From assembly GCF_016811915.1 (NCBI RefSeq), contig NZ_CP069127.1, positions 3,509,001 through 3,573,000 of the forward strand: 64,000 nucleotides of DNA, written 5' to 3'. A model generated the notes under the pieces. That model searched no databases. It was not told the origin of the DNA and worked only from the letters and a program-made list of their open reading frames with translations. Source of the DNA: Brevibacillus choshinensis (GTDB lineage: Bacteria; Bacillota; Bacilli; Brevibacillales; Brevibacillaceae). Positions 1 through 64,000 of the stretch are shown here, in pieces. Numbering within the stretch: the stretch's first letter is position 1; every line of letters begins with the position of its first letter. Position numbers and translations under genes: made by a program.

Positions 1-1056
1 TTGGGTCTGACCACGCGTGAACATAGCCGAACCGTGCGTACGAGCCAAAATATCTACTTCACTGGACAACGGACGGATTTCGTCGAGAGCTCGTCCATCC
101 GGGCGGATTTTATCTTCCGTGATGAGGCGGCGGACTTCATCTTTTACGATGTTGCCGAGAACTTCGCTAATCATTTTCTCCTGCTCTGCAAAAGTGTCAG
201 GGTTTTGTGCAGCGAAATGCTCCTTGGTCTGGGCCTTGATCGCATCGATGGCATCGTAGCGTGCTTGCTTTTCCTCGATGCGAACTGCTTCTTTCAAGCG
301 TGTTTCCGCAAATGCGCGAACGGCTTGATCGATTTCCGGATCGACTTCGTGCAGGATGACCTGCATTTTTTCCTTGCCGATCTCAGCTACGATTTGGTTT
401 TGGAATTCAATGATTTTCTTGATCTCATCATGACCTGTCATGATTGCTTCCAGCATGACCGATTCCGGCACTTGATTCGCGCCAGCTTCCACCATGTTGA
501 TCGCTTTGTGCGTTCCCGCTACGACCAGATGGATATCGCTCTTTTCTGCTTGAGCTACAGTCGGGTTGATGATGAATTGTCCATCGACACGGCCTACGAT
601 CACACCAGCGATCGGGCCCTCGAATGGAATCTCGGAGACGCACAGCGCTGCAGATGTACCGATCATTGCGGCAATCTCAGGCGAGCAATCTTGATCGACG
701 GACAGTACAGTGTTCACGATCTGTACGTCGTTACGAAAACCTTCTGCGAAAAGCGGGCGAACAGGGCGGTCGATCAAACGACTTGCCAAAATCGCCTTTT
801 CACTCGGACGACCTTCTCTTTTAATAAAGCCGCCGGGGATTTTCCCGACCGCGTAGAGACGTTCCTCGTAGTTGACAGTCAGCGGAAAGAAATCAAGAGC
901 TTTCGGTTCCTTCGAAACTGTCACTGCAGACAAGATTGCCGTATCGCCGTACCGAACCAGAACCGAACCATGCGCCTGTTTGGCCATTTTCCCAAACTCG
1001 AGCGTCAGTTTGCGGCCTGCCAGTTCGAAATCAAATGTACGGAATTGTTGCTCCAT
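1..1056 (-). CDS. pnp: Polyribonucleotide nucleotidyltransferase (PNPase), 3' end cut by window
   Basis: PNPase degrades RNA 3'-to-5' by phosphorolysis and takes part in mRNA turnover in the cytoplasm. The first 352 residues are visible and the gene runs off the low-coordinate edge, so the second RNase PH domain, KH and S1 domains are outside. The first RNase PH core is present, with [11 protein letters not shown] at residues 75-85 and [11 protein letters not shown] just after. The linker helical domain follows, and the visible part ends at the TRGQTQ motif that opens the second PH domain. The ATG (1054-1056) is preceded by AAGGAGG with good spacing. It lies downstream of rpsO, as in Bacillus, separated by a hairpin-rich spacer. 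Confidence 0.97.
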
Positions 1057-1173
1057 GTTGCTAGCAGTCCTCCTTCACGACAATGTGCATATCTACACTT
1101 TGTTTTCTACCTGTATGTATTATTTCCTGCCGTACTCAAAATTAAATGGGTAGCATTGGCAGTCTTTCTAGAT

Positions 1174-1198
1174 AATAAAAAAACCTCTGTCGAGGCTT
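1174..1198 (-). terminator. Rho-independent terminator upstream of pnp
   Basis: A short stem (AAGCCTC / GAGGTTT, loop GACA) is followed on the minus strand by a run of seven T. It is the third of three consecutive hairpins between rpsO and pnp and the only one with a long T tract, so it should end or reduce rpsO transcription before pnp. Confidence 0.65.
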
Positions 1199-1208
1199 AT
1201 TCATGTGA

Positions 1209-1240
1209 AGCGTGTAACACGCGAAATCGTGCTACACGCT
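1209..1240 (-). other. Stem-loop in rpsO-pnp spacer
   Basis: An inverted repeat pairs AGCGTGTA with TACACGCT, continuing after one mismatch with CACG/CGTG around a six-base loop (1222-1227). There is no T tract on either side. It may be an mRNA 3'-end stabiliser or a processing site in the pnp leader. The function is inferred only. Confidence 0.55.
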
Positions 1241-1252
1241 CCTACACGAAGG

Positions 1253-1277
1253 AAAAAGCGGGATGACCCCGCTTTTT
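1253..1277 (-). terminator. Hairpin after rpsO, likely terminator
   Basis: AAAAAGCGGGG pairs with CCCGCTTTTT around a short loop, 12 bases after the rpsO stop. The 3' arm ends in five T followed by CC, which gives an A-tract/T-tract terminator form. It probably works together with the two hairpins that follow before pnp. Confidence 0.7.
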
Positions 1278-1289
1278 ACAAGACGCTGA

Positions 1290-1559
1290 TTAGCGACGCA
1301 GACCCAGACGGTCTACTACGGAACGATAACGCTGCACGTCAGATTCACGCAGGTATGTCAACAGGTTACGACGTTGACCTACCATTTTCAACAGGCCGCG
1401 ACGGCTGTGGTGATCTTTTTTGTGCGTACGCAGGTGTCCGTTCAGGTTGTTAATGTTTTCGGTCAGGATAGCGATTTGTACTTCCGGCGAACCGGTGTCG
1501 TTCTCATGAGTACGGAACTCTTGGATCAGTTGAGTTTTACGTTCTTGAGTCAATGCCAT
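1290..1559 (-). CDS. rpsO: 30S ribosomal protein S15
   Basis: S15 binds 16S rRNA at the central-domain three-way junction and is an early assembly protein of the small subunit. The 89-residue product is the usual length, and the conserved core with GSPEVQIA and [11 protein letters not shown] is intact. Two ATGs are adjacent. I choose the second (1557-1559), which gives MALTQERK like Bacillus S15. AAGGAGGTG sits 9 bases upstream of it, and the first ATG (1560-1562) would add only one Met. The gene has its own sigma-A type promoter and a structured leader, which suggests autogenous control by S15. Confidence 0.97.
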
Positions 1560-1585
1560 CATGACTCACCTCCTTATTTTGTATG

Positions 1586-1633
1586 CCGTTAGCCGAGTCT
1601 GCCGCCGGTGAGCTTCGGTCAGCCAAGCTACGG
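1586..1633 (-). promoter_or_regulatory. Structured rpsO leader (candidate S15 autoregulatory RNA)
   Basis: Between the rpsO promoter and its Shine-Dalgarno, the transcript can close a basal helix (CCGTAGC with GCTAACGG) around an AGCUUGG / CCGAAGCU hairpin and a CCG/CGG hairpin. This gives a branched, junction-like fold of about 48 nt ending about 10 nt before the ribosome binding site. S15 is known to bind its own mRNA leader at a three-way junction in several bacteria, including Geobacillus. That this RNA does the same is inferred from position and shape. Confidence 0.5.
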
Positions 1634-1653
1634 TTATCTGTACAACGTTTTGA

Positions 1654-1682
1654 ATTATAGCATACCATTTTGTGAAAAGCAA
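1654..1682 (-). promoter_or_regulatory. Sigma-A promoter for rpsO
   Basis: Minus-strand -35 TTGCTT (1677-1682), a 17-base spacer and -10 TATAAT (1654-1659) with an extended TG one base upstream of the -10. The predicted start is near 1647, giving a leader of about 85 nt that carries the folded element before rpsO. Confidence 0.8.
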
Positions 1683-1701
1683 AGAGATTCCGTTACGAGA
1701 T

Positions 1702-2634
1702 TTACTCGCCCAGCTTCATCTTGGCAGTCTCTACGTCTCGCTGAATTTGAGCAATCAGCGCGTCGACTCCAGCAAACTTCTGCTCTTCACGAAGGAAGAA
1801 CAAAAACTCTACTTCTACATCTTTGCCATAAATCTCGCCCGAGAACTCAAAAATGTGTACTTCTAGCGATTTTTCTTTCTTTTCTAGCTCAAAGGTCGGC
1901 TTGATGCCCACGTTCATAACGCCAAAGTAGCTCTTTTGATCGACCGTGAAGCGCACACCGTACACCCCGTTTTTCCCAATCAAATAAGGAGCGGCCACTT
2001 TAACGTTTGCGGTAGGAAAACCGATGGTACGCCCGCGCTTGTCACCGTGCACGACTGTCCCTCGGACTTTATAGGGACGTCCGAGCAAATGGCGCACCTG
2101 CTCTACATCCCCATCGTGCAAATACTCGCGGATGATCGTGCTGCTCACCTTTTCCCCCAGACGATTGACAGGACCCACGATATCCAGTCCGTAGCGTCCC
2201 TCGCTCATTTCCTGAAGCGTCTGCGCCGTTCCCATGCCACGGTGTCCAAACGTGTAATCAAAGCCTACCACCACGTGGCGGCAATCCAGTGGCAGCAAGC
2301 ATTCCGCTATGAAATCTTCCGGATAGACTGCAGCAAAACCGATATCAAAGTTCATCACGTATGTGGTGTCGATGCCCATTTTCTCAAATTGCTCCAGCTT
2401 GTCAGCGAGTGGTGTCAGGTAACGGGTATAGCCACTTTGGCCGAGCACCTCACGAGGATGCGGATCAAAAGTGAGCACCGTGCTCTGCCAGCCGTTTGCC
2501 TTTGCCGTATCGATCGCTTTTTGAATCACTCGCCGATGACCGATATGTACACCATCGAAATATCCTAGTGCGATTGCGCAAGGCTGCGTTTGCAAATCAA
2601 TAGACAACGGGTATGTCAGGGAGATCGTTTTCAC
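1702..2634 (-). CDS. ribF: Bifunctional riboflavin kinase / FAD synthetase
   Basis: Phosphorylates riboflavin to FMN and adenylates FMN to FAD in the cytoplasm. The N-terminal nucleotidyltransferase half carries GYFDGVHIGH (24-33), FDPHPREV (56-63) and SSTIIRE (164-170). The C-terminal flavokinase half begins near residue 184 with GRTIGFPTAN (201-210) and ends with the EGEIYG/FLREEQKF-type segment. The length of 310 is typical. The start is GTG (2632-2634). Its GAGGTG ribosome site lies over the last codons of truB, three bases separate the truB stop from the GTG, and translation is probably coupled. Confidence 0.96.
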   Translation of the reverse strand: MKTISLTYPLSIDLQTQPCAIALGYFDGVHIGHRRVIQKAIDTAKANGWQSTVLTFDPHPREVLGQSGYTRYLTPLADKLEQFEKMGIDTTYVMNFDIGFAAVYPEDFIAECLLPLDCRHVVVGFDYTFGHRGMGTAQTLQEMSEGRYGLDIVGPVNRLGEKVSSTIIREYLHDGDVEQVRHLLGRPYKVRGTVVHGDKRGRTIGFPTANVKVAAPYLIGKNGVYGVRFTVDQKSYFGVMNVGIKPTFELEKKEKSLEVHIFEFSGEIYGKDVEVEFLFFLREEQKFAGVDALIAQIQRDVETAKMKLGE

Positions 2635-2637
2635 GGT

Positions 2638-3564
2638 TTACACCTCGGAAGGAAAGACTTTTTCTGCTTTGGCGTAGAGGCCTTTATCCCCACGGCAAAC
2701 GCGGTGAATCCCGAGCAATTCGTTCCCATGGAACAGGCAGATCAAGCTTCCTTCCTCGGCACTTACTCCAGGCAGTGCGGTAATTAATCCATTACGCACC
2801 GCTTTGACGCGCTCCGGTTTCACTTGATAAGCTGGCAAGAACGACATCGCTTGCGGGATTGAGACCAATTTTCGGGAAAGCTCCTCCCGATCGGCGGCCG
2901 CATCTTCCAGCCGTTGAAGAGGGATCGCTTCTTCCTGCACGAACGGGCCGCTTTTGATACGCCTGAGCAGCTTCATATGGGCAGGATACCCCAGGACGCG
3001 CCCGAGGTCAACACATAAGGTGCGCATGTACGTTCCTTTGGAACACGTACACGTAAATGATACGTCCACTACACCGTCTCCTGGCTTAATCTCATGCAAG
3101 GTCAGTTCGTAGATCGTGACTTTGCGCGCTTTCCGCTCAATTACCGTTCCTTCTCTAGCGAGGTCGTACAGTCTGACGCCATTTACCTTTACTGCCGAGT
3201 ACATAGGCGGCACCTGTTCGATTTCACCCAAAAAGGAGCGGAATAACTCTTCCACGCGTTCTTCCGTGATCGATGCGGCGTCCACAGCCATCTGCTCCAC
3301 GACTTCACCCGAAGCGTCCTCTGTCGTCGTAGAGGAACCTATTCGCATGACCACCTCGTAACGTTTGGGGAGTTCCTGCAAGTACTCCACGAGGCGTGTC
3401 GCATGTCCGAGGCAGATCGGGAGCACTCCTGTCACATCCGGGTCGAGAGTGCCTGTATGACCTACTTTTTTTGTGCCGTAGAGTCGGCGGATCCGCGCCA
3501 CGCAATCATGGGAGGTCATGCCAGCCGGCTTGTCCACGATCAGTACACCATTCACGTTACTCAT
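2638..3564 (-). CDS. truB: tRNA pseudouridine(55) synthase
   Basis: Isomerises U55 in the T loop of tRNAs. The product has 308 residues. The catalytic motif GHTGTLDPDVTGVLP contains the nucleophile Asp41, the ATRLVEYLQ segment follows, and a C-terminal PUA-like region begins near residue 245. The ATG overlaps the nrnA stop by 8 bases, with GGAGTG upstream inside nrnA. It sits in the infB-ylxP-rbfA-nrnA-truB-ribF tail of the nusA operon, the order found in Bacillus. Confidence 0.97.
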   Translation of the reverse strand: MSNVNGVLIVDKPAGMTSHDCVARIRRLYGTKKVGHTGTLDPDVTGVLPICLGHATRLVEYLQELPKRYEVVMRIGSSTTTEDASGEVVEQMAVDAASITEERVEELFRSFLGEIEQVPPMYSAVKVNGVRLYDLAREGTVIERKARKVTIYELTLHEIKPGDGVVDVSFTCTCSKGTYMRTLCVDLGRVLGYPAHMKLLRRIKSGPFVQEEAIPLQRLEDAAADREELSRKLVSIPQAMSFLPAYQVKPERVKAVRNGLITALPGVSAEEGSLICLFHGNELLGIHRVCRGDKGLYAKAEKVFPSEV

Positions 3565-4552
3565 TGCTGCTCACTCCTAGTGCTTCTTCCAGAACAAGCC
3601 TCACCGTCTCTTTCGCCTCCTGGAGAGTTCCTCGAATGGTGCACCCTGCCGCTTTTGCATGTCCACCGCCACCTAAACGCTTGGCAATGGCTGACACATC
3701 CACTCGATCACGAGCCCGCATGCTCACCTTGACAGCTCCTGCTTCGGACTCCACGAAAGAGACCCCGACTTCTACGCCTTCGATGTTACGGCAGTAGTTG
3801 ACCAAGCCCCCTGCATCCTCACGATCAGCTCCAGATTGGACAAAGTCCTCCTGACGAACCGTGATCGATGCCACGAGATTTTTGTGAGAAAGCTCCAAAG
3901 ATTGCAGGGCGAGGCGCAAAATCTTGACATGGGCGAAAGTAATCTCCTCAAGACAACGCTCGGCGACTTCACCTGGCTTTACACCATATCGCAGCAGCTC
4001 GGACGCGATTTCCATGACGTACGGAGACGTATTGGAATACCGGAAGCCACCTGTATCCGTGAGCAATCCTGTATAGAGGCACAGCGCCAGCTCTTTGTTA
4101 AAGGTCACGCCAGCAGCTACAGCCACATCGTACAAAATTTCAGCTGTCGCAGCGGCATCCGTCCGAATCAGGTTAACGGTGCCGAAGCCATCATTTGTTG
4201 GATGATGGTCAATATTCAGCAGGGCAACGCCTGAACCAAATAAAGACCGTACATCGCCCATCCGAGACTCATCAGCACAGTCTACGGCGATTACGGCCTC
4301 GAACGTTTCGTCAAGCGGATCTTTCGAAAGGTTTCGCAGCTGGTCGAAACGCGGTAAAAAATTGAATTTCACCGGCGTTTCTCCTTCATTTACGACCACG
4401 TACTCTTTTCCCAATTGCTCCAGAATCATGACAACCCCTAGAGCCGAGCCTGTGGCATCTCCATCTGGATTGACATGAGAAAGAACCAGGAAGCGGTCAT
4501 GCGCTTGCATGAATCGTGCCGCTTCCTCTACATCATTATGAATTGGATTCAT
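3557..4552 (-). CDS. nrnA: Bifunctional nanoRNase / pAp phosphatase (DHH-DHHA1)
   Basis: Degrades 2-5 nt oligoribonucleotides and dephosphorylates 3'-phosphoadenosine 5'-phosphate. The 331-residue protein has the DHH-superfamily metal motifs: HVNPDGDATGS (26-36), VDCAD (90-94) and DHHPTN (115-120). The C-terminal DHHA1 substrate motif GGGGHAKAAG is near 294-303. The ATG overlaps rbfA by 17 bases, indicating coupled translation. Confidence 0.95.
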   Translation of the reverse strand: MNPIHNDVEEAARFMQAHDRFLVLSHVNPDGDATGSALGVVMILEQLGKEYVVVNEGETPVKFNFLPRFDQLRNLSKDPLDETFEAVIAVDCADESRMGDVRSLFGSGVALLNIDHHPTNDGFGTVNLIRTDAAATAEILYDVAVAAGVTFNKELALCLYTGLLTDTGGFRYSNTSPYVMEIASELLRYGVKPGEVAERCLEEITFAHVKILRLALQSLELSHKNLVASITVRQEDFVQSGADREDAGGLVNYCRNIEGVEVGVSFVESEAGAVKVSMRARDRVDVSAIAKRLGGGGHAKAAGCTIRGTLQEAKETVRLVLEEALGVSSNE

Positions 4553-4907
4553 CCTGTTTTCCCTCTTCAGTGGAGATTTCCCGCAGGATTGATTCTATTT
4601 TACTGCCGTAGTCAATCGACTCGTCCAGTTTGAATGTAAAATCAGGAATGTGACGCAGCTTAACGCGCTTGCCGATTTCGGTTCGCAGGTAGCCTTTTGC
4701 CTTTTGCAATCCAGCCAAAGATGCCTTGCGCTGCTCTTCACTTCCAAAGATGCTGACAAATACCTTCGCCAACTGCAGGTCGCTGCTTACTTCCACATCT
4801 GTAACGGTAACAAAGCCAATACGTGGATCCTTGAGACCACGCTGCAAGAGCATGCTCAGCTCTTTCTTGATCTCTTCCCCTACTCGGCTCATCCGTGTCT
4901 TGTTCAT
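4536..4907 (-). CDS. rbfA: 30S ribosome-binding factor A
   Basis: Assists late maturation of the 16S rRNA 5' end and 30S subunits, and is linked to cold adaptation. The 123-residue product shows the KH-like fold sequence, including LKDPRIGFVTVTDVEVS, AKVFVSIFG and the HIPDFTFKLDESIDYG segment. I start at ATG 4905-4907 because GGAGG (4916-4920) is eight bases upstream. The in-frame GTG at 4914-4916 lies inside that ribosome site. It is followed by nrnA with a 17-base overlap. Confidence 0.96.
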   Translation of the reverse strand: MNKTRMSRVGEEIKKELSMLLQRGLKDPRIGFVTVTDVEVSSDLQLAKVFVSIFGSEEQRKASLAGLQKAKGYLRTEIGKRVKLRHIPDFTFKLDESIDYGSKIESILREISTEEGKQDESNS

Positions 4908-4930
4908 GTTCTTCACCTCCGCTGGCTGTA

Positions 4931-5212
4931 CTAATCGTAGTATTCCGTATCCGCTTGAATCAACTCCACATCAGGGTGATTTTCCACGAACCGGATCACT
5001 GTCTGAACCTCTTTTTGCAAAAAAGACATTTCATTAGCAACGGCAGCGATACCCAATATGGTACGCTGCCACTGCTCGGGGTAAGCCATCTCAGATGCGG
5101 AGACATTGAAACGGTTCCGCATCTTTCCAATCAAGCTCTTGACGATGGCTCTTTTCTCTTTCAAATTTTGACAAGCGGGCAGAAACAGTTCGATCTGCAC
5201 ACTCGCAATCAT
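4931..5212 (-). CDS. ylxP: DUF503 family protein YlxP
   Basis: A small conserved protein of the nusA-infB operon, 93 residues, of unproven function. It has been linked to ribosome assembly by its genomic position between infB and rbfA. It begins MIASVQIEL and contains the family segments LKEKRAIVKSLI and an Asn-Arg-Phe-Asn-Val-Ser stretch. The ATG shares its A with the infB stop (TAATG), so translation is probably coupled. A longer in-frame reading would run back into infB and is rejected. Confidence 0.9.
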   Translation of the reverse strand: MIASVQIELFLPACQNLKEKRAIVKSLIGKMRNRFNVSASEMAYPEQWQRTILGIAAVANEMSFLQKEVQTVIRFVENHPDVELIQADTEYYD

Positions 5213-7761
5213 TATTGTTTCACTTCCACCATCACGAAGGCTTCGACGACGTCGCCCACTTTGAGATCCTGGAAGCGCTCCAGTGTCAGACCGCACTCGT
5301 AACCTGCGGCAACATCCTTCGCATCGTCTTTAAAGCGTTTCAGCGTATCCAGCTTGCCTTCGTAGATCACGATGCCTTCACGGATGAGGCGAGCACCGGC
5401 ATCGCGGCTCAGCTTGCCTTCTGTTACGTAGCAGCCTGCGATGTTACCCACTTTGGATACTTTGAACACTTCACGGATCTCGGCTTGACCGATGATGTTT
5501 TCTTTATAGACTGGATCCAGCATACCTTTCAGCGCTTGCTCGATCTCTTCAATCACGGTGTAGATGACGCGGTGCAAACGAATGTCGATCTTCTCTTGCT
5601 CCGCCATGTTGCGTGCATTTGGCTCAGGACGAACGTTGAAACCGATGATGATCGCGTTGGATGCATTTGCCAAAGTCACGTCGGACTCGGTAATCGCACC
5701 TGCACCTGTGTGAATGATCTTCACACGAGTACCGTTGACGTCGATTTTTTCCAAAGCACCACGAAGGGCTTCTACAGAACCTTGTACGTCTGCTTTCACA
5801 ATCAGGTTCAGCTCTTTGATGTCGCCTTCCTGAATTTGTTGGAACAGGTCATCCAAGGATACTCGAGCACTTTCACGACGTTCGGATTCGCGCTGCTTGG
5901 ATGCACGGGCTTCCCCGATCGCACGAGCTTTCTTCTCGTCTTCGAAGACGCGGAACTGATCACCGGCTTGTGGTACATCGTTCAGACCTGTGATTTCTAC
6001 CGGAGTAGAAGGACCTGCTTCTTTCAGACGACGGCCTTTGTCGTTCACCATCGCACGGACACGTCCGAATGCCGAACCGACAACGATCGGATCCCCTACG
6101 CGCAGTGTACCTTGCTGAACGAGGATCGTAGCGACAGGACCGCGGCCTTTATCCAGCTCGGCTTCCACGACAGTACCGCGGGCACGTTTGTCTGGGTTCG
6201 CCTTAAGTTCTTGTACTTCGGATACCAGCAGGATGTACTCCAGCAGTTCCTCGATACCCGTACGCTGTTTTGCAGACAATGGTGAGAAAATGGTGTCGCC
6301 GCCCCATTCCTCGGCAACCAGTTCGTACTCAGTCAGCTCTTGCTTGATGCGATCGATGTTCGCTTCTGGTTTATCCACTTTGTTCACCGCTACGATGATC
6401 GGAACATTCGCTGCCTTCGCATGGCTGATGGCTTCAATGGTCTGTGGCATCACGCCGTCGTCAGCTGCTACAACCAGGATGGTGATATCCGTAATTTGGG
6501 CACCACGAGCACGCATAGTGGTAAATGCCGCGTGACCAGGAGTGTCCAGGAACGTGATTTTCTTGCCTTTGATCTCAACTTGGTACGCACCGATATGCTG
6601 CGTGATACCGCCGGCTTCCCCAGCTACTACGTTTGTAGAGCGGATCGCATCCAGCAAAGTGGTTTTACCGTGGTCAACGTGACCCATGATCGTAACGACT
6701 GGTGGGCGCTCCATCAAGGTTTCAGGAGCGTCAACTTCTTCCAGCGTTTCGAAGTTTGTCTCGTCAATGATGATTTTTTCTTCCACTTCTACGTTGTACT
6801 CAGCGCAGATGAGCTCAATGGCTTCTTTCTCCAGGTATTGGTTAATGGTAGCCATGATACCCAAATTAAACAACTTTTTGATGATTTCCGCAGGTTCCTT
6901 GCGCAGTTTTAACGCCAGCTCATTCACTGTCAGAGAATCTGTGAAAGTGATTTTTGTAGGTGGCTCCAGAACTGGACGCTGCTGTTTTTGCGGAGCGCGG
7001 TTGTTGTTGCCTCTGCGGTTGTTTTGATTGCGGTTGTTGCCGCCGCGGAAAGGCTGGTTTTTCTTATTGTCCTCAAACGTTTTTTGGGTTTGTGGACCTT
7101 TTTTGATTTTCTCGCGCTTTTCCATGCCTACATTCGTAGGAAGTTTTACCTTATCTTCAAAATCCTCTCCTGTACGTGGTTCTGCAGGAGTGCTGGCAGC
7201 AGCTTGATTTTGCGGACGCTGCTGATTTTGATTTTGCGGTCTCGCTGGTCGTTGCTGTTGGTTTTGCGGCTGTGGCTTGCGGTCATTCGGCTTTGCGGGT
7301 TGACTTCTCATATTGTTTGGTCTTCTCTCCTGATTCTTCCCCTGATTTTTTCCCTGTTGAGGACTCTGCTGATCGGGACGATTGGCATTTTGGCTATTCC
7401 CCGTTGGACGATTGCTGTTCGGGGTGCTTCCTCCGCGATCACGGTCGGCCGGACGGTCCTTACCTTGTTGCACGGATTGACCTTGCCCTGGCTGCGACTG
7501 GGGACGGGATTGTCCTCTGGATTCGTTCTGTCGACGTTGATCGTCTGCTTGTTTCGGTCTGGCATCACTTGGCGCAGTACGCTGTTCTGGCTTTGCGCCA
7601 GATCGGAGCTTTGCCATGTGATCCTCGATCTTCTTGATCGTGCCTTCTTCCATGATACTCATATGATTTGCTACTTCTATATTCAATCGCTTTAGCAAAT
7701 TGAGGATTTCCTTACTGCTCATGTTGTGTTGTTTGGCATATTCATACACACGTGTCTTCAA
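5212..7761 (-). CDS. infB: Translation initiation factor IF-2
   Basis: GTPase that places fMet-tRNA on the 30S subunit and drives subunit joining. With the TTG start (7759-7761), the product has 849 residues. Residues 1-50 are an IF2N domain ([19 protein letters not shown]). Residues about 54-264 are a long Gln/Asn/Arg/Pro-rich disordered linker. A second IF2N domain follows, then the G domain with GHVDHGKTT (360-368), DTPGH and NKVD, and domains II-IV. TTG is chosen because a weak AGGGTG lies 8 bases upstream and the family starts K-x-RVYEYAK here. A longer frame overlaps ylxQ. It is longer than the 716-residue Bacillus subtilis protein, mainly in the linker. Confidence 0.96.
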
Positions 7762-7783
7762 ATGGACTTCACCCTTTCGTGAG

Positions 7784-8083
7784 TTAGGTGAGCAGACGTT
7801 GAATGCTTTCGGCCAATTTCCCATCGGTTATCGCCACGGTAACGCGCCCATCTTTTCCGATTGCGTGCCCAAGTTCGTGACGGTCCCCAGTGGTTACACA
7901 TGCAACACCGTAATAGGAACATTTATCTCTTACTTTTTTGGCAGTATTATCAGATGCATCAGCTGCTAGCAATACCAGCCTGGCCTGACCACTGCGTACG
8001 CTAGCTAGGACGAGTTCCTCACCGGTAATTACTTTTCTCGCTCGCATCGCGAGTCCGAGCAATTGCGCAGCTTTTGGGATCAT
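7784..8083 (-). CDS. ylxQ: L7Ae-family ribosomal-associated protein YlxQ
   Basis: A 99-residue member of the L7Ae/L30e/S12e/Gadd45 RNA-binding family that binds kink-turns. In Bacillus the orthologue YlxQ is a non-essential ribosome-associated protein. The family core is visible: [33 protein letters not shown] and the CSYYGV segment. The ATG at 8081-8083 overlaps the ylxR stop (ATGA). An upstream in-frame ATG inside ylxR has no ribosome site and is rejected. Confidence 0.92.
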
Positions 8084-8370
8084 TGTCCCATCATCTCCAG
8101 CCATTTTTCACGAAACGCATCGTATTTCTCTTGGGTGATGGACATATTCAGTGCGCGTTCCAGCACTTTTTTCCATTTTCCCGAATCGAACGTATCCGGC
8201 TTCAGACAGCTATCCTGCCGACAAACATAAGTTCCACGGCCCGCCGCCTTTCCGGTCAGATCGATCACGATCTCTTCCTCGGGCGTCCGAACCACGCGGA
8301 TTAATTCCTTTTTCGGAAACATTCCCTGGCAAACGATGCATTTACGCAAAGGTATTTTTTTTTGCTTCAT
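8080..8370 (-). CDS. rnpM: RNase P modulator RnpM (YlxR, DUF448)
   Basis: A 96-residue DUF448 protein. The Bacillus orthologue YlxR has been reported to bind the RNase P RNA and modulate its activity. The family signature is present: PLRKCIVC (8-14) with two cysteines, and the AAGRGTYVC motif near residues 40-50. It starts two bases after the nusA stop and overlaps ylxQ by 4 bases. Confidence 0.92.
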   Translation of the reverse strand: MKQKKIPLRKCIVCQGMFPKKELIRVVRTPEEEIVIDLTGKAAGRGTYVCRQDSCLKPDTFDSGKWKKVLERALNMSITQEKYDAFREKWLEMMGQ

Positions 8371-8372
8371 GA

Positions 8373-9464
8373 TTATTCGATGTCAGCCCCTTCATCGCCC
8401 TCTGCTGCTTTTGGATAAGCGATGCCTTCTTGATCTGCCTGGGACTCACTCTTGATATCGATCTTCCATCCAGTGAGTTTGGCAGCCAGTCGAGCGTTTT
8501 GACCGCGCTTGCCAATCGCCAGAGACAATTGGTAGTCAGGAACGATTACACGCGTCACTTTTTCTGCCGCATTCACTTCTACGTGGAGAACTTTTGCTGG
8601 GCTCAGTGCATTGGCCACATATTCAGCTGGATCTTCTGACCAGCGAACGATATCGATCTTTTCACCTTTCAGTTCGGTGACGATCGTCTGTACGCGCATG
8701 CCTTTTGGACCAACACATGCACCGACAGGGTCTACGTCTGCATTAATCGAATGAACAGCGATTTTGGAACGATCTCCGGCTTCACGAGCGACGGATTTGA
8801 TCTCCACCACGCCATCGTAAATCTCTGGAACTTCCAATTCAAAGAGTCTCTTCAAAAGACCTGGGTGGGTACGGGATACCACAATTTGCGGACCTTTTGT
8901 TGTTTTTTCTACCTTGATGATATATGCCTTTACGCGGTCTTGGGACTTAAACTCTTCGGAAGGCATTTTTTCCGTGATGGGCATAACCGCTTCGGCTTTG
9001 CCCAGATCGATGTAATAGTTGCGTGCATCCATGCGTTGTACGACACCTGTGACGATATCGTCTTCACGCTCGATGAACTCGCTGTAGATCAATCCGCGCT
9101 CCGCCTCACGAATGCGCTGGGTCACGACCTGCTTCGCCGTTTGCGCAGCAATCCGCCCAAAATCACGAGGGGTTACTTCAATTTCAACAATATCGTCCAA
9201 ACGGAAATTTGGATCAATTTCCTGTGCCGCCTCCAAAGAAATCTCCAGGCGCGGATCCAGTACTTCCTCTACTACGTTCTTACGCGCGTATACACGCACG
9301 GTACCCGAATGACGATTTACATCCACCCGCACATTTTGGGCCGAGTTGAAGTTACGTTTGTATCCAGAGATAAGAGCCGCTTCGATGGCTTCAATCAGTA
9401 CGTCTTTGGTGATGCCTTTCTCTCTCTCAATGGCTTCTAGAGCCTCGATAAAATCGCCGTTCAT
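8373..9464 (-). CDS. nusA: Transcription termination/antitermination factor NusA
   Basis: Binds RNA polymerase and nascent RNA to control pausing, intrinsic termination and antitermination. The 363-residue product has the N-terminal RNAP-binding domain (begins MNGDFIEALEAIEREKG), an S1 domain near 131-205 (GVVQRMDARNYYIDLG) and two KH domains, including DPVGACVGPKGMRVQ and AIGKRGQNARLAAKLTGWK. It has the short C terminus usual for Firmicutes. A GGAGGAGG ribosome site lies upstream. It lies between rimP and rnpM in the conserved operon. Confidence 0.97.
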   Translation of the reverse strand: MNGDFIEALEAIEREKGITKDVLIEAIEAALISGYKRNFNSAQNVRVDVNRHSGTVRVYARKNVVEEVLDPRLEISLEAAQEIDPNFRLDDIVEIEVTPRDFGRIAAQTAKQVVTQRIREAERGLIYSEFIEREDDIVTGVVQRMDARNYYIDLGKAEAVMPITEKMPSEEFKSQDRVKAYIIKVEKTTKGPQIVVSRTHPGLLKRLFELEVPEIYDGVVEIKSVAREAGDRSKIAVHSINADVDPVGACVGPKGMRVQTIVTELKGEKIDIVRWSEDPAEYVANALSPAKVLHVEVNAAEKVTRVIVPDYQLSLAIGKRGQNARLAAKLTGWKIDIKSESQADQEGIAYPKAAEGDEGADIE

Positions 9465-9507
9465 GACTTTCGTTGCCTCCTCCTTTACTTACCACCGGCC
9501 TTGACTA

Positions 9508-9966
9508 TTAAAAGACGATTGCCATCCGAGCCGTGTCAATTTGTTCAAGTGTGATCACATACGTCTTCTTTGGTTCCTTTACAGTCAGCTTGCCGTCCTC
9601 AAAGGATATCAGTTCGCCCTCGAACAGGCTGGCTCCTTCTATTGGCTCTTTTGTCGTGATGTGAACGTGCCTTCCAACAGCCTTCTTAAAGTCTTTATCT
9701 TTTCTCAGCGGACGCTCTGCGCCCGGTGAAGACACTTCCAAGAAGTATGCAGTAGGGATCGGATCCGACTCATCAAGTATTTGGCTCAGCTTCTCGCTGA
9801 CAAGGGCGCAGTCATCGATGTCGATGTTGCCAGTTTCATTGTCGATAAACACGCGCAGAAACCAGTTGCTGCCTTCCTTTTTGTACTCAATGTCAACCAG
9901 TTCCAGACCCAATTCGTCAACAATGGGCGTGACCAGTTCGGTGACGATGTCCGTTACCTTGCTCAA
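9508..9966 (-). CDS. rimP: Ribosome maturation factor RimP
   Basis: Needed for maturation of the 30S subunit. The 152-residue product contains [13 protein letters not shown] and the [18 protein letters not shown] and [13 protein letters not shown] segments of the family. I choose the TTG start (9964-9966) because AAGGAGGT is seven bases upstream and the resulting length matches Bacillus YlxS (156). An upstream extension would run into the leader hairpin. It is the first gene of the nusA-infB operon, about 100 nt after a clear promoter. Confidence 0.93.
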
Positions 9967-10004
9967 GCAAGTACCTCCTTCTCGTATGAACCCTGAGGTG
10001 TAGC

Positions 10005-10033
10005 CAGAAAGAAAGAGTGGGTTTCCCCACTCT
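10005..10033 (-). terminator. Leader terminator/attenuator before rimP-nusA
   Basis: A perfect 8-bp stem (AGAGTGGG / CCCACTCT, 10014-10021 with 10026-10033) with a GAAA loop is followed on the minus strand by a T-rich TTCTTTC tract. It lies in the 5' leader, downstream of the operon promoter and about 40 bases before the rimP start. In Bacillus subtilis NusA is reported to autoregulate its operon through NusA-dependent termination in this leader, and the layout here is equivalent. Confidence 0.65.
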
Positions 10034-10071
10034 CGATCTGCCATGCGTATAAAACCAGTATTTCCAAAAAA

Positions 10072-10100
10072 ATTATAGCATAAGCGCCCTCCGCTGACAA
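10072..10100 (-). promoter_or_regulatory. Sigma-A promoter of the rimP-nusA-infB operon
   Basis: Minus-strand -35 TTGTCA (10095-10100), a 17-base spacer and a perfect -10 TATAAT (10072-10077) with extended TG one base upstream. The -35 lies about 35 bases after the polC stop. The predicted start is near 10065. Confidence 0.85.
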
Positions 10101-10133
10101 CCTTTGGATGAGCAGCGCCCGCTTGACAGCGAA

Positions 10134-13100
10134 TCAGAACAGGGATAGCTGATTGGATTCAGGCAGCCCTTTCAGCGCTCCCTGCTCTTCCAGGTACTCC
10201 AAAATGGTTTTCGAGATCTTGGAGCGAGAGAGCAAGTCTTCCTTGGATAGGAACTCACCCTGCGCTCTGGCTTCCACGATGCTGATGGCGGCATTGGTAC
10301 CCAATCCCGGAAGCGCGTTGAACGGCGCAATCAAAGAATCGCCATCGATCAAGAAGCGTGTCGCGTCAGAAGCATACAAATCGACATTTGCAAAACGGAA
10401 GCCGCGCTCCACCATCTCAAGCGCCATCTCCAGAACTGTCAGCAGCGATTTTTCCTTCGGCTGCGCATCGTGTCCTTTGCCCTCGATTTCTTCGATTTTT
10501 TGGCGAATCGCTGCAGAGCCTTTCACCATCAGCGGAATATCAAAATCATCTGCCCGTACAGTGAAGTAAGTCGCGTAAAATTCCAGCGGACGATGCACCT
10601 TGAAGTAGGCGATGCGGACAGCCATCATCACGTAAGCGGTCGCGTGCGCTTTTGGGAACATGTACTTGATCCGCTGGCAGGACTGGATGTACCACTCGGG
10701 GACATTATTATTGCGCATCTCCACCTGATCGTCCTCCGGTACCCCTTTTCCTTTCCGCACGGACTCCATGATTTTAAATGCGCGCGACGGCTCCAGTCCT
10801 TTGTAAATCAAATAGACCATGATGTCGTCACGACACCCGATAACATCCGGGAGCTTACACGTACCATTGCGAATCAAGTCTTGCGCGTTGTTGAGCCATA
10901 CGTCCGTTCCGTGCGACAGTCCGGAAATCTGCACAAGCTCGGCAAACGTGGTCGGCTTGGTATCCTCGAGCATTTGACGAACGAACTTGGTACCAAACTC
11001 AGGAATGCCCAGTGTTCCCATATTCGTGCCAATCTGCTCCGGGGTAATACCCAGTGCTTCTGTCGAGCTGAAAATGGACATCGTCTTCTTGTCATCCAGC
11101 GGAATGGTCTTCGGGTCCATCCCCGTCAGATCCTGCAGCATCCGGATGACTGTCGGATCGTCGTGACCCAGAATATCCAGCTTGAGCAGGTTGTCATGGA
11201 TCGAGTGGAAGTCGAAATGTGTCGTGCGCCATTCTGACTCGTTATCGTCTGCCGGGAACTGAATCGGGCAGAAGTCCTCGATTTCCATGTAGTCCGGCAC
11301 AACGATGATCCCCCCCGGGTGCTGTCCCGTCGTGCGTTTGACGCCCGTACAGCCATTGACAATGCGTGCGATTTCCGCATTGCGCAGGGTCATCTTGCGC
11401 TCATCCGCATACTTTCGCACATACCCGTACGCCGTCTTTTCCGCTACGGTACCGATCGTCCCTGCACGGTATACATAGTCGGCACCAAACAGTTCCTGGG
11501 TGTATTTATGCGCGCGAGGCTGATAATCACCCGAGAAATTCAAGTCAATATCCGGAACCTTGTCACCTTTAAAGCCCAGGAACGTCTCGAACGGAATATC
11601 CTGTCCATCCTTCGCATAGCTCGTCCCGCAAGACGGGCATTCTTTATCCGGCAAGTCGAAACCAGAGGCGATCGAGCCGTCTGTGATGAATTCGCTGTGC
11701 TTGCAATTCGGGCAACGATAATGCGGCGGCAGCGGGTTTACCTCGGTGATGTCGGACATCGTAGCGACGAAAGAGGAGCCTACCGATCCCCGCGAACCAA
11801 CGAGATACCCATCTGTCAGGGATTTCGTCACCAAACGCTGGGAAATCAAATAAATCACGCCGAATCCGTGCTTGATGATGCTGTTCAGTTCTTTTTCCAG
11901 TCGGTGCTCCACCAATTCCGGCAACGGATCTCCATAGAGACGTTTCGCTTTGTCGTAGCACATTTGGCGAAGCTCATCGTCAGCCCCTTCGATGATCGGC
12001 GTATACAGCTTGTCCGGAATCGGGCTGACATCTTCAATCAGATCGGCAATCGCATTTGTATTGGTTACGACGATTTCGTGCGCGGTCTCCTCCCCTAAGA
12101 ATGAGAAGGCCTCCAGCATCTCATCAGTCGTATGCAGGTAGAGCGGCGGTTGATTGCCTGCCGTTGGATCCCCCTTGGAAAGCAGGAAGACATCGCGGAA
12201 GATTTCGTCCTGCGGATTCAGGAAATGCACATCTCCTGTCGCAACGACCGGCTTGCCGAGCTCTTTGCCCATCTCCACAATCATGCGATGGTAGCCCTTC
12301 ATCGTCTCCAGGCTCGGGATCTCCTCATTGCGCAGCAAGGGAGAATAATGTGCGATCGGCTGCAGCTCCAAATAGTCGTAAAAGGCCGCTACTTCCTTCA
12401 GCTCTTCCGGAGATTTCCCCCGCAGGATGGCTTGCATGAGCTCCCCGTCTTTACATGCCGTTCCTATCAGCAGACCCTCTCTGTGCTTCGATAATTGGCT
12501 TCGTTGAATGCGCGGCCAGCGGAAGAATGTCTCCACATGGGAGCGGCTCACCAGCTTGTACAGGTTTTTTAGGCCCTCCTTGTTTTGGACAAGGATCGTT
12601 GCGTGGAAAGGACGCCCGCTTTTATAGTCGGCTTCGGCATTGCTCCGTTCATTCATTTCAGCGAGCGTCTTGATTTCAGCTTCCTTGATGTCCTTGAGCA
12701 TTTGCTGGAACACATGTGCGAGGGCAATGGTATCATCCAAGGCACGGTGAGCGTTGATCAGCTCGACGTTGAATTTTTTCGCCAGAGAGCCAAGGCGGTA
12801 GTTCCGCATTCCTTTGTACATCATGCGGGCCAGCGGCAATGTGTCCAGGAAAGCGTTGTTCCATGGCTCCATGCCGATCCGTTTGGCACAAGCGTTGATA
12901 AAGGCTTTATCGAATTCCGCATTGTGAGCTACCAGGATGGCATCCCCCGTAAAGTCTTTGAATTTGCGAAGCACGACGTCGAGCGTATCCTTGCCTCGCA
13001 GCATCTCGTTGGTGATCCCCGTAATTTCGGTTGTTTTAGGTCCGATTTCCAACTGCGGATCAATCAGATCTGTCCATTGGTCGACGATCTCGGAACCTTT

Positions 13101-14438
13101 CATCTTGACAGCCGCGATTTCAATGATCGTATGCTCGGCAGCATTTAGCCCCGTCGTCTCCGTATCGAAAACCACATATTCGGTATGTTCATCTATTGTC
13201 ATGTTATTTTCAGAAGTGAGATTGTACACGATATCAATGCCATCCTCGATGACGTAGGCTTCCATCCCGAGGATACACTTGATGTTGTTTTTCTTTGCGA
13301 CGGAATAAGCTTCCGGGAATGCCTGCACGACCCCATGGTCCGTGATCGCAATGGCAGGATGTCCCCATTTCGCTGCTGTCGATACCAGTGATTTGACAGA
13401 GGCAACCGCGTCCAGCGCGCTCATGGGAGTATGGCAGTGCAGCTCCACCCGCTTTTCCTCGGCGGTATCGCGGCGTACCACTTGCTCGATCTGATTCAAA
13501 TCATTGGCATTCATCACCAAATCTCGAATGAAGGTATCATGCTGCACGCTTCCTCGTACCTTTACCCACATGCCGTCCTTGAGGGCTTCCAGCATCTTGA
13601 CATCTTCCTTGTCACGGGAAAACATCTTGACGGTAAGGGAATCCGTATAGTCGGAAATATTGAACGTCAGCAAATGGCGGCCACTGCGAAGCTCCTTGAC
13701 CTCCACGTTAAACACGGTACCTTGAATCACGACGCGGCGCTCTTCATCCTGAATTTCGTTAATCGGAATGGGAGCATCCTTGATTTCATATCCCATCATG
13801 AGCGTCGTGATGGCTTCGGTCTTATCGGAAGCTTTGCTCTCTGCCGCTGCAGCTGTCATCACGACTTCCACCAGCGCGCGTTCTTCTTCGTTGCGCTGCT
13901 CGACGAAGGCCTTGTAAGCTTCATCGCTCTCTTCCGCGTGGAATGAGAATCGGGGAGATGTGTCCGTCACCTTTTGAAAGGTCGCTAACAGCTCATTGTC
14001 AGCTTTCTTTTTCTTCGCTACTTCTACCGTCATTTCAGTCGGCAGGTAGACTTTGATCTCTTGCTGCTCTACTTCCTTTCTCGCCGTTTTCATGGTTACT
14101 GCCAAAGAATTCAAAGCAGGCTCCACTTTTGCCAGAAGCAGATCCCAATACTCATCGACGATTTGATTCAGCGGTGGTTTTTGCCCATAGCGAAAGCTCG
14201 CATCCACCTTGGCGAGATGTGAAAAAGTCTGCGTCAAGCGCTGCGTAAAGGCGTGAAAGACATCCGCAGGCAGCATTTTCGGCAGAGTGAAGCGAAACAC
14301 CCACTCCCGATTTTGCTTGTACAGCTCCAGTTTATCAATCTGTCCATCCAGAAAAAAACGCTCCACCCATTCCGCTGGCAGATCCATTTGTTTCACCAGC
14401 AGGGAGAAACGCTGTTTTTGCTCTTGTGTACGATCCAC
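10134..14438 (-). CDS. polC: DNA polymerase III PolC-type alpha subunit with 3'-5' exonuclease
   Basis: The replicative polymerase of low-GC Firmicutes. The product has 1434 residues, close to the 1437 of Bacillus subtilis. In order it has an N-terminal domain, an OB fold ([15 protein letters not shown]), a split PHP domain ([13 protein letters not shown]), an inserted DnaQ-type proofreading exonuclease (VFDTETTGL), a zinc-binding CPNC...CPSC segment near residue 920, and the polymerase core with [12 protein letters not shown]. The chosen start is GTG (14436-14438) after GGGGTGGG. The longer frame would include the upstream terminator hairpin. It stands alone between the proS terminator and the rimP promoter. 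Confidence 0.97.
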
Positions 14439-14458
14439 GGTTTTCCCACCCCCCAAGA

Positions 14459-14497
14459 CAAGAAAAAGAGGTACTCCCATTTCCATAGGGGAGTACC
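14459..14497 (-). terminator. Terminator between proS and polC
   Basis: A 9-bp perfect stem (GGTACTCCC, 14489-14497, with GGGAGTACC, 14470-14478) has a 10-base loop and is followed on the minus strand by CTCTTTTTCTT. It ends only about 20 bases before the polC GTG, and no promoter-like hexamers separate it from polC. Confidence 0.85.
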
Positions 14498-14538
14498 CCG
14501 TAAATTTCGACAAAAACCCTCTTTATTCCTGCTACGAA

Positions 14539-16287
14539 TTACTGACCAAAGAGTGCAGCACCGGTATGATCGACGCGAGCCAGCAGCGCTTTTACTTCAG
14601 CCGCGATATCGTCGAGCTGTACATGAACAGTTTCGCCCGTTTTGCGAACACGTACCTCTACGGTTCCTTCTTCCACAGCTTTGTCAGATACCGTAATTCG
14701 CAGCGGCAATCCGATCAAGTCAGCATCCTTGAACTTCACTCCTGCGCGCTCTGGGCGGTCGTCAAATAATACTTCCACGCCTGCCTTACGCAATACTTCA
14801 GTGATCTGTTCGCTGGTCTGACGCTGCTCTTCTACTTTAACATTGACCGGAATCACGTGCACGTGGAAAGGTGCCACAGCGACTGGCCAAATGATTCCAT
14901 TCTCATCGTTGTTCTGTTCAATGACAGCCGCGATCGTTCGGGATACCCCAATTCCGTAGCAGCCCATGATCATCGGTTGACTGCGGCCATTCTCATCGAG
15001 GAAGGTTGCGCCAATCGCCTTGGAATATTTCGTGCCGAGCTTGAACACGTGACCCACTTCGACACCGCGTGCAAACTTGATAGCACCGCCAGTACGAGGG
15101 CAAGTGTCTTCTTCGGTGATATTCCGCAGATCCGTATAACGGGAAACGGTAAAATCACGTCCCGCCTCCACGTGTTGAAGGTGATAATCCGTTTCGTTGG
15201 CTCCTACCACGCCATCATGAACATCCTGAACATTGTTATCGGCGATGATTTCTACTTTCTCTCCATCAATGCCTACTGGACCTACAAAACCCGCTGGAGC
15301 ACCTGTAACGGACAAAATGTCTGCCTCTGTCGCCAGCCCTACGAATGTCGCATCGTACAGGTTTTTCAGTTTGATTTCATTCAATTCGTGATCTCCGCGA
15401 ACCAGTACCATGACGAGCTTATCATCTACGCGATAGATCAAGCTTTTCACGATCTGTTTAGCTTCGATCTTTAGGGCAGCAGTCAGCTGCTCGATCGTTT
15501 TGACACCTGGTGTATGGATCTTTTCAGCAGCAGGGGTTTCTGCCTCTGGCTTGGCAGCAGGGTTGTACACCACTTCTGCCTTCTCCAGATTCGCAGCAAA
15601 ATCTCCCTCTTCCGAATAAGCGATGGTATCTTCCCCAATGTCGCACAAGGCCATGAATTCATACGTACCTTTTCCACCGATCGCACCTGCATCCGCTTCG
15701 ACTGCGCGGAAATTCAGGCCCACACGAGTAAAGATGTTGGTGTACGCATCGTACATCGCTTGGAAGTTGCGATCCAGACCTTCTTGTGTCGTATCAAACG
15801 AATAAGCGTCTTTCATGATGAACTCGCGGCAACGAATCAAGCCGAAGCGAGGACGTACTTCATCACGGAACTTCGTTTGGATTTGGTACAGGTTGATTGG
15901 CAGCTTTTTGTACGAATTGATTTCATCGCGTACCAGGCTGGTAATGACCTCTTCGTGAGTCGGCCCCAGAGCGAAGGAACGGTCGTGGCGATCGCGCAAA
16001 CGCACCAGCTCAGGACCGTAAACATCCCAGCGGCCTGTTTGGTGCCACAGTTCTGCAGGCTGCATGGCGGGCATCAGCAGCTCTTGAGCGCCAGCGTTGT
16101 TCATTTCTTCACGCACGATGGCTTGGATTTTATGCAGGGAGCGGAGTGCCAGCGGCAGGTACGTATAAATACCGGATGCCAGCTGACGTGCCATACCGGC
16201 GCGCAGCAGCAGCTTGTGGCTGGCAATCTCTGCGTCAGCAGGTACTTCCCGCAGGGTAGGAATCAACATTTGGCTTTGCTTCAACAC
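14539..16287 (-). CDS. proS: Prolyl-tRNA synthetase (bacterial type)
   Basis: Class II aminoacyl-tRNA synthetase charging tRNA-Pro, with an editing insertion. The product has 582 residues. Motif 2 is [21 protein letters not shown], motif 3 is [17 protein letters not shown], and the YbaK-like editing domain is inserted at about residues 230-370. The C-terminal anticodon-binding domain contains [15 protein letters not shown]. The start is GTG (16285-16287), eight bases after AAGGAGG; a TTG directly follows it. I see no T-box leader upstream. Confidence 0.96.
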
Positions 16288-16320
16288 GTGCGTGTCCTCC
16301 TTAATGCCTCACTATCTGTA

Positions 16321-16369
16321 TGAAAAACCTCTAAAGCGGCCTGCTCAAAAATGAGAGACCGCGGTTTAG
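16321..16369 (-). terminator. Probable terminator between ispG and proS
   Basis: A long hairpin pairs CTAAA/TTTAG, GCGG/CCGC with a two-base bulge, and CTCA/TGAG, and is followed on the minus strand by AGGTTTTTC. The T tract is short, so readthrough into proS is likely. Confidence 0.55.
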
Positions 16370-16397
16370 CGAAAGCTTTATACGGTTCAGAATTCAT

Positions 16398-16416
16398 GCG
16401 CGTTTGGACCACGCGC
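16398..16416 (-). other. Stem-loop after ispG
   Basis: A GCGCGT / ACGCGC stem has a seven-base loop and can be extended by TTCAG/CTGAA across internal loops. There is no T tract. With the following hairpin (16321-16369) it fills most of the 140-base ispG-proS gap. Confidence 0.4.
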
Positions 16417-16427
16417 TCCTGAACGCA

Positions 16428-17510
16428 TCACCCTACGTGCGTAGGTTTTTGCTCCCCAACCATTTCATTGATTTCTTTCATCAATTCTTCAAACAGTTCG
16501 GTTTCCTTGACTTTCCGAACAATTTCACCATTGCGGAAAATCAGACCTTCACCGTTTCCACCCGCTACCCCTACATCAGCCTCACGAGCTTCTCCAGGTC
16601 CGTTTACAGCGCAGCCCATAACGGCTACTTTCAATGGAACCTTCAAGGTAGAGATCGCATCCTCTACTTTTGTCGCGAGCCCGATCAGGTCGATGGCGCA
16701 GCGGCCGCAGGATGGGCACGCAATCACCACTGGATCATTGTTGACGATATCGAGGCTGCGCAAGATTTGCTTGGCAACCTTGATTTCTTCCACCGGATCT
16801 GCAGTCAAGGACACGCGGATGGTATCGCCGATGCCCATGGACAGAACGGTACCGATCCCCACGGAAGACTTGATGCTTCCGGAGAATTGCGTTCCCGCTT
16901 CCGTCACCCCGACATGCAGCGGGTAGTTGCGTTTTTGAGCCATGAGGGAATAGGTCTGAATCATCGTCGGAACATCCGAAGACTTCAACGAAATCACGAT
17001 GTTATCGTAGTTCAGATCCTCGAGTATCTCTACGTGGTCCATGGCACTTTCCACGATGGCTTCCGGTGAAGGATACCCGTACTTATCAAGCAACCGCTTT
17101 TCTACGGATCCGGAGTTTACTCCGATTCGGATCGGCACATTCCGTTCTCGGCAGGCCTCAACGACGCGTCTGGTCTTTTCTTTGGAACCAATATTCCCCG
17201 GATTGATCCGGATTTTGTCGATCCCGCTTTCCAGCGCAATCAAAGCGAGCTTGTGATCGAAGTGAATGTCAGCGACGAGCGGCAATGGGGACCGCTCCTT
17301 GATCTTTTTAATCGCACGCGCTGCATCTTCGTTAATGACAGCCAGTCGAACAATTTGACAACCTACATCGTGCAATCTTTGGATCTCGGCCAATGTTTTT
17401 TCAACATCACGCGTGTCCGCAGTCGTCATGGACTGAATGACTACGCTTTTTTGTCCCCCGATTTGTACGCCTCCGACAAATACCGGTTTCGTCTCCTCGC
17501 GCTTGTACAT
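16428..17510 (-). CDS. ispG: 4-hydroxy-3-methylbut-2-en-1-yl diphosphate synthase
   Basis: Iron-sulfur enzyme converting MEcPP to HMBPP in the MEP isoprenoid pathway. The 360-residue protein has the TIM-barrel half and the C-terminal [4Fe-4S] half with CPSCGRC and MGCAVNGPGEA, where the cluster cysteines lie. The N terminus RRETKPVFVGGV-like segment and QSMTT are typical. It follows dxr and rseP, so two MEP enzymes plus uppS and cdsA form one lipid-precursor block. The start ATG has AAGGATGG upstream. Confidence 0.97.
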   Translation of the reverse strand: MYKREETKPVFVGGVQIGGQKSVVIQSMTTADTRDVEKTLAEIQRLHDVGCQIVRLAVINEDAARAIKKIKERSPLPLVADIHFDHKLALIALESGIDKIRINPGNIGSKEKTRRVVEACRERNVPIRIGVNSGSVEKRLLDKYGYPSPEAIVESAMDHVEILEDLNYDNIVISLKSSDVPTMIQTYSLMAQKRNYPLHVGVTEAGTQFSGSIKSSVGIGTVLSMGIGDTIRVSLTADPVEEIKVAKQILRSLDIVNNDPVVIACPSCGRCAIDLIGLATKVEDAISTLKVPLKVAVMGCAVNGPGEAREADVGVAGGNGEGLIFRNGEIVRKVKETELFEELMKEINEMVGEQKPTHVG

Positions 17511-17559
17511 TTTGCACCATCCTTCATTTTGTCTGAATTCTATCTAGTATGTTTGTACG

Positions 17560-18831
17560 TTATTGGAAGAAAAACCGTTGCAGGTCATTCCAAGTTACAA
17601 CCAAAATCAAGAGCATCAAGAACGCAAACCCGAGAAAGTGAACCATTCCTTCTTTGTGCGGATCGACAGGGCGGCCACGCAGGGCTTCCACTGCCAAAAA
17701 CGCAAGGCGTCCACCATCCAGTGCCGGGAGCGGCAGCAGGTTGAACAATCCTAAGTTGATACTCAGGACAGCAGCCCATTTCATCAGGATTGCAAGGCCC
17801 TGCTGAGCGAACTCACCTGTCATCTTGAAGATTCCAACCGGCCCACTCAAATCATTGATCCCTACAGAACCGGTGAAGAGCATTCCCAGGCTTTTCAGGA
17901 TCATCATGGTAAATTCGTACGTAGACGAAGCGCCGTATTTCAAGGCTTCCCCGGGCGCATAGGTCAACGAATTGGTCACCATGATTTTCCCTACGTTGTT
18001 TTCGTCTTTGCTTACCTTGACAGGGACGGTATGACGCTGCCCATTTCTCTCGTAATCAAATTTCAGCTCTTTGCCCGGAGACTGGCTGACGATTTCTACG
18101 ATCTCTTTCCACGAAGCAACAGGCTTTCCGTCAATGGCGATGACTTTATCCCCTTGGTGCAACCCGGCTTGTGCAGCGGGACCTCCCGCTCTCACTTCGC
18201 CAAGGTAAGGAATGTCTTTGGGGACGCCGTAAATCAGCCCAATCGCGACAAACAGCAGAAACGCCAAAATAAAGTTGGCGGCAGGACCGGCGAAAATCGC
18301 CCAAAAGCGTTGCGATACCGTCTTTCCTTTGAACTGTCTGTTTAGTGGTGCGATCTGAACCTCTTGTCCATCTTTCACCAATTGAGCCTGCGGATGCACG
18401 GAGAACGTGCGCGATTCACCATCGATTTCAAGCGTCAAGCTCAGCGCTTGTTCCAGATCGAAGCTGACGACTGTTCCCGCGATAGCTCGAGCCGAGCCTG
18501 CACCCGGCCCATCCAGGAGGATATGTGTGACCTTCCCCACCGCGTCTCGCTCTACACTGACTTCCATGTGGGGTTTGATCATATCCATCTCAGGGTCTTC
18601 GCCAGCCATCCGGACTAATCCACCGATTGGCAGCAGACGAAGTGTGTATTCCGTTTCTCCCCGCTTCACGCGAAAAATTTTGGGCCCCATGCCAAGTGCA
18701 AATTCACGGCAAAGTATTCCCGCTTTTTTCGCCAGCAGGAAATGTCCCAGTTCATGCACGAATACGAGTACCCCAAAAACGACTACAATCGCGAGAATTG
18801 ATTCAACGGAATCCAGATTGGGAAAAGGCAA
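17560..18831 (-). CDS. rseP: Site-2 intramembrane metalloprotease (RseP/RasP)
   Basis: Zinc protease that cleaves transmembrane substrates such as anti-sigma factors and FtsL in Bacillus. From the TTG start (18829-18831) it has 423 residues. HELGH lies at about 26-30 in the first membrane segment, GxxVRMAGEDPEMD follows, a single PDZ domain (about 215-285, GGPAAQAGLHQGDKVIAIDG) is central, and NLLPLPALDGGR near the C terminus supplies the third metal ligand. AAAGGTGG is eight bases before the TTG. A GTG at 18841-18843 is an alternative start four codons earlier but lies inside that ribosome site. Confidence 0.94.
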   Translation of the reverse strand: MPFPNLDSVESILAIVVVFGVLVFVHELGHFLLAKKAGILCREFALGMGPKIFRVKRGETEYTLRLLPIGGLVRMAGEDPEMDMIKPHMEVSVERDAVGKVTHILLDGPGAGSARAIAGTVVSFDLEQALSLTLEIDGESRTFSVHPQAQLVKDGQEVQIAPLNRQFKGKTVSQRFWAIFAGPAANFILAFLLFVAIGLIYGVPKDIPYLGEVRAGGPAAQAGLHQGDKVIAIDGKPVASWKEIVEIVSQSPGKELKFDYERNGQRHTVPVKVSKDENNVGKIMVTNSLTYAPGEALKYGASSTYEFTMMILKSLGMLFTGSVGINDLSGPVGIFKMTGEFAQQGLAILMKWAAVLSINLGLFNLLPLPALDGGRLAFLAVEALRGRPVDPHKEGMVHFLGFAFLMLLILVVTWNDLQRFFFQ

Positions 18832-18857
18832 GTGAACAGCCACCTTTCATTCAGTAT

Positions 18858-20018
18858 CTAAAGCCCTACCGTATACAATTCCCGTGCCTGAGTTCGAGCC
18901 CAGCGATCAGCGGCAAAAATCTCCTCAAGCGTCGGGTCGTTAACTCCAAGGTGAGCTTCGCATGTCTTTCTGACGATGGTTTCAATCTCTAGAAAACGAA
19001 TGGCACCTTTTAAAAACAAGTCGACGGCAACCTCATTGGCTGCATTCAGCACAGCTGTGTGAGTGCCGCCAGCTTTTCCGCACTCATACGCCAATTGTAA
19101 CAGAGGATAGCGCTCAAAATCCATGGCAGCAAAGTGAAGAGTGCTCAGTCGGGCCAAATCGAGTGCTTCTGTCTCCAGATTCATCCGCACCGGATAGCTG
19201 AGCGCGTACTGAATGGGAACGCGCATGTCCGGGGTACCCAGCTGCGCCATGACCGCCTTGTCTTTGTATTCTACCATAGAGTGAATGATACTTTCATAAT
19301 GCAGCACACACTCGATTCTCTCGTACGGCAATCCAAACAGCCAGTGAGCTTCAATCACTTCGAACCCTTTATTCATCATGGTTGCCGAGTCGATCGTGAT
19401 TTTCGCTCCCATGCTCCAGTTCGGATGAGCCAGGGCTTGGGCGACTGTGACTTGTTCCAAATCTTTTCGGTCTAAATGACGAAAAGACCCTCCCGATGCA
19501 GTCAAGATGATGCGAGCTACGTCTGCGCTGCGCTCCCCTTGCATGCATTGAAATACCGCGGAGTGCTCACTATCCACCGGGATGATGGACACCCCTTTTT
19601 TCTTCGCTGCCTTCATCACAACCGGTCCTGCACTCACGAGTGTCTCCTTGTTGGCAAGGCCAATCGTCTTGCCCGCTTCGATGGCTGCCAACGTAGGAGC
19701 GACACCGACACTTCCAACAATGGCAGTCATGACAAAATTTGCCGATTCATGGCGGGCAACCAGCTCAAGCCCTTCCGGCCCGTAAGCAATTTGAGGTTTG
19801 GCACTTCCTGCCAGCAGTCTCTCCAAGGCAATCGCTGCTTGTTCACTTCCTACAGAAACCAGCTCAGGGCGGAACTTCATGACTTGCTCTGCCAGCAAGT
19901 CCACATTGGTCCCTGCCGCCAGAGCGACAACCGCAAACTCCTCGGGATGCTGTTCGACCACATTCAGCGTGCTTGTACCTACCGAACCGGTCGAACCCAA
20001 GAGCGCTATCTGTTTCAA
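18858..20018 (-). CDS. dxr: 1-deoxy-D-xylulose 5-phosphate reductoisomerase
   Basis: NADPH-dependent second step of the MEP isoprenoid pathway. The 386-residue protein has the Rossmann motif [12 protein letters not shown] at the N terminus, NKETLVSAG, the metal and substrate motif [11 protein letters not shown] and [10 protein letters not shown] choose TTG (20016-20018), giving [12 protein letters not shown] like characterised orthologues, with GAGGGTG upstream. An in-frame GTG three codons earlier is part of that ribosome site. Confidence 0.96.
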
Positions 20019-20054
20019 TGATTTCACCCTCTATATTTCTTTATGCGCCAAGTC

Positions 20055-20840
20055 TCAGACGATACCTAGTAGATGCAAAACCGGAAACACAAGAAGAAAG
20101 CTGTCAAACCGATCAAGCACTCCCCCGTGCCCAGGTATCAGTGTACCGGAATCTTTGACTCCGTAATGGCGCTTCAGCCCGGATTCAACCAAATCTCCCA
20201 ATTGCCCCACGATTCCTGCGACCACGGCAATCATGAGAGCCTGTGATACACTTGCATTTCCAAACCAAGCATTTACCGCCAGTACTACAACGACTGCAGC
20301 CACGAGACCGCCCAGCGATCCCTCGATCGTCTTGTTAGGACTAATCTCGGGCCACAGTTTATTTTTTCCGATCGCTTTCCCGACAAAATATGCGCCCGAG
20401 TCAGTCGACCAGATTGCCAGAATGACCAGCACCGTTAACATCAATCCGTCCGGTAGATTGCGGGCAGCAGCCATATATGTAAAACCGAAGCCTATGTATA
20501 ACGCCCCCACCAACGTAAGGGCGACGTGTTCGATATGAAACTGATTTTTCCGCAGAACGGAGTAAATCAATAAAAGCATGAGTATCGCTATCATCAGATC
20601 CGGCGTGCTGATGGGAAGCCATGTAGAAAAAGTAAGGGATGGCCAAAGAATGCTCACCATCAAAACATATCCAAGGATCCCTGCCACATCGAATGGCTGA
20701 AGGCGTGCCATCCGCATAAATTCAAAATGGCCAATGAAGGCCAGCAGCAAAACCAAGAGTGAATACCAGGCTCCTCCTAAATAAATCATGAGCAGGAAGG
20801 CCGCTCCACCAATCAAACCAGTAATTATTCGTTGCTTCAA
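20055..20840 (-). CDS. cdsA: Phosphatidate cytidylyltransferase
   Basis: Integral membrane enzyme forming CDP-diacylglycerol from CTP and phosphatidate, the branch point of phospholipid synthesis. The 261-residue protein has about eight hydrophobic segments and the family signature near the C terminus, with KRHYGVKDSG, IPGHGGVLDRFDS. The start is TTG (20838-20840) with GAGGTGG six bases upstream. It follows uppS by 17 bases. Confidence 0.95.
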   Translation of the reverse strand: MKQRIITGLIGGAAFLLMIYLGGAWYSLLVLLLAFIGHFEFMRMARLQPFDVAGILGYVLMVSILWPSLTFSTWLPISTPDLMIAILMLLLIYSVLRKNQFHIEHVALTLVGALYIGFGFTYMAAARNLPDGLMLTVLVILAIWSTDSGAYFVGKAIGKNKLWPEISPNKTIEGSLGGLVAAVVVVLAVNAWFGNASVSQALMIAVVAGIVGQLGDLVESGLKRHYGVKDSGTLIPGHGGVLDRFDSFLLVFPVLHLLGIV

Positions 20841-20857
20841 CAGATTCCACCTCTCGG

Positions 20858-21628
20858 CTATACCGCCCCGTAGCGACGAGCTCGGCCTTGGTACTCCACA
20901 ATCGCTTGATAAAAGTGTTCACGGGTAAAATCAGGCCAAAGTACATCCGTAAACCACATTTCCGTGTAGGCCAATTGCCAAAGCATAAAGTTGCTCAAGC
21001 GAATCTCTCCACTAGTGCGAATCAAGAGGTCTGGGTCGGGAATATCGCTTGTATACAGGTAACGGGAAATGACTTCTTCATCCAAATTCTTTGGGTCGAG
21101 CTTCCCCTCTTTTACTTGCTCCGCAATCATCGAAAACGCTTTGACAATCTCGTCACGACCGCCGTAATTCAACGCAAAGTTAAGCTGCAGTCCACTGTTG
21201 TCTTTTGTTTTCTCTTCTGCTTCCAGCAAAGCCTTCAAGGTATGCGAAGGCAATTCCTCTTTGCTGCCCATCATGCATATGCGAACATTTCGTTCAATTA
21301 ATTCATCCAATTCTGTCGACAAAAATTCCTGCGGAAGCTTCATGAGAAAATCCACTTCGTCCCGCGGTCGCTTCCAGTTTTCGGTAGAAAAAGCGTACAT
21401 CGTCATATAGCGCACGCCAATTTCATCGGCGGCTTTGACGACTTCCTTTACCGTTTTCATTCCTGCACGATGCCCGGCGACCCGGGGTAAATTACGCATC
21501 TTGGCCCATCTTCCATTCCCGTCCATGATGACAGCCACGTGCTCCGGGATTTTGCCCGAGAGATCCAGCTCTTCCTGTACGGCTTGTTTTTCCTTCCGGG
21601 ACCATTTGCGCGCTAGATGTTCTAACAT
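20858..21628 (-). CDS. uppS: Isoprenyl transferase (undecaprenyl diphosphate synthase)
   Basis: Cis-prenyltransferase making the C55 carrier for peptidoglycan and wall polymers. The 256-residue product has IMDGNGRWA (34-42) with the catalytic Asp, the HRAGMKTVK loop, the FSTENWKRP motif and a C-terminal DLLIRTSGEIRLSNFMLWQ-type segment. The ATG has GGGGGA upstream. It is first of the uppS-cdsA-dxr-rseP-ispG run. Confidence 0.96.
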   Translation of the reverse strand: MLEHLARKWSRKEKQAVQEELDLSGKIPEHVAVIMDGNGRWAKMRNLPRVAGHRAGMKTVKEVVKAADEIGVRYMTMYAFSTENWKRPRDEVDFLMKLPQEFLSTELDELIERNVRICMMGSKEELPSHTLKALLEAEEKTKDNSGLQLNFALNYGGRDEIVKAFSMIAEQVKEGKLDPKNLDEEVISRYLYTSDIPDPDLLIRTSGEIRLSNFMLWQLAYTEMWFTDVLWPDFTREHFYQAIVEYQGRARRYGAV

Positions 21629-21663
21629 AAAGTGTTCCCCCGTAATGAGAGATATAGACGTAC

Positions 21664-21686
21664 ATCCCCCTCAATATGAGGGGGAT
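21664..21686 (-). other. Strong stem-loop between frr and uppS
   Basis: A perfect 10-bp stem (ATCCCCCTCA / TGAGGGGGAT) with a three-base loop, 10 bases after the frr stop. No T tract follows, so it is more likely an mRNA-stability or processing element than a terminator. Confidence 0.6.
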
Positions 21687-21695
21687 TCCCTTGAA

Positions 21696-22253
21696 TTACA
21701 CTTCCAAGATGTCTTTCTCTTTGTCTTTCACGACTTTGTCGACTTCTGCGATGAATTTATCCGTAGTCTTTTGCACGGTCTCTTGATGACGGCGAGACTC
21801 ATCTTCCGAAATCGTAGCTGCTTTCTCCAGCTTTTTAATTTCGTCGTTTGCATCGCGGCGAATGTTGCGGATCGCTACTTTTGTTTCTTCCCCGCTCTTA
21901 CCTGCCAGCTTCACCAGATCCTTGCGGCGCTCTTCTGTGAGCGGTGGAATGATCAAGCGAATGATTACGCCATCATTGCTCGGCGAAATTCCCAAATCGG
22001 ATTGCTGCAGAGCACGGTCAATCTCTTTCAGTGCCGTTTTGTCCCATGGTTGAATGGTCAGCATGCGTGGTTCGGGAACGCTTACGTTTGCCAATTGGCT
22101 AATGGGTGTAGGCGTACCGTAGTAATCAACCATCACGCGATCCAGCATGGCTGGGTTTGCACGACCTGCACGCAGAGTGGACAGGTCTCTTTTCAAATTG
22201 GCGATCGCTTTATTCATGCGATCTTCCATGTCTTTAATCACGTTTTGTGCCAT
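21696..22253 (-). CDS. frr: Ribosome recycling factor
   Basis: Splits post-termination ribosomes together with EF-G. The 185-residue protein is of standard length and shows LRAGRANPAMLDRV, YYGTPTPISQLANVSVPEPR and the RRDANDEIKKLEK segment of the helical domain. An AGGGGG ribosome site lies upstream. It follows pyrH by four bases, the universal pyrH-frr pair. Confidence 0.97.
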   Translation of the reverse strand: MAQNVIKDMEDRMNKAIANLKRDLSTLRAGRANPAMLDRVMVDYYGTPTPISQLANVSVPEPRMLTIQPWDKTALKEIDRALQQSDLGISPSNDGVIIRLIIPPLTEERRKDLVKLAGKSGEETKVAIRNIRRDANDEIKKLEKAATISEDESRRHQETVQKTTDKFIAEVDKVVKDKEKDILEV

Positions 22254-22257
22254 TCGA

Positions 22258-23133
<876 letters not shown>

Positions 23134-23136
23134 TTA

Positions 23137-24024
23137 TTATTGCTTATTTACTTGCGCCATAACTTCAGCAGCGAAGTCTTCTTGCTTTTTCTCGATACCT
23201 TCGCCCACTTGGAAACGAGCGAATTCTTTCAAGGTAGCACCTGCTTCTTTCAGCAGAGCAGATACTTTCTTGTCTGGATCTTTAACGAATGGCTGTTCAA
23301 CCAGTACGTACTCTTCGAAGAACTTGGAGAGACGGCCTTCCACCATTTTCTCAACGATGTTAGCAGGTTTGCCTTCAGCCAGTGCTTGGTTTTTCAGAAC
23401 CTCGCGCTCGCGTTCGATCTCGTCTGCGGAAACCTCTTCACGGTTTGCAAAGCGTGGGTTCGACGCTGCAGCGTGCATGCCGAGGTCTTTTGCCAAGGTT
23501 TCGTTTTGAGTGCCTTCCAGAGTAACCAGTACGCCGATGCGTCCACCCATGTGCAGGTAAGCACCGAATACGCCGCTGTCGGATTTCTCGGAAAGGAAGA
23601 AACGACGGAAGGAGATGTTTTCACCGATGGTGGAGATTTTCTCGTTGATTACGTGAGCCAGAGTCTCGCCAGCACCTTTGAAAGGTTGCTCCAGTGCTTC
23701 TTCAACAGTTGCAGGACGCTGGGATACTACGTGCTCAGCAATGTCTTTCACCAGTGTTTGGAACTCAGGGATTTTCGCTACGAAGTCTGTCTCGCAGTTT
23801 ACTTCTACTACAGCTGCTACGTTGCCAGCAACCGCAGTTGCAGTCAGACCTTCTGCTGCGATACGGCCGGATTTTTTCGCCGCTTTCGCGATACCGCGTT
23901 CACGGAGCAAGTCAATTGCTTTTTCCATGTCGCCGTTTGTTTCTTCCAGCGCGCGTTTGCAATCCATCATACCTGCACCTGTACGCTCACGCAGTTCTTT
24001 AACGGTTTGTGCACTAATTGCCAT
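23137..24024 (-). CDS. tsf: Translation elongation factor Ts
   Basis: Guanine nucleotide exchange factor for EF-Tu. The 295-residue protein starts [18 protein letters not shown] with the family MMDCKRAL segment, has the AEGL linker, and contains [10 protein letters not shown], where the EF-Tu contact motif TDF lies. The ATG has AAGGAGG eight bases upstream. It follows rpsB, as in most bacteria, with an attenuator-like hairpin between them. Confidence 0.97.
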
Positions 24025-24078
24025 TGAGTTAACCTCCTTGGAAAGTACGATCTAAGTATTGTCTTGGTTACATTCAGT

Positions 24079-24119
24079 AAAAAAGGATGGACGGGGTTCT
24101 GACACCCTCAGTCCACCCT
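24079..24119 (-). terminator. Attenuator-like terminator between rpsB and tsf
   Basis: GGGTGGAC pairs with GTCCATCC, with an inner GGGT/ACCC helix, followed on the minus strand by six T. It sits in the rpsB-tsf gap and should lower tsf relative to rpsB transcript. Partial termination at this site is known in other bacteria. Confidence 0.7.
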
Positions 24120-24130
24120 CTTACACTTGC

Positions 24131-24838
24131 TTACGCAGTTGTTGTGGCTTGCTCTCCGCCTTGGTTGCCTTCTTGCAGGGCATCTGCCATTTTAGCAGTC
24201 AGCAGTTTTACAGCGCGAATTGCATCGTCGTTACCTGGGATCACATAATCGATCTCGTCTGGATCGCAGTTAGTATCTACGATTGCAACGATTGGGATAC
24301 CCAGTTTGCGAGCTTCTGCAACAGCGATGCGCTCTTTGCGTGGATCGATGACGAACAGAGCGTCCGGCAGTTGATCCATGTGAGCGATACCGCCGAGGAA
24401 TTTCTCCAGGCGATCCATTTCTTTGCGAAGAACGATTACTTCTTTCTTCGGCAATACTTCGAAAGTGCCATCTTGTTCCATACGCTTCAGCTCAGCCAAG
24501 CGAGAAGTACGTTTTTTGATGGTAGTGAAGTTTGTCAAGGTACCACCCAACCAACGTTGGTTGATGAAGTAGTGACCTGTGCGTTCTGCTTCTTCTTTTA
24601 CGGATTCTTGTGCTTGTTTCTTCGTACCAACGAAGAGCACTTTACCGCCGTTTTGAGCGAGTTCACGTACGAAGTTGTACGCTTCCTCAACTTTTTTCAC
24701 GGTTTTTTGCAGGTCGATAATGTAGATTCCGTTACGTTCGGTGAAGATATAGCGAGCCATTTTCGGGTTCCAACGACGAGTTTGGTGACCAAAGTGAACA
24801 CCAGCCTCGAGGAGTTGTTTCATCGAAATTACTGCCAT
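24131..24838 (-). CDS. rpsB: 30S ribosomal protein S2
   Basis: Small-subunit protein at the head-body junction. The 235-residue product begins [27 protein letters not shown]-like (S2 signature 1) and contains [19 protein letters not shown] and the [13 protein letters not shown] segment. It has the strong ribosome site AAGGAGGTG, its own promoter and a folded leader of about 110 nt. Confidence 0.98.
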
Positions 24839-24868
24839 ATTTCACACCTCCTTAAAAGTGGTTTTTTT

Positions 24869-24937
24869 GATGCCTACCTCCGCCACACCGCATCTTCCAA
24901 GCAATTCTGCCTGAGGCAGCACCGTTGCTGGAATTGG
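24869..24937 (-). promoter_or_regulatory. Structured rpsB leader (candidate S2 autoregulatory RNA)
   Basis: Two hairpins lie between the promoter and the rpsB ribosome site. The first is a long stem with internal loops: CCA/TGG, AGCAA/TTGCT and CTGCC/GGCAG around a TCA loop (24897-24937). The second is GATGC/GCATC (24869-24894), followed by an A-rich stretch. The layout suggests autogenous control by S2, known for several bacterial lineages. Assignment to a known RNA family was not tested. Confidence 0.5.
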
Positions 24938-24965
24938 TGGACGTGCGATTTCAACACCGTAAATG

Positions 24966-24994
24966 AATATATCATATGGGACTTTCAATTGCAA
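24966..24994 (-). promoter_or_regulatory. Sigma-A promoter for rpsB-tsf
   Basis: Minus-strand -35 TTGCAA (24989-24994), a 17-base spacer and -10 TATATT (24966-24971). It starts about 24 bases after the end of the upstream motility-operon terminator, separating ribosomal from motility expression. Confidence 0.75.
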
Positions 24995-25017
24995 CAAACA
25001 GATTCCATTATTTTCGT

Positions 25018-25048
25018 AAAAAAACACCGCCTCATTTCTTAGGCGGTG
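25018..25048 (-). terminator. Terminator of the fla/che operon
   Basis: An 8-bp stem, CACCGCCT / AGGCGGTG, with loop AAGAAATG is followed by seven T. The stop codon of the last gene (TGA, 25032-25034) is inside the hairpin, so the end of the coding region forms the terminator. Confidence 0.85.
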
Positions 25049-25670
25049 TCGTGATCAATTTGACGATTTCCGTTTCTGTAGCTGGGGTAGAAATTTGATA
25101 GGTACCTACGCGGATCCTATCCAGCTTGTCTTGATTGCGCAGCTCGTCGACAAACTTGTTGTTCGCAGGCAAGATCCCCGCATCCACGAGCTGTTTAGCC
25201 ACTCCCTGGGCTGTTGCTTTATAGGGTACGGTAAAAGACACCTGCTTTTGTATCTCAGGTGCTTGTATCGCCGGCGCGGCTGGACTCTGTACAGGGTGCG
25301 GTGTCGCCGATGCTACCGTCTGCGCAGGCTGCGACGTGCTTACCTCGTTCTCTGCGATCGGCTTCTTTGGAGTCTCCGCTTGCTTGGTGACCGGTGTCTG
25401 TGGCTGTGTGGTCTGCTCCAGGGCAGGTGTCGCTGGCGCTTTGGGCGGCAGGGGGGCAGGCTTTACGTTCACTTTCTTTTCCTGCTGCCACTGCTCGTAT
25501 TCCTCTTTTGTCAAAACGACCATCTGCAGTTCCTGGGCAGCACTCTTGATCTCATCAGAAGATAGAGCCCTCGCTCCAGAAGGCACCTGTTTGCCAAAAA
25601 ACCATCCTGTGATTGAAGCGGCGACGATCAATCCAGCTCCAAAACCTAGCAACAGCTCCCGTTTATGCAT
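25032..25670 (-). CDS. Membrane-anchored protein with MltG-like LysM domain, no catalytic domain
   Basis: The 212-residue product has an N-terminal membrane segment (about residues 6-26), a Lys/Gln region, and a Pro/Ala/Thr/Gln-rich spacer (about 63-137) that should be extracytoplasmic. The C-terminal domain (about 140-210, with VPYKATAQGVAKQLVDAGIL and RVGTYQIS) resembles the LysM-like N-terminal domain of the endolytic transglycosylase MltG. The YceG catalytic domain is absent, so it may bind glycan without cutting it. Start ATG (25668-25670): GAGGT is seven bases upstream and overlaps the preceding gene by 8 bases. It is the last gene of the motility transcription unit. Confidence 0.8.
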   Translation of the reverse strand: MHKRELLLGFGAGLIVAASITGWFFGKQVPSGARALSSDEIKSAAQELQMVVLTKEEYEQWQQEKKVNVKPAPLPPKAPATPALEQTTQPQTPVTKQAETPKKPIAENEVSTSQPAQTVASATPHPVQSPAAPAIQAPEIQKQVSFTVPYKATAQGVAKQLVDAGILPANNKFVDELRNQDKLDRIRVGTYQISTPATETEIVKLITTPPKK

Positions 25671-26178
25671 CTGCCATACCTCTTTCATTCTTTGCCGCCA
25701 ACGCAAAGATCAGGTCGATCTCCCCACGCCCCGCTCCCAGTCGCTTGGCGATTTCATCGAGGGAAAGACCTTCCTGGCGCAATTCAAAGGCTCTACGGTA
25801 CCTCTCACGCAATACCAGCACGTCTTCGTCTTTGGCTACAGGCATCTGGAGAGCTTCCGCTTGCTGTATGCTTTCACGTTCCACTGTTGCCAGCTGTGCA
25901 GCTTTTCCGTGCTCCAATTGCTCCAATCGCTGTCGCAAATGCTTGATTTCCATTACGAGTTCTTCGTGGGACTGGTCGAGCTGTTTTTGCATCCAGTCTT
26001 TTTCTTGCTTTATTTGCCGGCTCATCTGCTGCAGGATTTTTTCCATTTCTGCCTTGTCCGTGGTGCGATGTGTCGGTAACATCGTGCCGGAATCACCAGA
26101 CGGCTTTGTCTTGATGAACAAAGCGACTGCCATGCTGAGGAATCCTACACCGATCAAGCTGAGATACACTACGTCCAT
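25663..26178 (-). CDS. SwrB-like / DUF6115 membrane protein
   Basis: The 171-residue product has one N-terminal membrane segment (about residues 3-22, VVYLSLIGVGFLSMAVALF), a central charged coiled coil (about 40-105), and a C-terminal helix-turn-helix-like segment (QEGLSLDEIAKRLGAGRGEIDLI). This plan and its place downstream of sigD match Bacillus SwrB (YlxL), which promotes flagellar export-gate assembly and swarming, although sequence similarity is weak. Start ATG (26176-26178) follows AAGGTGG. A longer TTG reading lacks a ribosome site. Confidence 0.75.
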   Translation of the reverse strand: MDVVYLSLIGVGFLSMAVALFIKTKPSGDSGTMLPTHRTTDKAEMEKILQQMSRQIKQEKDWMQKQLDQSHEELVMEIKHLRQRLEQLEHGKAAQLATVERESIQQAEALQMPVAKDEDVLVLRERYRRAFELRQEGLSLDEIAKRLGAGRGEIDLIFALAAKNERGMADA

Positions 26179-26216
26179 TTTGGCCACCTTCGCCTCTGGC
26201 ATGTCTTTTTGCAATA

Positions 26217-26558
26217 TTACATGGTTATATTAATATGCCGTCCCCGCAGCGGATCCCTCATCGATACCGGGAGAGAGGCCTTTGCTTCTCCTCCTGCTGC
26301 AAGGTTATCCGATGCAACTGTTCCAGATGATGTTTCTGTCTGTTCCTTATGCTGCTTTTGTTCCCGATCGCGAAGCTTGTTTTTTTCCGCATGCTCAATA
26401 TCCGTTGGTCGTTGACGATTCTGTTGATCATGGAGGGTTCGTTCATCAATTTGCGACTGCTGCTCATGCACGGTACGTTGCTGTTGCTGCTCCTGAATCC
26501 GGCTGACTTCGAGCGTACGCGGCAGTGCTACTTGCAATTCTACCGTCTTCAGACTCAC
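26217..26558 (-). CDS. Gln-rich small protein of the motility operon, unknown function
   Basis: The 113-residue hydrophilic protein has no membrane segment. It has a conserved-looking N terminus (KTVELQVALPRT), a long Gln/Glu/Arg/His-rich middle (about residues 20-75) that is probably helical or disordered, and a short C-terminal motif DPLRGRHINI. As I recall, small proteins with this head and a P-x-[KR]-G-x-x-[IV]-[DN]-[IL] tail occur at the same place in other Firmicutes, but I could not check this. The GTG start (26556-26558) has AGGGAG about 10 bases upstream. It lies between the FapA-like gene and the SwrB-like gene. Confidence 0.7.
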   Translation of the reverse strand: MSLKTVELQVALPRTLEVSRIQEQQQQRTVHEQQSQIDERTLHDQQNRQRPTDIEHAEKNKLRDREQKQHKEQTETSSGTVASDNLAAGGEAKASLPVSMRDPLRGRHINITM

Positions 26559-26598
26559 CCTCGTCCAACTCCCTTGTGCAAGTTGCTACTGATCTTAC

Positions 26599-28014
26599 TT
26601 AGATGAGCGTAGCGGTGGTGACTTCGCCATCCATCACGACGAATCGCGTTCTCGCATACTCATGTTTAATGAAGTGAACAAGCTTGCCAAACGTCATTTT
26701 GATACCCGGATACATGACGTGACTGGCCTCGATTGCAGCTGGACTGTCGCCTTTCAATTCTGCTTCCACATCTTTCTTGCGTGCCTCCAGCGTCTTGCAT
26801 TCTTTTTCCAATACCAATCGTGTATTGGTCAGCTTGATTTGCAGCATTCGCTTATCAGCTGGCAGCTCCCCGCTCGTCTGCAAAATTTGATTCATCACAT
26901 TCAGACCTTGGTCTGTCTTGCGCAAATTTTCGTACACGATTTGCAATTCTTTCTGGATTTGAACCAATTCTTGCCGCAGTTCAGGCTTCACACCTACTTC
27001 TAAAACCGTGGGTGTTGCACTCGTGTTTCCGAATACGCGTGCAGCGATCTTTTCCCCTGCCTGCAGAACCCCGCCAATGATAATGCCTTTCGCACCTTTG
27101 CAAATGATCTGCTTTCCTGCACGAACGGAAGAAAACATGATGCTTTGGGAAACGATTACTTGATTCCCCGCAGTTACGTTTGCATTTTGAATGAAGGAAG
27201 TGCGAATGTTTTGACCCGCTACAATTGAACCTTTGTCTTGAGCAACGATGCCGCTTTTGATTTCGATGGAACCGTCAGCGTGCAGCTCTGCACCCTCGAC
27301 ACTCCCTAATACACGAATGTCTCCGGATGCTTTTACCCGAAAACCGTTCAGAACGTTCCCGCGAATGACCACCGTTCCCACAAAATCGATGTTGCCAACT
27401 CCAAAGTCAACGTCTCCATTCACTTCAAAAACAGGGAAGACGTTCATTTTATCCTGATCCGTGAATGATACTTGTCCATCGATCGCAGCGTAAATCATCG
27501 TTCGCTCCGCATTGTGGACCACGTTTTTACCAGGCTTGATAATGGCTTCTTTGCCGGCCTTGGGAGCGATGGGCTCTCCGGTAACAGCAGTACCCGGTTT
27601 GCCTTGATCGGCAGGAATTCTTCGAGCCAGCAGCTGCCCTTTGGCTACATTGGGAATCGCCGTCACATTGTAATAGTCAACTCGACCATCTTCCAATTCC
27701 TTAGGACCTTCCTCATCTTTTACCGTTTCCAGATACGGATACTCGATGAAGCCGTCCTTTCCTGGCACAGGCTGGATTCCAACGGCGATGGTCGCTTGTG
27801 CATTGGCGTACTTTCTCGGCAGGGCGCACAAGTCTTTCACTACATTGTCCAAGATGCCAAACGTAACCCTCTGTTTATGTAGTTCCTTATAAATGTCCTC
27901 TTCTCTGAGTAAAAGGGCATCGAGATCCTCCTCATCTACTCGAAGTAGGATCCCCGCTTCCAATTTGTCTGCAGTTACTTTTACCTCTAATCGATATTTC
28001 CCGATCCCTTCCAA
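26599..28014 (-). CDS. fapA: FapA family protein (DUF342)
   Basis: The 471-residue protein has an N-terminal alpha/beta region, the DUF342 polymer-like core with repeated short beta segments (about 170-330, for example GNVLNGFRVKASGDIRVLGSVEGAELHADGSIEIKSG broken into its repeats), and a C-terminal coiled coil (about 345-430). In Vibrio FapA affects polar flagellation. In Firmicutes it commonly sits downstream of sigD and its role is unclear. The start is TTG (28012-28014), eight bases after GAGGGGG. It is separated from sigD by 36 bases. Confidence 0.88.
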   Translation of the reverse strand: MEGIGKYRLEVKVTADKLEAGILLRVDEEDLDALLLREEDIYKELHKQRVTFGILDNVVKDLCALPRKYANAQATIAVGIQPVPGKDGFIEYPYLETVKDEEGPKELEDGRVDYYNVTAIPNVAKGQLLARRIPADQGKPGTAVTGEPIAPKAGKEAIIKPGKNVVHNAERTMIYAAIDGQVSFTDQDKMNVFPVFEVNGDVDFGVGNIDFVGTVVIRGNVLNGFRVKASGDIRVLGSVEGAELHADGSIEIKSGIVAQDKGSIVAGQNIRTSFIQNANVTAGNQVIVSQSIMFSSVRAGKQIICKGAKGIIIGGVLQAGEKIAARVFGNTSATPTVLEVGVKPELRQELVQIQKELQIVYENLRKTDQGLNVMNQILQTSGELPADKRMLQIKLTNTRLVLEKECKTLEARKKDVEAELKGDSPAAIEASHVMYPGIKMTFGKLVHFIKHEYARTRFVVMDGEVTTATLI

Positions 28015-28050
28015 TCTTCTAACCCCCTCAAACCATTGGGTACTTTACCT

Positions 28051-28839
28051 CTACATTAATTGTGACTTCCATCTGGACAACGCAGAACGAAGTCGGAATA
28101 GAGCCTTGGAATGGAGCTGGGAAATGCGTGAAGGTGACAGGCTCATGATTTCAGCAATTTCGGATAAGGTCATCTCTTCAAAATAAAACAGGGAAACGAC
28201 AAGCCTTTCTTTCTCGGGGAGCTTGTCAATGACGGTGACCAGCACTTCCTTCAGGCTCGAAACCTCTGCCACATTTTCCGGACGCGGGGTCAATTCATCG
28301 ACAATGTACGAATGTCGTGCCGTTTTCTGTTCATCTTCCTCACCGACAGCTTCGTCAATGGATACCATCGTCGCTAGAGAAGTCTCATAAAACACTTGTT
28401 GTAGGTCTTTCTCGCTAATTCCCAAGTACTCCGCAACTTCCAGATCGGTGGGCATTCGCAGCATCTGCTGTTCCAATGTTGTGTATGCTTCTTCGATTTT
28501 TTTGGCCTTGTCACGAACCGTTCGAGGGATCCAGTCATTTTCACGCAAACCGTCGATCATAGCACCACGTATCCGCCACATTGCGTACGTCTCAAACTGC
28601 AATCCGCGTGTGTGGTCAAACTTGGCCAATGCGTCCAGCAGACCAAAGCGGCCATAGCTGATCAAGTCATCCTTGTCCACGTTGGCAGGTAAATTGATCG
28701 CCAAACGGTTGGCCACTTTATCCACAAGCGGCAAGAACCGTGTGATGAGATCGATCTCTGCCTCCCTACTGCCCTCTTGCTTCCACATGACCCATTTATC
28801 GAATTCTTTTGCTTTCTCTTGTATGGTTAGCCGTGCCAC
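28051..28839 (-). CDS. sigD: RNA polymerase sigma factor SigD/FliA (sigma-28)
   Basis: Late-flagellar and motility sigma factor. The 262-residue protein has region 2 (LVDKVANRLAINLP, DDLISYGRFGLLDALAKFD and FETYAMWRIRGAMIDGLR), region 3 (ELTPRPENV before a MxTxxEVAEYLG-like part), and region 4 (LPEKERLVVSLFYFEEMTLSEIA and SRISQLHSKAL). The GTG start (28837-28839) has GGTGAG upstream. It sits near the end of the fla/che operon, a position that in Bacillus makes SigD level sensitive to operon readthrough. Confidence 0.97.
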   Translation of the reverse strand: MARLTIQEKAKEFDKWVMWKQEGSREAEIDLITRFLPLVDKVANRLAINLPANVDKDDLISYGRFGLLDALAKFDHTRGLQFETYAMWRIRGAMIDGLRENDWIPRTVRDKAKKIEEAYTTLEQQMLRMPTDLEVAEYLGISEKDLQQVFYETSLATMVSIDEAVGEEDEQKTARHSYIVDELTPRPENVAEVSSLKEVLVTVIDKLPEKERLVVSLFYFEEMTLSEIAEIMSLSPSRISQLHSKALFRLRSALSRWKSQLM

Positions 28840-28856
28840 GAATTACTCACCAGCCT

Positions 28857-29243
28857 TTACTCATCTGTTAAGCGCCTAACGACCTCTGCAACAGTGGTTG
28901 GATCTTCAATCAGACGTATTCTCTCCATTTGGGAAATAGAGAGAGGAGAGAATGCTTCCTCCACCTCGCCCTCCTCTACCTGCTTGTCCTCTTTATCCTT
29001 ATCAGGAGAAGCCTGCCCATCTTTGCGGGAAGCCTCCCCTTCTTTTGCTAAAGGAAGCGATGGACTTTGTGTCACCTTGGTGAGAACCCAACGGATAGGA
29101 AAAGCGGCGAGGAAAAACACCAGGAAAGCGACGCCTGCTCGCTCGAGTGAAACAAGCCAGACGTTGCTCGCCAAAGCCGTCGCCAGTGTGACGACAAAAG
29201 CGAGAAGTCCCAAGCCAGAATTGATCCAAATGGTACCCATCAT
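28857..29243 (-). CDS. Two-span membrane protein between cheD and sigD, unknown function
   Basis: The 128-residue product has two hydrophobic segments (about residues 8-29 and 35-53), a positively and negatively charged linker (about 65-95, rich in Lys, Asp and Glu) and a C-terminal amphipathic helix (SQMERIRLIEDPTTVAEVVRRLTDE broken across two turns). I do not recognise the family. It starts two bases after the cheD stop with AAGGA upstream; a second ATG directly follows the first. Being co-transcribed with cheD and sigD suggests a motility role. This is inference from position only. Confidence 0.8.
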   Translation of the reverse strand: MMGTIWINSGLGLLAFVVTLATALASNVWLVSLERAGVAFLVFFLAAFPIRWVLTKVTQSPSLPLAKEGEASRKDGQASPDKDKEDKQVEEGEVEEAFSPLSISQMERIRLIEDPTTVAEVVRRLTDE

Positions 29244-29245
29244 CT

Positions 29246-29731
29246 CTATACTTCCTTCACACCTTGATTTACCGTACGGATTTGAAGCACGCCGTTTGTG
29301 GCATCCATTTCTATCGTCCGACCACAGTTACCCCCTGTATCTTCGGCCACTATTTTTATCTGAGCGTCCTTCAAAGCCATTTTGCAAGCTTCTACATTCC
29401 TCGGGCCGATCCGCATCGTATCATTGTTACCGAGGAAGGCAAACATTTGTGCACCGCCAGCCAATTTCGCCACCATATGTCGGGTGGAAGCACCCGCTTG
29501 TTCCATCTGATTGATCAGAGAAGGAATAGCCGTGTCCGCATACTTCCCTACTGTCAGTTCCCCGCCCTTTGCCAGAGATGATTCTGGTAGCATGACATGA
29601 GCCATTCCAGCAATTTTGTGAATACTGTCGTAGAGAACCACTCCTACGCAAGAGCCAAGGCCTGTCGTCCGCAGTCGGCTCGGGGGTTTTGCCACACCGA
29701 GATCGGCCATACCTATCTTAATAATCTCCAT
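29246..29731 (-). CDS. cheD: Chemoreceptor glutamine deamidase CheD
   Basis: Deamidates receptor glutamines and, bound to CheC, participates in adaptation. The 161-residue protein keeps the apparent catalytic triad Thr22, Cys28 and His45 (TTGLGSCVG and AGMAHVMLP), in the spacing of the Thermotoga enzyme. The GGNDTMRIGPRNV-type segment is also present. It overlaps the end of cheC by 14 bases, so the two partners are translationally coupled. Confidence 0.96.
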   Translation of the reverse strand: MEIIKIGMADLGVAKPPSRLRTTGLGSCVGVVLYDSIHKIAGMAHVMLPESSLAKGGELTVGKYADTAIPSLINQMEQAGASTRHMVAKLAGGAQMFAFLGNNDTMRIGPRNVEACKMALKDAQIKIVAEDTGGNCGRTIEMDATNGVLQIRTVNQGVKEV

Positions 29732-30344
29732 CGAAAGGAACTCCTAGTGAACGAAATAGAATGGGGAGTGAATCAGGATCGGGAATCAAGAAAAAGTTCC
29801 CTTTCACTTGGTCGTTCCCCTCAAAGAATGCGGTATCGATCGTGAGTGCGAAATCGCCTGCCTGCCCAAGCGCAATCAAGCCGTAGCTGAGAATCGCCCC
29901 TGCCATGTCTACCGCCAGAGCTGGGACAGAAGGCTGCAAATTCAACTGGGTAAAATCTGCAAGCGATGATAGGTAAGAGCCCGTCAAGATATTCCCGATC
30001 TCGTGCAATGCCGATATCTCGAGCTCCTCCCATTCGTACACATCCTTTTCGATCCCCGTGATTTGCTGCAGCAAATGCTTGGCCGACTCCATATCGAGAA
30101 TAAAGAACATGTTTCCCGGACAATCCCCTTCGACACGGAGAAAGACTGTCACGACAACTGTCTCAGCTCCGCCTACGCAATCCGCTACTTCATCAAACGG
30201 GATGATGCTTACCTGCGGCACTTTCATATCGATTTCTTTTTGCATGAGTTTAGAGAGGGCGGTGGCTGCATGCCCCGCGCCTATGTTTCCGATTTCACGC
30301 AGTACGTCAAACTGGAAATCCCCAAACTTCGTAAAGTAGCCCAT
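29718..30344 (-). CDS. cheC: CheY-P phosphatase CheC
   Basis: Dephosphorylates CheY-P and binds CheD. The 208-residue protein has both active-site sets of the CYX family, D-x3-E-x2-N at Asp13, Glu17, Asn20 and S-x3-E-x2-N at Ser111, Glu115, Asn118, so the phosphatase should be active. GAGGGG from the end of cheW serves as ribosome site, and the ATG is five bases after the cheW stop. Confidence 0.96.
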   Translation of the reverse strand: MGYFTKFGDFQFDVLREIGNIGAGHAATALSKLMQKEIDMKVPQVSIIPFDEVADCVGGAETVVVTVFLRVEGDCPGNMFFILDMESAKHLLQQITGIEKDVYEWEELEISALHEIGNILTGSYLSSLADFTQLNLQPSVPALAVDMAGAILSYGLIALGQAGDFALTIDTAFFEGNDQVKGNFFLIPDPDSLPILFRSLGVPFDGDY

Positions 30345-30349
30345 TTCGC

Positions 30350-30826
30350 TTACCCCTCAATTGCGTCCAATTGCTTGATCTCTTCGTTACTAAGCACTTT
30401 ATCGAGGTTCAGGAGAATCAAAAGCCGCTTGTCCAGCTTGGCAACGCCCCGCAGATAGGCTGCCTCGACTCCTCCCACTACCTCTGGAGGAGGTTCGATC
30501 GCATCCACCGGGATGTCAATCACGTCATTTGCTGCGTCTACAATCAAGCCCACTTCCAGCTCTCCCACAGCCACAATAATGATCCGGGTAGACTCAGAAT
30601 AGACGCTTTCTTCCAATTCAAAGCGGTTGCGCAGGTCGATGATCGGCGTGACTACGCCTCGGAGGTTGATGACCCCCTTTACAAACTTTGGCGTCCGTGG
30701 AACACGAGTGATGTGCTCCAGTTTTTCGATCGACTTAACCTGGTTGACTTCGACTCCGTACTCTTCATCCTTTAAACGAAAGACAATCACTTTCACTTCG
30801 CCTACAATTTCCTTGTGCTCGAGCAT
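30350..30826 (-). CDS. cheW: Chemotaxis coupling protein CheW
   Basis: Scaffold linking receptors to CheA at the membrane array. The 158-residue single CheW domain has KIRRVPRTPKFVKGVINLRG-like core pieces (TRVPRTPKFVKGV and INLRGVVTPIIDLR) and a C-terminal AKLDKRLLILLNLDKVL segment. It has a strong AGGAGG ribosome site and lies 19 bases after cheA. Confidence 0.97.
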   Translation of the reverse strand: MLEHKEIVGEVKVIVFRLKDEEYGVEVNQVKSIEKLEHITRVPRTPKFVKGVINLRGVVTPIIDLRNRFELEESVYSESTRIIIVAVGELEVGLIVDAANDVIDIPVDAIEPPPEVVGGVEAAYLRGVAKLDKRLLILLNLDKVLSNEEIKQLDAIEG

Positions 30827-30845
30827 GTGGCTGCCCCTCCTTTTA

Positions 30846-32888
30846 TTACTTGATCAGTGCATTGCAATCGATAATGAGTGCTACTTGGCCGTCTCCCAGG
30901 ATCGTTGCACCGGAGATGGCGAATACATTAACGAGATACTTGCCTAGGGATTTCAAGACGATTTCCTGTTGTCCGATGAAGTAATCGACGACCAGTCCAG
31001 CCATCTTCTCTCCTTTACGGACGATGATTACTGCCACTTCATCTTCATCCGTTGCAGAATCAGCAGCCGGCACTTGGAAGATGTCCTGGAGAGATACGAG
31101 CGGTACAACACGCCCTCTGAAGTCGATCACCTTTTGGCGGTGAGCCATCATGATCTGATCCTTTTTGAAAACGGCTGTCTCGATGATCGAGCTCAGCGGT
31201 ACCGCATATTTTTCGTTTTGCACTTGTACCAGCATCGCGGAAATAATCGACAGAGTAAGAGGAAGCTGAATCAGGAATGTCGTTCCTTGACCTCTCACAG
31301 AGTCTACGGTTACGCTGCCGCCGAGTGATTCGATTTTGGACTTCACGACATCGAGGCCAACTCCTCGACCGGAGATGTCTGAGATGACTTCCGCAGTGCT
31401 GAAGCCCGCAGCAAAAAGCAATTCATGGATTTGCTTGTCGCTCATGCTGTCCGCGTTCGCCGGGTTGACAATCCCTCGTTCGATCGCCTTTTTCAGCACC
31501 CGGTCCTTATTGATTCCTGCACCATCGTCTTTCACTTCGATGAAGACGTGGTTTCCACTATGGAAAGCACGCAGAACGATCGTACCTTCCTCAGGCTTGC
31601 CTGCCTTCTTCCTGTCTGCCGGAGACTCGATCCCGTGGTCGAGAGAATTGCGCAGCAAGTGATTCAGTGGATCTCCGATTTCATCGATCACCGTGCGATC
31701 CAGCTCGGTCTCCGCCCCGATGATCTCGAGGTTGACTTTCTTGTTCAAGTCTTTTTGCAAGTCACGAATCATGCGCGGGAAGCGGTTGAATACTTGTTCG
31801 ACCGGAACCATTCGCATGGTCAAAATGATGTTTTGCAGATCTCCGCTGATGCGGCTCATGTGTTCGACGGTTTCTTGCAGTTCGCTTTTGCCGATTTCTC
31901 TGGCCAGCTGCTCGAGTCGTCCGCGGTCGATCACCAATTCGCTGAACAGATTCATCAGAATATCCAGACGATCGATATCTACCCGTATCGTTTTTCCGCC
32001 AGCCGCTTGTTTCCGTGGTGCTGTTGGCTGAGCTTCAGGAGCTTTTTGGGCTTCAGCAGCCGTCTCCACCAAAGGAGCGGAAACCGGAGCAGGCGTCGAA
32101 GCTTCCTTCAGATTGATCGGATCAATTTTCACTTCCTGGATCTCGGAAATGTTTAGAATCGTATTTCGGATTTTTTCTTCCGTCTGCATGGTGACGTACG
32201 CAATTTCAAACGAAGTATCGAAGCGTTCATTTTCGATGTCCTCCACCGATGGCTTCGTTTTGATGACTTCACCCAGCGATTCCAATTGATCGAAGACCAT
32301 GTAACCACGAGCCGCTTTCAGCAAGCAATTTTCATTCAAGGTGACCTTGATCCACATCAAGTGATTGCCTAGCTCTTTGGATTGTTTCAGTACCATCAGG
32401 GCGTAATCGTCCAGCTCATTCTCGTGGGCAACTGCCTGCTTCTCTGCTGCTGCAGGAACTTCTTCTTCCAGCACAGCGGTCGCAGCTACTTCCATTTCTG
32501 CGCTGTATTCGCCCGCTACAATCGCGCGCAGCTTTTTGACGGGGATCGATACGTCGGCAGAACCATCTCCACCTTCCGTAATGTCGATCACCATTCCTTC
32601 GATCAAATCGACACTATGGAAGATGACGTCCATGATGTCGCTGTTAATCGTCAGCTTTTGATTGCGAATGAGGTCCAATACGTTTTCTGCTTCATGCGTC
32701 AGGCTTGCCATGTCTTCAAAGCCCATGGTCGCTGACATCCCTTTGAGGGTGTGAGCAGAGCGAAAAATTTCCTTTACATGCGTAATGTTGCTTGGATCAT
32801 TTTCCAACAGGAGCAAATTTGCATTGATTGCTTGCAAATGTTCTTTCGACTCTTCGATAAACATGTCCAAATATTGATTCATATCCAT
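30846..32888 (-). CDS. cheA: Chemotaxis sensor histidine kinase CheA
   Basis: Autophosphorylating kinase that passes phosphate to CheY and CheB. The 680-residue protein has P1 with the phosphorylated His46 (SAHTLKGM), P2 (about 150-270), P3 dimerisation, P4 ATPase with HLLRNSLDHGIE, VKDDGAGI and GRGVGLDVV boxes, and a C-terminal P5 CheW-like domain. I choose ATG 32886-32888 because GGGAGG is 10 bases upstream; an in-frame GTG in front lies in the cheB spacer. Confidence 0.97.
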   Translation of the reverse strand: MDMNQYLDMFIEESKEHLQAINANLLLLENDPSNITHVKEIFRSAHTLKGMSATMGFEDMASLTHEAENVLDLIRNQKLTINSDIMDVIFHSVDLIEGMVIDITEGGDGSADVSIPVKKLRAIVAGEYSAEMEVAATAVLEEEVPAAAEKQAVAHENELDDYALMVLKQSKELGNHLMWIKVTLNENCLLKAARGYMVFDQLESLGEVIKTKPSVEDIENERFDTSFEIAYVTMQTEEKIRNTILNISEIQEVKIDPINLKEASTPAPVSAPLVETAAEAQKAPEAQPTAPRKQAAGGKTIRVDIDRLDILMNLFSELVIDRGRLEQLAREIGKSELQETVEHMSRISGDLQNIILTMRMVPVEQVFNRFPRMIRDLQKDLNKKVNLEIIGAETELDRTVIDEIGDPLNHLLRNSLDHGIESPADRKKAGKPEEGTIVLRAFHSGNHVFIEVKDDGAGINKDRVLKKAIERGIVNPANADSMSDKQIHELLFAAGFSTAEVISDISGRGVGLDVVKSKIESLGGSVTVDSVRGQGTTFLIQLPLTLSIISAMLVQVQNEKYAVPLSSIIETAVFKKDQIMMAHRQKVIDFRGRVVPLVSLQDIFQVPAADSATDEDEVAVIIVRKGEKMAGLVVDYFIGQQEIVLKSLGKYLVNVFAISGATILGDGQVALIIDCNALIK

Positions 32889-32908
32889 CGGTGATCCACC
32901 TCCCAAAA

Positions 32909-34042
32909 TCAGTGCACGAGCCTCAACAACAGCTCTGGAATTTTATCAACAGGAGCGACGTTGTCAGCCAGACCCGCTTGAAATGCTGACCGGGGCATTC
33001 CGTATACGACACAAGTCGATTCATCCTCGACAATGCTCGTAACTGTCCCGAGCTCTTTCATCATTTTTAAACCTTTTGTCCCATCATTTCCCATACCTGT
33101 CATGATAATTGCCCATTTGTCGACATTTGTCAATTGACTGGCAGATTCGAACAATACGTCTACAGAAGGACGGTGACCTCCGCGCGGCTCTTCCTGTTGC
33201 AGATGAGCCTGCAATCGTCCATTGACTTGCCGCACTTCGAAGTGATAGCCTCCTGGCGCGATGTAGGCCGTTCCTGGCTCCAACAGCTCACCGTCCTCAA
33301 CCTCCGTGACGCGGATTTTTGAGAGGGTATTGAGCCGTTGTGCCAGCGATTTGGTAAAGCCTGCCGGCATGTGTTGAACCACAGCAATCGGTGCAGGGAA
33401 ATCGGCTGGAATCGCAGTTAAAACCACTTGCAACGCCTTCGGTCCGCCTGTCGATGTTCCCAGCGTCACGAGTCTCGGTTTCGTGCTTGCAAGTCTTCTA
33501 GGCGTTGAAATCCAATCGGCAGCGGGTGCTTTCGTTTCTTTCGGAACAGGCGCTGACACGATCGGCTTTGCGATTGATGCTGGTTCCGGCGCTTGCGGCC
33601 TAGTCGTTTGCTGCATGGTTGATTGGCGCTGCAATCGCCCTTTGGACAATGATGCCGCCTTCACCCGTTCAATCAAGCGATCGCCAACTTTATGTATATC
33701 GAGCGAAATCGGTCCGGATGGCTTGGTGACAAAATCGAACGCTCCCAATTCCAGTGCCTGGATGGTTGCATCCGCTCCCTCCCTCGTCAAGCTGCTCAAC
33801 ATAACGGTCGGCAAGGGATGATCGCTCATCAATGTCTTCAACGCGGTCAGACCGTCCATGACCGGCATTTCAATATCCAGTGTGAGGACATCCGGATTCA
33901 GTTGCTTGCATTTTTCAATACACTCGAGTCCGTTACGCGCTCGATCAATGACCTCTATATCGGGATCCGTCGATAGTATATCGGAAATCACTTTCCTCAT
34001 GAATGCTGAATCGTCTGTGACAAGAACTCGAATTTTACTCAA
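32909..34042 (-). CDS. cheB: Chemotaxis response regulator protein-glutamate methylesterase CheB
   Basis: Removes receptor methyl groups when phosphorylated by CheA. The 377-residue protein has a receiver domain with Asp10, Asp11 and phospho-acceptor Asp56 (LDIEMPVMDG), a variable linker (about 130-185) and the esterase domain with Ser in GTSTGGPKAL, His in VQHMPAGFT and Asp in GMGNDGTKG. The start is TTG (34040-34042) with GGGAG 10 bases before. No CheR methyltransferase gene lies in the window. Confidence 0.96.
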   Translation of the reverse strand: MSKIRVLVTDDSAFMRKVISDILSTDPDIEVIDRARNGLECIEKCKQLNPDVLTLDIEMPVMDGLTALKTLMSDHPLPTVMLSSLTREGADATIQALELGAFDFVTKPSGPISLDIHKVGDRLIERVKAASLSKGRLQRQSTMQQTTRPQAPEPASIAKPIVSAPVPKETKAPAADWISTPRRLASTKPRLVTLGTSTGGPKALQVVLTAIPADFPAPIAVVQHMPAGFTKSLAQRLNTLSKIRVTEVEDGELLEPGTAYIAPGGYHFEVRQVNGRLQAHLQQEEPRGGHRPSVDVLFESASQLTNVDKWAIIMTGMGNDGTKGLKMMKELGTVTSIVEDESTCVVYGMPRSAFQAGLADNVAPVDKIPELLLRLVH

Positions 34043-34075
34043 TGCACACTCGCTCCCTTCCTACACCCTGATGCC

Positions 34076-34939
34076 TTATCGAATGAAGTTTTTCAGCCTC
34101 GTCAGGAATCCTTTGAGACCAATCGCCGGGATATCTGTTTTTGTGGAATTCTCCAAGTACCGACCAACCAAATTCCGAATGCTCCGTGACGCAAGCGATT
34201 GCGGGTAGGTAAGCAGGAAGGGTCTCTGCTGTTTCACTGCTTTGGTAACATGAGTATCATCGGATACGAATCCTAACGAGAGGATCTCCATGTTCAGGAA
34301 ACGTTTTGCCACCATTGCCAGCTTGTCAGCAGTCATTTTCCCTTCTCTCTCAGAAGTCGCTCGGTTGATGACGAGTCGAATCTTTACAGCGGGGTTTCGG
34401 GAGTGCAGCATTTTGATCACTGCGTACGCATCGGTAATCGCAGGTGGTTCAGGTGTTGTCACGACGATCACTTCGTCCGAGGACAACATGAAGTGCAACG
34501 ATTCTTTGGACAAACCCGCTCCAGTGTCAAAAATGATTGTATCCGCATACCCTTGCAGTGGATCCAGCTTGGAAAACAAGAGATCCAGCTTGTCGTCATC
34601 CAGTTGCATGATCTGCGTAAACCCCGAACCTCCCGCGATGAATTCCAGCTGTCCGGGTCCTTGTTCCATGATGTCCCACACGGTCGTTTCCGGTTCCAAC
34701 AGATGGAACAAGTGCTTTTTGGGGGTAATCCCCATCAAGACATCCAGGTTGGCAAGTCCGAGATCAACGTCGAACAGGACTGCTTTATTTCCTTTTTCAA
34801 TCAACCCGAGACCAAAGTTCAGGCTGAAGTTGGATTTCCCTACCCCACCCTTTCCGCTGGTCACGGTCACAAGTTTTGTCGATCGTTTCTGGGAGCTCTG
34901 AGAAATACGTTGGCGGAGTTGTTCGGCTTGATCACGCAT
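34076..34939 (-). CDS. flhG: Flagellum site-determining ATPase FlhG (MinD-like)
   Basis: ParA/MinD-family ATPase that governs flagellar number and location and works with FlhF. The 287-residue protein has the deviant Walker A TSGKGGVGKSN (27-37), VDLGLANLD (Walker A prime) and a C-terminal amphipathic helix region of the membrane-targeting type. The N-terminal DQAEQLRQ motif is the FlhF-activating segment. It begins four bases after the flhF stop. Confidence 0.95.
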   Translation of the reverse strand: MRDQAEQLRQRISQSSQKRSTKLVTVTSGKGGVGKSNFSLNFGLGLIEKGNKAVLFDVDLGLANLDVLMGITPKKHLFHLLEPETTVWDIMEQGPGQLEFIAGGSGFTQIMQLDDDKLDLLFSKLDPLQGYADTIIFDTGAGLSKESLHFMLSSDEVIVVTTPEPPAITDAYAVIKMLHSRNPAVKIRLVINRATSEREGKMTADKLAMVAKRFLNMEILSLGFVSDDTHVTKAVKQQRPFLLTYPQSLASRSIRNLVGRYLENSTKTDIPAIGLKGFLTRLKNFIR

Positions 34940-34943
34940 TCCT

Positions 34944-36299
34944 TCAGTCTCCCACTACCATCGACGATATGAGCACGGGAGTCGCCACTACGATGTCATC
35001 CGGAACATTTTGACCGGTCGTTATATAGGAAAGGGATAGCTTCATTTCCTCAGCGACGTTCAGGATGGTCCCGTAGCTCTGTGTCTCGTCCGCCTTTGTG
35101 AAGATCACTTGCTTGACAGGTACTTCCGAAAAGTTTTGAATGATGGCTTTCATGTCGCTGTACTTGGAAGTCAAGCTGAGCACCAAGTAGTTGACGCTGT
35201 TTGATCCGTGTTCCACCAATTCCCGAATCCCTTGTACGTACTCATCATTTCGGAAATTGCGTCCAGCCGTGTCGACAAAAATCAAATCGCAGTCACTCAG
35301 TCTTTCCATCGCAGTCAGCATTTCCTTAGGCTGAAAGACGACTTCCATAGGAACATTGAGGATGTTCGCGTACGTTTTCAATTGCTCAACAGCAGCCATT
35401 CGATACGTATCCGCAGTAATGAAGCCAATCTTTCTTTTATCCTTCAGCATGCTGTTTGCTGCCATTTTGGCGATCGTAGTGGTTTTTCCCACCCCTGTTG
35501 GACCAAAGAAGAAAGCATAGTGTACAGAGCGCTCCAGCTTTACTGGGGTATGCACCTTGGAAGCGAGCATCTCCGTCACGATTTTCCTGCAAGCGTCTCG
35601 CGCTTCATCGAATTGCCACTCATGACCAGGAGTTGTCTGTTCCATCAGCTGTTTCAGGATTTCTGCGATAACTTCCTCGGATACGCCCTGCTCCACTAGA
35701 CGGGTACGGATCTCTTGGATGGCGACTGGAAGCTGGTGGTTCAGATCGTTGACGAGCAGCTTTTGGAACATTTGCCTCATGCCTCTCACTTCGTTCGCCA
35801 GCTCGTCCGACCCAGCTGCTGCAGCCGTCAAGTGATCCTGCCTGTTCGTGGACGGAAGCGGTTTTGATGATGGCACCGTGGCAGGCTCCTCTCTCAGCGC
35901 TTCGGCAAACTCCGCTGCGCGAGGATCCCCCTTCGATTCCTCTGCGGCTAAAGTCACTCCGGGGTTCCGCTCCTGTACGGCGACCGCTCCCCCCTCCACT
36001 GACTCCTGCTGCAAAGCTGCAGCCTTTCGATACGCCTGTTTTGCCGTATACGTTCCGGCTTGTGGTCGAGTGATAGCGTCCATCTGTCGATTCTTACTGG
36101 GACCCTGAGTTTTTTCATTCTCAGATGCCTTCTCGTCTACTGCTGCAATCACTTCAATTCGCATCTTGCCGAACATTCCAAACAGTCCGCCGGTTTTCAC
36201 CTGTTTCGAGTTTAAAATGACGGCATCCTTTCCCAAATCCACTCTGATCTTGTCCAGCGCCTCTGGCATCGAATCGACTATGTAACGTTTCACTCTCAC
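34944..36299 (-). CDS. flhF: Flagellar SRP-type GTPase FlhF
   Basis: SRP-family GTPase that sets flagellar placement. The 451-residue protein has a basic N-terminal B domain with a central acidic and Gln-rich disordered part (about 55-160), an N domain and the G domain with [10 protein letters not shown] (266-275), DTAGRNFRN and TKADETQSYG. The GTG start overlaps the flhA stop by 4 bases (GTGA). Confidence 0.96.
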   Translation of the reverse strand: MRVKRYIVDSMPEALDKIRVDLGKDAVILNSKQVKTGGLFGMFGKMRIEVIAAVDEKASENEKTQGPSKNRQMDAITRPQAGTYTAKQAYRKAAALQQESVEGGAVAVQERNPGVTLAAEESKGDPRAAEFAEALREEPATVPSSKPLPSTNRQDHLTAAAAGSDELANEVRGMRQMFQKLLVNDLNHQLPVAIQEIRTRLVEQGVSEEVIAEILKQLMEQTTPGHEWQFDEARDACRKIVTEMLASKVHTPVKLERSVHYAFFFGPTGVGKTTTIAKMAANSMLKDKRKIGFITADTYRMAAVEQLKTYANILNVPMEVVFQPKEMLTAMERLSDCDLIFVDTAGRNFRNDEYVQGIRELVEHGSNSVNYLVLSLTSKYSDMKAIIQNFSEVPVKQVIFTKADETQSYGTILNVAEEMKLSLSYITTGQNVPDDIVVATPVLISSMVVGD

Positions 36300-38338
36300 G
36301 AAATATTCACCATCCCTACGCTTTGCACTTCAACATGTGGCTCCAGCTCGCTGTATGACAAAACGGGAACGTCCGGCATCATCCGATCTAGCAGCTGGCG
36401 AAGATACATACGAACGGCTGGAGAAGAAAGAATGATAGGCTGCTGCCCCGAGTTGATCATCTTTCCTACCTCTGCAGACATTGTCTGATAAATCCGCTGT
36501 GACGTTTCCGGATCCATCGCCAAGTAGCTTCCTTGCTCGGATTGCTCGACGTGCTCGGAGATTGCTTTTTCCAGTCCGGCTCCTGCTGTGAGTACACGCA
36601 GCGGCTGTCCAGGCTCGGTAAACTGCAGCGTAATCTGTCTTGACATCGCTTGGCGCACGTACTCCGTCAGGATTTCTGGATCCTTGGTGTACATGGCATG
36701 ATCTGCCAGAGCCTCAAGAATGACAGTCAAATTGCGAACCGATACTTTTTCACGCAGCAGCTTTTGCAGCACCTTTTGCACATCGCCGATGGTAAGAGCT
36801 CCTGGAATCAGCTCGTCCACCAATACCGGCGCCGTCTCTCTCACATTGTCGATCAGTGCCCGCGTCTCCTGACGGCCCAATAGCTCGTGGGCGTGGCGCT
36901 TGATGATTTCTGTCAAATGAGTGGCGACAACGGATGGCGGGTCGACTACCGTGTAGCCGGAGAGCTCCGCAATCTCCTTATTCTCTTCTGTTACCCATAA
37001 TGCCGGCAATCCAAACGCAGGTTCTACCGTTTCTATTCCAACAATGGAATCATCTTCAATTCCGGGACTCATTGCCAAATAGTGATCCAGCATGATTTCC
37101 CCTTTTGCAACCTGGTTCCCTTTGATCTTGATCATGTACTCATTCGGTCGAAGCTGGATATTATCGCGAATGCGGATCACCGGAACGACAATCCCCATTT
37201 CCAGCGCAATTTGTCTGCGGATCATGATGACTCGGTCGAGCAGATCGCCGCCCTGCTTCACGTCCGCCAATGGAATCAAGCCATAGCCGAATTCGAATTC
37301 GATCGGATCGACCTGCAGCAGATTGACCACACTCTCGGGACTGCGAACCTCTTCAATCTGTTGTTCTTCCACTTTGTCAGCAGACTCGAGCATTTCCATT
37401 TTCTGCTTGTTACTCAGCTTCCAGGCAGCAAAGCCCATGATCCCTGCTACGGGGAGTACAGGGAGCAAGCCAATCGGTGTAAAGAGCCCCAGCAAGAGCA
37501 TGCATCCGGATACGATGTAGAGCAGACGCGGAAAGCTGAACATTTGCTTGGTGATATCTTCCCCGAGACCTTCGCCGGAAGTGGAACGCGTCACGATGAT
37601 ACCGGCTGCTGTCGAGATCAACAGAGCCGGGATTTGGCTGACCAGCGCATCCCCGACGGACATGGTCGTAAAACGGGATGCTGACTCGGCAAAGCTCATG
37701 TCGTGAACGAGCATCCCGATGATGAAGCCCCCGATAATATTGACGATAAAGATGATGATTCCGGCGATGGCATCCCCTTTTACGAATTTGCTGGCACCAT
37801 CCATCGCGCCGTAGAAGTCCGCTTCGTTTTCAATCTTTTTCCGTCTGGTCCGCGCTTCTGCTTCCGTAATCATTCCAGCGTTTAAGTCGGCGTCAATACT
37901 CATCTGCTTCCCTGGCATCGCGTCCAAGGTAAAGCGTGCCGCTACCTCAGCCACACGTTCCGAACCTTTGGTAATCACGATAAATTGAATGATGATCAAG
38001 ATGAGAAACACAACGAAACCAACAACCTGGTTACCGCCAACGACAAAATCCCCAAAGGTTTCAATCACTTTGCCTCCTTCGCCGTGGGAGAGAATGTTCC
38101 GGGTGGTGGATACATTCAGAGCCAGACGAAAAAGGGTCGTAATGAGCAGGACTGTGGGGAAAATGGAGAACTCCAGCGTTTCCTTTGTGTACATGGACAC
38201 GAGCAAAATCGTCAACGCAAGGGAGATATTGAGGATTAGAAGCAAGTCAAGCAGGCCGGGAGGGAGTGGGATGACCATCATGACTACAATGCTTATAACG
38301 AATAGGATTGTGCCTATTTCCTTGAACTTGAATCCCAC
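36296..38338 (-). CDS. flhA: Flagellar export gate protein FlhA
   Basis: Nonameric export gate component that binds chaperone-substrate complexes. The 680-residue protein has about eight membrane segments in residues 1-310, the conserved FHIPEP-type loop region with VKGDAIAG and the acidic cluster, and a large cytoplasmic domain (about 340-680, with PVIRIRDNIQLRPNEY and the LxxLLREKVSVRNL segment). The GTG start lies eight bases after AAGGGG, and 18 bases separate it from flhB. Confidence 0.97.
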   Translation of the reverse strand: MGFKFKEIGTILFVISIVVMMVIPLPPGLLDLLLILNISLALTILLVSMYTKETLEFSIFPTVLLITTLFRLALNVSTTRNILSHGEGGKVIETFGDFVVGGNQVVGFVVFLILIIIQFIVITKGSERVAEVAARFTLDAMPGKQMSIDADLNAGMITEAEARTRRKKIENEADFYGAMDGASKFVKGDAIAGIIIFIVNIIGGFIIGMLVHDMSFAESASRFTTMSVGDALVSQIPALLISTAAGIIVTRSTSGEGLGEDITKQMFSFPRLLYIVSGCMLLLGLFTPIGLLPVLPVAGIMGFAAWKLSNKQKMEMLESADKVEEQQIEEVRSPESVVNLLQVDPIEFEFGYGLIPLADVKQGGDLLDRVIMIRRQIALEMGIVVPVIRIRDNIQLRPNEYMIKIKGNQVAKGEIMLDHYLAMSPGIEDDSIVGIETVEPAFGLPALWVTEENKEIAELSGYTVVDPPSVVATHLTEIIKRHAHELLGRQETRALIDNVRETAPVLVDELIPGALTIGDVQKVLQKLLREKVSVRNLTVILEALADHAMYTKDPEILTEYVRQAMSRQITLQFTEPGQPLRVLTAGAGLEKAISEHVEQSEQGSYLAMDPETSQRIYQTMSAEVGKMINSGQQPIILSSPAVRMYLRQLLDRMMPDVPVLSYSELEPHVEVQSVGMVNIS

Positions 38339-38356
38339 TGTTCATTCCCCTTTCTC

Positions 38357-39454
38357 TTATTTCGCTTTCCCCTGCAGCTTGTACACGTACGCGAGAACTT
38401 CCGCTACCGCTTTAAACAATTCTTCGGGAATTTGTTGTCCAATTTCAACCTGACTATAGAGAGCCCTGGCCAAGGGCTTGTTTTCCATCGTTACGATCCG
38501 GTGTTTTTTGGCCACTTCTCTGATTTTTAATGCAAGGTAGTCTTGTCCTTTCGCTATTACCGTCGGAGCGCTCATGGCACTCGCATCATATCGGATGGCA
38601 ACCGCGAAGTGCGTCGGGTTCGTAATAATCACATCCGCCTTTGGCAGTTCCTGCATCATCCGTCTGATCGCCATGCTGCGCTGCCTTTCACGAATCTTTC
38701 CTTTAATCAGCGGATCCCCTTCTGCCTGTTTGTGTTCATCCTTCAGGTCTTGTTTGGACATCCGTAGATTTTTCTCATGTTCGTAGCGCTGATAGGCGTA
38801 ATCCAAAACCGCTAAGACGAATAACAGCAATCCGAGGTAAATTCCGAGCTTGGCGACCTCGCCTGCCGTAAAGGATAAAACCGTACCCAAAGACTTCAGA
38901 GAGAGCTGCACCACCTGATCTTTGGTGTTCCATAAAATCGTATAGGCAACAAAAATACCCGCGCTGATTTTCAGCAAAGATTTGAGCAGTTCCACGATGG
39001 AACGCAGTGAAAAAATACGTTTTGCGCCTTCAATCGGATTTAACTTTTCCAGCTTCATCTGGAGTGGTTCAGTGGTCAGCAACCAACCGACCTGCATGTA
39101 GTTCACAGCAAAAGCAACGAGCAGCGAAACTCCTAAAACTGGCCCCACGATTTTGAAAGCTTCAAAAGCTAGCTGCGAAACCATCACCTTCAGATTCTCT
39201 TCGTTGACCTGCCACGTCGTGAAGGTTATCAACGACTCGCGCATGATGTTCTGAAAGGTGGCCAGCATGCTTGAGCCGAGCATGATTAAGAGAAAGAAAA
39301 AGGATGTCAGTGCAATTGCCGGTGACAAATCCTGACTTTTGGCAACCTGCCCTTTTTTCCTTGCATCTTCTTTTTTCTTGGGTGTTGCTTTTTCGGTCTT
39401 TTCCCCATTGAAAAATTGCAAATCAACCGGATAACGAAGCTTGATTCTCATCAT
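38357..39454 (-). CDS. flhB: Flagellar export switch protein FlhB
   Basis: Export gate component that switches substrate class on self-cleavage. The 365-residue protein has the KTEKATPKKKEDARKKGQV N-terminal cytoplasmic segment, four membrane spans, and the autocleavage motif NPTH near residue 266 followed by FAVAIRYD. The first ATG overlaps the fliR stop (ATGA); a second ATG follows directly. Confidence 0.97.
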   Translation of the reverse strand: MMRIKLRYPVDLQFFNGEKTEKATPKKKEDARKKGQVAKSQDLSPAIALTSFFFLLIMLGSSMLATFQNIMRESLITFTTWQVNEENLKVMVSQLAFEAFKIVGPVLGVSLLVAFAVNYMQVGWLLTTEPLQMKLEKLNPIEGAKRIFSLRSIVELLKSLLKISAGIFVAYTILWNTKDQVVQLSLKSLGTVLSFTAGEVAKLGIYLGLLLFVLAVLDYAYQRYEHEKNLRMSKQDLKDEHKQAEGDPLIKGKIRERQRSMAIRRMMQELPKADVIITNPTHFAVAIRYDASAMSAPTVIAKGQDYLALKIREVAKKHRIVTMENKPLARALYSQVEIGQQIPEELFKAVAEVLAYVYKLQGKAK

Positions 39455-40233
39455 GGTGTGCCTCCGAGCATGTTCATCATTTCTGCGAGCGCCCGGAACA
39501 TACTTTCGAAAAGTCCACTCAAGGTCAGCAGGAAAGCGGGCATCACCACAATCAACAACAGAAAGCCTGCAAGCATTTTAATAGGAAGACCTACTACGAA
39601 AATATTAAACTGCGGTACTGATTTCGCGATGATCCCCAGAGAGAGATCCACCAAAAACAATGCGACAACGATCGGTGCCGCCATCATAAAAGCACTGAGA
39701 AACATATTTTGAAAGACTTTTACAGCAGTCAACATGACTTGTTCACTGCCAAATGCAGCCCACGCCGCCTCTACAGGGATGGCTTCATAGCTTTTGATGA
39801 TTCCCCGGATGAGCATGTGGTGTCCATTGATACTAAAAAAATACAGCGTAGCCAGGATGTTTTTGAAGTTACCTGTGATCGGAACGTAAGCCCCTGTCCG
39901 CGGGTCGATGACATTGGCCATCGCAAGCCCCATTTGCATGTCCATCAATCCGCCGGCTACCTGAACGGCTACAAACATCAGCTCACAAATGAATCCGAGG
40001 ATGACTCCTACCAACGCTTCCTTGCACACGTGCAGGATGAAAGTCAAATCCAGAGGAATCTGTCCTTGGACGGGTATGTATTGAAAGCTGATCATCGCCA
40101 TGACGAAAGCCAAAGCGATCTTGAACTGATTGGGGACGCCTTTGATCGAGAAGAAGGGAGCCGCTACAAAAAAAGCACTCATTCTGACAAACACAAGTAA
40201 AAAGATGGGCAGGTACATGAAAAAAAGATTCAT
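39451..40233 (-). CDS. fliR: Flagellar export protein FliR
   Basis: Membrane component of the FliPQR export channel. The 260-residue protein has about six hydrophobic segments, begins MNLFFMYLPIFLLVFVRMSAFF and includes KGVPNQFKIALAF and the G-F-ICELMFVAVQVAG region typical of the family. It ends in an ATGA overlap with flhB and starts three bases after fliQ. Confidence 0.96.
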   Translation of the reverse strand: MNLFFMYLPIFLLVFVRMSAFFVAAPFFSIKGVPNQFKIALAFVMAMISFQYIPVQGQIPLDLTFILHVCKEALVGVILGFICELMFVAVQVAGGLMDMQMGLAMANVIDPRTGAYVPITGNFKNILATLYFFSINGHHMLIRGIIKSYEAIPVEAAWAAFGSEQVMLTAVKVFQNMFLSAFMMAAPIVVALFLVDLSLGIIAKSVPQFNIFVVGLPIKMLAGFLLLIVVMPAFLLTLSGLFESMFRALAEMMNMLGGTP

Positions 40234-40236
40234 AGG

Positions 40237-40506
40237 CTATCCAACAAATCGATGGAGGTTTCCGAAGATTCCCATCGTAAAATCAAGCATCACTCGCAGC
40301 ATCCACGGTCCAACAGTCAACAGTGTGATGAAGACCGCCAGGATTTTTGGAATGAATGCGAGCGTCTGCTCCTGAATTTGTGTCGTTGCCTGGAATACGC
40401 TGACAATCAATCCGACCAGCAAGGCAATTCCCAGGGCAGGTGCCGATAGCAGCAGGATGGTATAGACTGAGCTCTGGGCAATCTGCATCAATAATTCTTG
40501 TGTCAT
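40237..40506 (-). CDS. fliQ: Flagellar export protein FliQ
   Basis: Small channel component with two membrane helices. The 89-residue protein contains the family LLLSAPALGIALLVGLIVSVFQATTQIQEQTL core, here described as helix 1, a conserved ATTQIQEQTL loop and helix 2. The ribosome site GAGGTAG lies upstream. The position fliP-fliQ-fliR is universal. Confidence 0.96.
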   Translation of the reverse strand: MTQELLMQIAQSSVYTILLLSAPALGIALLVGLIVSVFQATTQIQEQTLAFIPKILAVFITLLTVGPWMLRVMLDFTMGIFGNLHRFVG

Positions 40507-40539
40507 GCTCTCTACCTCCTCAGACCCTCTGGAATGTAC

Positions 40540-41301
40540 CTAAAAACTGATCAAGAGCGATTTAACGACCAAGTACCAGCCATCTACCATGATGAACAAC
40601 AAGATTTTAAAGGGTAAGGAAATCATGACCGGCGGAAGCATCATCATCCCCATCCCCATCAGAATACTGGAGATGACCATATCAATGACAAGGAATGGAA
40701 TAAAGATCATAAAGCCGATTTGAAATGCCGTTTTCAACTCACTGATGGCATAGGCCGGAACCAGTGCACTCAGGGGAATATCCTGAATGGTCTTGGGCCT
40801 TTCCGACTTGGTATATTCCAGAAATAAAGCCAAGTCTTTTTCCCTTGTTTGCTTTGCCATAAATTCTTTAAAAGGAATCACTGCGGTGTCAAAAGCCTGC
40901 TGCTGGGTGATCTTCCCTGCCATGAACGGCTGAACGGCCGTCTCATTGACCTTGCCAAGAGTCGGAGCCATGATAAAAAAGGTCATGAAGAGTGCCAAGG
41001 CAACCAGAACCTGGTTGGGGGGCATTTGTTGAGTCGCCAGTGCATTGCGTACAAATGACAAGACGATCACGATCCGGGTAAAGCTCGTCATGAGCAGCAA
41101 AATCGCGGGAGCTACAGACAAGACCGTCAAGATCAGCAAGATTTGAATCGCCGAGGACGTTTCCTGCGGCGTCCCAGTTCCGCCGCCAATTTTCAAATCA
41201 ATGCTCGGAACAAGCGGTGTTCCCACGGGAGCTGCCATTACGATGTTTGGCAAAGCCAGCAGCACAGCGGCAATCACGAGCACCTGCAATACATGTTTCA
41301 T
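40540..41301 (-). CDS. fliP: Flagellar export protein FliP
   Basis: Core of the export channel. The 253-residue product has a cleavable signal-like N terminus (MKHVLQVLVIAAVLLALPNIVMA), then the family signatures LTVLSVAPAILLLMTSFTR and IPAYAISELKTAFQIGF-like (here VPAYAISELKTAF) and the C-terminal MGMMMLPPVMISLPFK. The ATG (41299-41301) overlaps the fliO stop by 4 bases and has GAGGGG upstream. An upstream in-frame extension inside fliO is rejected. Confidence 0.96.
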   Translation of the reverse strand: MKHVLQVLVIAAVLLALPNIVMAAPVGTPLVPSIDLKIGGGTGTPQETSSAIQILLILTVLSVAPAILLLMTSFTRIVIVLSFVRNALATQQMPPNQVLVALALFMTFFIMAPTLGKVNETAVQPFMAGKITQQQAFDTAVIPFKEFMAKQTREKDLALFLEYTKSERPKTIQDIPLSALVPAYAISELKTAFQIGFMIFIPFLVIDMVISSILMGMGMMMLPPVMISLPFKILLFIMVDGWYLVVKSLLISF

Positions 41302-41975
41302 TTTAGGTCCCCTCTGTCCTGAGCATCCTCTTTGGTCCATACATCCGTTTGAATCGGTCGTTTTTGGACTTCATTCCACTTTCCTTTCAGAAGGTCTTGG
41401 AACGATCGCCCATCCACATCCGACGCATACAAGATTTCTTCTTCGACCGGCTTCTTTTTCCCAAATGGCAGCCAGCTTACGGAGAATGGGGAAGACATCG
41501 GCTTGATTTCTGCATCAGATAAAATGAGATCAGCTTCTTCACCAGGTTCGATCATTCTGAGGAGTTGGACATTTTCACCGACTCCGACGATATAGAGAGT
41601 CTCGCCAATCATGACAACCTGCATCGTCTTTCCATTTCCAAGCGCAGCTGCTGAAATGACTTTAATCGGTCCCTGACTCTGTCCCATTTGTCTTTTGCCT
41701 AAAAATCGAAGCAACAGGTAGATGAGCACAGCGATGAATCCGAGTGAGAAAATAACTTGCAGCAAGTATCCCCACATACTGCCGGATCCGCTGCCCGGAA
41801 TGGCCGCCGGCTGTTCGCCGCCGGCGGGCGCATTGCTCTTTGGTGCATTCCCCTGGTTGTAGGAATCAGCGACAGTACCTTCAGCTGAAGCCGTGACAGG
41901 AAGGGAGGCGACAAGCAGCATGATGAGACAACAAACCCAGATGAGCCCTGTCCCTACATTCCGGAATTTCATCAT
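41298..41975 (-). CDS. fliO: Flagellar export accessory protein FliO (FliZ)
   Basis: Bitopic membrane protein that stabilises FliP during gate assembly. The 225-residue protein has a signal peptide (about 1-31), a Ser/Gly/Pro-rich extracytoplasmic stretch, one membrane span (about 68-90) and a cytoplasmic FliO domain with RxLGKRQMG, LYIVGVGE and QLLRMIEPGE. In Bacillus this gene is called fliZ. The ATG shares its A with the cheY stop (TAATG). Confidence 0.93.
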   Translation of the reverse strand: MMKFRNVGTGLIWVCCLIMLLVASLPVTASAEGTVADSYNQGNAPKSNAPAGGEQPAAIPGSGSGSMWGYLLQVIFSLGFIAVLIYLLLRFLGKRQMGQSQGPIKVISAAALGNGKTMQVVMIGETLYIVGVGENVQLLRMIEPGEEADLILSDAEIKPMSSPFSVSWLPFGKKKPVEEEILYASDVDGRSFQDLLKGKWNEVQKRPIQTDVWTKEDAQDRGDLK

Positions 41976-42337
41976 TAGCTCAATGTCTTCTTGATCGCTT
42001 CCAATACGCGATCAGCTTGGAACGGCTTCACGATGAAATCTTTTGCGCCCGCCTGAATCGCATCAATTACCATGGCTTGCTGACCCATCGCGGAGCACAT
42101 GATGACGCGTGCGTTCGGGTCGATCTTCTTGATTTCCTTCAAAGCGGCAATACCGTCCATTTCCGGCATGGTGATGTCCATGGTGACCAGGTCAGGCCCC
42201 AGTTCTTTGTATTTCTCGATCGCCTGTGCGCCGTCGCTCGCTTCCCCAACTACGCTGTAGCCGTTTTTAGACAAAATCTCCTTGATCATCATGCGCATGA
42301 ATGCTGCATCATCCACGATTAATACTTTGTTTGACAT
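41975..42337 (-). CDS. cheY: Chemotaxis response regulator CheY
   Basis: Single-domain response regulator that binds the switch when phosphorylated by CheA. The 120-residue receiver has Asp9 and Asp10, phospho-acceptor Asp54 (TMDITMPEMDG), the Ser in CSAMGQ and Lys in FIVKPF. I choose ATG 42335-42337, with GGAGG eight bases upstream; an earlier in-frame start would overlap that site. It sits between fliY and fliO, as in Bacillus. Confidence 0.97.
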   Translation of the reverse strand: MSNKVLIVDDAAFMRMMIKEILSKNGYSVVGEASDGAQAIEKYKELGPDLVTMDITMPEMDGIAALKEIKKIDPNARVIMCSAMGQQAMVIDAIQAGAKDFIVKPFQADRVLEAIKKTLS

Positions 42338-42372
42338 GATTAGCTCCTCCCAATGCTTCACTGTTGAATGGA

Positions 42373-43740
42373 TTATTGTAATTTTTGAACTCGATCGAAC
42401 TGACTGATGATATCTGTGACACGTACACCGAAGTTTTCATCGATTACGACTACTTCACCCTTGGCAATCAACTTGTTGTTTACCAAAATGTCGACATGCT
42501 CACCTGCCAGCTTGTCCAACTGTATAATTGATCCAGCAGACAAGTCAAGGATTTCTCTGATTAATTTCTTGGTGCGTCCAAGCTCGACTGTCACTTGCAA
42601 AGGTATATCGAGAAGCAGGTTTAAGTTTTGCTCGTCTCCCCCTACCATAGGAGCACCACCAAGCGGCGCAAATTGCGCTGGTTTCACGTTTGCTTGGCTA
42701 GCGGCAGGTCCTCCAAAATGCTGTGGAGCCTGAGGCACAGGTGCCTGTGGATAGGCCGGAGGATACGGAGCATAACCTGGTGGCATCGCATGCTGCATGT
42801 ATGGATCTGGGTAGGCGGGCTGTCCCGGGTATCCCATCGGTTGTGCGTACATAGGCGGTGGTGCGTAACCCATCGGAGGCTGTTCATACATAGGCTGAGG
42901 CTGCGGTGGTGCAGCTGGTGGCACGTATGCATGTTCAGGCTGTGCTTGCGGTGTCGCAGCCGGTGCAGCTGGTTGGGGAATGGCTGGTATGCTTGGCATT
43001 TCAACGACGGCTGCCGCTGCTGCGACCTCTTCCTCCGTACCGCCGACGAGTCGATCGATCATCTTTTTCGCGAAGGAAAGCGGCAAAAGCTGCATGATGT
43101 TTGAGTCAATCAACTCACCCTGCTCACCCACTTTTAATCGGAACGAAACTTTGACCAACGGACTGTCGTCATCCTTAAAGCTGTCCCCGCCCTTTCCTTG
43201 AGCAAGATCCATCACGTCGATACCAGGTGGAGTAATGTTGATGAACTGGTTAAAGATCGTCGACATCGACGTCGCAGCAGAACCCATCATCTGGTTCATG
43301 GCCTCTTGTACAGCGCTGATGTGCAGCTCAGAGAGCTCTGTGTTGTCTGGATTTCCCCCGCCACCCATCATCAGATCGGCAATCACTGCTGCGTCTTCCA
43401 TGCGGATCACAAGCACGTTCTTTCCTACGAATCCGTCTGTGTACTCCACGTGTACGGCGACGTGAGGGATGGGGAACTCGCTTTCCAGCTCGCTCACGTT
43501 CACTACGGTAACCGTCGGGGTCGTAATGTCAACCTTTTGGCTGAGCAGCGTAGATAGCGCTGTCGCTGCGCTGCCGAATGAAATGTTTCCGATTTCTCCG
43601 AGAGCATCCTGTTCAAATGGGGATAGGTATTCGGCAACATCCTGACTGACTACCGAATCAGCTTCCTCTTCATCCTCTACCAAGTTGTTCGCGCGGAGCA
43701 GCGCGTCAATCTCGTCCTGAGAAAGCATGTCTCTACTCAT
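42373..43740 (-). CDS. fliY: Flagellar motor switch phosphatase FliY
   Basis: Gram-positive switch protein that fuses a CheC-like CheY-P phosphatase to a FliN C-ring domain. The 455-residue protein has an N-terminal CheY-P binding peptide (LSQDEIDALLR), two phosphatase motifs (Asp45, Glu49, Asn52 and Ser142, Glu146, Asn149), a long Pro/Tyr/Met/Gln-rich linker (about 249-365) and the FliN domain (about 372-450, VTVELGRTKKLIREIL). The ATG overlaps fliM by 8 bases. Confidence 0.96.
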   Translation of the reverse strand: MSRDMLSQDEIDALLRANNLVEDEEEADSVVSQDVAEYLSPFEQDALGEIGNISFGSAATALSTLLSQKVDITTPTVTVVNVSELESEFPIPHVAVHVEYTDGFVGKNVLVIRMEDAAVIADLMMGGGGNPDNTELSELHISAVQEAMNQMMGSAATSMSTIFNQFINITPPGIDVMDLAQGKGGDSFKDDDSPLVKVSFRLKVGEQGELIDSNIMQLLPLSFAKKMIDRLVGGTEEEVAAAAAVVEMPSIPAIPQPAAPAATPQAQPEHAYVPPAAPPQPQPMYEQPPMGYAPPPMYAQPMGYPGQPAYPDPYMQHAMPPGYAPYPPAYPQAPVPQAPQHFGGPAASQANVKPAQFAPLGGAPMVGGDEQNLNLLLDIPLQVTVELGRTKKLIREILDLSAGSIIQLDKLAGEHVDILVNNKLIAKGEVVVIDENFGVRVTDIISQFDRVQKLQ

Positions 43741-44728
43741 TGTGTTCCTCCCCCTCCTCTATGACTTCATCAATCTGCACGGCAACTTTCCCTTTAAGCG
43801 TACCCGGCTGTCCGAGGAATTTCAGATGGCTGCCGATTTTGATTTTAAGCTTGTTATCGATCGACTGATCCAGTTGAATGACATCACCTTGTTGAAGCTG
43901 AAGAAAGTCTCTGACCGAAATCGTAGCCGTTCCCATCTCTGCGACAATCGGCAGCTTCGCCGTCTTTACCCGCTCTTCCACGCGGAGACGCTCTTCTTCG
44001 TCCCGCGTCTTTTTCTGCTTGGAAAACCAGTATTGTCCGGAAAGCTTCGTCATGATCGGCTCGAGAACGACGTGCGGCAAGCACAGGTTGATCATGCCGG
44101 TCGTATCCCCGATTTTCGTGCTGAATGAAATTACGACGACGATTTCATTGGGAGAGACGATCTGCATAAATTGCGGATTCATCTCCAGGCCTTCTTGGTA
44201 TGGATCTAGTTCGATAATTTGTTTCCATGCCTCGTGGAATGTGTCCAGCGCTTTGCCAAACACACGCTCCATTACCGTTGTTTCAATTTCCGTAAGGGCG
44301 CCCATTTTTTCAGGTATCGCACCCTGCCCACCCAATAGACGATCGAGCATGGTGTAAGCGATGTTAGGATTCACTTCCAGGACCATTCGACCTTCCAATG
44401 GCGGCGCTTCAAAGATGTTGAGAATAGTCATCTTGGGTATGGAACGAATAAACTCGTCATACGGTAATTGATCGACGGAGGCAACCGTAATTTGCACGAA
44501 GGTACGGAGCTGAGCGGAAAAATACGTCGTCAACAGCCGCGCGTAGTTTTCATGAATACGCGTCAGACCACGGATCTGATCTTTGGAAAAACGCAACGCA
44601 CGTTTAAAGTCATATACTTTAACCTTGCGCTCAGTCTCTTCTTTTTTCAGCTCGTTAGCGTCCATCTCCCCCGATGAGAGAGCAGCCAACAGTGCATCAA
44701 TCTCACTTTGTGAGAGAACCTCGGCCAT
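43733..44728 (-). CDS. fliM: Flagellar motor switch protein FliM
   Basis: C-ring protein that receives CheY-P. The 331-residue protein has the N-terminal CheY-P peptide (LSQSEIDALLAAL, 5-17), the middle CheC-like domain (about 45-235, including LLGGQG) and a C-terminal FliN-like domain (about 255-325, SVRDFLQLQQGDVIQLD). An AGGAGG ribosome site lies eight bases before the ATG. Confidence 0.97.
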   Translation of the reverse strand: MAEVLSQSEIDALLAALSSGEMDANELKKEETERKVKVYDFKRALRFSKDQIRGLTRIHENYARLLTTYFSAQLRTFVQITVASVDQLPYDEFIRSIPKMTILNIFEAPPLEGRMVLEVNPNIAYTMLDRLLGGQGAIPEKMGALTEIETTVMERVFGKALDTFHEAWKQIIELDPYQEGLEMNPQFMQIVSPNEIVVVISFSTKIGDTTGMINLCLPHVVLEPIMTKLSGQYWFSKQKKTRDEEERLRVEERVKTAKLPIVAEMGTATISVRDFLQLQQGDVIQLDQSIDNKLKIKIGSHLKFLGQPGTLKGKVAVQIDEVIEEGEEHNE

Positions 44729-44768
44729 CTATCGTCACCTCCTTGCTATGTATACCTGCATCGCTGCC

Positions 44769-45224
44769 CTAGGACAAGACACGTTTGGTCGTCACTACTT
44801 GCACGATTTTACCTTCTTGCATCAGGGAGCTGATTTCATTCATGATCTTCGCTTCCAGCTTGTTGACGCCCTCAGTCCCTTTGATGTCCTCCGGTGTCAA
44901 GCCTGCCAATGTTTTGATGATGACTTGATTGATCTGCGGCAGCCGCTGCTCCAGCTCTGTTTTTGCATCAGAGTTATCTGCTGTAATCGTAAAGCGAACG
45001 ATCATGTAATTGTTCGTCAGCAAATTGGTTGTAATTTCCCCCGTATCCACGGAGTATTCTTTCATCTCTTTCGCAGAGAGTGGTTCGATTTCTTTTTCCG
45101 CACTGCTGGCAGACTGAGATGTCGGAGAGAGATAGGTTTGCCAGAGCACGAACGAAATTACGCCCAGAAGCGATATCGCGATGATAATGATTAGAGCCAT
45201 GTTAAACAAACGATTTTGAAACAT
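44769..45224 (-). CDS. fliL: Flagellar basal body-associated protein FliL
   Basis: Membrane protein that surrounds stator units and aids torque. The 151-residue protein has one N-terminal membrane span (about 8-29), a short linker, and the periplasm-facing FliL domain (about 58-150) with NYMIVRFTITADN and the C-terminal RVLS-type end. GGGAGG lies upstream. It follows swrD by 14 bases, the order in Bacillus. Confidence 0.93.
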   Translation of the reverse strand: MFQNRLFNMALIIIIAISLLGVISFVLWQTYLSPTSQSASSAEKEIEPLSAKEMKEYSVDTGEITTNLLTNNYMIVRFTITADNSDAKTELEQRLPQINQVIIKTLAGLTPEDIKGTEGVNKLEAKIMNEISSLMQEGKIVQVVTTKRVLS

Positions 45225-45238
45225 CGCAAAGCCTCCCG

Positions 45239-45460
45239 CTATTCATTTGCATCGTCCGGCATTCTCGGAGCACTACTGGCCGGAGGAACATTTTGATAAA
45301 AGGCTCGGACACGTTCTGCGATTGACTCTGCCGAATCTTTGACGATGTACTTCCTGTCGTTGAACAGAGTAATCACCGTATCGGGAGTAGCCTCCACCGT
45401 CTCGATATGCGTGATATTCAGATAAAAAATCGCACCGTTAAATCGTGTCAACTTGATCAT
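45239..45460 (-). CDS. swrD: Flagellar FlbD/SwrD family protein
   Basis: Small conserved protein between flgE and fliL. In Bacillus subtilis SwrD raises motor torque and is needed for swarming. The 73-residue protein has the family MIKLTRFNG N terminus and a core FYLNITHIETVEATPDTVITL. Its ribosome site, AAAGGAGC, is paired in a nine-base stem with an upstream sequence, so translation may be controlled. Confidence 0.92.
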   Translation of the reverse strand: MIKLTRFNGAIFYLNITHIETVEATPDTVITLFNDRKYIVKDSAESIAERVRAFYQNVPPASSAPRMPDDANE

Positions 45461-45461
45461 C

Positions 45462-45496
45462 AGCTGCTCCTTTCGGCAGGGAGCAAGGGAGCAGCT
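45462..45496 (-). promoter_or_regulatory. Hairpin enclosing the swrD ribosome site
   Basis: AGCTGCTCC (45488-45496) and GGAGCAGCT (45462-45470) form a perfect nine-bp stem around a 17-base loop on the minus strand, directly after flgE and one base before the swrD ATG. The GGAG of the ribosome site is in the 3' arm. There is no T tract, so this would act on translation, not as a terminator. Confidence 0.65.
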
Positions 45497-45530
45497 TTAT
45501 GCCGCTTCCCCATGCTCATCCGTTACGCGA

Positions 45531-46349
45531 TTAGCGTTTCAGGTTTACGAGTTCTTCCAAAACCGAGTCGGAAGTCGTGATGATGCGAGAGTTTGCCTGG
45601 AAACCGCGCTGTGCAACGATCATTTCGGTAAACTCCTCTGACAAATCGACGTTGGACATTTCCAGCTGACCTGCGATGATGCTCACTCGTGCATCGGTCG
45701 CGTTGGTTGGTGTCATCGGATCGTCGTCACGAGCACCGGCGTTGACAGTGTTTTCATACAGCGAGTTTCCGACCTTTTTCAGTCCGCCTGGGTTGTTGAA
45801 TGTCATCAGACCAACCGTGTTGTCGGAAGCCAAAGCCCCGGTATCGTCGACGGTAGTAATCACACCGTCTTTCCCAATCGAGTAGGAAACAATGCCGTCA
45901 GCCTGATTGAGCTGAATCGCTCCACCGTCCGAGTTCATCAGTTTCATCCCTTGGGGGTTGACCAGGAATCCTTGAGCATCACGTGTGAAGTTACCCGCAC
46001 GTGTATAGTACATGGTCGCTCCATCGTCGGGGCTTACCATAAAGAATGCATCCCCTTCGATGGACAGGTCCGTTGGCAGGTTGGTAGTCATGGGGCTGCC
46101 TGCGGAGAAAACCGTGTCAATCGACCCGATCGATGCGCCGAGACCGATCTGAGTCGGGTTCGTACCTCCTTTTCCGCCATCTGTAGGAGCGCTTGCACCC
46201 TGGATGTTTTGACTCAGGATATCCTGGAACATGACACGACCTTTTTTAAAGCCTACCGTATTTACGTTTGCGATGTTATTCCCGATCACGTCCAGTTTCG
46301 TCTGGAAACCACGCAAACCCGAAATACCCGAGTACATAGAACGAAGCAT
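45531..46349 (-). CDS. flgE: Flagellar hook protein FlgE
   Basis: Polymerises into the hook joining rod and filament. The 272-residue protein, a short form as in Bacillus, has the N-terminal rod/hook motif (MYSGISGLRGFQTKLDVIGNNIANVNTVGFK in pieces, with the NNIANVNT core at about 25-32), DLSIEGDAFFMV and the C-terminal helix with QANSRIITTSDSVLEELVNLKR pieces. ATG 46347-46349 has GAGGAGG nine bases upstream; an upstream extension is rejected. The flgD hook-cap gene is not between fliK and this gene. Confidence 0.95.
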   Translation of the reverse strand: MLRSMYSGISGLRGFQTKLDVIGNNIANVNTVGFKKGRVMFQDILSQNIQGASAPTDGGKGGTNPTQIGLGASIGSIDTVFSAGSPMTTNLPTDLSIEGDAFFMVSPDDGATMYYTRAGNFTRDAQGFLVNPQGMKLMNSDGGAIQLNQADGIVSYSIGKDGVITTVDDTGALASDNTVGLMTFNNPGGLKKVGNSLYENTVNAGARDDDPMTPTNATDARVSIIAGQLEMSNVDLSEEFTEMIVAQRGFQANSRIITTSDSVLEELVNLKR

Positions 46350-46409
46350 AATTTGTATCCTCCTCTGCTTTTTCCTCGTTACGATTACCTCTGTCGGTCG
46401 GTAACCGCT

Positions 46410-46435
46410 GGGCTTCCTCATGCGAGGTCCAGCCC
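46410..46435 (-). other. Stem-loop in the flgE leader
   Basis: GGGCT/AGCCC encloses an inner CCTC/GAGG helix, with GCAT as loop, in the 101-base gap before flgE. There is no T tract. It may affect stability of the flgE segment of the long mRNA. Confidence 0.45.
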
Positions 46436-46450
46436 GCATGTTGCTGCATA

Positions 46451-46840
46451 CTACACGAAGATGGCACTGTCGATATTGGTGAATACATTGTCTTTCATGC
46501 TGCCATCGTCGACAGCCGTGATGATCTTCCGGTTTACGATGCTCACGACGTACGCCACATTATCCATCAGAATGAGAGACTCTTTTGCACCTTTGGCAGC
46601 GGCTTTTTGGACAGCCGTTTCCAAACGTTCCATTTGAGGGGCATCTAATGTGATTCCCCGTTCCCTCAGACGATTGACGGCGTGCTGGCTCACACTGAGC
46701 GGCTGCGCTTTTGCCCCCAGTGATTCCGTCAAAAACTGTTGAAACGATATGCCGCTTCCCTGAGCTGTCTGGGCAGTAGCTTTGTTGACGTGATTCGTTT
46801 TCGGAGGGAAGTAGGTTTGCGATACACGAAACTGGTTCAT
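46451..46840 (-). CDS. TIGR02530-type flagellar operon protein
   Basis: The 129-residue protein belongs to a small family found next to flgE in Firmicutes and other flagellated bacteria, with no defined function. The visible features are an FLTESLG-like helix and a core with SQHAVNRLRERGITL, ESLILMDNVAYVVSIVNRKIITAV. The family is recognised by position and this core. The ATG lies 24 bases after fliK, with AGGAGG-type ribosome site upstream. It lies where flgD would normally precede it. Confidence 0.82.
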   Translation of the reverse strand: MNQFRVSQTYFPPKTNHVNKATAQTAQGSGISFQQFLTESLGAKAQPLSVSQHAVNRLRERGITLDAPQMERLETAVQKAAAKGAKESLILMDNVAYVVSIVNRKIITAVDDGSMKDNVFTNIDSAIFV

Positions 46841-46864
46841 CGTGTTTCCTCCTTTATTCCATTC

Positions 46865-48091
46865 CTAGACGATATCGTTGATGCCTCGTGCGGTTTCACG
46901 CAGGCGATTCCATAACGATTCTGTCGATTCTGTGTTGTCTACCAGAGCATCCAGTGCGAATTCCTGATCTTCCTGCTCGTCCCTCTTGCGGTTGTGATCC
47001 TGTTGTTGTCTAGCCTGTTCTCGTTGCTGCTGGAATCCAAATGTCGCTTCCTGCTGTTGATTCACTTCGAGGCGATCTACTTGCAAGCCCTGCTGGGTCA
47101 GTGCGGCCCGAAGCTGCGGCAGCTGGTTGTCGAGCAAATCTTTTCCTGCTTGTGTTTCCGCTGAGAAGTGCGCGGTAATGACGCCATTGTGCGATGTGAT
47201 CGTCACATCCACTTGACCCAGCGACTGCGGGTTCAAGATCAGCTTGGCTTCGTGAAGCCCATTCACCTGTGTCAGCTTCATTTGCTTCACAAAAACCTGT
47301 GTCACTTGCTGGGTCAATTGATTGGCGTGAACTTGATGGAAAGGCACGTTCGCTTGCTGCTGAGCCTGGCTTGTTTGCACCTGATTCGTCGTTGTTACTT
47401 GGCCTTGTGTGGTGCCGAACGGCATACCACCGTTTTCCTGGCTATCCTGATTCAACAAGCCTGAATCCTGCAAGACTGGTTGCACCGATTGAGATGGAAT
47501 GCCTGCTTCTGCTTTGTACGCGGACAGCCCTTGATGAAAACGCAATGGTTGAATGTTTTTGTTTGCGTCCTGCTGTAAGGTGCTTCCGTTTCCGACAAGA
47601 TCCGAGCGTAGGATTACCGTGCTTTTCTTCCCTGTCTCTTGCTCACTTTTCTGGTTTTTCAGGGCATCTAGAAGCTGAGTGAGCTTTTCCATTTCCTCTG
47701 ATGTCGGATCGCCATTCGTCAGCTTGGATAGAAGCTGCTTCCAATCTTCTGTGATCTGAGGAAATTGACCTTGCGCTTTCTGAAGCAGCTGGTCGATTGC
47801 ACCAGCTTTTTCTTCCATCTTAGAGGCAAGCTCATCCGGAAGTTTTTGGCCCGTCGCGAGCATCTGGGCCATCAAGGCCATCAGCTCTTGCAAAGCTTCC
47901 ATGTCCTCATCATTCAAACCATCTGGCGCAATAGCAAGCTCATCCGATGCTGGCATGTTCTGCAAAGCCTGAACCATTTGCATCGAGAACAGATCTCCGA
48001 GGCCTGCACTGCCGCTTCCTGTCGTGTTTCCCGCAGACGCCGTTACCGTTCCGGAAGCACCTACCGGGGTTGCCACATTCGCTACATTCAT
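46865..48091 (-). CDS. fliK: Flagellar hook-length control protein FliK
   Basis: Secreted ruler that ends hook export by switching FlhB. The 408-residue protein has a long low-complexity Gln/Ser/Thr/Asn-rich N-terminal part and the conserved C-terminal domain (about 285-355, EAKLILNPQSLGQVDV and the QLPQLRAALTQQGL segment), which contacts FlhB. ATG 48089-48091 follows GGGAGG by eight bases; a GTG nine bases earlier is inside that site. It is followed by a TIGR02530-type gene and not by flgD. Confidence 0.93.
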   Translation of the reverse strand: MNVANVATPVGASGTVTASAGNTTGSGSAGLGDLFSMQMVQALQNMPASDELAIAPDGLNDEDMEALQELMALMAQMLATGQKLPDELASKMEEKAGAIDQLLQKAQGQFPQITEDWKQLLSKLTNGDPTSEEMEKLTQLLDALKNQKSEQETGKKSTVILRSDLVGNGSTLQQDANKNIQPLRFHQGLSAYKAEAGIPSQSVQPVLQDSGLLNQDSQENGGMPFGTTQGQVTTTNQVQTSQAQQQANVPFHQVHANQLTQQVTQVFVKQMKLTQVNGLHEAKLILNPQSLGQVDVTITSHNGVITAHFSAETQAGKDLLDNQLPQLRAALTQQGLQVDRLEVNQQQEATFGFQQQREQARQQQDHNRKRDEQEDQEFALDALVDNTESTESLWNRLRETARGINDIV

Positions 48092-48157
48092 CTCATTCAC
48101 CTCCCTTATGTATTTTTGTTGCTATGAAAACGATAGCAGATCAGCTTTCGCCGTCTT

Positions 48158-49069
48158 TTATCGAAGCAACTCCTCGGTAATGCGCGCTGCCAGGTTGTCG
48201 TCTTTCTTCTTGTCTTCCTGTGCGATCGCTGCGAGAGTTTGTGCCCGTTTATCATCCGGCATGTCAGACAAGATCGAGATGGCTCTCGCCTTGTTTGTTT
48301 GCATCAAGGACCGGATCACTGCAGCAGAATCAGCTGCCGGCATTTGGGCGAAGGAATTGATCAAGGATTCCTTGGTGTCGCTGTTGCTTCCTGAGCTGTT
48401 CCTGGTTTCACTCAATGCTTTGCTCAACACCTGCACTCTTTCTTGCAAAGCAGCAATGTCATCATCTTTGTTCACTACCGAATCCTTTAGCATGATGGAA
48501 ATGTCAGCCGCTTTTTTCGGATCCATTTTCGACAAAATGTCTGCACGCTGGGTGGGTTTCATCTTGGTCATGACGGTTACCGATTCTTCCTGGCTGAGGT
48601 TTTCTATGATCGCTGCTGCATTTTTTGCAGACATGGTGGTGTATACCTTTGCCAAATCCGCAAACTGCTGCTGGCGCTCCTCTTCTGTGGCACGCTTGTC
48701 TTCCATCATCTTTTGAAGATCCTGCACTTGTTTTTCCAGCGCCTGGATGGTGGCATCCTTCTTCGCCGTTTCTTCCTTTAATGAAGAAACAGCTTGCTGA
48801 CTTTTCAGTTGATCATTTTGCAGGGTAGAAACTTGCTTGGTTAATTCTTCTTTCGGATCAGAGCCGGGAGCCGCTGCATATTCGTCTGGGACCAGTTTTT
48901 CCACATACGGTACAGACTTGGCCCAATGGAGCACGTTCCCCAGCACGTTGACCCCCAGCAAACTGAGAAGCACACCGCCAAGGAGACTGGCAAACAATGC
49001 AGGAATGACAATCATGTAAAAAAACCATTCCCAGCGGCCGTACTCCCGTTCTTCTTGGATCTCTTCCAT
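48158..49069 (-). CDS. MotE-like protein with MgtE N-terminal domain (YlxF position)
   Basis: The 303-residue protein has one membrane span (about 13-40), a central coiled coil (about 70-135) and a C-terminal MgtE_N-like domain with repeated LSDM-type short motifs (ILSKMDPKKAADI and ILSDMPDDKRAQTL). Bacillus YlxF and alphaproteobacterial MotE occupy this place between fliJ and fliK; the exact role is unsettled. GGGAGG is upstream, and 12 bases separate it from fliJ. Confidence 0.88.
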   Translation of the reverse strand: MEEIQEEREYGRWEWFFYMIVIPALFASLLGGVLLSLLGVNVLGNVLHWAKSVPYVEKLVPDEYAAAPGSDPKEELTKQVSTLQNDQLKSQQAVSSLKEETAKKDATIQALEKQVQDLQKMMEDKRATEEERQQQFADLAKVYTTMSAKNAAAIIENLSQEESVTVMTKMKPTQRADILSKMDPKKAADISIMLKDSVVNKDDDIAALQERVQVLSKALSETRNSSGSNSDTKESLINSFAQMPAADSAAVIRSLMQTNKARAISILSDMPDDKRAQTLAAIAQEDKKKDDNLAARITEELLR

Positions 49070-49081
49070 CTGGTACCTCCC

Positions 49082-49528
49082 TCAGTTGCTTCGACGAAGA
49101 TAGAGCTGGGTGCCGATTTCGTCCAATTCTTTTTGTTCCCGCTGCTTTTGCATGTCCATGAATTGAGTGTGGGACCGCTCTCTCAGACGCTGCCAGAGCT
49201 GGGATTCCTTCATTCTCTCCGTCAATCGAGACTGACAGCGTTCCACATCTTGCTCGCATCCATGCAAAGTCCGCTGCTGATTTTTGATCGATCTTTCTAC
49301 GGATTGCTTGTACTGCGTGATCTGAATGAGCTGCGCAGCACTGCACGTTTGCGTCTGCGCATTTTGGAGGAGCAGCGACATTTCGTCATGATGCTCATGA
49401 AGGCGAAACAGCTTCCATTCTTCTTCATTTTTTCGCTGGACGGACTTGCCGAAGGCCCATTCCGCCTGTTCTTTCTCCTTTTCTTTCAGATCCAGAACTT
49501 TTTGAAGATGAAACTGAAACACAGCCAC
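49082..49528 (-). CDS. fliJ: Flagellar export protein FliJ
   Basis: Coiled-coil subunit that connects the FliI hexamer to FlhA, resembling the gamma stalk of F-ATPase. The 148-residue protein is almost entirely helical, opening FQFHLQKVLDLKEKEKEQAEW. The GTG start (49526-49528) lies one base after the fliI stop, with GGAGG upstream inside fliI. Confidence 0.93.
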   Translation of the reverse strand: MAVFQFHLQKVLDLKEKEKEQAEWAFGKSVQRKNEEEWKLFRLHEHHDEMSLLLQNAQTQTCSAAQLIQITQYKQSVERSIKNQQRTLHGCEQDVERCQSRLTERMKESQLWQRLRERSHTQFMDMQKQREQKELDEIGTQLYLRRSN

Positions 49529-49529
49529 G

Positions 49530-50849
49530 TTAGTTCACTCCTCCGAAATTTGCGGTCAACGCTTTTATCGCACTCTCTAAGGTTGAAGGTTCATGAGTTC
49601 CCTGTCCGGTAAAATCGCGGATGACATCCCGATAGCGGATCGCCGCATCAATTTCCCGATTTGTACCCGGCTTGTACGCTCCGATATTAATGAGGTCTTC
49701 TGCATCCCGAAAGGTTGCCATATGCCTCTTTAACTGCCTCGCTGCTTCCATGTGATTATCACTGACAATTTCCGTCATGACCCGGCTGACACTGGCCAGC
49801 ACATCTATCGCGGGGAATTGTCCCTTGTGTGCGATTTTTCGATCTAGAACGATATGACCGTCTAGAATCCCGCGCACGGCATCGGCGATGGGATCATTCA
49901 TGTCATCCGAATCCACAAGCACCGTGTAAAAGGCCGTGATACTTCCTCGGTCAGCCGTCCCCGCTCTTTCCATCAGCTTTGGCAATAATGCAAACACGGA
50001 AGGCGTATAGCCTCGAGTGGCTGGTGGCTCGCCAATCGCCAGCCCCACTTCCCTCTGTGCCATCGCAAAGCGCGTAACGGAGTCCATCATGAGCATGACG
50101 TTCATGCCGCGGTCCCGGAAGTATTCAGCGATCGAGGTGGCAATCATGGCCCCTTTGATTCGAATCATGGCAGGTTGATCGGAGGTGGCTACCACGACGA
50201 CTGATTTCTTCAGTCCTTCTTCCCCAAGATCACGCTCGATAAACTCCATGACTTCACGTCCGCGCTCACCAATAAGGCCGATCACGTTGATATCTGCAGT
50301 TGTATTTCTGGCAATCATTCCCATGAGCGTACTCTTCCCGACCCCTGAACCTGCGAAAATCCCTACGCGTTGTCCTTTCCCGATGGTAAGCAGCCCGTCG
50401 ATAGCACGAACGCCTACACTGAGCGCTTCCTTGATCCGCGGCCTGAGGATGGGATTCGGCGGCATGTTGTTCGTAGGGTAGGTTGTGAGCCCAAATGGTA
50501 ATGAGCCTTGAAAGGGCCGACCCAGCCCATCCAGAACAGAACCTAGTATTTCAGGCCCTACTTTCACCTCCAACGACCTTCCCGTTGCAACGACATCACA
50601 TCCGGGTCCAATCGCTGTCAGCTCACCCAGAGGCATGAGCAGTACTTTGTTTCCACGAAACCCTACGACCTCTGCGATGATCGGCTCCTGGCTATTGCTA
50701 GGAAACAGGTTACAAATCTCCCCGAGCTTCACCTCGGGTCCCTGCGACTCGATGGTGAGTCCTACGACTTGTGTGACCTTTCCGTTCACTCGCATGGGAT
50801 CTACTCCCATCAGGGCGTGCTTGTACTTCGAAAGATCGATGATGCTCAT
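49530..50849 (-). CDS. fliI: Flagellum-specific ATP synthase FliI
   Basis: Hexameric ATPase that promotes export. The 439-residue protein has the F1-beta-like fold: Walker A GSGVGKSTLMG (about 166-176), a DSVTRFAMAQREVGLAIGEPP segment with Walker B and catalytic Glu, and the PSVFALLPKLMERAG loop. The ATG overlaps the fliH stop by 4 bases. Confidence 0.97.
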   Translation of the reverse strand: MSIIDLSKYKHALMGVDPMRVNGKVTQVVGLTIESQGPEVKLGEICNLFPSNSQEPIIAEVVGFRGNKVLLMPLGELTAIGPGCDVVATGRSLEVKVGPEILGSVLDGLGRPFQGSLPFGLTTYPTNNMPPNPILRPRIKEALSVGVRAIDGLLTIGKGQRVGIFAGSGVGKSTLMGMIARNTTADINVIGLIGERGREVMEFIERDLGEEGLKKSVVVVATSDQPAMIRIKGAMIATSIAEYFRDRGMNVMLMMDSVTRFAMAQREVGLAIGEPPATRGYTPSVFALLPKLMERAGTADRGSITAFYTVLVDSDDMNDPIADAVRGILDGHIVLDRKIAHKGQFPAIDVLASVSRVMTEIVSDNHMEAARQLKRHMATFRDAEDLINIGAYKPGTNREIDAAIRYRDVIRDFTGQGTHEPSTLESAIKALTANFGGVN

Positions 50850-51655
50850 GGGGCTTCACTTCCTCGGGCGATTTCGAGCAAAGCCTGCTTGATCTCGGAC
50901 AGCTGGGTATCCACTCGCGCATCCACGCTGCCCAATGGGGTCCGTACGACGCATCCGCCATCTTGCACGGTATAATCCGGGTATATGGAGAGCTCTGCTT
51001 GTCCATCGAGCAGCTCCAGCAGCTGTGCCCGATGATCTTGGACGTAATCGTAATGCTTGTGATTCACGCATACCGTTATATGTCCGTGGACTCTGGAGCG
51101 ACGCATCACTTTTTTTGCGATTTCGAGCACGTGCTCCGGAGAATGCTGCAGCTCTGTCGTAATGACTTTTTTCGCAATCTCGGTACTCAGTTCCACCAGA
51201 AACGGTTCGGCTTCTGCAAGGATTTGCTTTTTCTGCAAAAATGCATCTTCCAGAAGCTTCTTCGCTTTTTTGATCGCTCCCGTTTCTTCTTCATACGCTA
51301 GCTGCTTTCCAGCTTCATAACCGGCTTCATGCCCTTCTCTGCCGGCTTGTTCGTGTACTTCTTGGAACAGCGCCGCGGCGTCCATCCGCTTTTGCTCCCA
51401 CCAGTTCTCGATTTCTAGCAATGCGTTTTGCTTTGCTTGTTCCGCTTGCTCTACGGCTTGTTGCAATATTTTTTGAGCGGTTTCTTCCGCGTCCTGTATG
51501 ATGATTTGCGCCTCCGATTCGGCTGCGCTTAAAATTTTTTGATTTTCTTGCAACCTTTCAGGATCAACTTCCGTCTTTAGTGGTGACGGCGTTACTGCAA
51601 GGAGCACAGAATCGTCTGAAGGCTGATAAAAAGAGGCCTTGATGATCCTAGACAA
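50846..51655 (-). CDS. fliH: Flagellar assembly protein FliH
   Basis: Negative regulator and stator of the FliI ATPase, resembling the b and delta subunits of F-ATPase. The 269-residue protein begins MSRIIKAS, has a long Ala/Glu/Gln coiled coil (about 50-120) and a GxxxG-type repeat (AGREGHEAGYEAGKQ), then a C-terminal FliI-binding domain. The TTG start (51653-51655) is about 9-11 bases from GGAGG and overlaps fliG by 8. An ATG nine bases earlier lies too close to that site. Confidence 0.88.
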   Translation of the reverse strand: MSRIIKASFYQPSDDSVLLAVTPSPLKTEVDPERLQENQKILSAAESEAQIIIQDAEETAQKILQQAVEQAEQAKQNALLEIENWWEQKRMDAAALFQEVHEQAGREGHEAGYEAGKQLAYEEETGAIKKAKKLLEDAFLQKKQILAEAEPFLVELSTEIAKKVITTELQHSPEHVLEIAKKVMRRSRVHGHITVCVNHKHYDYVQDHRAQLLELLDGQAELSIYPDYTVQDGGCVVRTPLGSVDARVDTQLSEIKQALLEIARGSEAP

Positions 51656-52661
51656 TGATATCATCTCCTCCACCGCGAGCGATGATGATCTCACCGGCTT
51701 CCTCTAGGCGACGGATAATGGCAACGATACGGGATTGTGCTTCTTCCACGTCGCGAAGTCGAACAGGCCCCATGAACTCCATTTCTTCTTTGAAGGTGTC
51801 GGCCATCCGTTTGGACATGTTGCGGAAAATAACCTCACGCACTTCTTCGCTCGACACTTTGAGTGAAAGCTGAAGGTCTGCATTCTCCACATCACGGATG
51901 ACACGCTGGATGGAACGGTTGTCCAATGTAGCAATGTCTTCGAACACGAACATGCGCTTCTTGATTTCTTCTGCCAGCTCTGGGTCTTGAATTTCCAAGG
52001 AATCCAGGATCGTGCGCTCGGTTCCTCGATCGACACCATTGAGTACAGCGACAATCGCTTCAATACCACCCGCTTGCGTGTAATCTTGCGTAACAGTGGC
52101 AGAAAGCTTTTGCTCCAAGACTTGCTCTACCTGGGCAATCACTTCAGGCGATGTACTGTCCATCATTGCGATTCTCTTTGCGACTTCTGCCTGACGTTCT
52201 TGAGGCAGTGCGGACAAGATCATTGCTGCTTGCTGAGCTTCCAAGTAAGACAACACCAATGCAATTGTTTGTGGATGCTCATTTTGTATAAAGTTGAGGA
52301 TCTGACCAGGATCCGCTTTCCTAGCAAAGTCAAACGGTCGCACCTGCAGGTTGGCGGTAAGACGATTGATGATGTCCATTGCTTTCGTTTCGCCCAAGGC
52401 TTTTTGCAAAATTTCTTTGGCGTACGTAATACCACCTTGTGAAATGACTTCTTTCGCTACTGCGATTTGATGAAATTCGGCTAAGATTTTATCTTTTTCA
52501 TCGGTATCCACTTTTCGGACATTGGCAATCTCCAATGTCAATTGCTCGATCTCATCTTCACGCAAGTGCTTAAACACTTGGGCGGAGATTTCCGGCCCGA
52601 GTGAGATGAGCAGGATAGCCGCTTTCTGTCGTCCAGTCAACTCTTTAGCGCCGCGAGCCAT
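51648..52661 (-). CDS. fliG: Flagellar motor switch protein FliG
   Basis: Torque-generating C-ring protein that bridges FliF, FliM and the stator. The 337-residue protein has the N-terminal FliF-binding domain (TGRQKAAILLISLGPE), the middle EHPQ motif (NEHPQTIALVLSYL) and a C-terminal domain with the charged torque helix (RDVENADLQLSLK and FRNMSKRMADTFKEE). An AAGGAG ribosome site lies nine bases before the ATG. Confidence 0.97.
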   Translation of the reverse strand: MARGAKELTGRQKAAILLISLGPEISAQVFKHLREDEIEQLTLEIANVRKVDTDEKDKILAEFHQIAVAKEVISQGGITYAKEILQKALGETKAMDIINRLTANLQVRPFDFARKADPGQILNFIQNEHPQTIALVLSYLEAQQAAMILSALPQERQAEVAKRIAMMDSTSPEVIAQVEQVLEQKLSATVTQDYTQAGGIEAIVAVLNGVDRGTERTILDSLEIQDPELAEEIKKRMFVFEDIATLDNRSIQRVIRDVENADLQLSLKVSSEEVREVIFRNMSKRMADTFKEEMEFMGPVRLRDVEEAQSRIVAIIRRLEEAGEIIIARGGGDDIIV

Positions 52662-52674
52662 TATCTTTCACTCC

Positions 52675-54258
52675 TTAGTCTTCTGCTAACCATGTACGAA
52701 GCAGTACAACAAACTCATCCGGCTTGCTTTTCGCCAATTTTTCCAACTGCTTCCTGACCACGACCTGATCCCCGTCTTCTTGATACATCAAATCCGGGAT
52801 TTCCATCGGCTGCGTAGGTGACAGCAGATCTACTTCTTCTTCCTCGAGCTGTTTTGCCTGTTTACGTCGGCGGAGTAAGAGGAATGCCACGGCCGCAAGA
52901 GCGAGTACCGCAATACCTCCAACTGTCCAAAGAACGGCAGGGCTCAGAGAACTGGAGTCTTCCACAGCTACTTTGCCAGAGAATTGACGCGGCAGGACGG
53001 AAATATGCTTGTCCAGCTCTTCCTGTGTCAGCTCAATTCCTTCGTTGCTAAGCGTCACACGCACAACATTGCGCAAGACTTGCTTGATGCTTTCAATCGT
53101 CGCATCGTCCAACGTGCCACCTGTTGGCGGCTCAACCCCTACGTTGATCGTTACGTCTTCAATTTTGTACGGGCTCATCGTGACGTTGCGAGTGATTCGA
53201 TTCACTTCACGGTTAATGGTGTCATTCAGTTCTTCGTAATTGCTGTTGCTTCCCGCCGGCGTGCTAGCAGGGTAACTCGGAACGGCGTTTGCACCTGTAC
53301 CTGCGACTCCCCCTGGAGGAGCACCTTGACCGGAAAATGTCTTTGATAATTTTTGAGATGAGATAATAAGTCCTTCGTTGTTTTCTTTGTCAGGGGCTTC
53401 CACGAGATTTTCTACGCGGTTTTCCTTATCAAAGTTCATTTTGATGAACGTATGGACGATCACTTTGTCTCTACCCATGATCGTTCCGAGTAGGTTGTAC
53501 AGATTTTGCTGAATTTTTTTCTCTACCTCTGCTTTGATCTCTTCTTGCTGCTTAAAGCCGCTCAGCGTTCCTTCATTTTCGTTCGTATCCGCGCGCTCCA
53601 ACGGGTTGGAATATTGGTCGGTGATCGCGATCGCTTCCATCGGAAGTTTTGGAACACTTCGAGATACTAGAAGATACAGAGAGTTGATTTGTTTTTGATC
53701 CAAAGTCGTACCCGGCTCCACATCAACGATCACGGATGCGGTCGCTGTGTCAGGAGTTTCCGTTACCCAAACGCTTTCTTGCGGCAGAGTAATCATTACC
53801 TGCGCATTGCGTACTCCCTTTACTCTCTCCAGCATCTTTCGCAATTCCTGCTGAAGGGCTTCCTTTTTCATCACATCGAATTGACGATCTGTTACACCCA
53901 ATGTGTTGGAAAAGACCTCCGAATTAATTCCCGCCTCGCTCGGTATTCCTTGTGCTGCCAAGTCAACTATGACATCCTGAGCCATTTTTTCAGGAACCTC
54001 GATGCCTGTCCCATTTCCTGTAATGCGATAAGGAATTTGTGAGCTCTCCAGCTCTTGTTTGATCGTTCCGATTTCTTGTTCACTCAGTCTCTGATTGTAG
54101 AGCGGTGTGTACACCGGCTGTGATGCAATGTATATGTATAGTCCGAGTGAGATGAGCAGAAACAAGGAAATTCCTGCGATCATCCATTTCTGTTTTTTGG
54201 AAAACTGGTTCCATTTTGACGCAAGCTGTTCTCTGAATACTGCTATACGTTCGTTCAT
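52675..54258 (-). CDS. fliF: Flagellar MS-ring protein FliF
   Basis: Membrane ring on which basal body and export gate assemble. The 527-residue protein has a first membrane span (about 25-46), the ring-building motifs (about 50-345, YTPLYNQRLSEQEIG and RNAQVMITLP), a disordered Gly/Pro/Ser stretch (about 310-345), a second span (about 445-463) and the C-terminal FliG-binding tail (RKQLEKLAKSKPDEFVVLLRTWLAED pieces). GAGGTG is upstream. Confidence 0.97.
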   Translation of the reverse strand: MNERIAVFREQLASKWNQFSKKQKWMIAGISLFLLISLGLYIYIASQPVYTPLYNQRLSEQEIGTIKQELESSQIPYRITGNGTGIEVPEKMAQDVIVDLAAQGIPSEAGINSEVFSNTLGVTDRQFDVMKKEALQQELRKMLERVKGVRNAQVMITLPQESVWVTETPDTATASVIVDVEPGTTLDQKQINSLYLLVSRSVPKLPMEAIAITDQYSNPLERADTNENEGTLSGFKQQEEIKAEVEKKIQQNLYNLLGTIMGRDKVIVHTFIKMNFDKENRVENLVEAPDKENNEGLIISSQKLSKTFSGQGAPPGGVAGTGANAVPSYPASTPAGSNSNYEELNDTINREVNRITRNVTMSPYKIEDVTINVGVEPPTGGTLDDATIESIKQVLRNVVRVTLSNEGIELTQEELDKHISVLPRQFSGKVAVEDSSSLSPAVLWTVGGIAVLALAAVAFLLLRRRKQAKQLEEEEVDLLSPTQPMEIPDLMYQEDGDQVVVRKQLEKLAKSKPDEFVVLLRTWLAED

Positions 54259-54289
54259 GATTCACCTCTCACAGGATACCAACAACAAA

Positions 54290-54589
54290 TCATATCGACA
54301 TTCGCATAATTTCTTGATAAGACTCGATCACCTTGTTACGTACCTGTAAGGTCATCTGCAACATGTTCGAAGCTTTTAAACCGGCAACCATCACTTGATC
54401 AATGCTGTCGATTTGACCTGCAGCAAACTTATCGCCCAAAACAGCCGATTCCACTTGTGCCTGGTTGACTTGATTCATCGCATCCGAGAGAAAAGATCCA
54501 AACTCTTTCGTCACTTGAGCTGGAGTCTGCGTTTTGGCCGCACTTGAAGTCTGAATGGGGCTTAACCCTGAAATCGTGTTGATCTCCAT
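54290..54589 (-). CDS. fliE: Flagellar hook-basal body protein FliE
   Basis: Junction between the MS ring and rod, and the first exported rod component. The 99-residue protein has the family C-terminal helix, with ASNMLQMTLQVRNKVIESYQEIMRMSI in pieces, and an N-terminal disordered part. A GGGAG ribosome site lies upstream, with 18 bases to flgC. Confidence 0.95.
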   Translation of the reverse strand: MEINTISGLSPIQTSSAAKTQTPAQVTKEFGSFLSDAMNQVNQAQVESAVLGDKFAAGQIDSIDQVMVAGLKASNMLQMTLQVRNKVIESYQEIMRMSI

Positions 54590-54607
54590 CGATTACTTTC
54601 TCCCTCT

Positions 54608-55066
54608 CTATCTGATTTCCAAGGCTTTCATCATCATGTTTTTCGTTGCGTTCAACGCGGTGATATTCGCCTCGTACGAACGGGAGGCAGAAATCATGTC
54701 CACCATTTCTTTCATCATGTCCACATTCGGCATGAGAACGTAGCCGTCTTGGTCAGCATCTGGATGAGAAGGATCATACACCCGTTTGAACGGGGTCTCA
54801 TCTTCCTTGATGGCTGTGACTCTGACACCCTGGTCACCGTTTTTCCCAGTAATGTTTCCAACTGCCGCTTGAAGCAGATTATCAAACGACTCGCCGGATT
54901 TGGGAGAAAGCTCCACCATTTTTCGCTTGTAGGGTTGCCATACGCCATTCACGAAGTTAGCTCTGGTGGTTTCCGCGTTTGCAATGTTGGAAGCGATCGT
55001 ATCCAGACGAAGCCGGTTGGCTGTCAGTGCCGAAGCACTCGTGTTGATTCCCTGAAATAGACTCAT
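54608..55066 (-). CDS. flgC: Flagellar basal-body rod protein FlgC
   Basis: Proximal rod subunit. The 152-residue protein has the N-terminal rod motif (SASALTANRLRLDTIASNIANAETTR in pieces, with the ANAETTR core), the YVLMPNVDMMKEMVDM segment and the C-terminal helix with SYEANITALNATKNMM. It is three bases from flgB and shares its mRNA. Confidence 0.96.
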   Translation of the reverse strand: MSLFQGINTSASALTANRLRLDTIASNIANAETTRANFVNGVWQPYKRKMVELSPKSGESFDNLLQAAVGNITGKNGDQGVRVTAIKEDETPFKRVYDPSHPDADQDGYVLMPNVDMMKEMVDMISASRSYEANITALNATKNMMMKALEIR

Positions 55067-55069
55067 TCC

Positions 55070-55483
55070 CTATTTCCCTCCACCGTCAATTACGCTTCTT
55101 ATTTTTTGGTAAGACCCTGATGTTAATTGAGTGAGACCGCTGTACCAGATCTGGTTTTTAGCCAGTTCGGTTTGCTCCGATTCCAAATCGACATCATTTC
55201 CATTGTTCTGCACGATGTTGTTTGGATTGGAAACGATCTGCGGCATTGCGAATCCTCCCGCATTTGCGAAAGGAATATGCCTCTCATTTGTACGGTACGC
55301 TTCCAGCTTTTGCTTTCCCAGCGCACCAGATAATTCCTGTTGTAAGTACTCTTCGAAAACGACCTGCTGGCTTTTAAATTGTGGGGTATCTATGTTGGCC
55401 AGGTTGTTTGTAATCGTTCTGTGTCGAAGGTTTGCAGCATTCATCGATCGCTCGAGGATCTGCGTATGATAACTTCCCAGCAT
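55070..55483 (-). CDS. flgB: Flagellar basal-body rod protein FlgB
   Basis: Proximal rod subunit and first gene of the fla/che operon. The 137-residue protein has the rod N-terminal motif (SMNAANLRHRTITNNLANIDTPQFK in pieces; NLANIDTP core) and the variable middle with a VFEEYLQQEL segment. GGGGGAG precedes the ATG (55481-55483). The 374-base upstream region has a candidate promoter and the codY terminator. Confidence 0.96.
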   Translation of the reverse strand: MLGSYHTQILERSMNAANLRHRTITNNLANIDTPQFKSQQVVFEEYLQQELSGALGKQKLEAYRTNERHIPFANAGGFAMPQIVSNPNNIVQNNGNDVDLESEQTELAKNQIWYSGLTQLTSGSYQKIRSVIDGGGK

Positions 55484-55787
55484 CGCTTCTTCTCCCCCAT
55501 TTGTTTCCTGCTCAGATTCGCTAAACCGCTATAATTCTTCCATATTCGACATCTAAGATACGTTACAATCATAGCAAAACTGGTATAGCGAAAAAAGCCC
55601 CTTTTCATGACGATTTTCAAAATGATTCAATGGCACTAAATGCCTGATCCTTCCTGATTTTTTACTGCATTTTACAATTGTTCATGGAAAAATCCCATAT
55701 ATTTGAAAGGGGAAACGACAGATAATTCGCCATTTGCAACCTTATAAATATGTCGGAATATGTTGAAATTAGGTATTAAGTCCCATA
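55484..55787 (-). promoter_or_regulatory. A/T-rich control region upstream of the fla/che operon
   Basis: About 300 bases between the codY terminator and flgB carry no gene. On the minus strand they hold long T and A runs, a candidate promoter (listed separately) and an ATTTT-G-AAAAT inverted repeat near 55612-55622 that resembles half of a CodY box. No sigma-D type promoter (TAAA-N15-GCCGATAT) is evident. In Bacillus subtilis the fla/che promoter region is bound by CodY. Confidence 0.5.
55568..55593 (-). promoter_or_regulatory. Candidate extended -10 promoter for flgB
   Basis: A minus-strand -10 TATGAT (55568-55573) with an extended TG (55575-55576), and a T-rich sequence at the -35 position, about 85 bases upstream of flgB. 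The -35 is weak. The predicted leader is about 80 nt. Confidence 0.5.
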
Positions 55788-55825
55788 ACAAAAGGTGTAG
55801 CACAGAGTCGCGCTACACCTTTTGT
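55788..55825 (-). terminator. Terminator of codY
   Basis: A 14-bp perfect stem (ACAAAAGGTGTAGC / GCTACACCTTTTGT) encloses a 10-base loop, with the T run at the end of the 3' arm, 33 bases after the codY stop. It separates codY from the motility operon, so fla/che expression should depend mainly on its own promoter. Confidence 0.85.
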
Positions 55826-55857
55826 TTAATTTTATATAACTTTTTTGCCTTGCAAGA

Positions 55858-56637
55858 TTAAGAGGTTTTTAATTTCTCCAGCTCAGGCAGCAGCTTTTCA
55901 TTCAATACCTTAATGAAGGTACCCTTCATCCCAAGGGAACGCGACTCGATTACGCCCGCACTCTCCAGTTTGCGAAGAGCGTTTACAATCACAGAACGAG
56001 TGATGCCTACACGGTCAGCGATTTTAGAAGCAACGAGCAGGCCTTCTTTACCTTCGAGCTCTTCAAAGATGTGTTCTACAGCCTCCAGTTCACTGTAAGA
56101 CAGGGAACCGATCGCCATTTGCACGACTGCTTTGCTGCGAGCTTCTTCTTCAATTGCTTCGGAACGCTCACGCAAGATCTCCATACCTACTACGGTGGCA
56201 CCTACTTCAGCCAGGATCAAGTCGTCATCGACGAATTGGTCATTGATTCGGCCGAGAATCAGCGTACCCAGACGATCTCCTCCACCCATGATTGGTACGA
56301 GTGTCGTCCAGCCGGTACGGAACACTTCTTTCATTTCCACAGGGAAAATGGTGTATGGGCTATCCACATCCAGGTTAGCGGAAGTTTCCTCCACTTTCAG
56401 CAGGCCTTGGCTGTAATCTTCCGGGAAACGGCGCTCTTCCAGCATTTTGCGGATACGCGCGTTGTCCATCTCTTGGTGAATAGCAAACCCGAGCAGCTTG
56501 CCTTTGCGGCTGACAACAAATGTATTTGCTTCAATTACATCGCTCAACACTTGTGCCATTTCATTGAAATTCACGGCATGCCCTGCAGATTTTTGCAGCA
56601 TGCGGTTAATTCTTCTTGTTTTAGACAGTAGATCCAT
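55858..56637 (-). CDS. codY: GTP-sensing transcriptional pleiotropic repressor CodY
   Basis: Global nutritional regulator responding to branched-chain amino acids and GTP. The 259-residue protein has an N-terminal GAF domain (about 1-155) and a C-terminal winged helix-turn-helix (about 203-235, [24 protein letters not shown] pieces). It follows xerC-hslVU as in Bacillus. GGGAGG precedes the ATG. CodY may directly control the adjacent fla/che operon. Confidence 0.97.
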
Positions 56638-56679
56638 CTTGTATTTCCTCCCAATGTATAGGTGATGCTATCCGATTCT

Positions 56680-58080
56680 TTACAGGATATATTGACTTAA
56701 ATCCTTATTACCCGCGATATTACCCAGTTTTTCCCGGACGTAATCAGGGGTGATTTGTACAACTTCCAAATGAATGTCTGGCGCTTCGAAGGACAGGTCC
56801 TCCAAGAGCTTCTCCAGAATGGTGTGCAAACGTCTGGCCCCGATGTTGTCAGTGCTTTGGTTTACCTCCGCTGCCAAGCGGGCGATTTCCTGGATGGCTT
56901 CCGTGGTGAATTCCACCCGAACGCCCTCCGTCTCCAATAGGGCAATGTACTGCTTCAACAGCGCGTTTTTGGGCTCTGTCAAAATCCGTACAAATTCTTC
57001 TACCCGGAGACTGGTCAGCTCAACCCGAATGGGGAAGCGTCCTTGCAGCTCTGGAATTAAATCTGATGGTTTTGCCATGTGAAATGCCCCTGCTGCGATG
57101 AACAATACGTAATCCGTTTTAACCGGACCGTATTTGGTCATGATTGTCGAGCCTTCCACGATTGGCAAAATGTCGCGCTGTACCCCTTCTCGGGAAACAT
57201 CTGGACCACGGCCATCCTTGCCTGCTATTTTGTCGATTTCGTCGATAAAGATGATCCCGTGATTTTCAGCTCGACGGATGGACTCCTGCGTAACTTCATC
57301 CATATCCACCAGTTTTTGCGCTTCTTGTTGAATTAATACCTTTCGCGCATCTTTTATTCGCAATTTTCGTTTCTTCGTCCGTTTTGGCATCAGGCTACCC
57401 AGCATATCCTGCATTTGCATCCCCATTTGTTCTGTACCCGGAACCTGGAACATGTCAAACATCGTGGGAGATTGATCCTCCACATCGATCTCGATCATTT
57501 GCTCTTCCAATTGGCCGTTTGCCAGCTGCCATGCCATCTGTCTGCGCTGCTGCTCGACAGAAGCATCTTCAGGGTCCTGCGTTTGGGATTGCTGCTGCTG
57601 CTGCTGTCCACCGAAGAGCATTTCCAGAGGATTTTTGAAAGAGCTTTGCTGTTTGCGCGATGGAACGAGTACGTTTACGATCGCTTCATGTGCAAGCTTT
57701 TCCGCTTTTTCCTTTACGGATTCCATCTTTTCTTGCTTCACGGTACGAATCGAAGCCTCTACCAAGTCACGAACCATGGATTCTACGTCTCTGCCCACGT
57801 ATCCCACTTCCGTGAATTTGGTCGCTTCCACTTTGATGAAAGGAGCACCTGTCAGCTTGGCGATGCGCCGTGCTATCTCCGTCTTACCGACACCAGTAGG
57901 TCCAATCATCAAAATATTTTTCGGGATCACATCTTCAATCATTTGCTCCGGCAAACGGCTTCGGCGATAACGGTTGCGCAAAGCCACAGCAATTGCTTTC
58001 TTGGCTTGTGCTTGCCCGACGATGTATTTGTCCAAATGCTCAACGATCTTACGCGGGGTTAATTGCTCAAGATTCAGCAC
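56680..58080 (-). CDS. hslU: ATP-dependent protease ATPase subunit HslU (ClpY)
   Basis: AAA+ unfoldase for HslV. The 466-residue protein has Walker [10 protein letters not shown] (about residues 59-67), Walker B with [10 protein letters not shown], a Gln-rich I domain insertion (about 140-200), and the C-terminal tail ending in hydrophobic residues that activates HslV. I choose GTG (58078-58080), eight bases after GGGAGG. A TTG start eight codons earlier would overlap hslV. Confidence 0.96.
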
Positions 58081-58100
58081 AGTAACGTCCTCCCTTTTGC

Positions 58101-58643
58101 TCAATTCAATTCATCCACAACAAGGTTGTTGTTCGTGAAGACGCAAATTTCTGCAGCCGTATGAAGAGAAGCTTCTGCAATTTCTCTTGCGCTGAGGTGG
58201 GGAGCATACTTTTTCAGTGCCCGTCCAGCAGCCAATGCAAAGCTGCCTCCGGAACCGATCGCCAATATCCCATCATCGGGTTCAATAATTTCACCGTTTC
58301 CAGATATGAGCAGTAGGTGGTCTTTGTTAAGTACGATCATCATTGCTTCGAGACGATGTAACACTTTGTCCAAACGCCATTCTTTTGCCAGCTCGACGGC
58401 TGCTCTTTGCAGATTGCCGTGATATTCCTCCAGCTTGCCTTCGAATTTCTCGAATAGCGTGATGGCGTCTGCCACAGATCCAGCGAATCCAGCCAAGACT
58501 TCTCCACGATAGAGCCGTCTCACTTTTTTCGCACCATGCTTCATGACCATGCTGTTGCCAAATGTGACTTGACCATCTCCGGCCATCGCTACGGATCCAT
58601 TATGCTGTATGGCAAAAATCGTTGTGGCATGAAACTGTCCCAT
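58101..58643 (-). CDS. hslV: ATP-dependent protease subunit HslV (ClpQ/CodW)
   Basis: Proteasome-like peptidase. The 180-residue protein begins [11 protein letters not shown], then has the conserved [16 protein letters not shown] and IGSGG segments. The conserved threonines are residues 7-8, not residue 2. In Bacillus CodW the second residue, Ser, is reported as nucleophile; here it is Gly. The start ATG (58641-58643) follows GGGAGG by eight bases. Confidence 0.96.
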
Positions 58644-58659
58644 GACTGATTCCTCCCGT

Positions 58660-59601
58660 TTAGTTACGATTGGCGGAACCGGTATCGCGCGTTGTAGCAC
58701 GCGGATGAGCGGTGTCGTAAACGTGGCGTAGCCTCTCTTTTGTCACATGTGTGTATACCTGCGTCGTCGATACATTTACATGACCGAGTAATTCCTGCAC
58801 CGTACGGAGGTCAGCGCCCCCGTTCAACATGTGAGTAGCAAATGTATGACGGAACGTATGAGGTGAGACATGGAGATGAAGCGCGTAGGTTTCAACGTAT
58901 TTGTCTACCACGCGGCGAACACTTCGATCTGACAACGGCTCACCACGGTAATTGACCAGTAGATATCCATGCTCCTTGTTACCAGCCAATAGTTTTTGTC
59001 TTCCATACTCTAGGTATTGCCTAAGAACGTCGCAGGCATAACTTCCTACCGGCACATATCGCTCTTTTGCCCCTTTTCCATAAACGAGCGCGACGCCCAT
59101 GCTCGGATTGATCGAATCCAGTGAGAGAGTGACCAATTCCGTTACACGTATGCCGCTAGCGTACAACAGTTCAAAAATCAGCCGATCCCTCACCCCGAGA
59201 GGAGTGGACATGTCAGGCAGATCAAAAAACGCTTGAACTTCTTGTGGATACAAAAAGGTAGGAAGTTTCTTCTCCATTTTCGGAGTCGAAACGAGTTGGA
59301 AAGGATTTTGTTCCAATTGACCTTCACGCAGCAAAAATCGATACAGGCTTCTCAAGCTCGAAAGCTTGCGGGCGATACTTCGCCTGGAGAGACCTTTTTT
59401 CGCCAGATGCGCGAGAAAGGAGCGACCATGCAAATAAGAAACAGCAGCAAATACGGTGATTTGGTGCTGTTCCATAAAAGCGACAAATTCGCGGATATCT
59501 GCCACGTACTGCTTCACCGTGTGAGGAGAGGCGTTTTTTTCAACTTGCAAATAACGGGTAAACATCGCAATTTCCGCAGAGTTCTGTTGCGAAATGTCCA
59601 T
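58660..59601 (-). CDS. xerC: Tyrosine recombinase XerC (CodV)
   Basis: Site-specific recombinase that resolves chromosome dimers at dif. The 313-residue protein has the N-terminal SAM-like core-binding domain and the catalytic domain with Arg in ASGIRVTEL, Lys in [21 protein letters not shown] (His-x-x-Arg), [10 protein letters not shown] and the Tyr in VYTHV. The ATG (59599-59601) follows GGAGG by 11 bases. Confidence 0.95.
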
Positions 59602-59656
59602 ACGGGATGCACCCTCCTCGAAGCACCTATATAGTAACACAGTCGAAATTCGGATA

Positions 59657-60979
59657 TCAACGTAAATTGTGTCGTTCTTGTGTAAAATTCTGAATTGTAT
59701 CTAGCGCCCGCTCAGCGAGTTTTTCGTTTTTCTCACGCTTGTTTCGAATCCGTTCCGGCAACTCAGGAACAAGTCCGAAATTCGCATTCATCGGCTGAAA
59801 ATGCTTCGAATCTGCCGTGGTGATATAACGAGCCATACTTCCCATAACCGTCTCCGGAGGCAGGACCAGCAGTTCCTCCCCTTTTGCCAGTCGAGCCGCA
59901 TTGATCCCGGCGAGCAATCCGGAAGCTGCAGATTCCACATACCCTTCGACACCCGTCATTTGACCTGCGAAGAACAAAGTATCCCTGTCTTTATATTGAT
60001 ACGTTGGTTTGAGCAGTTTAGGCGAGTTGATGAACGTATTTCGGTGCATGACACCGTAACGAACGATTTCGCAATTCTCCAGACCAGGGATCAAGGAAAA
60101 GACACGCTTTTGTTCCGGCCACTTCAGATGCGTCTGAAAGCCTACGATATTGTAGAGCGTTGCTGCTCCGTTATCCTGCCGCAGCTGCACAACTGCATAA
60201 GGCTTTTTACCTGTACGCGGATCCGTAAGGCCCACCGGCTTGAGCGGTCCGAAAAGCATGGTTTGGCGTCCGCGCTTTGCCATCACTTCGATAGGCATGC
60301 AGCCTTCAAAAAAGACCTCTTTCTCAAACTCCTTGAGTGGAACTGCTTCTGCCGCAATCAGCTCATCATAGAAGCGGTTAAATTCCTCTTCGGACATCGG
60401 GCAATTCAGGTAGGCAGCCTCCCCTTTATCATAGCGTGAGGCTACAAACACTTTTTCCATGTCGATGGAGTCTTTTTCCAGAATCGGCGCAGCCGCATCG
60501 TAAAAGTAGAGGTAATCCTCACCTGTCAATTTTCTGAGCTGCTCGGACAAAGCCGGGGAAGTCAGGGGGCCTGTCGCGATTACGACAATCCCCTCTGGAA
60601 TTTCAGTGATTTCCTCAGAGACTACTTCGACCAGCGGATGGTTTCGCACAGCTTGCGTCACGTAATCCGCAAATTCATGACGGTCTACGGCCAGTGCTCC
60701 GCCAGCAGGTACGGCGCAGCGATCCGCAGCTCCAATAATCACGGAACTGAATCGACGCATTTCTTCCTTTAATACGCCAACCGCATTCGTCAAGGAATTG
60801 GCGCGGAGAGAATTGCTGCAAACCAGCTCTGCAAACTTGTCGGTATGATGCGCCGGTGTCTGCGTTTTCGGTCTCATCTCATATAGTTTCACGGGAACAC
60901 CGGCCTCGGCGATCTGCCATGCCGCTTCACTTCCTGCCAGCCCTGCGCCCACTACGGTGATTGCTTTTTGTTCTGTCAT
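59657..60979 (-). CDS. trmFO: Methylenetetrahydrofolate-tRNA-(uracil-5-)-methyltransferase TrmFO
   Basis: FAD and folate-dependent enzyme forming m5U54 in the T loop. The 440-residue protein has the FAD motif [13 protein letters not shown] (about 8-20) and the family segments [14 protein letters not shown] and [21 protein letters not shown] 60977-60979 follows GGAGG by nine bases; an upstream extension overlaps topA. It follows topA, as in Bacillus. Confidence 0.96.
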
Positions 60980-61010
60980 GATGGTAATCCTCCAAGCTTT
61001 ATCAGTCTGA

Positions 61011-63089
61011 TCAGGAATCTGCTTCTTCCTGATAATCGCATTTGGTGCAAACAACGCTCACACCTTGCTTTTTGCGTTTCTTTTCCACGAGCATGCTGGA
61101 ACACTTCGGGCAAGGACGGGCAATCGGTTTGTCCCATGAAACAAAATCACATTCCGGATATCGGTTGCAGCCGTAAAAAATACGGCTCTTCTTAGATTTA
61201 CGTTCAATGATCTCTCCGGTTTCACAATGTGGGCATTTTACTCCCGTTTCTTTTACGATCGGCTTTGTATTGCGGCATTCCGGGAATCCGGAGCATGCGA
61301 GAAACTTGCCGAAGCGACCGAGTTTGTAGACCATCACACGTCCGCACAGCTCGCAATTTTCATCGGATTCTTCGTCCTTCAGCTCGACTTCTTTCATTTC
61401 CTCTTCCGCAAAGGCTACACGTTTGGCGAAGTCCCCGTAAAACGCATCAAGCACTTGAACCCAATTCGCGACGCCTTCTTCGATGTTATCGAGGCCATTT
61501 TCCATATGTGCGGTAAATTCCACATCCAGAATCTCAGGGAAAAATTCTTCCATCAGCGTGATGACGATCTCTCCTAGCTCGGTGGGGACGAAACGTTTTT
61601 CCTCGAGGGCGACATAGCCGCGTTTTTGTACGGTTTCGAGGGTGGGGGCGTAGGTAGAAGGACGACCGATCCCTCTTTCCTCCAGCGTCTTTACCAGACG
61701 TGCTTCGGAGTATCGTGGAGGCGGCTGTGTAAAATGCTGTGACGGTTCGATCTCTTTTTGCTCGAGCCTTTGCCCTTCTTCAATCGGAGGCAGGAAGCTT
61801 TCTTCCTCTGTTCCGTCATCATTTCCTTCGATATATACCTTCATAAAGCCAGGAAACTTTACCTTGGAGCCTGTCGCACGGAAAGTCACTTCTCCTGCAG
61901 CGATGTCCACACTCATCGTGTCTAATACAGCCGAAGACATTTGACTCGCGAGGAAACGCTCCCAGATCAATCGATAAAGACGCAGCTGATCACGAGACAA
62001 AAACTCTTTGATTTCATCTGGCGTCCGCATCACAGCCGTAGGACGGATCGCCTCGTGCGCATCCTGAGCATTTTCGTTTTTCGCTTGTGTGCGCGGTTCA
62101 GACAAAATGTATTCAGGTCCAAACTTCTCCAGGATGTATTCTTTTGCTTCCTCTTGAGCGGTTGCGGAAATGCGTGTGGAGTCCGTACGCATGTAAGTGA
62201 TCAGACCGACAGCGCCTTCCTTGTTGCCGACGTCAATCCCTTCATAGAGCTCCTGAGCGATCCTCATCGTCTTGGCCGTACGGAAATTCAGCTTGCGGGC
62301 TGCTTCCTGTTGCAAGGAACTGGTGATAAATGGGGGTGCCGGATTGCGTTTGCGCTCCCGTTTCGTCACTTTTTGAACCAAGTACGGCTGATCGGCCATA
62401 CGCTTGTAAACTTCCTGAACGTCCGCTTCCGACTTCAGCTCGATCTTTTCATCTCCATAGCCGTAAAACTTCGCTTCAAACTCTTTGCCATTGCTTATCA
62501 GCTTGCTCGCGATTGTCCAGTACTCTTCTGGAATGAACTGTTGAATTTCCCGTTCTCGGTCCATAATCAGTTTCACGGTAACGGATTGTACACGACCTGC
62601 ACTCAGGCCCTTGCGCACTTTTTTCCACAAAATCGGGCTGATGTTGTAACCAACCAATCTGTCCAAGATGCGGCGTGCCTGCTGCGCATTAACCAAATCC
62701 ATATTAATGTGCCTCGGGTGTTTGAAAGCTTCCTTGATGGCATCCTTGGTAATTTCATTAAACACAACACGAAGCGGCTGATCCAAATCCAGCCCCAAGT
62801 ATTGTGCAAGATGCCAGGCAATAGCTTCCCCTTCGCGATCCGGGTCGGCCGCCAGATAGACTTTCTTCACTTTTTTGGCGGCATCCTTCAGGGCTTTCAA
62901 TACGTCGCCCTTGCCGCGGATGGTTATGTATTTGGGTTCAAAGCCACGTGTAACGTCTACACCTGTTTGGCTCTTCGGGAGATCGCGTACATGACCCATA
63001 GAAGCTTTGACAATATATTTGCTACCCAAGTATTTTCCAATGGTTTTCGCTTTCGCAGGGGATTCTACGATTACGAGCGTGTCAGCCAT
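61011..63089 (-). CDS. topA: DNA topoisomerase I
   Basis: Type IA topoisomerase relaxing negative supercoils. The 692-residue protein has the TOPRIM domain ([17 protein letters not shown] and [13 protein letters not shown]), the catalytic tyrosine in TYMRTDSTR and three C-terminal four-cysteine zinc ribbons ([14 protein letters not shown] and CPKCSSM starts). The ATG has GGGGAGG upstream and a clear promoter lies before it. Confidence 0.97.
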
Positions 63090-63123
63090 TTTTTTCCTCC
63101 CCTTTTAGTAAGGAATCTTCCCT

Positions 63124-63153
63124 ATTATTAAATATGCTCATCCGATTTGTCAA
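63124..63153 (-). promoter_or_regulatory. Sigma-A promoter for topA
   Basis: A perfect minus-strand -35 TTGACA (63148-63153), an 18-base spacer and -10 AATAAT (63124-63129). It lies in the dprA-topA gap, with the start about 30 bases before the topA ATG. Confidence 0.75.
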
Positions 63154-63197
63154 ACACTTGCCGTACTTAGGGAAGACGGAGGAACTGACATACCGCC

Positions 63198-64000
63198 CTA
63201 TCGCTTGGCAAAATACCCGCCAGGAAGGCTGACAATCCTCCCCTTAGTTTCTAATTGAAGAAGGCTGCGATGCATGCTCACTTGAATGTCAGGGCTAAGC
63301 TGCTTCGACAATTCATCCACGTGTACCCCTTCGTACGATAGCGCTGACAGAACGGCTATCTCTCGCTCATCCAGATCAAGAACTTCGGCTGCCGCCTCCA
63401 CGTTTCTGTCATGAACCGGAAGAAGGTGATTCCATTCCTCCAGTACATCCATACTTGATGTTACTAGCTTTGCTCCTTGTTTGATCAAGTTATGCGGCCC
63501 AGCACTCACTAATGAAAAAATGGGTCCAGGAACGGCAAAAACATCCCTTCCCTGTTCTAGCGCACAATCGGCAGTCACCAGTGATCCGCTTCTTTCCGCG
63601 CCTTCTACCACTAAAATACCCAAGGAAAGCCCGCTGATAATCCTGTTTCGCTCAGGAAAGAATCCGGGTAATGGCAGAGTACCTGGCGGATATTCGGATA
63701 CAATCAGGCCAAAAGTCTCAATTTCGCGATACAGCGCGCGGTGCCCGGCGGGATACACCTGATCAATCCCGCATCCAAGAACACCGATGGTCTTTCCCTT
63801 TACTTGCAGGGCTGCCCGATGAGCCTCTCCGTCAATCCCATGCGCCAAACCCGATACAATCACCAATCCGTGCTGACTCAATTCCTTTACCAGATGTGTG
63901 CAGCACGCCCTGCCATAGGGTGTTGGTCTGCGCGATCCAACCACGCCGATCGCAGGCTGGTGCAAGAGCTCGAGTTCACCCTTGGCGAACAGGGTCAAGG
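63198..64000 (-). CDS. dprA: DNA processing protein DprA, 5' part cut by window
   Basis: Loads RecA on incoming single-stranded DNA in natural transformation. About 267 residues are visible and the gene runs off the high-coordinate edge, so the N-terminal SAM domain and true start are missing. The Rossmann-like core shows GVVGSRRPTPYG, SGLAHGIDGEAHRAAL and FPERNRIISGLS, followed by a C-terminal winged-helix domain (LDEREIAVLSALS). The TTG near 63998 is not taken as the start. Confidence 0.94.
   Translation of the reverse strand, partial: LTLFAKGELELLHQPAIGVVGSRRPTPYGRACCTHLVKELSQHGLVIVSGLAHGIDGEAHRAALQVKGKTIGVLGCGIDQVYPAGHRALYREIETFGLIVSEYPPGTLPLPGFFPERNRIISGLSLGILVVEGAERSGSLVTADCALEQGRDVFAVPGPIFSLVSAGPHNLIKQGAKLVTSSMDVLEEWNHLLPVHDRNVEAAAEVLDLDEREIAVLSALSYEGVHVDELSKQLSPDIQVSMHRSLLQLETKGRIVSLPGGYFAKR

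Follow-up and report, generated by a model that had tools for sequence, protein, structure and literature searches.

Genes between sigD and rpsB of Brevibacillus choshinensis and their likeness to the flagellar proteins SwrB, FipA and FapA and to MltG

Gene content of the locus

The window, the whole stretch of 64,000 nucleotides analysed here, carries between positions 25032 and 28014 of its minus strand all four open reading frames described in the initial annotation, which follow downstream of sigD in the order fapA, Q, swrB-like and mltGn; all gene, domain and hairpin coordinates given below refer to the minus strand. The sigD gene (28051..28839) encodes a FliA/WhiG-type sigma factor, with a TIGR02479 match over the cut-off (E 9.7e-79). 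The genes had been described as closely spaced or overlapping, and the intergenic gaps indeed measure 36 bp (sigD to fapA), 40 bp (fapA to Q) and 38 bp (Q to swrB-like), followed by an 8 bp overlap between the SwrB-like and MltG-like frames. These distances are counted from the ATG starts at 26178 and 25670, which were adopted over the TTG starts at 26214 and 25706, being favoured by the aligned homologues. The shared terminator proposed earlier is matched by a single terminator-like hairpin closing the module (25023..25050), which was found by pattern scan, has a 10-pair stem and overlaps the mltGn stop codon; the scanned region holds 9 such sites against 5.3 in shuffles. A promoter-like site, likewise a pattern match, lies ahead of rpsB (24994-24966), with 5 such sites in the scanned region against 4.1 in shuffles. 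The Rfam scan of the window yielded no family at threshold.

Upstream of sigD lies a FlgV-like gene (28857..29243), encoding a protein of 128 residues with no Pfam family. By eye, it has two hydrophobic stretches, with an acidic residue and an arginine at the second, the features used for this comparison being taken from PMC11607428. In 119 of the 177 loci compared, an open reading frame of the same FlgV-like family precedes sigD. The operon of the window, considered in the window genome only, also includes FlhF (34944..36299; SRP54-type GTPase, PF00448, E 3.4e-41), with which a FipA-like protein would be expected to interact, and the MinD/ParA-type ATPase FlhG (34076..34939; PF10609 and PF01656), both named by position.

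The 2024 FlgV paper describes a neighbourhood of sigma28, FapA, "YjfB", "TM+HTH" and FlgV that covers most of this locus (PMC11607428); judged by gene position, its "YjfB" most probably corresponds to Q and its "TM+HTH" to the SwrB-like protein. Its accessible text names neither SwrB, MltG nor LysM; what the present analysis adds is the link to FipA, the gene of MltG-LysM type, the Q tail, the distribution and the losses.

Domain architecture of the encoded proteins

The FapA protein (flagellar assembly protein A; 26599..28014, 471 residues, TTG start) was recognised as FapA-like in the initial annotation, and the Pfam matches agree, with PF20250 at residues 10-186 (E 3.9e-42) and PF03961 at residues 194-465 (E 4.3e-74). 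Both are far over the cut-off, and the family architecture of an N-terminal FapA_N domain followed by a beta-solenoid extends across the whole protein. The search against PDB sequences gave a single match (E 0.096). FapA matches at E<=1e-10 are found in 122 of 250 class genomes, a count which includes longer FapA-domain proteins away from sigD. The term "uncharacterised", applied earlier to the whole module, is thus only partly apt, FapA and SwrB having published relatives.

The SwrB-like protein (25663..26178) has 171 residues from the ATG, its reading frame opening with the TTG at 26214. It shows a single N-terminal hydrophobic stretch (hydropathy peak 2.33 at residue 4) and an HTH-like C-terminus, and it matches DUF6115 (PF19610) with 30.7 bits, over the cut-off of 27; the stretch and the match together bear out its earlier description as a SwrB-like membrane protein. 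B. subtilis SwrB resembles it in the position between sigD and rpsB, in the one N-terminal membrane anchor, as indicated by hydropathy, and in the DUF6115 match. The comparison was made with the loci L200, L201 and L212, which are taken for Bacillus-like and whose swrB-like open reading frames match the same hidden Markov model. The setting differs, however, since fapA, Q, mltGn and the FlgV-like gene adjoin the window gene and are missing from these three loci, which read sigD-swrB-rpsB.

The window protein also has a match to DUF2802 (PF10975), with 24.3 bits, under the cut-off of 33.5, whereas a related fragment (L024:6055-6249) passes it with 34.4 bits. Among 44 aligned SwrB-like members, 41 match PF19610 and 37 match PF10975 at E<=0.01; the proteins of L200, L201 and L212 give no DUF2802 match at that threshold. 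DUF2802 is the domain of FipA, which binds FlhF and is described as an FlhF partner in polar flagellates (PMC11620751). Gamma-proteobacterial FipA resembles the SwrB-like protein in its one membrane stretch with a cytoplasmic domain, in the position of its gene after the flhF-flhG-fliA-che genes, and in the residues G-x15-E-x2-L. In the window protein these are G149, E165 and L168 (numbered in the TTG-start frame; 25711..25770), with the spacing of the invariant FipA residues G110, E126 and L129, a correspondence made by spacing to the published residues rather than by FipA sequence alignment (PMC11620751). The triad is strongly conserved among 189 SwrB-like sequences, with the glycine in 189, the glutamate in 187 and the leucine in 167. 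Differences exist as well: the window protein stays under the DUF2802 cut-off, and Brevibacillus is peritrichous. FipA hosts, in contrast, are polar flagellates, FipA being tied to polar flagellation and absent from peritrichous Bacillus according to the same paper (PMC11620751). That paper is the only literature found to name both SwrB and FipA, with SwrB occurring three times in its indexed text and not in its readable main text, and it may already have raised the similarity.

The mltGn gene (25032..25670) encodes 212 residues from the ATG (the frame opens with the TTG at 25706), comprising a membrane anchor, a proline-rich linker (10.4% proline in the whole protein) and a LysM-like domain. 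The YceG profile matches at positions 1-64 of 275 only, with 20.5 bits, under the cut-off of 32.4. The match ends three residues before the C-terminus, leaving out the catalytic part, in agreement with the earlier description of an MltG-like membrane protein without catalytic domain. A profile match to Listeria Lmo1499 was also found (E 3.5e-9). The predicted structure of residues 140-210 superposes with 4iiw (Z 11.2, 1.7 Å over 70 residues) and 8yoa (Z 8.4), the block being modelled with a pLDDT of 93-97. Judged by this model, the folded domain (25041..25253) is the LysM-like domain of MltG, which in the endolytic transglycosylase MltG/YceG also stands N-terminally, after the membrane anchor, but is there joined to the catalytic part that mltGn lacks. 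The genome also has a complete MltG gene at another site (G000:C1:2010095). Peptidoglycan binding by the MltG-type domain is assumed. The same structure comparison (VIA-align) also returned weak rows for T3SS rings (Z 2.3-3.1).

Compared with HubP, mltGn differs in carrying a domain of the MltG type, and hardly any of it would lie in the cytoplasm, its hydrophobic stretch starting near residue 6 with all else beyond. A search for HubP/FimV features found no long acidic cytoplasmic region, no acidic repeats and no FimV or TPR Pfam match, and mltGn can therefore at most work like HubP.

Gene Q (26217..26558, GTG start) encodes 113 residues with 13.3% glutamine, as expected from its earlier description as a small Gln-rich protein. 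A predicted N-terminal helix bearing an ELQ[VI]AxP[RK]-like motif is combined with a tail at the C-terminus. The low-confidence AlphaFold model places a helix at residues 3-78 and strands at 98-101 and 108-111, with a pLDDT below 50 at 78-95. Neither Pfam nor NCBIfam holds a family for the window protein, nor a consistent one for 57 relatives; Q and mltGn have no PHROGs match at E<=0.01, and Q has no match among PDB sequences. Q occurs in 39/39 genomes of the family, 100/250 of the class and 129/299 of the phylum, the last count possibly including further false ones among the weakest matches. The match in genome G458 is weak (E 1.4e-5) and probably not Q, because its locus (L187) holds no Q reading frame over the threshold. 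A chance reading frame or repeat artefact was discarded, given the presence of Q in every family genome and its conservation in other families of the phylum. Identity with FlgM was discarded too, the sole FlgM profile match of the genome lying elsewhere (G000:C1:5688036). No fusion of Q to a neighbour was seen in eight genomes picked for long open frames around it (G458, G354, G467, G334, G287, G080, G188 and G388).

The tail of Q (26220..26252) follows the pattern P-x2-G-x2-[ILVM]-[DN]-[ILVFM], which is found in 123 of 176 Q reading frames and 22 of 30 YjfB proteins, and in none of 12052 other reading frames of flagellar loci. YjfB (PF14070), a small motility protein, has the C-terminal form P-x2-G-x2-[IL]-D-[IV], and this tail is all that the two have in common; their profile alignment covers 14 columns with a probability of 33%. 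Q is not YjfB itself, as 0/57 Q members match PF14070 at E<=0.01 and the two are separate genes, in separate places as compared by eye, in each of the 31 genomes with both (the YjfB matches of G513 and G534 being under the family cut-off).

Distribution and gene order

Among 177 sigD-to-rpsB loci, chosen by matches to FapA, Q or FlhA, swrB-like is present in 174, Q in 161, fapA in 136 and the MltG-like gene in 92. The same gene order recurs in these loci, suggesting that the four-gene set is more than chance. Both the set and its order are also found in further families of the phylum, which refutes a restriction to close relatives, the outcome that the initial annotation had named as speaking against the module. 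In the class sample, every one of the 100 genomes with Q has FlhA. The converse does not hold, as Q is missing from 82 of the 182 genomes with FlhA, so that Q is no general requirement for flagella.

In two sets of spanning loci with mltGn, this gene is accompanied by fapA in 40/41 and 51/51, respectively, the exception (L086) having FapA elsewhere in the genome. G071, with swrB-like and mltGn (L205) and no FapA match genome-wide, is the only mltGn genome found without FapA. Loci without mltGn can keep fapA, Q and swrB-like (e.g., L015-L017 and L019-L022). In a subset of 98 loci, 23 have Q without fapA and 7 have fapA without Q. On a FastTree phylogeny of 95 loci (rpsB+tsf+pyrH), we count 10 changes for Q, 10 for FapA, 11 for mltGn and 15 for FlgV. 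When corrected for the tree, co-occurrence reached significance in none of five gene pairs; for mltGn and fapA, 2.5 pairs agree in direction, 0 are opposed and 3.5 show no difference (median p 0.5). The partial distance correlations of Q, computed to look for its partner, are all weak, with r of 0.23 for FlgV, 0.20 for CheD, 0.15 for the SwrB-like protein, 0.14 for SigD, 0.13 for FapA, 0.01 for CheC and 0.00 for mltGn.

Possible functions and alternative explanations

The flagellar role proposed in the initial annotation is well supported by the location in the fla/che operon, by the FlhA-positive genomes of all class members with Q, and by the SwrB and FipA relatives (PMC4526659, PMC11620751). 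One complex of all four proteins, proposed as well, did not gain support, given the independent variation of Q, FapA and the MltG-like protein, the weak distance correlations and the non-significant tree-corrected co-occurrence. Flagellar placement and export-gate activation fit the family links better than wall passage, which fits less well given the missing catalytic part of the MltG-like protein.

We give a probability of about 0.5 to the reading that the four genes make up the distal portion of a set for licensing and anchoring basal bodies that acts with FlhF/FlhG, SigD and FlgV, which by analogy would best be read as resembling the proteobacterial FipA-FapA-HubP set. To the observed families, domain architectures, conserved order, conserved residues and link to flagellated genomes, this reading adds protein-protein contacts, membrane topologies and mechanism steps that we infer. 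The SwrB/FipA-like protein would be membrane-bound, with a cytoplasmic HTH-like domain, and touch FlhF through the G-E-L face, helping the nascent basal body to become export-competent, and FapA would be a cytoplasmic beta-solenoid scaffold at the basal-body site. The external LysM-like domain of mltGn may link this site to peptidoglycan, comparable to the LysM-bearing HubP, which recruits FapA in V. vulnificus (PMC12918733). Vibrio FapA belongs to the same family, but there the LysM-bearing membrane partner is known by interaction, whereas in the window it is given by gene neighbourhood only. Q could be a short two-ended adaptor, with its helix and YjfB-type tail, docking on a core partner that persists where FapA is missing.

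The four genes could instead be mere neighbours, kept together by their place on the sigD side of a long motility operon ahead of rpsB, with separate flagellar roles and no joint complex, as the independent changes on the tree, the loci with Q or fapA alone and the weak distance correlations would suggest. We consider this rather doubtful, as the gene order persists in further families of the phylum, the window shows an overlap of the SwrB-like frame with that of mltGn, mltGn without FapA is confined to one genome, and proteobacterial FapA and FipA are linked to the FlhF/HubP polar machinery (PMC11620751, PMC12918733). A tuning of SigD, with Q acting on sigma-28 as cofactor or antagonist and the SwrB-like protein as a membrane-tethered HTH regulator, so that late genes follow the state of the basal body, would agree with sigD being the most constant neighbour of Q, which directly follows it in 20 loci examined, and with weak matches of the SwrB-like C-terminus to sigma-70 region 4-type HTH models. 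However, the known SigD antagonist is FlgM (PMC4526659), encoded elsewhere in the genome, the known effect of SwrB is the activation of FliP-dependent export (PMC4526659), and the corresponding region of FipA serves FlhF (PMC11620751), making this explanation unlikely.

Least probable, and in our view very unlikely, is a device for wall passage, where mltGn binds peptidoglycan or brings a lytic enzyme and the wall is opened for the rod. The MltG-type LysM-like domain on its proline-rich stalk beyond the membrane anchor would suit such a task, and the full MltG would be a possible partner, but mltGn itself lacks the catalytic domain, and L015-L017 and L019-L022 do without mltGn while keeping the other three genes.

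Returning to a licensing and anchoring set, we tentatively consider a wider version of it possible, namely a landmark and licensing system ancestral in Bacillota and partly homologous to the gamma-proteobacterial one. SwrB and FipA would be one family acting on FlhF, FapA a shared scaffold, mltGn a HubP-like wall anchor, and Q and YjfB adaptors docking by their common tail, with B. subtilis keeping only SwrB and YjfB. To our knowledge, the control of flagellar number and place in Gram-positive bacteria and the switching of the export gate by SwrB are open questions. Should SwrB and FipA belong to a single family, SwrB would be expected to bind FlhF directly, with G149 and L168 of the window frame, and the equivalent residues of the B. 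subtilis protein, as the positions concerned. The tail of Q and YjfB offers a concrete bait for a common partner.

The distribution further suggests that the usual B. subtilis model is possibly a reduced case. Most of the set appears to have been lost in some Bacillus-like relatives, as the missing genes at L200, L201 and L212 would indicate, and flgV is absent from B. subtilis (PMC11607428). If B. subtilis, the model for Gram-positive flagellar assembly, kept only SwrB and YjfB, most of the system would have stayed out of sight. The contrast is with the Brevibacillus and Paenibacillus loci, all chosen for having Q, nearly all of which carry mltGn (19/19 and 32/33, respectively).

Operon context and identity of the four genes

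The four genes between sigD and rpsB belong to a flagellar assembly module that extends across the phylum, and most of its members come from known or named families. The window (G000:C1:3509001-3573000 in the 6.17-Mb host genome) carries the motility operon on its minus strand, where Pfam identifies Bac_export_1, FlhB, FlhA, CheB, CheA, CheW, CheC, and CheD, together with an SRP54-type GTPase and a MinD/ParA-type ATPase, named FlhF and FlhG by position. CheD is followed by a 128-aa protein, SigD, FapA, a small Gln-rich protein (here Q), a SwrB-like protein, an MltG-like membrane protein (mltGn), rpsB, tsf, and pyrH. The initial annotation had described the four genes as a closely spaced or overlapping module, which is confirmed by gaps of 36 bp (sigD-FapA), 40 bp (FapA-Q), and 38 bp (Q-SwrB-like) and an 8-bp overlap of the last two genes, with ATG starts at 26178 and 25670. 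By pattern matching only, a terminator-like hairpin overlaps the stop codon of mltGn, at the end of the module, and a promoter-like site lies ahead of rpsB.

The existence of this neighbourhood is already known, since the available text of PMC11607428 describes sigma28, FapA, "YjfB," a TM+HTH protein, and FlgV; by position, Q and the SwrB-like protein very likely correspond to its "YjfB" and TM+HTH proteins. SwrB, MltG, and LysM are not named in that portion of the text. The unannotated 128-aa protein between cheD and sigD (28857-29243, minus strand) combines two hydrophobic stretches with a polar tail and fits FlgV (Type-1) as described there, the comparison being with this description. ORFs of the same family lie ahead of sigD in 119/177 loci. 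In the readable open-access literature we found no description of a SwrB-FipA link or of a link between MltG/LysM and flagella, and in the open-access literature no earlier description of the mltGn gene or of the tail common to Q and YjfB.

FapA in the window matches its family over the full length, and the SwrB-like protein matches DUF6115 above the Pfam cut-off. The YceG match of the MltG-like protein is limited to the first 64 of 275 profile positions, in agreement with its annotation as lacking a catalytic domain; YceG is matched by 42 of the 43 aligned mltGn members (E ≤ 0.01). The AlphaFold model is confident only at about residues 140-210 (block pLDDT 93-97), and this domain superposes on Listeria Lmo1499 (4iiw; Z 11.2, 1.7 Å, 70 residues) and on MltG (8yoa; Z 8.4), with a profile match to Lmo1499 at E 3.5e-9. 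The partial YceG match and these similarities identify mltGn as the MltG LysM-like domain carried on a Pro-rich stalk, with the enzyme part absent. A complete MltG is encoded elsewhere in the genome.

Q, whose best named matches are from Brevibacillus, has no consistent Pfam or NCBIfam family among the 57 members scanned, with stray matches to five Pfam and two NCBIfam families in one member each. A conserved N-terminal stretch (consensus MSLKxVELQVALPRT) is joined by a variable linker to a conserved C-terminal end (HPYKGxxID). The low-confidence AlphaFold model (mean pLDDT 68.7, pTM 0.31) shows a helix at 3-78, pLDDT <50 at 78-95, and two short terminal strands. The strict YjfB-type pattern P-x2-G-x2-[ILVM]-[DN]-[ILVFM] is found in 123/176 Q ORFs, 22/30 YjfB proteins, and 0/12052 other flagellar-locus ORFs; judged from sequence, the Q tail is common to YjfB (PF14070), a small motility protein. 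The profile alignment of Q with YjfB joins only 14 tail columns (probability 33%, E 4.5e-4), and the two may be distant relatives or just have a docking tail in common. The window's genome also has a YjfB gene (G000:C1:5670548-5670703, locus L217), whose product ends in HPTLGKQIDISV, close to the Q tail consensus.

Possible relation of the SwrB-like protein to FipA

According to the available text of PMC11620751, FipA is a gammaproteobacterial membrane protein with a DUF2802 domain, which binds FlhF and is required for normal polar flagella; G110, E126, and L129 are invariant, FlhF binding is abolished by G110A and L129A, not by E126A, and Bacillus is without FipA. DUF2802 is matched by 37 of 44 SwrB-like proteins (E ≤ 0.01). 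The window protein scores 24.3 bits, under the cut-off of 33.5, the SwrB-like fragment of locus L024 scores 34.4 bits, and the proteins of L200, L201, and L212 have no match at E ≤ 0.01. The layout is like that of FipA, and the spacing G-x15-E-x2-L is kept (G 189/189, E 187/189, L 167/189), the likeness being measured by profiles and spacing. The SwrB-like gene stands at the end of the operon carrying flhF-flhG-che-sigD. Profiles, spacing, and place suggest that SwrB is a diverged relative of FipA, which would tie the module to the FipA/FlhF system in a testable way.

Conservation and loss of the gene set

Q was found in 39/39 genomes of the window's family, 100/250 of its class, and 129/299 of its phylum, at least one of the weakest phylum matches (L187) probably being false. 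FlhA occurs in 182 of the 250 class genomes, comprising all 100 with Q and 82 without, and FapA matches (E ≤ 1e-10, longer FapA-domain proteins counted too) in 122.

We chose the first 57 loci ourselves, 54 via a FapA match and three via a Q match; sigD lies beside fapA in 50 and is absent there in L028, L052, and L054-L058. All 20 further loci, selected for a Q away from a FapA match or with no such FapA known, have sigD just upstream, and 19 have a swrB-like gene. The sigD-to-rpsB span is complete in 79 of 80 named loci (the best 80 of 154 relatives, including Brevibacillus, Paenibacillus, Bacillus, Cytobacillus, Tumebacillus, and others), L117 starting at a contig edge; these 79 hold Q and swrB-like genes throughout, fapA in 70, and mltGn in 51. 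A check proposed with the initial annotation, on gene set and order outside close relatives, came out positive: in 20 loci taken from the 129 Q matches and lying in other families of the phylum, sigD is upstream in 20, fapA and swrB-like genes are present in 18 each, and mltGn in 11. Over 177 spanning loci, three of them repeat readings of an already counted genome, the counts are 174 (swrB-like), 161 (Q), 136 (fapA), and 92 (mltGn), which are biased frequencies because selection rested on FapA, Q, or FlhA matches.

The loss survey covered 16 stretches from genomes that have FlhA and gave no Q match in the class search; 11 held sigD, and of these all had a swrB-like gene and none had Q. L200, L201, and L212, all of family f15, read sigD-swrB-rpsB, with no fapA, Q, mltGn, or FlgV-like gene in these loci; we take this family for Bacillus-like, partly from the protein's look. 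A simple story of loss in Bacillus is opposed by several records titled Bacillus that retain Q, often with fapA (e.g., L127, L133, L141), and by L120, titled Bacillus subtilis DE0224, with the order sigD-Q-swrB-rpsB. We suspect that the L120 title is a wrong label. As in L120, a record titled Pseudomonas sp. ISL-84 (L159) has a Q gene in a Bacillaceae-type locus, and both may be misidentified strains.

In L081, L181, and L186, Q lies beside sigD (or sigD-fapA) and the interval up to rpsB yielded no swrB-like gene, so the latter is not strictly necessary for Q.

Possible function of the gene set

In the available texts, SwrB allows basal bodies to become export-competent through FliP (PMC4526659) and FipA acts on FlhF (PMC11620751). 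In Vibrio vulnificus, FapA is recruited by HubP, whose LysM-like domain lies outside the membrane, and FimV binds peptidoglycan through its LysM domain (PMC12918733). Here, one operon encodes FlhF, FlhG, and SigD along with FapA, a relative of SwrB/FipA, and a LysM-like protein anchored in the membrane. On the simplest joint view, in which all contacts are inferred, the four-gene set would license and anchor new basal bodies, with Q as a possible adaptor. The initial annotation's reading of an envelope-associated flagellar complex is partly supported. Less probable alternatives are that the genes are mere neighbours, that the set controls SigD itself, or that it serves wall passage.

Linked fapA accompanies mltGn in 91/92 spanning loci, and in the remaining one, L086, FapA is encoded at another place in the genome; L205 (G071), outside the spanning set, has swrB-like and mltGn genes in a genome without a FapA match. 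Independent-pair co-occurrence tests did not reach significance, the informative pairs being too few. On a tree of 95 loci after deduplication, state changes number 2 for swrB-like, 10 each for fapA and Q, 11 for mltGn, and 15 for FlgV.

Two loci have unusual gene structures. In L011 (G034:C1:1310124-1311505), from a genome of the window's family, fapA lies in two overlapping frames, a frameshift that is either real or from sequencing. In L024 (G085), at 4097-6249, Q is separated from a short swrB-like segment matching DUF2802/DUF6115 by a 649-aa ORF that gave no Pfam match at E ≤ 0.001; this ORF may have been inserted into the SwrB-like protein or may greatly extend it.
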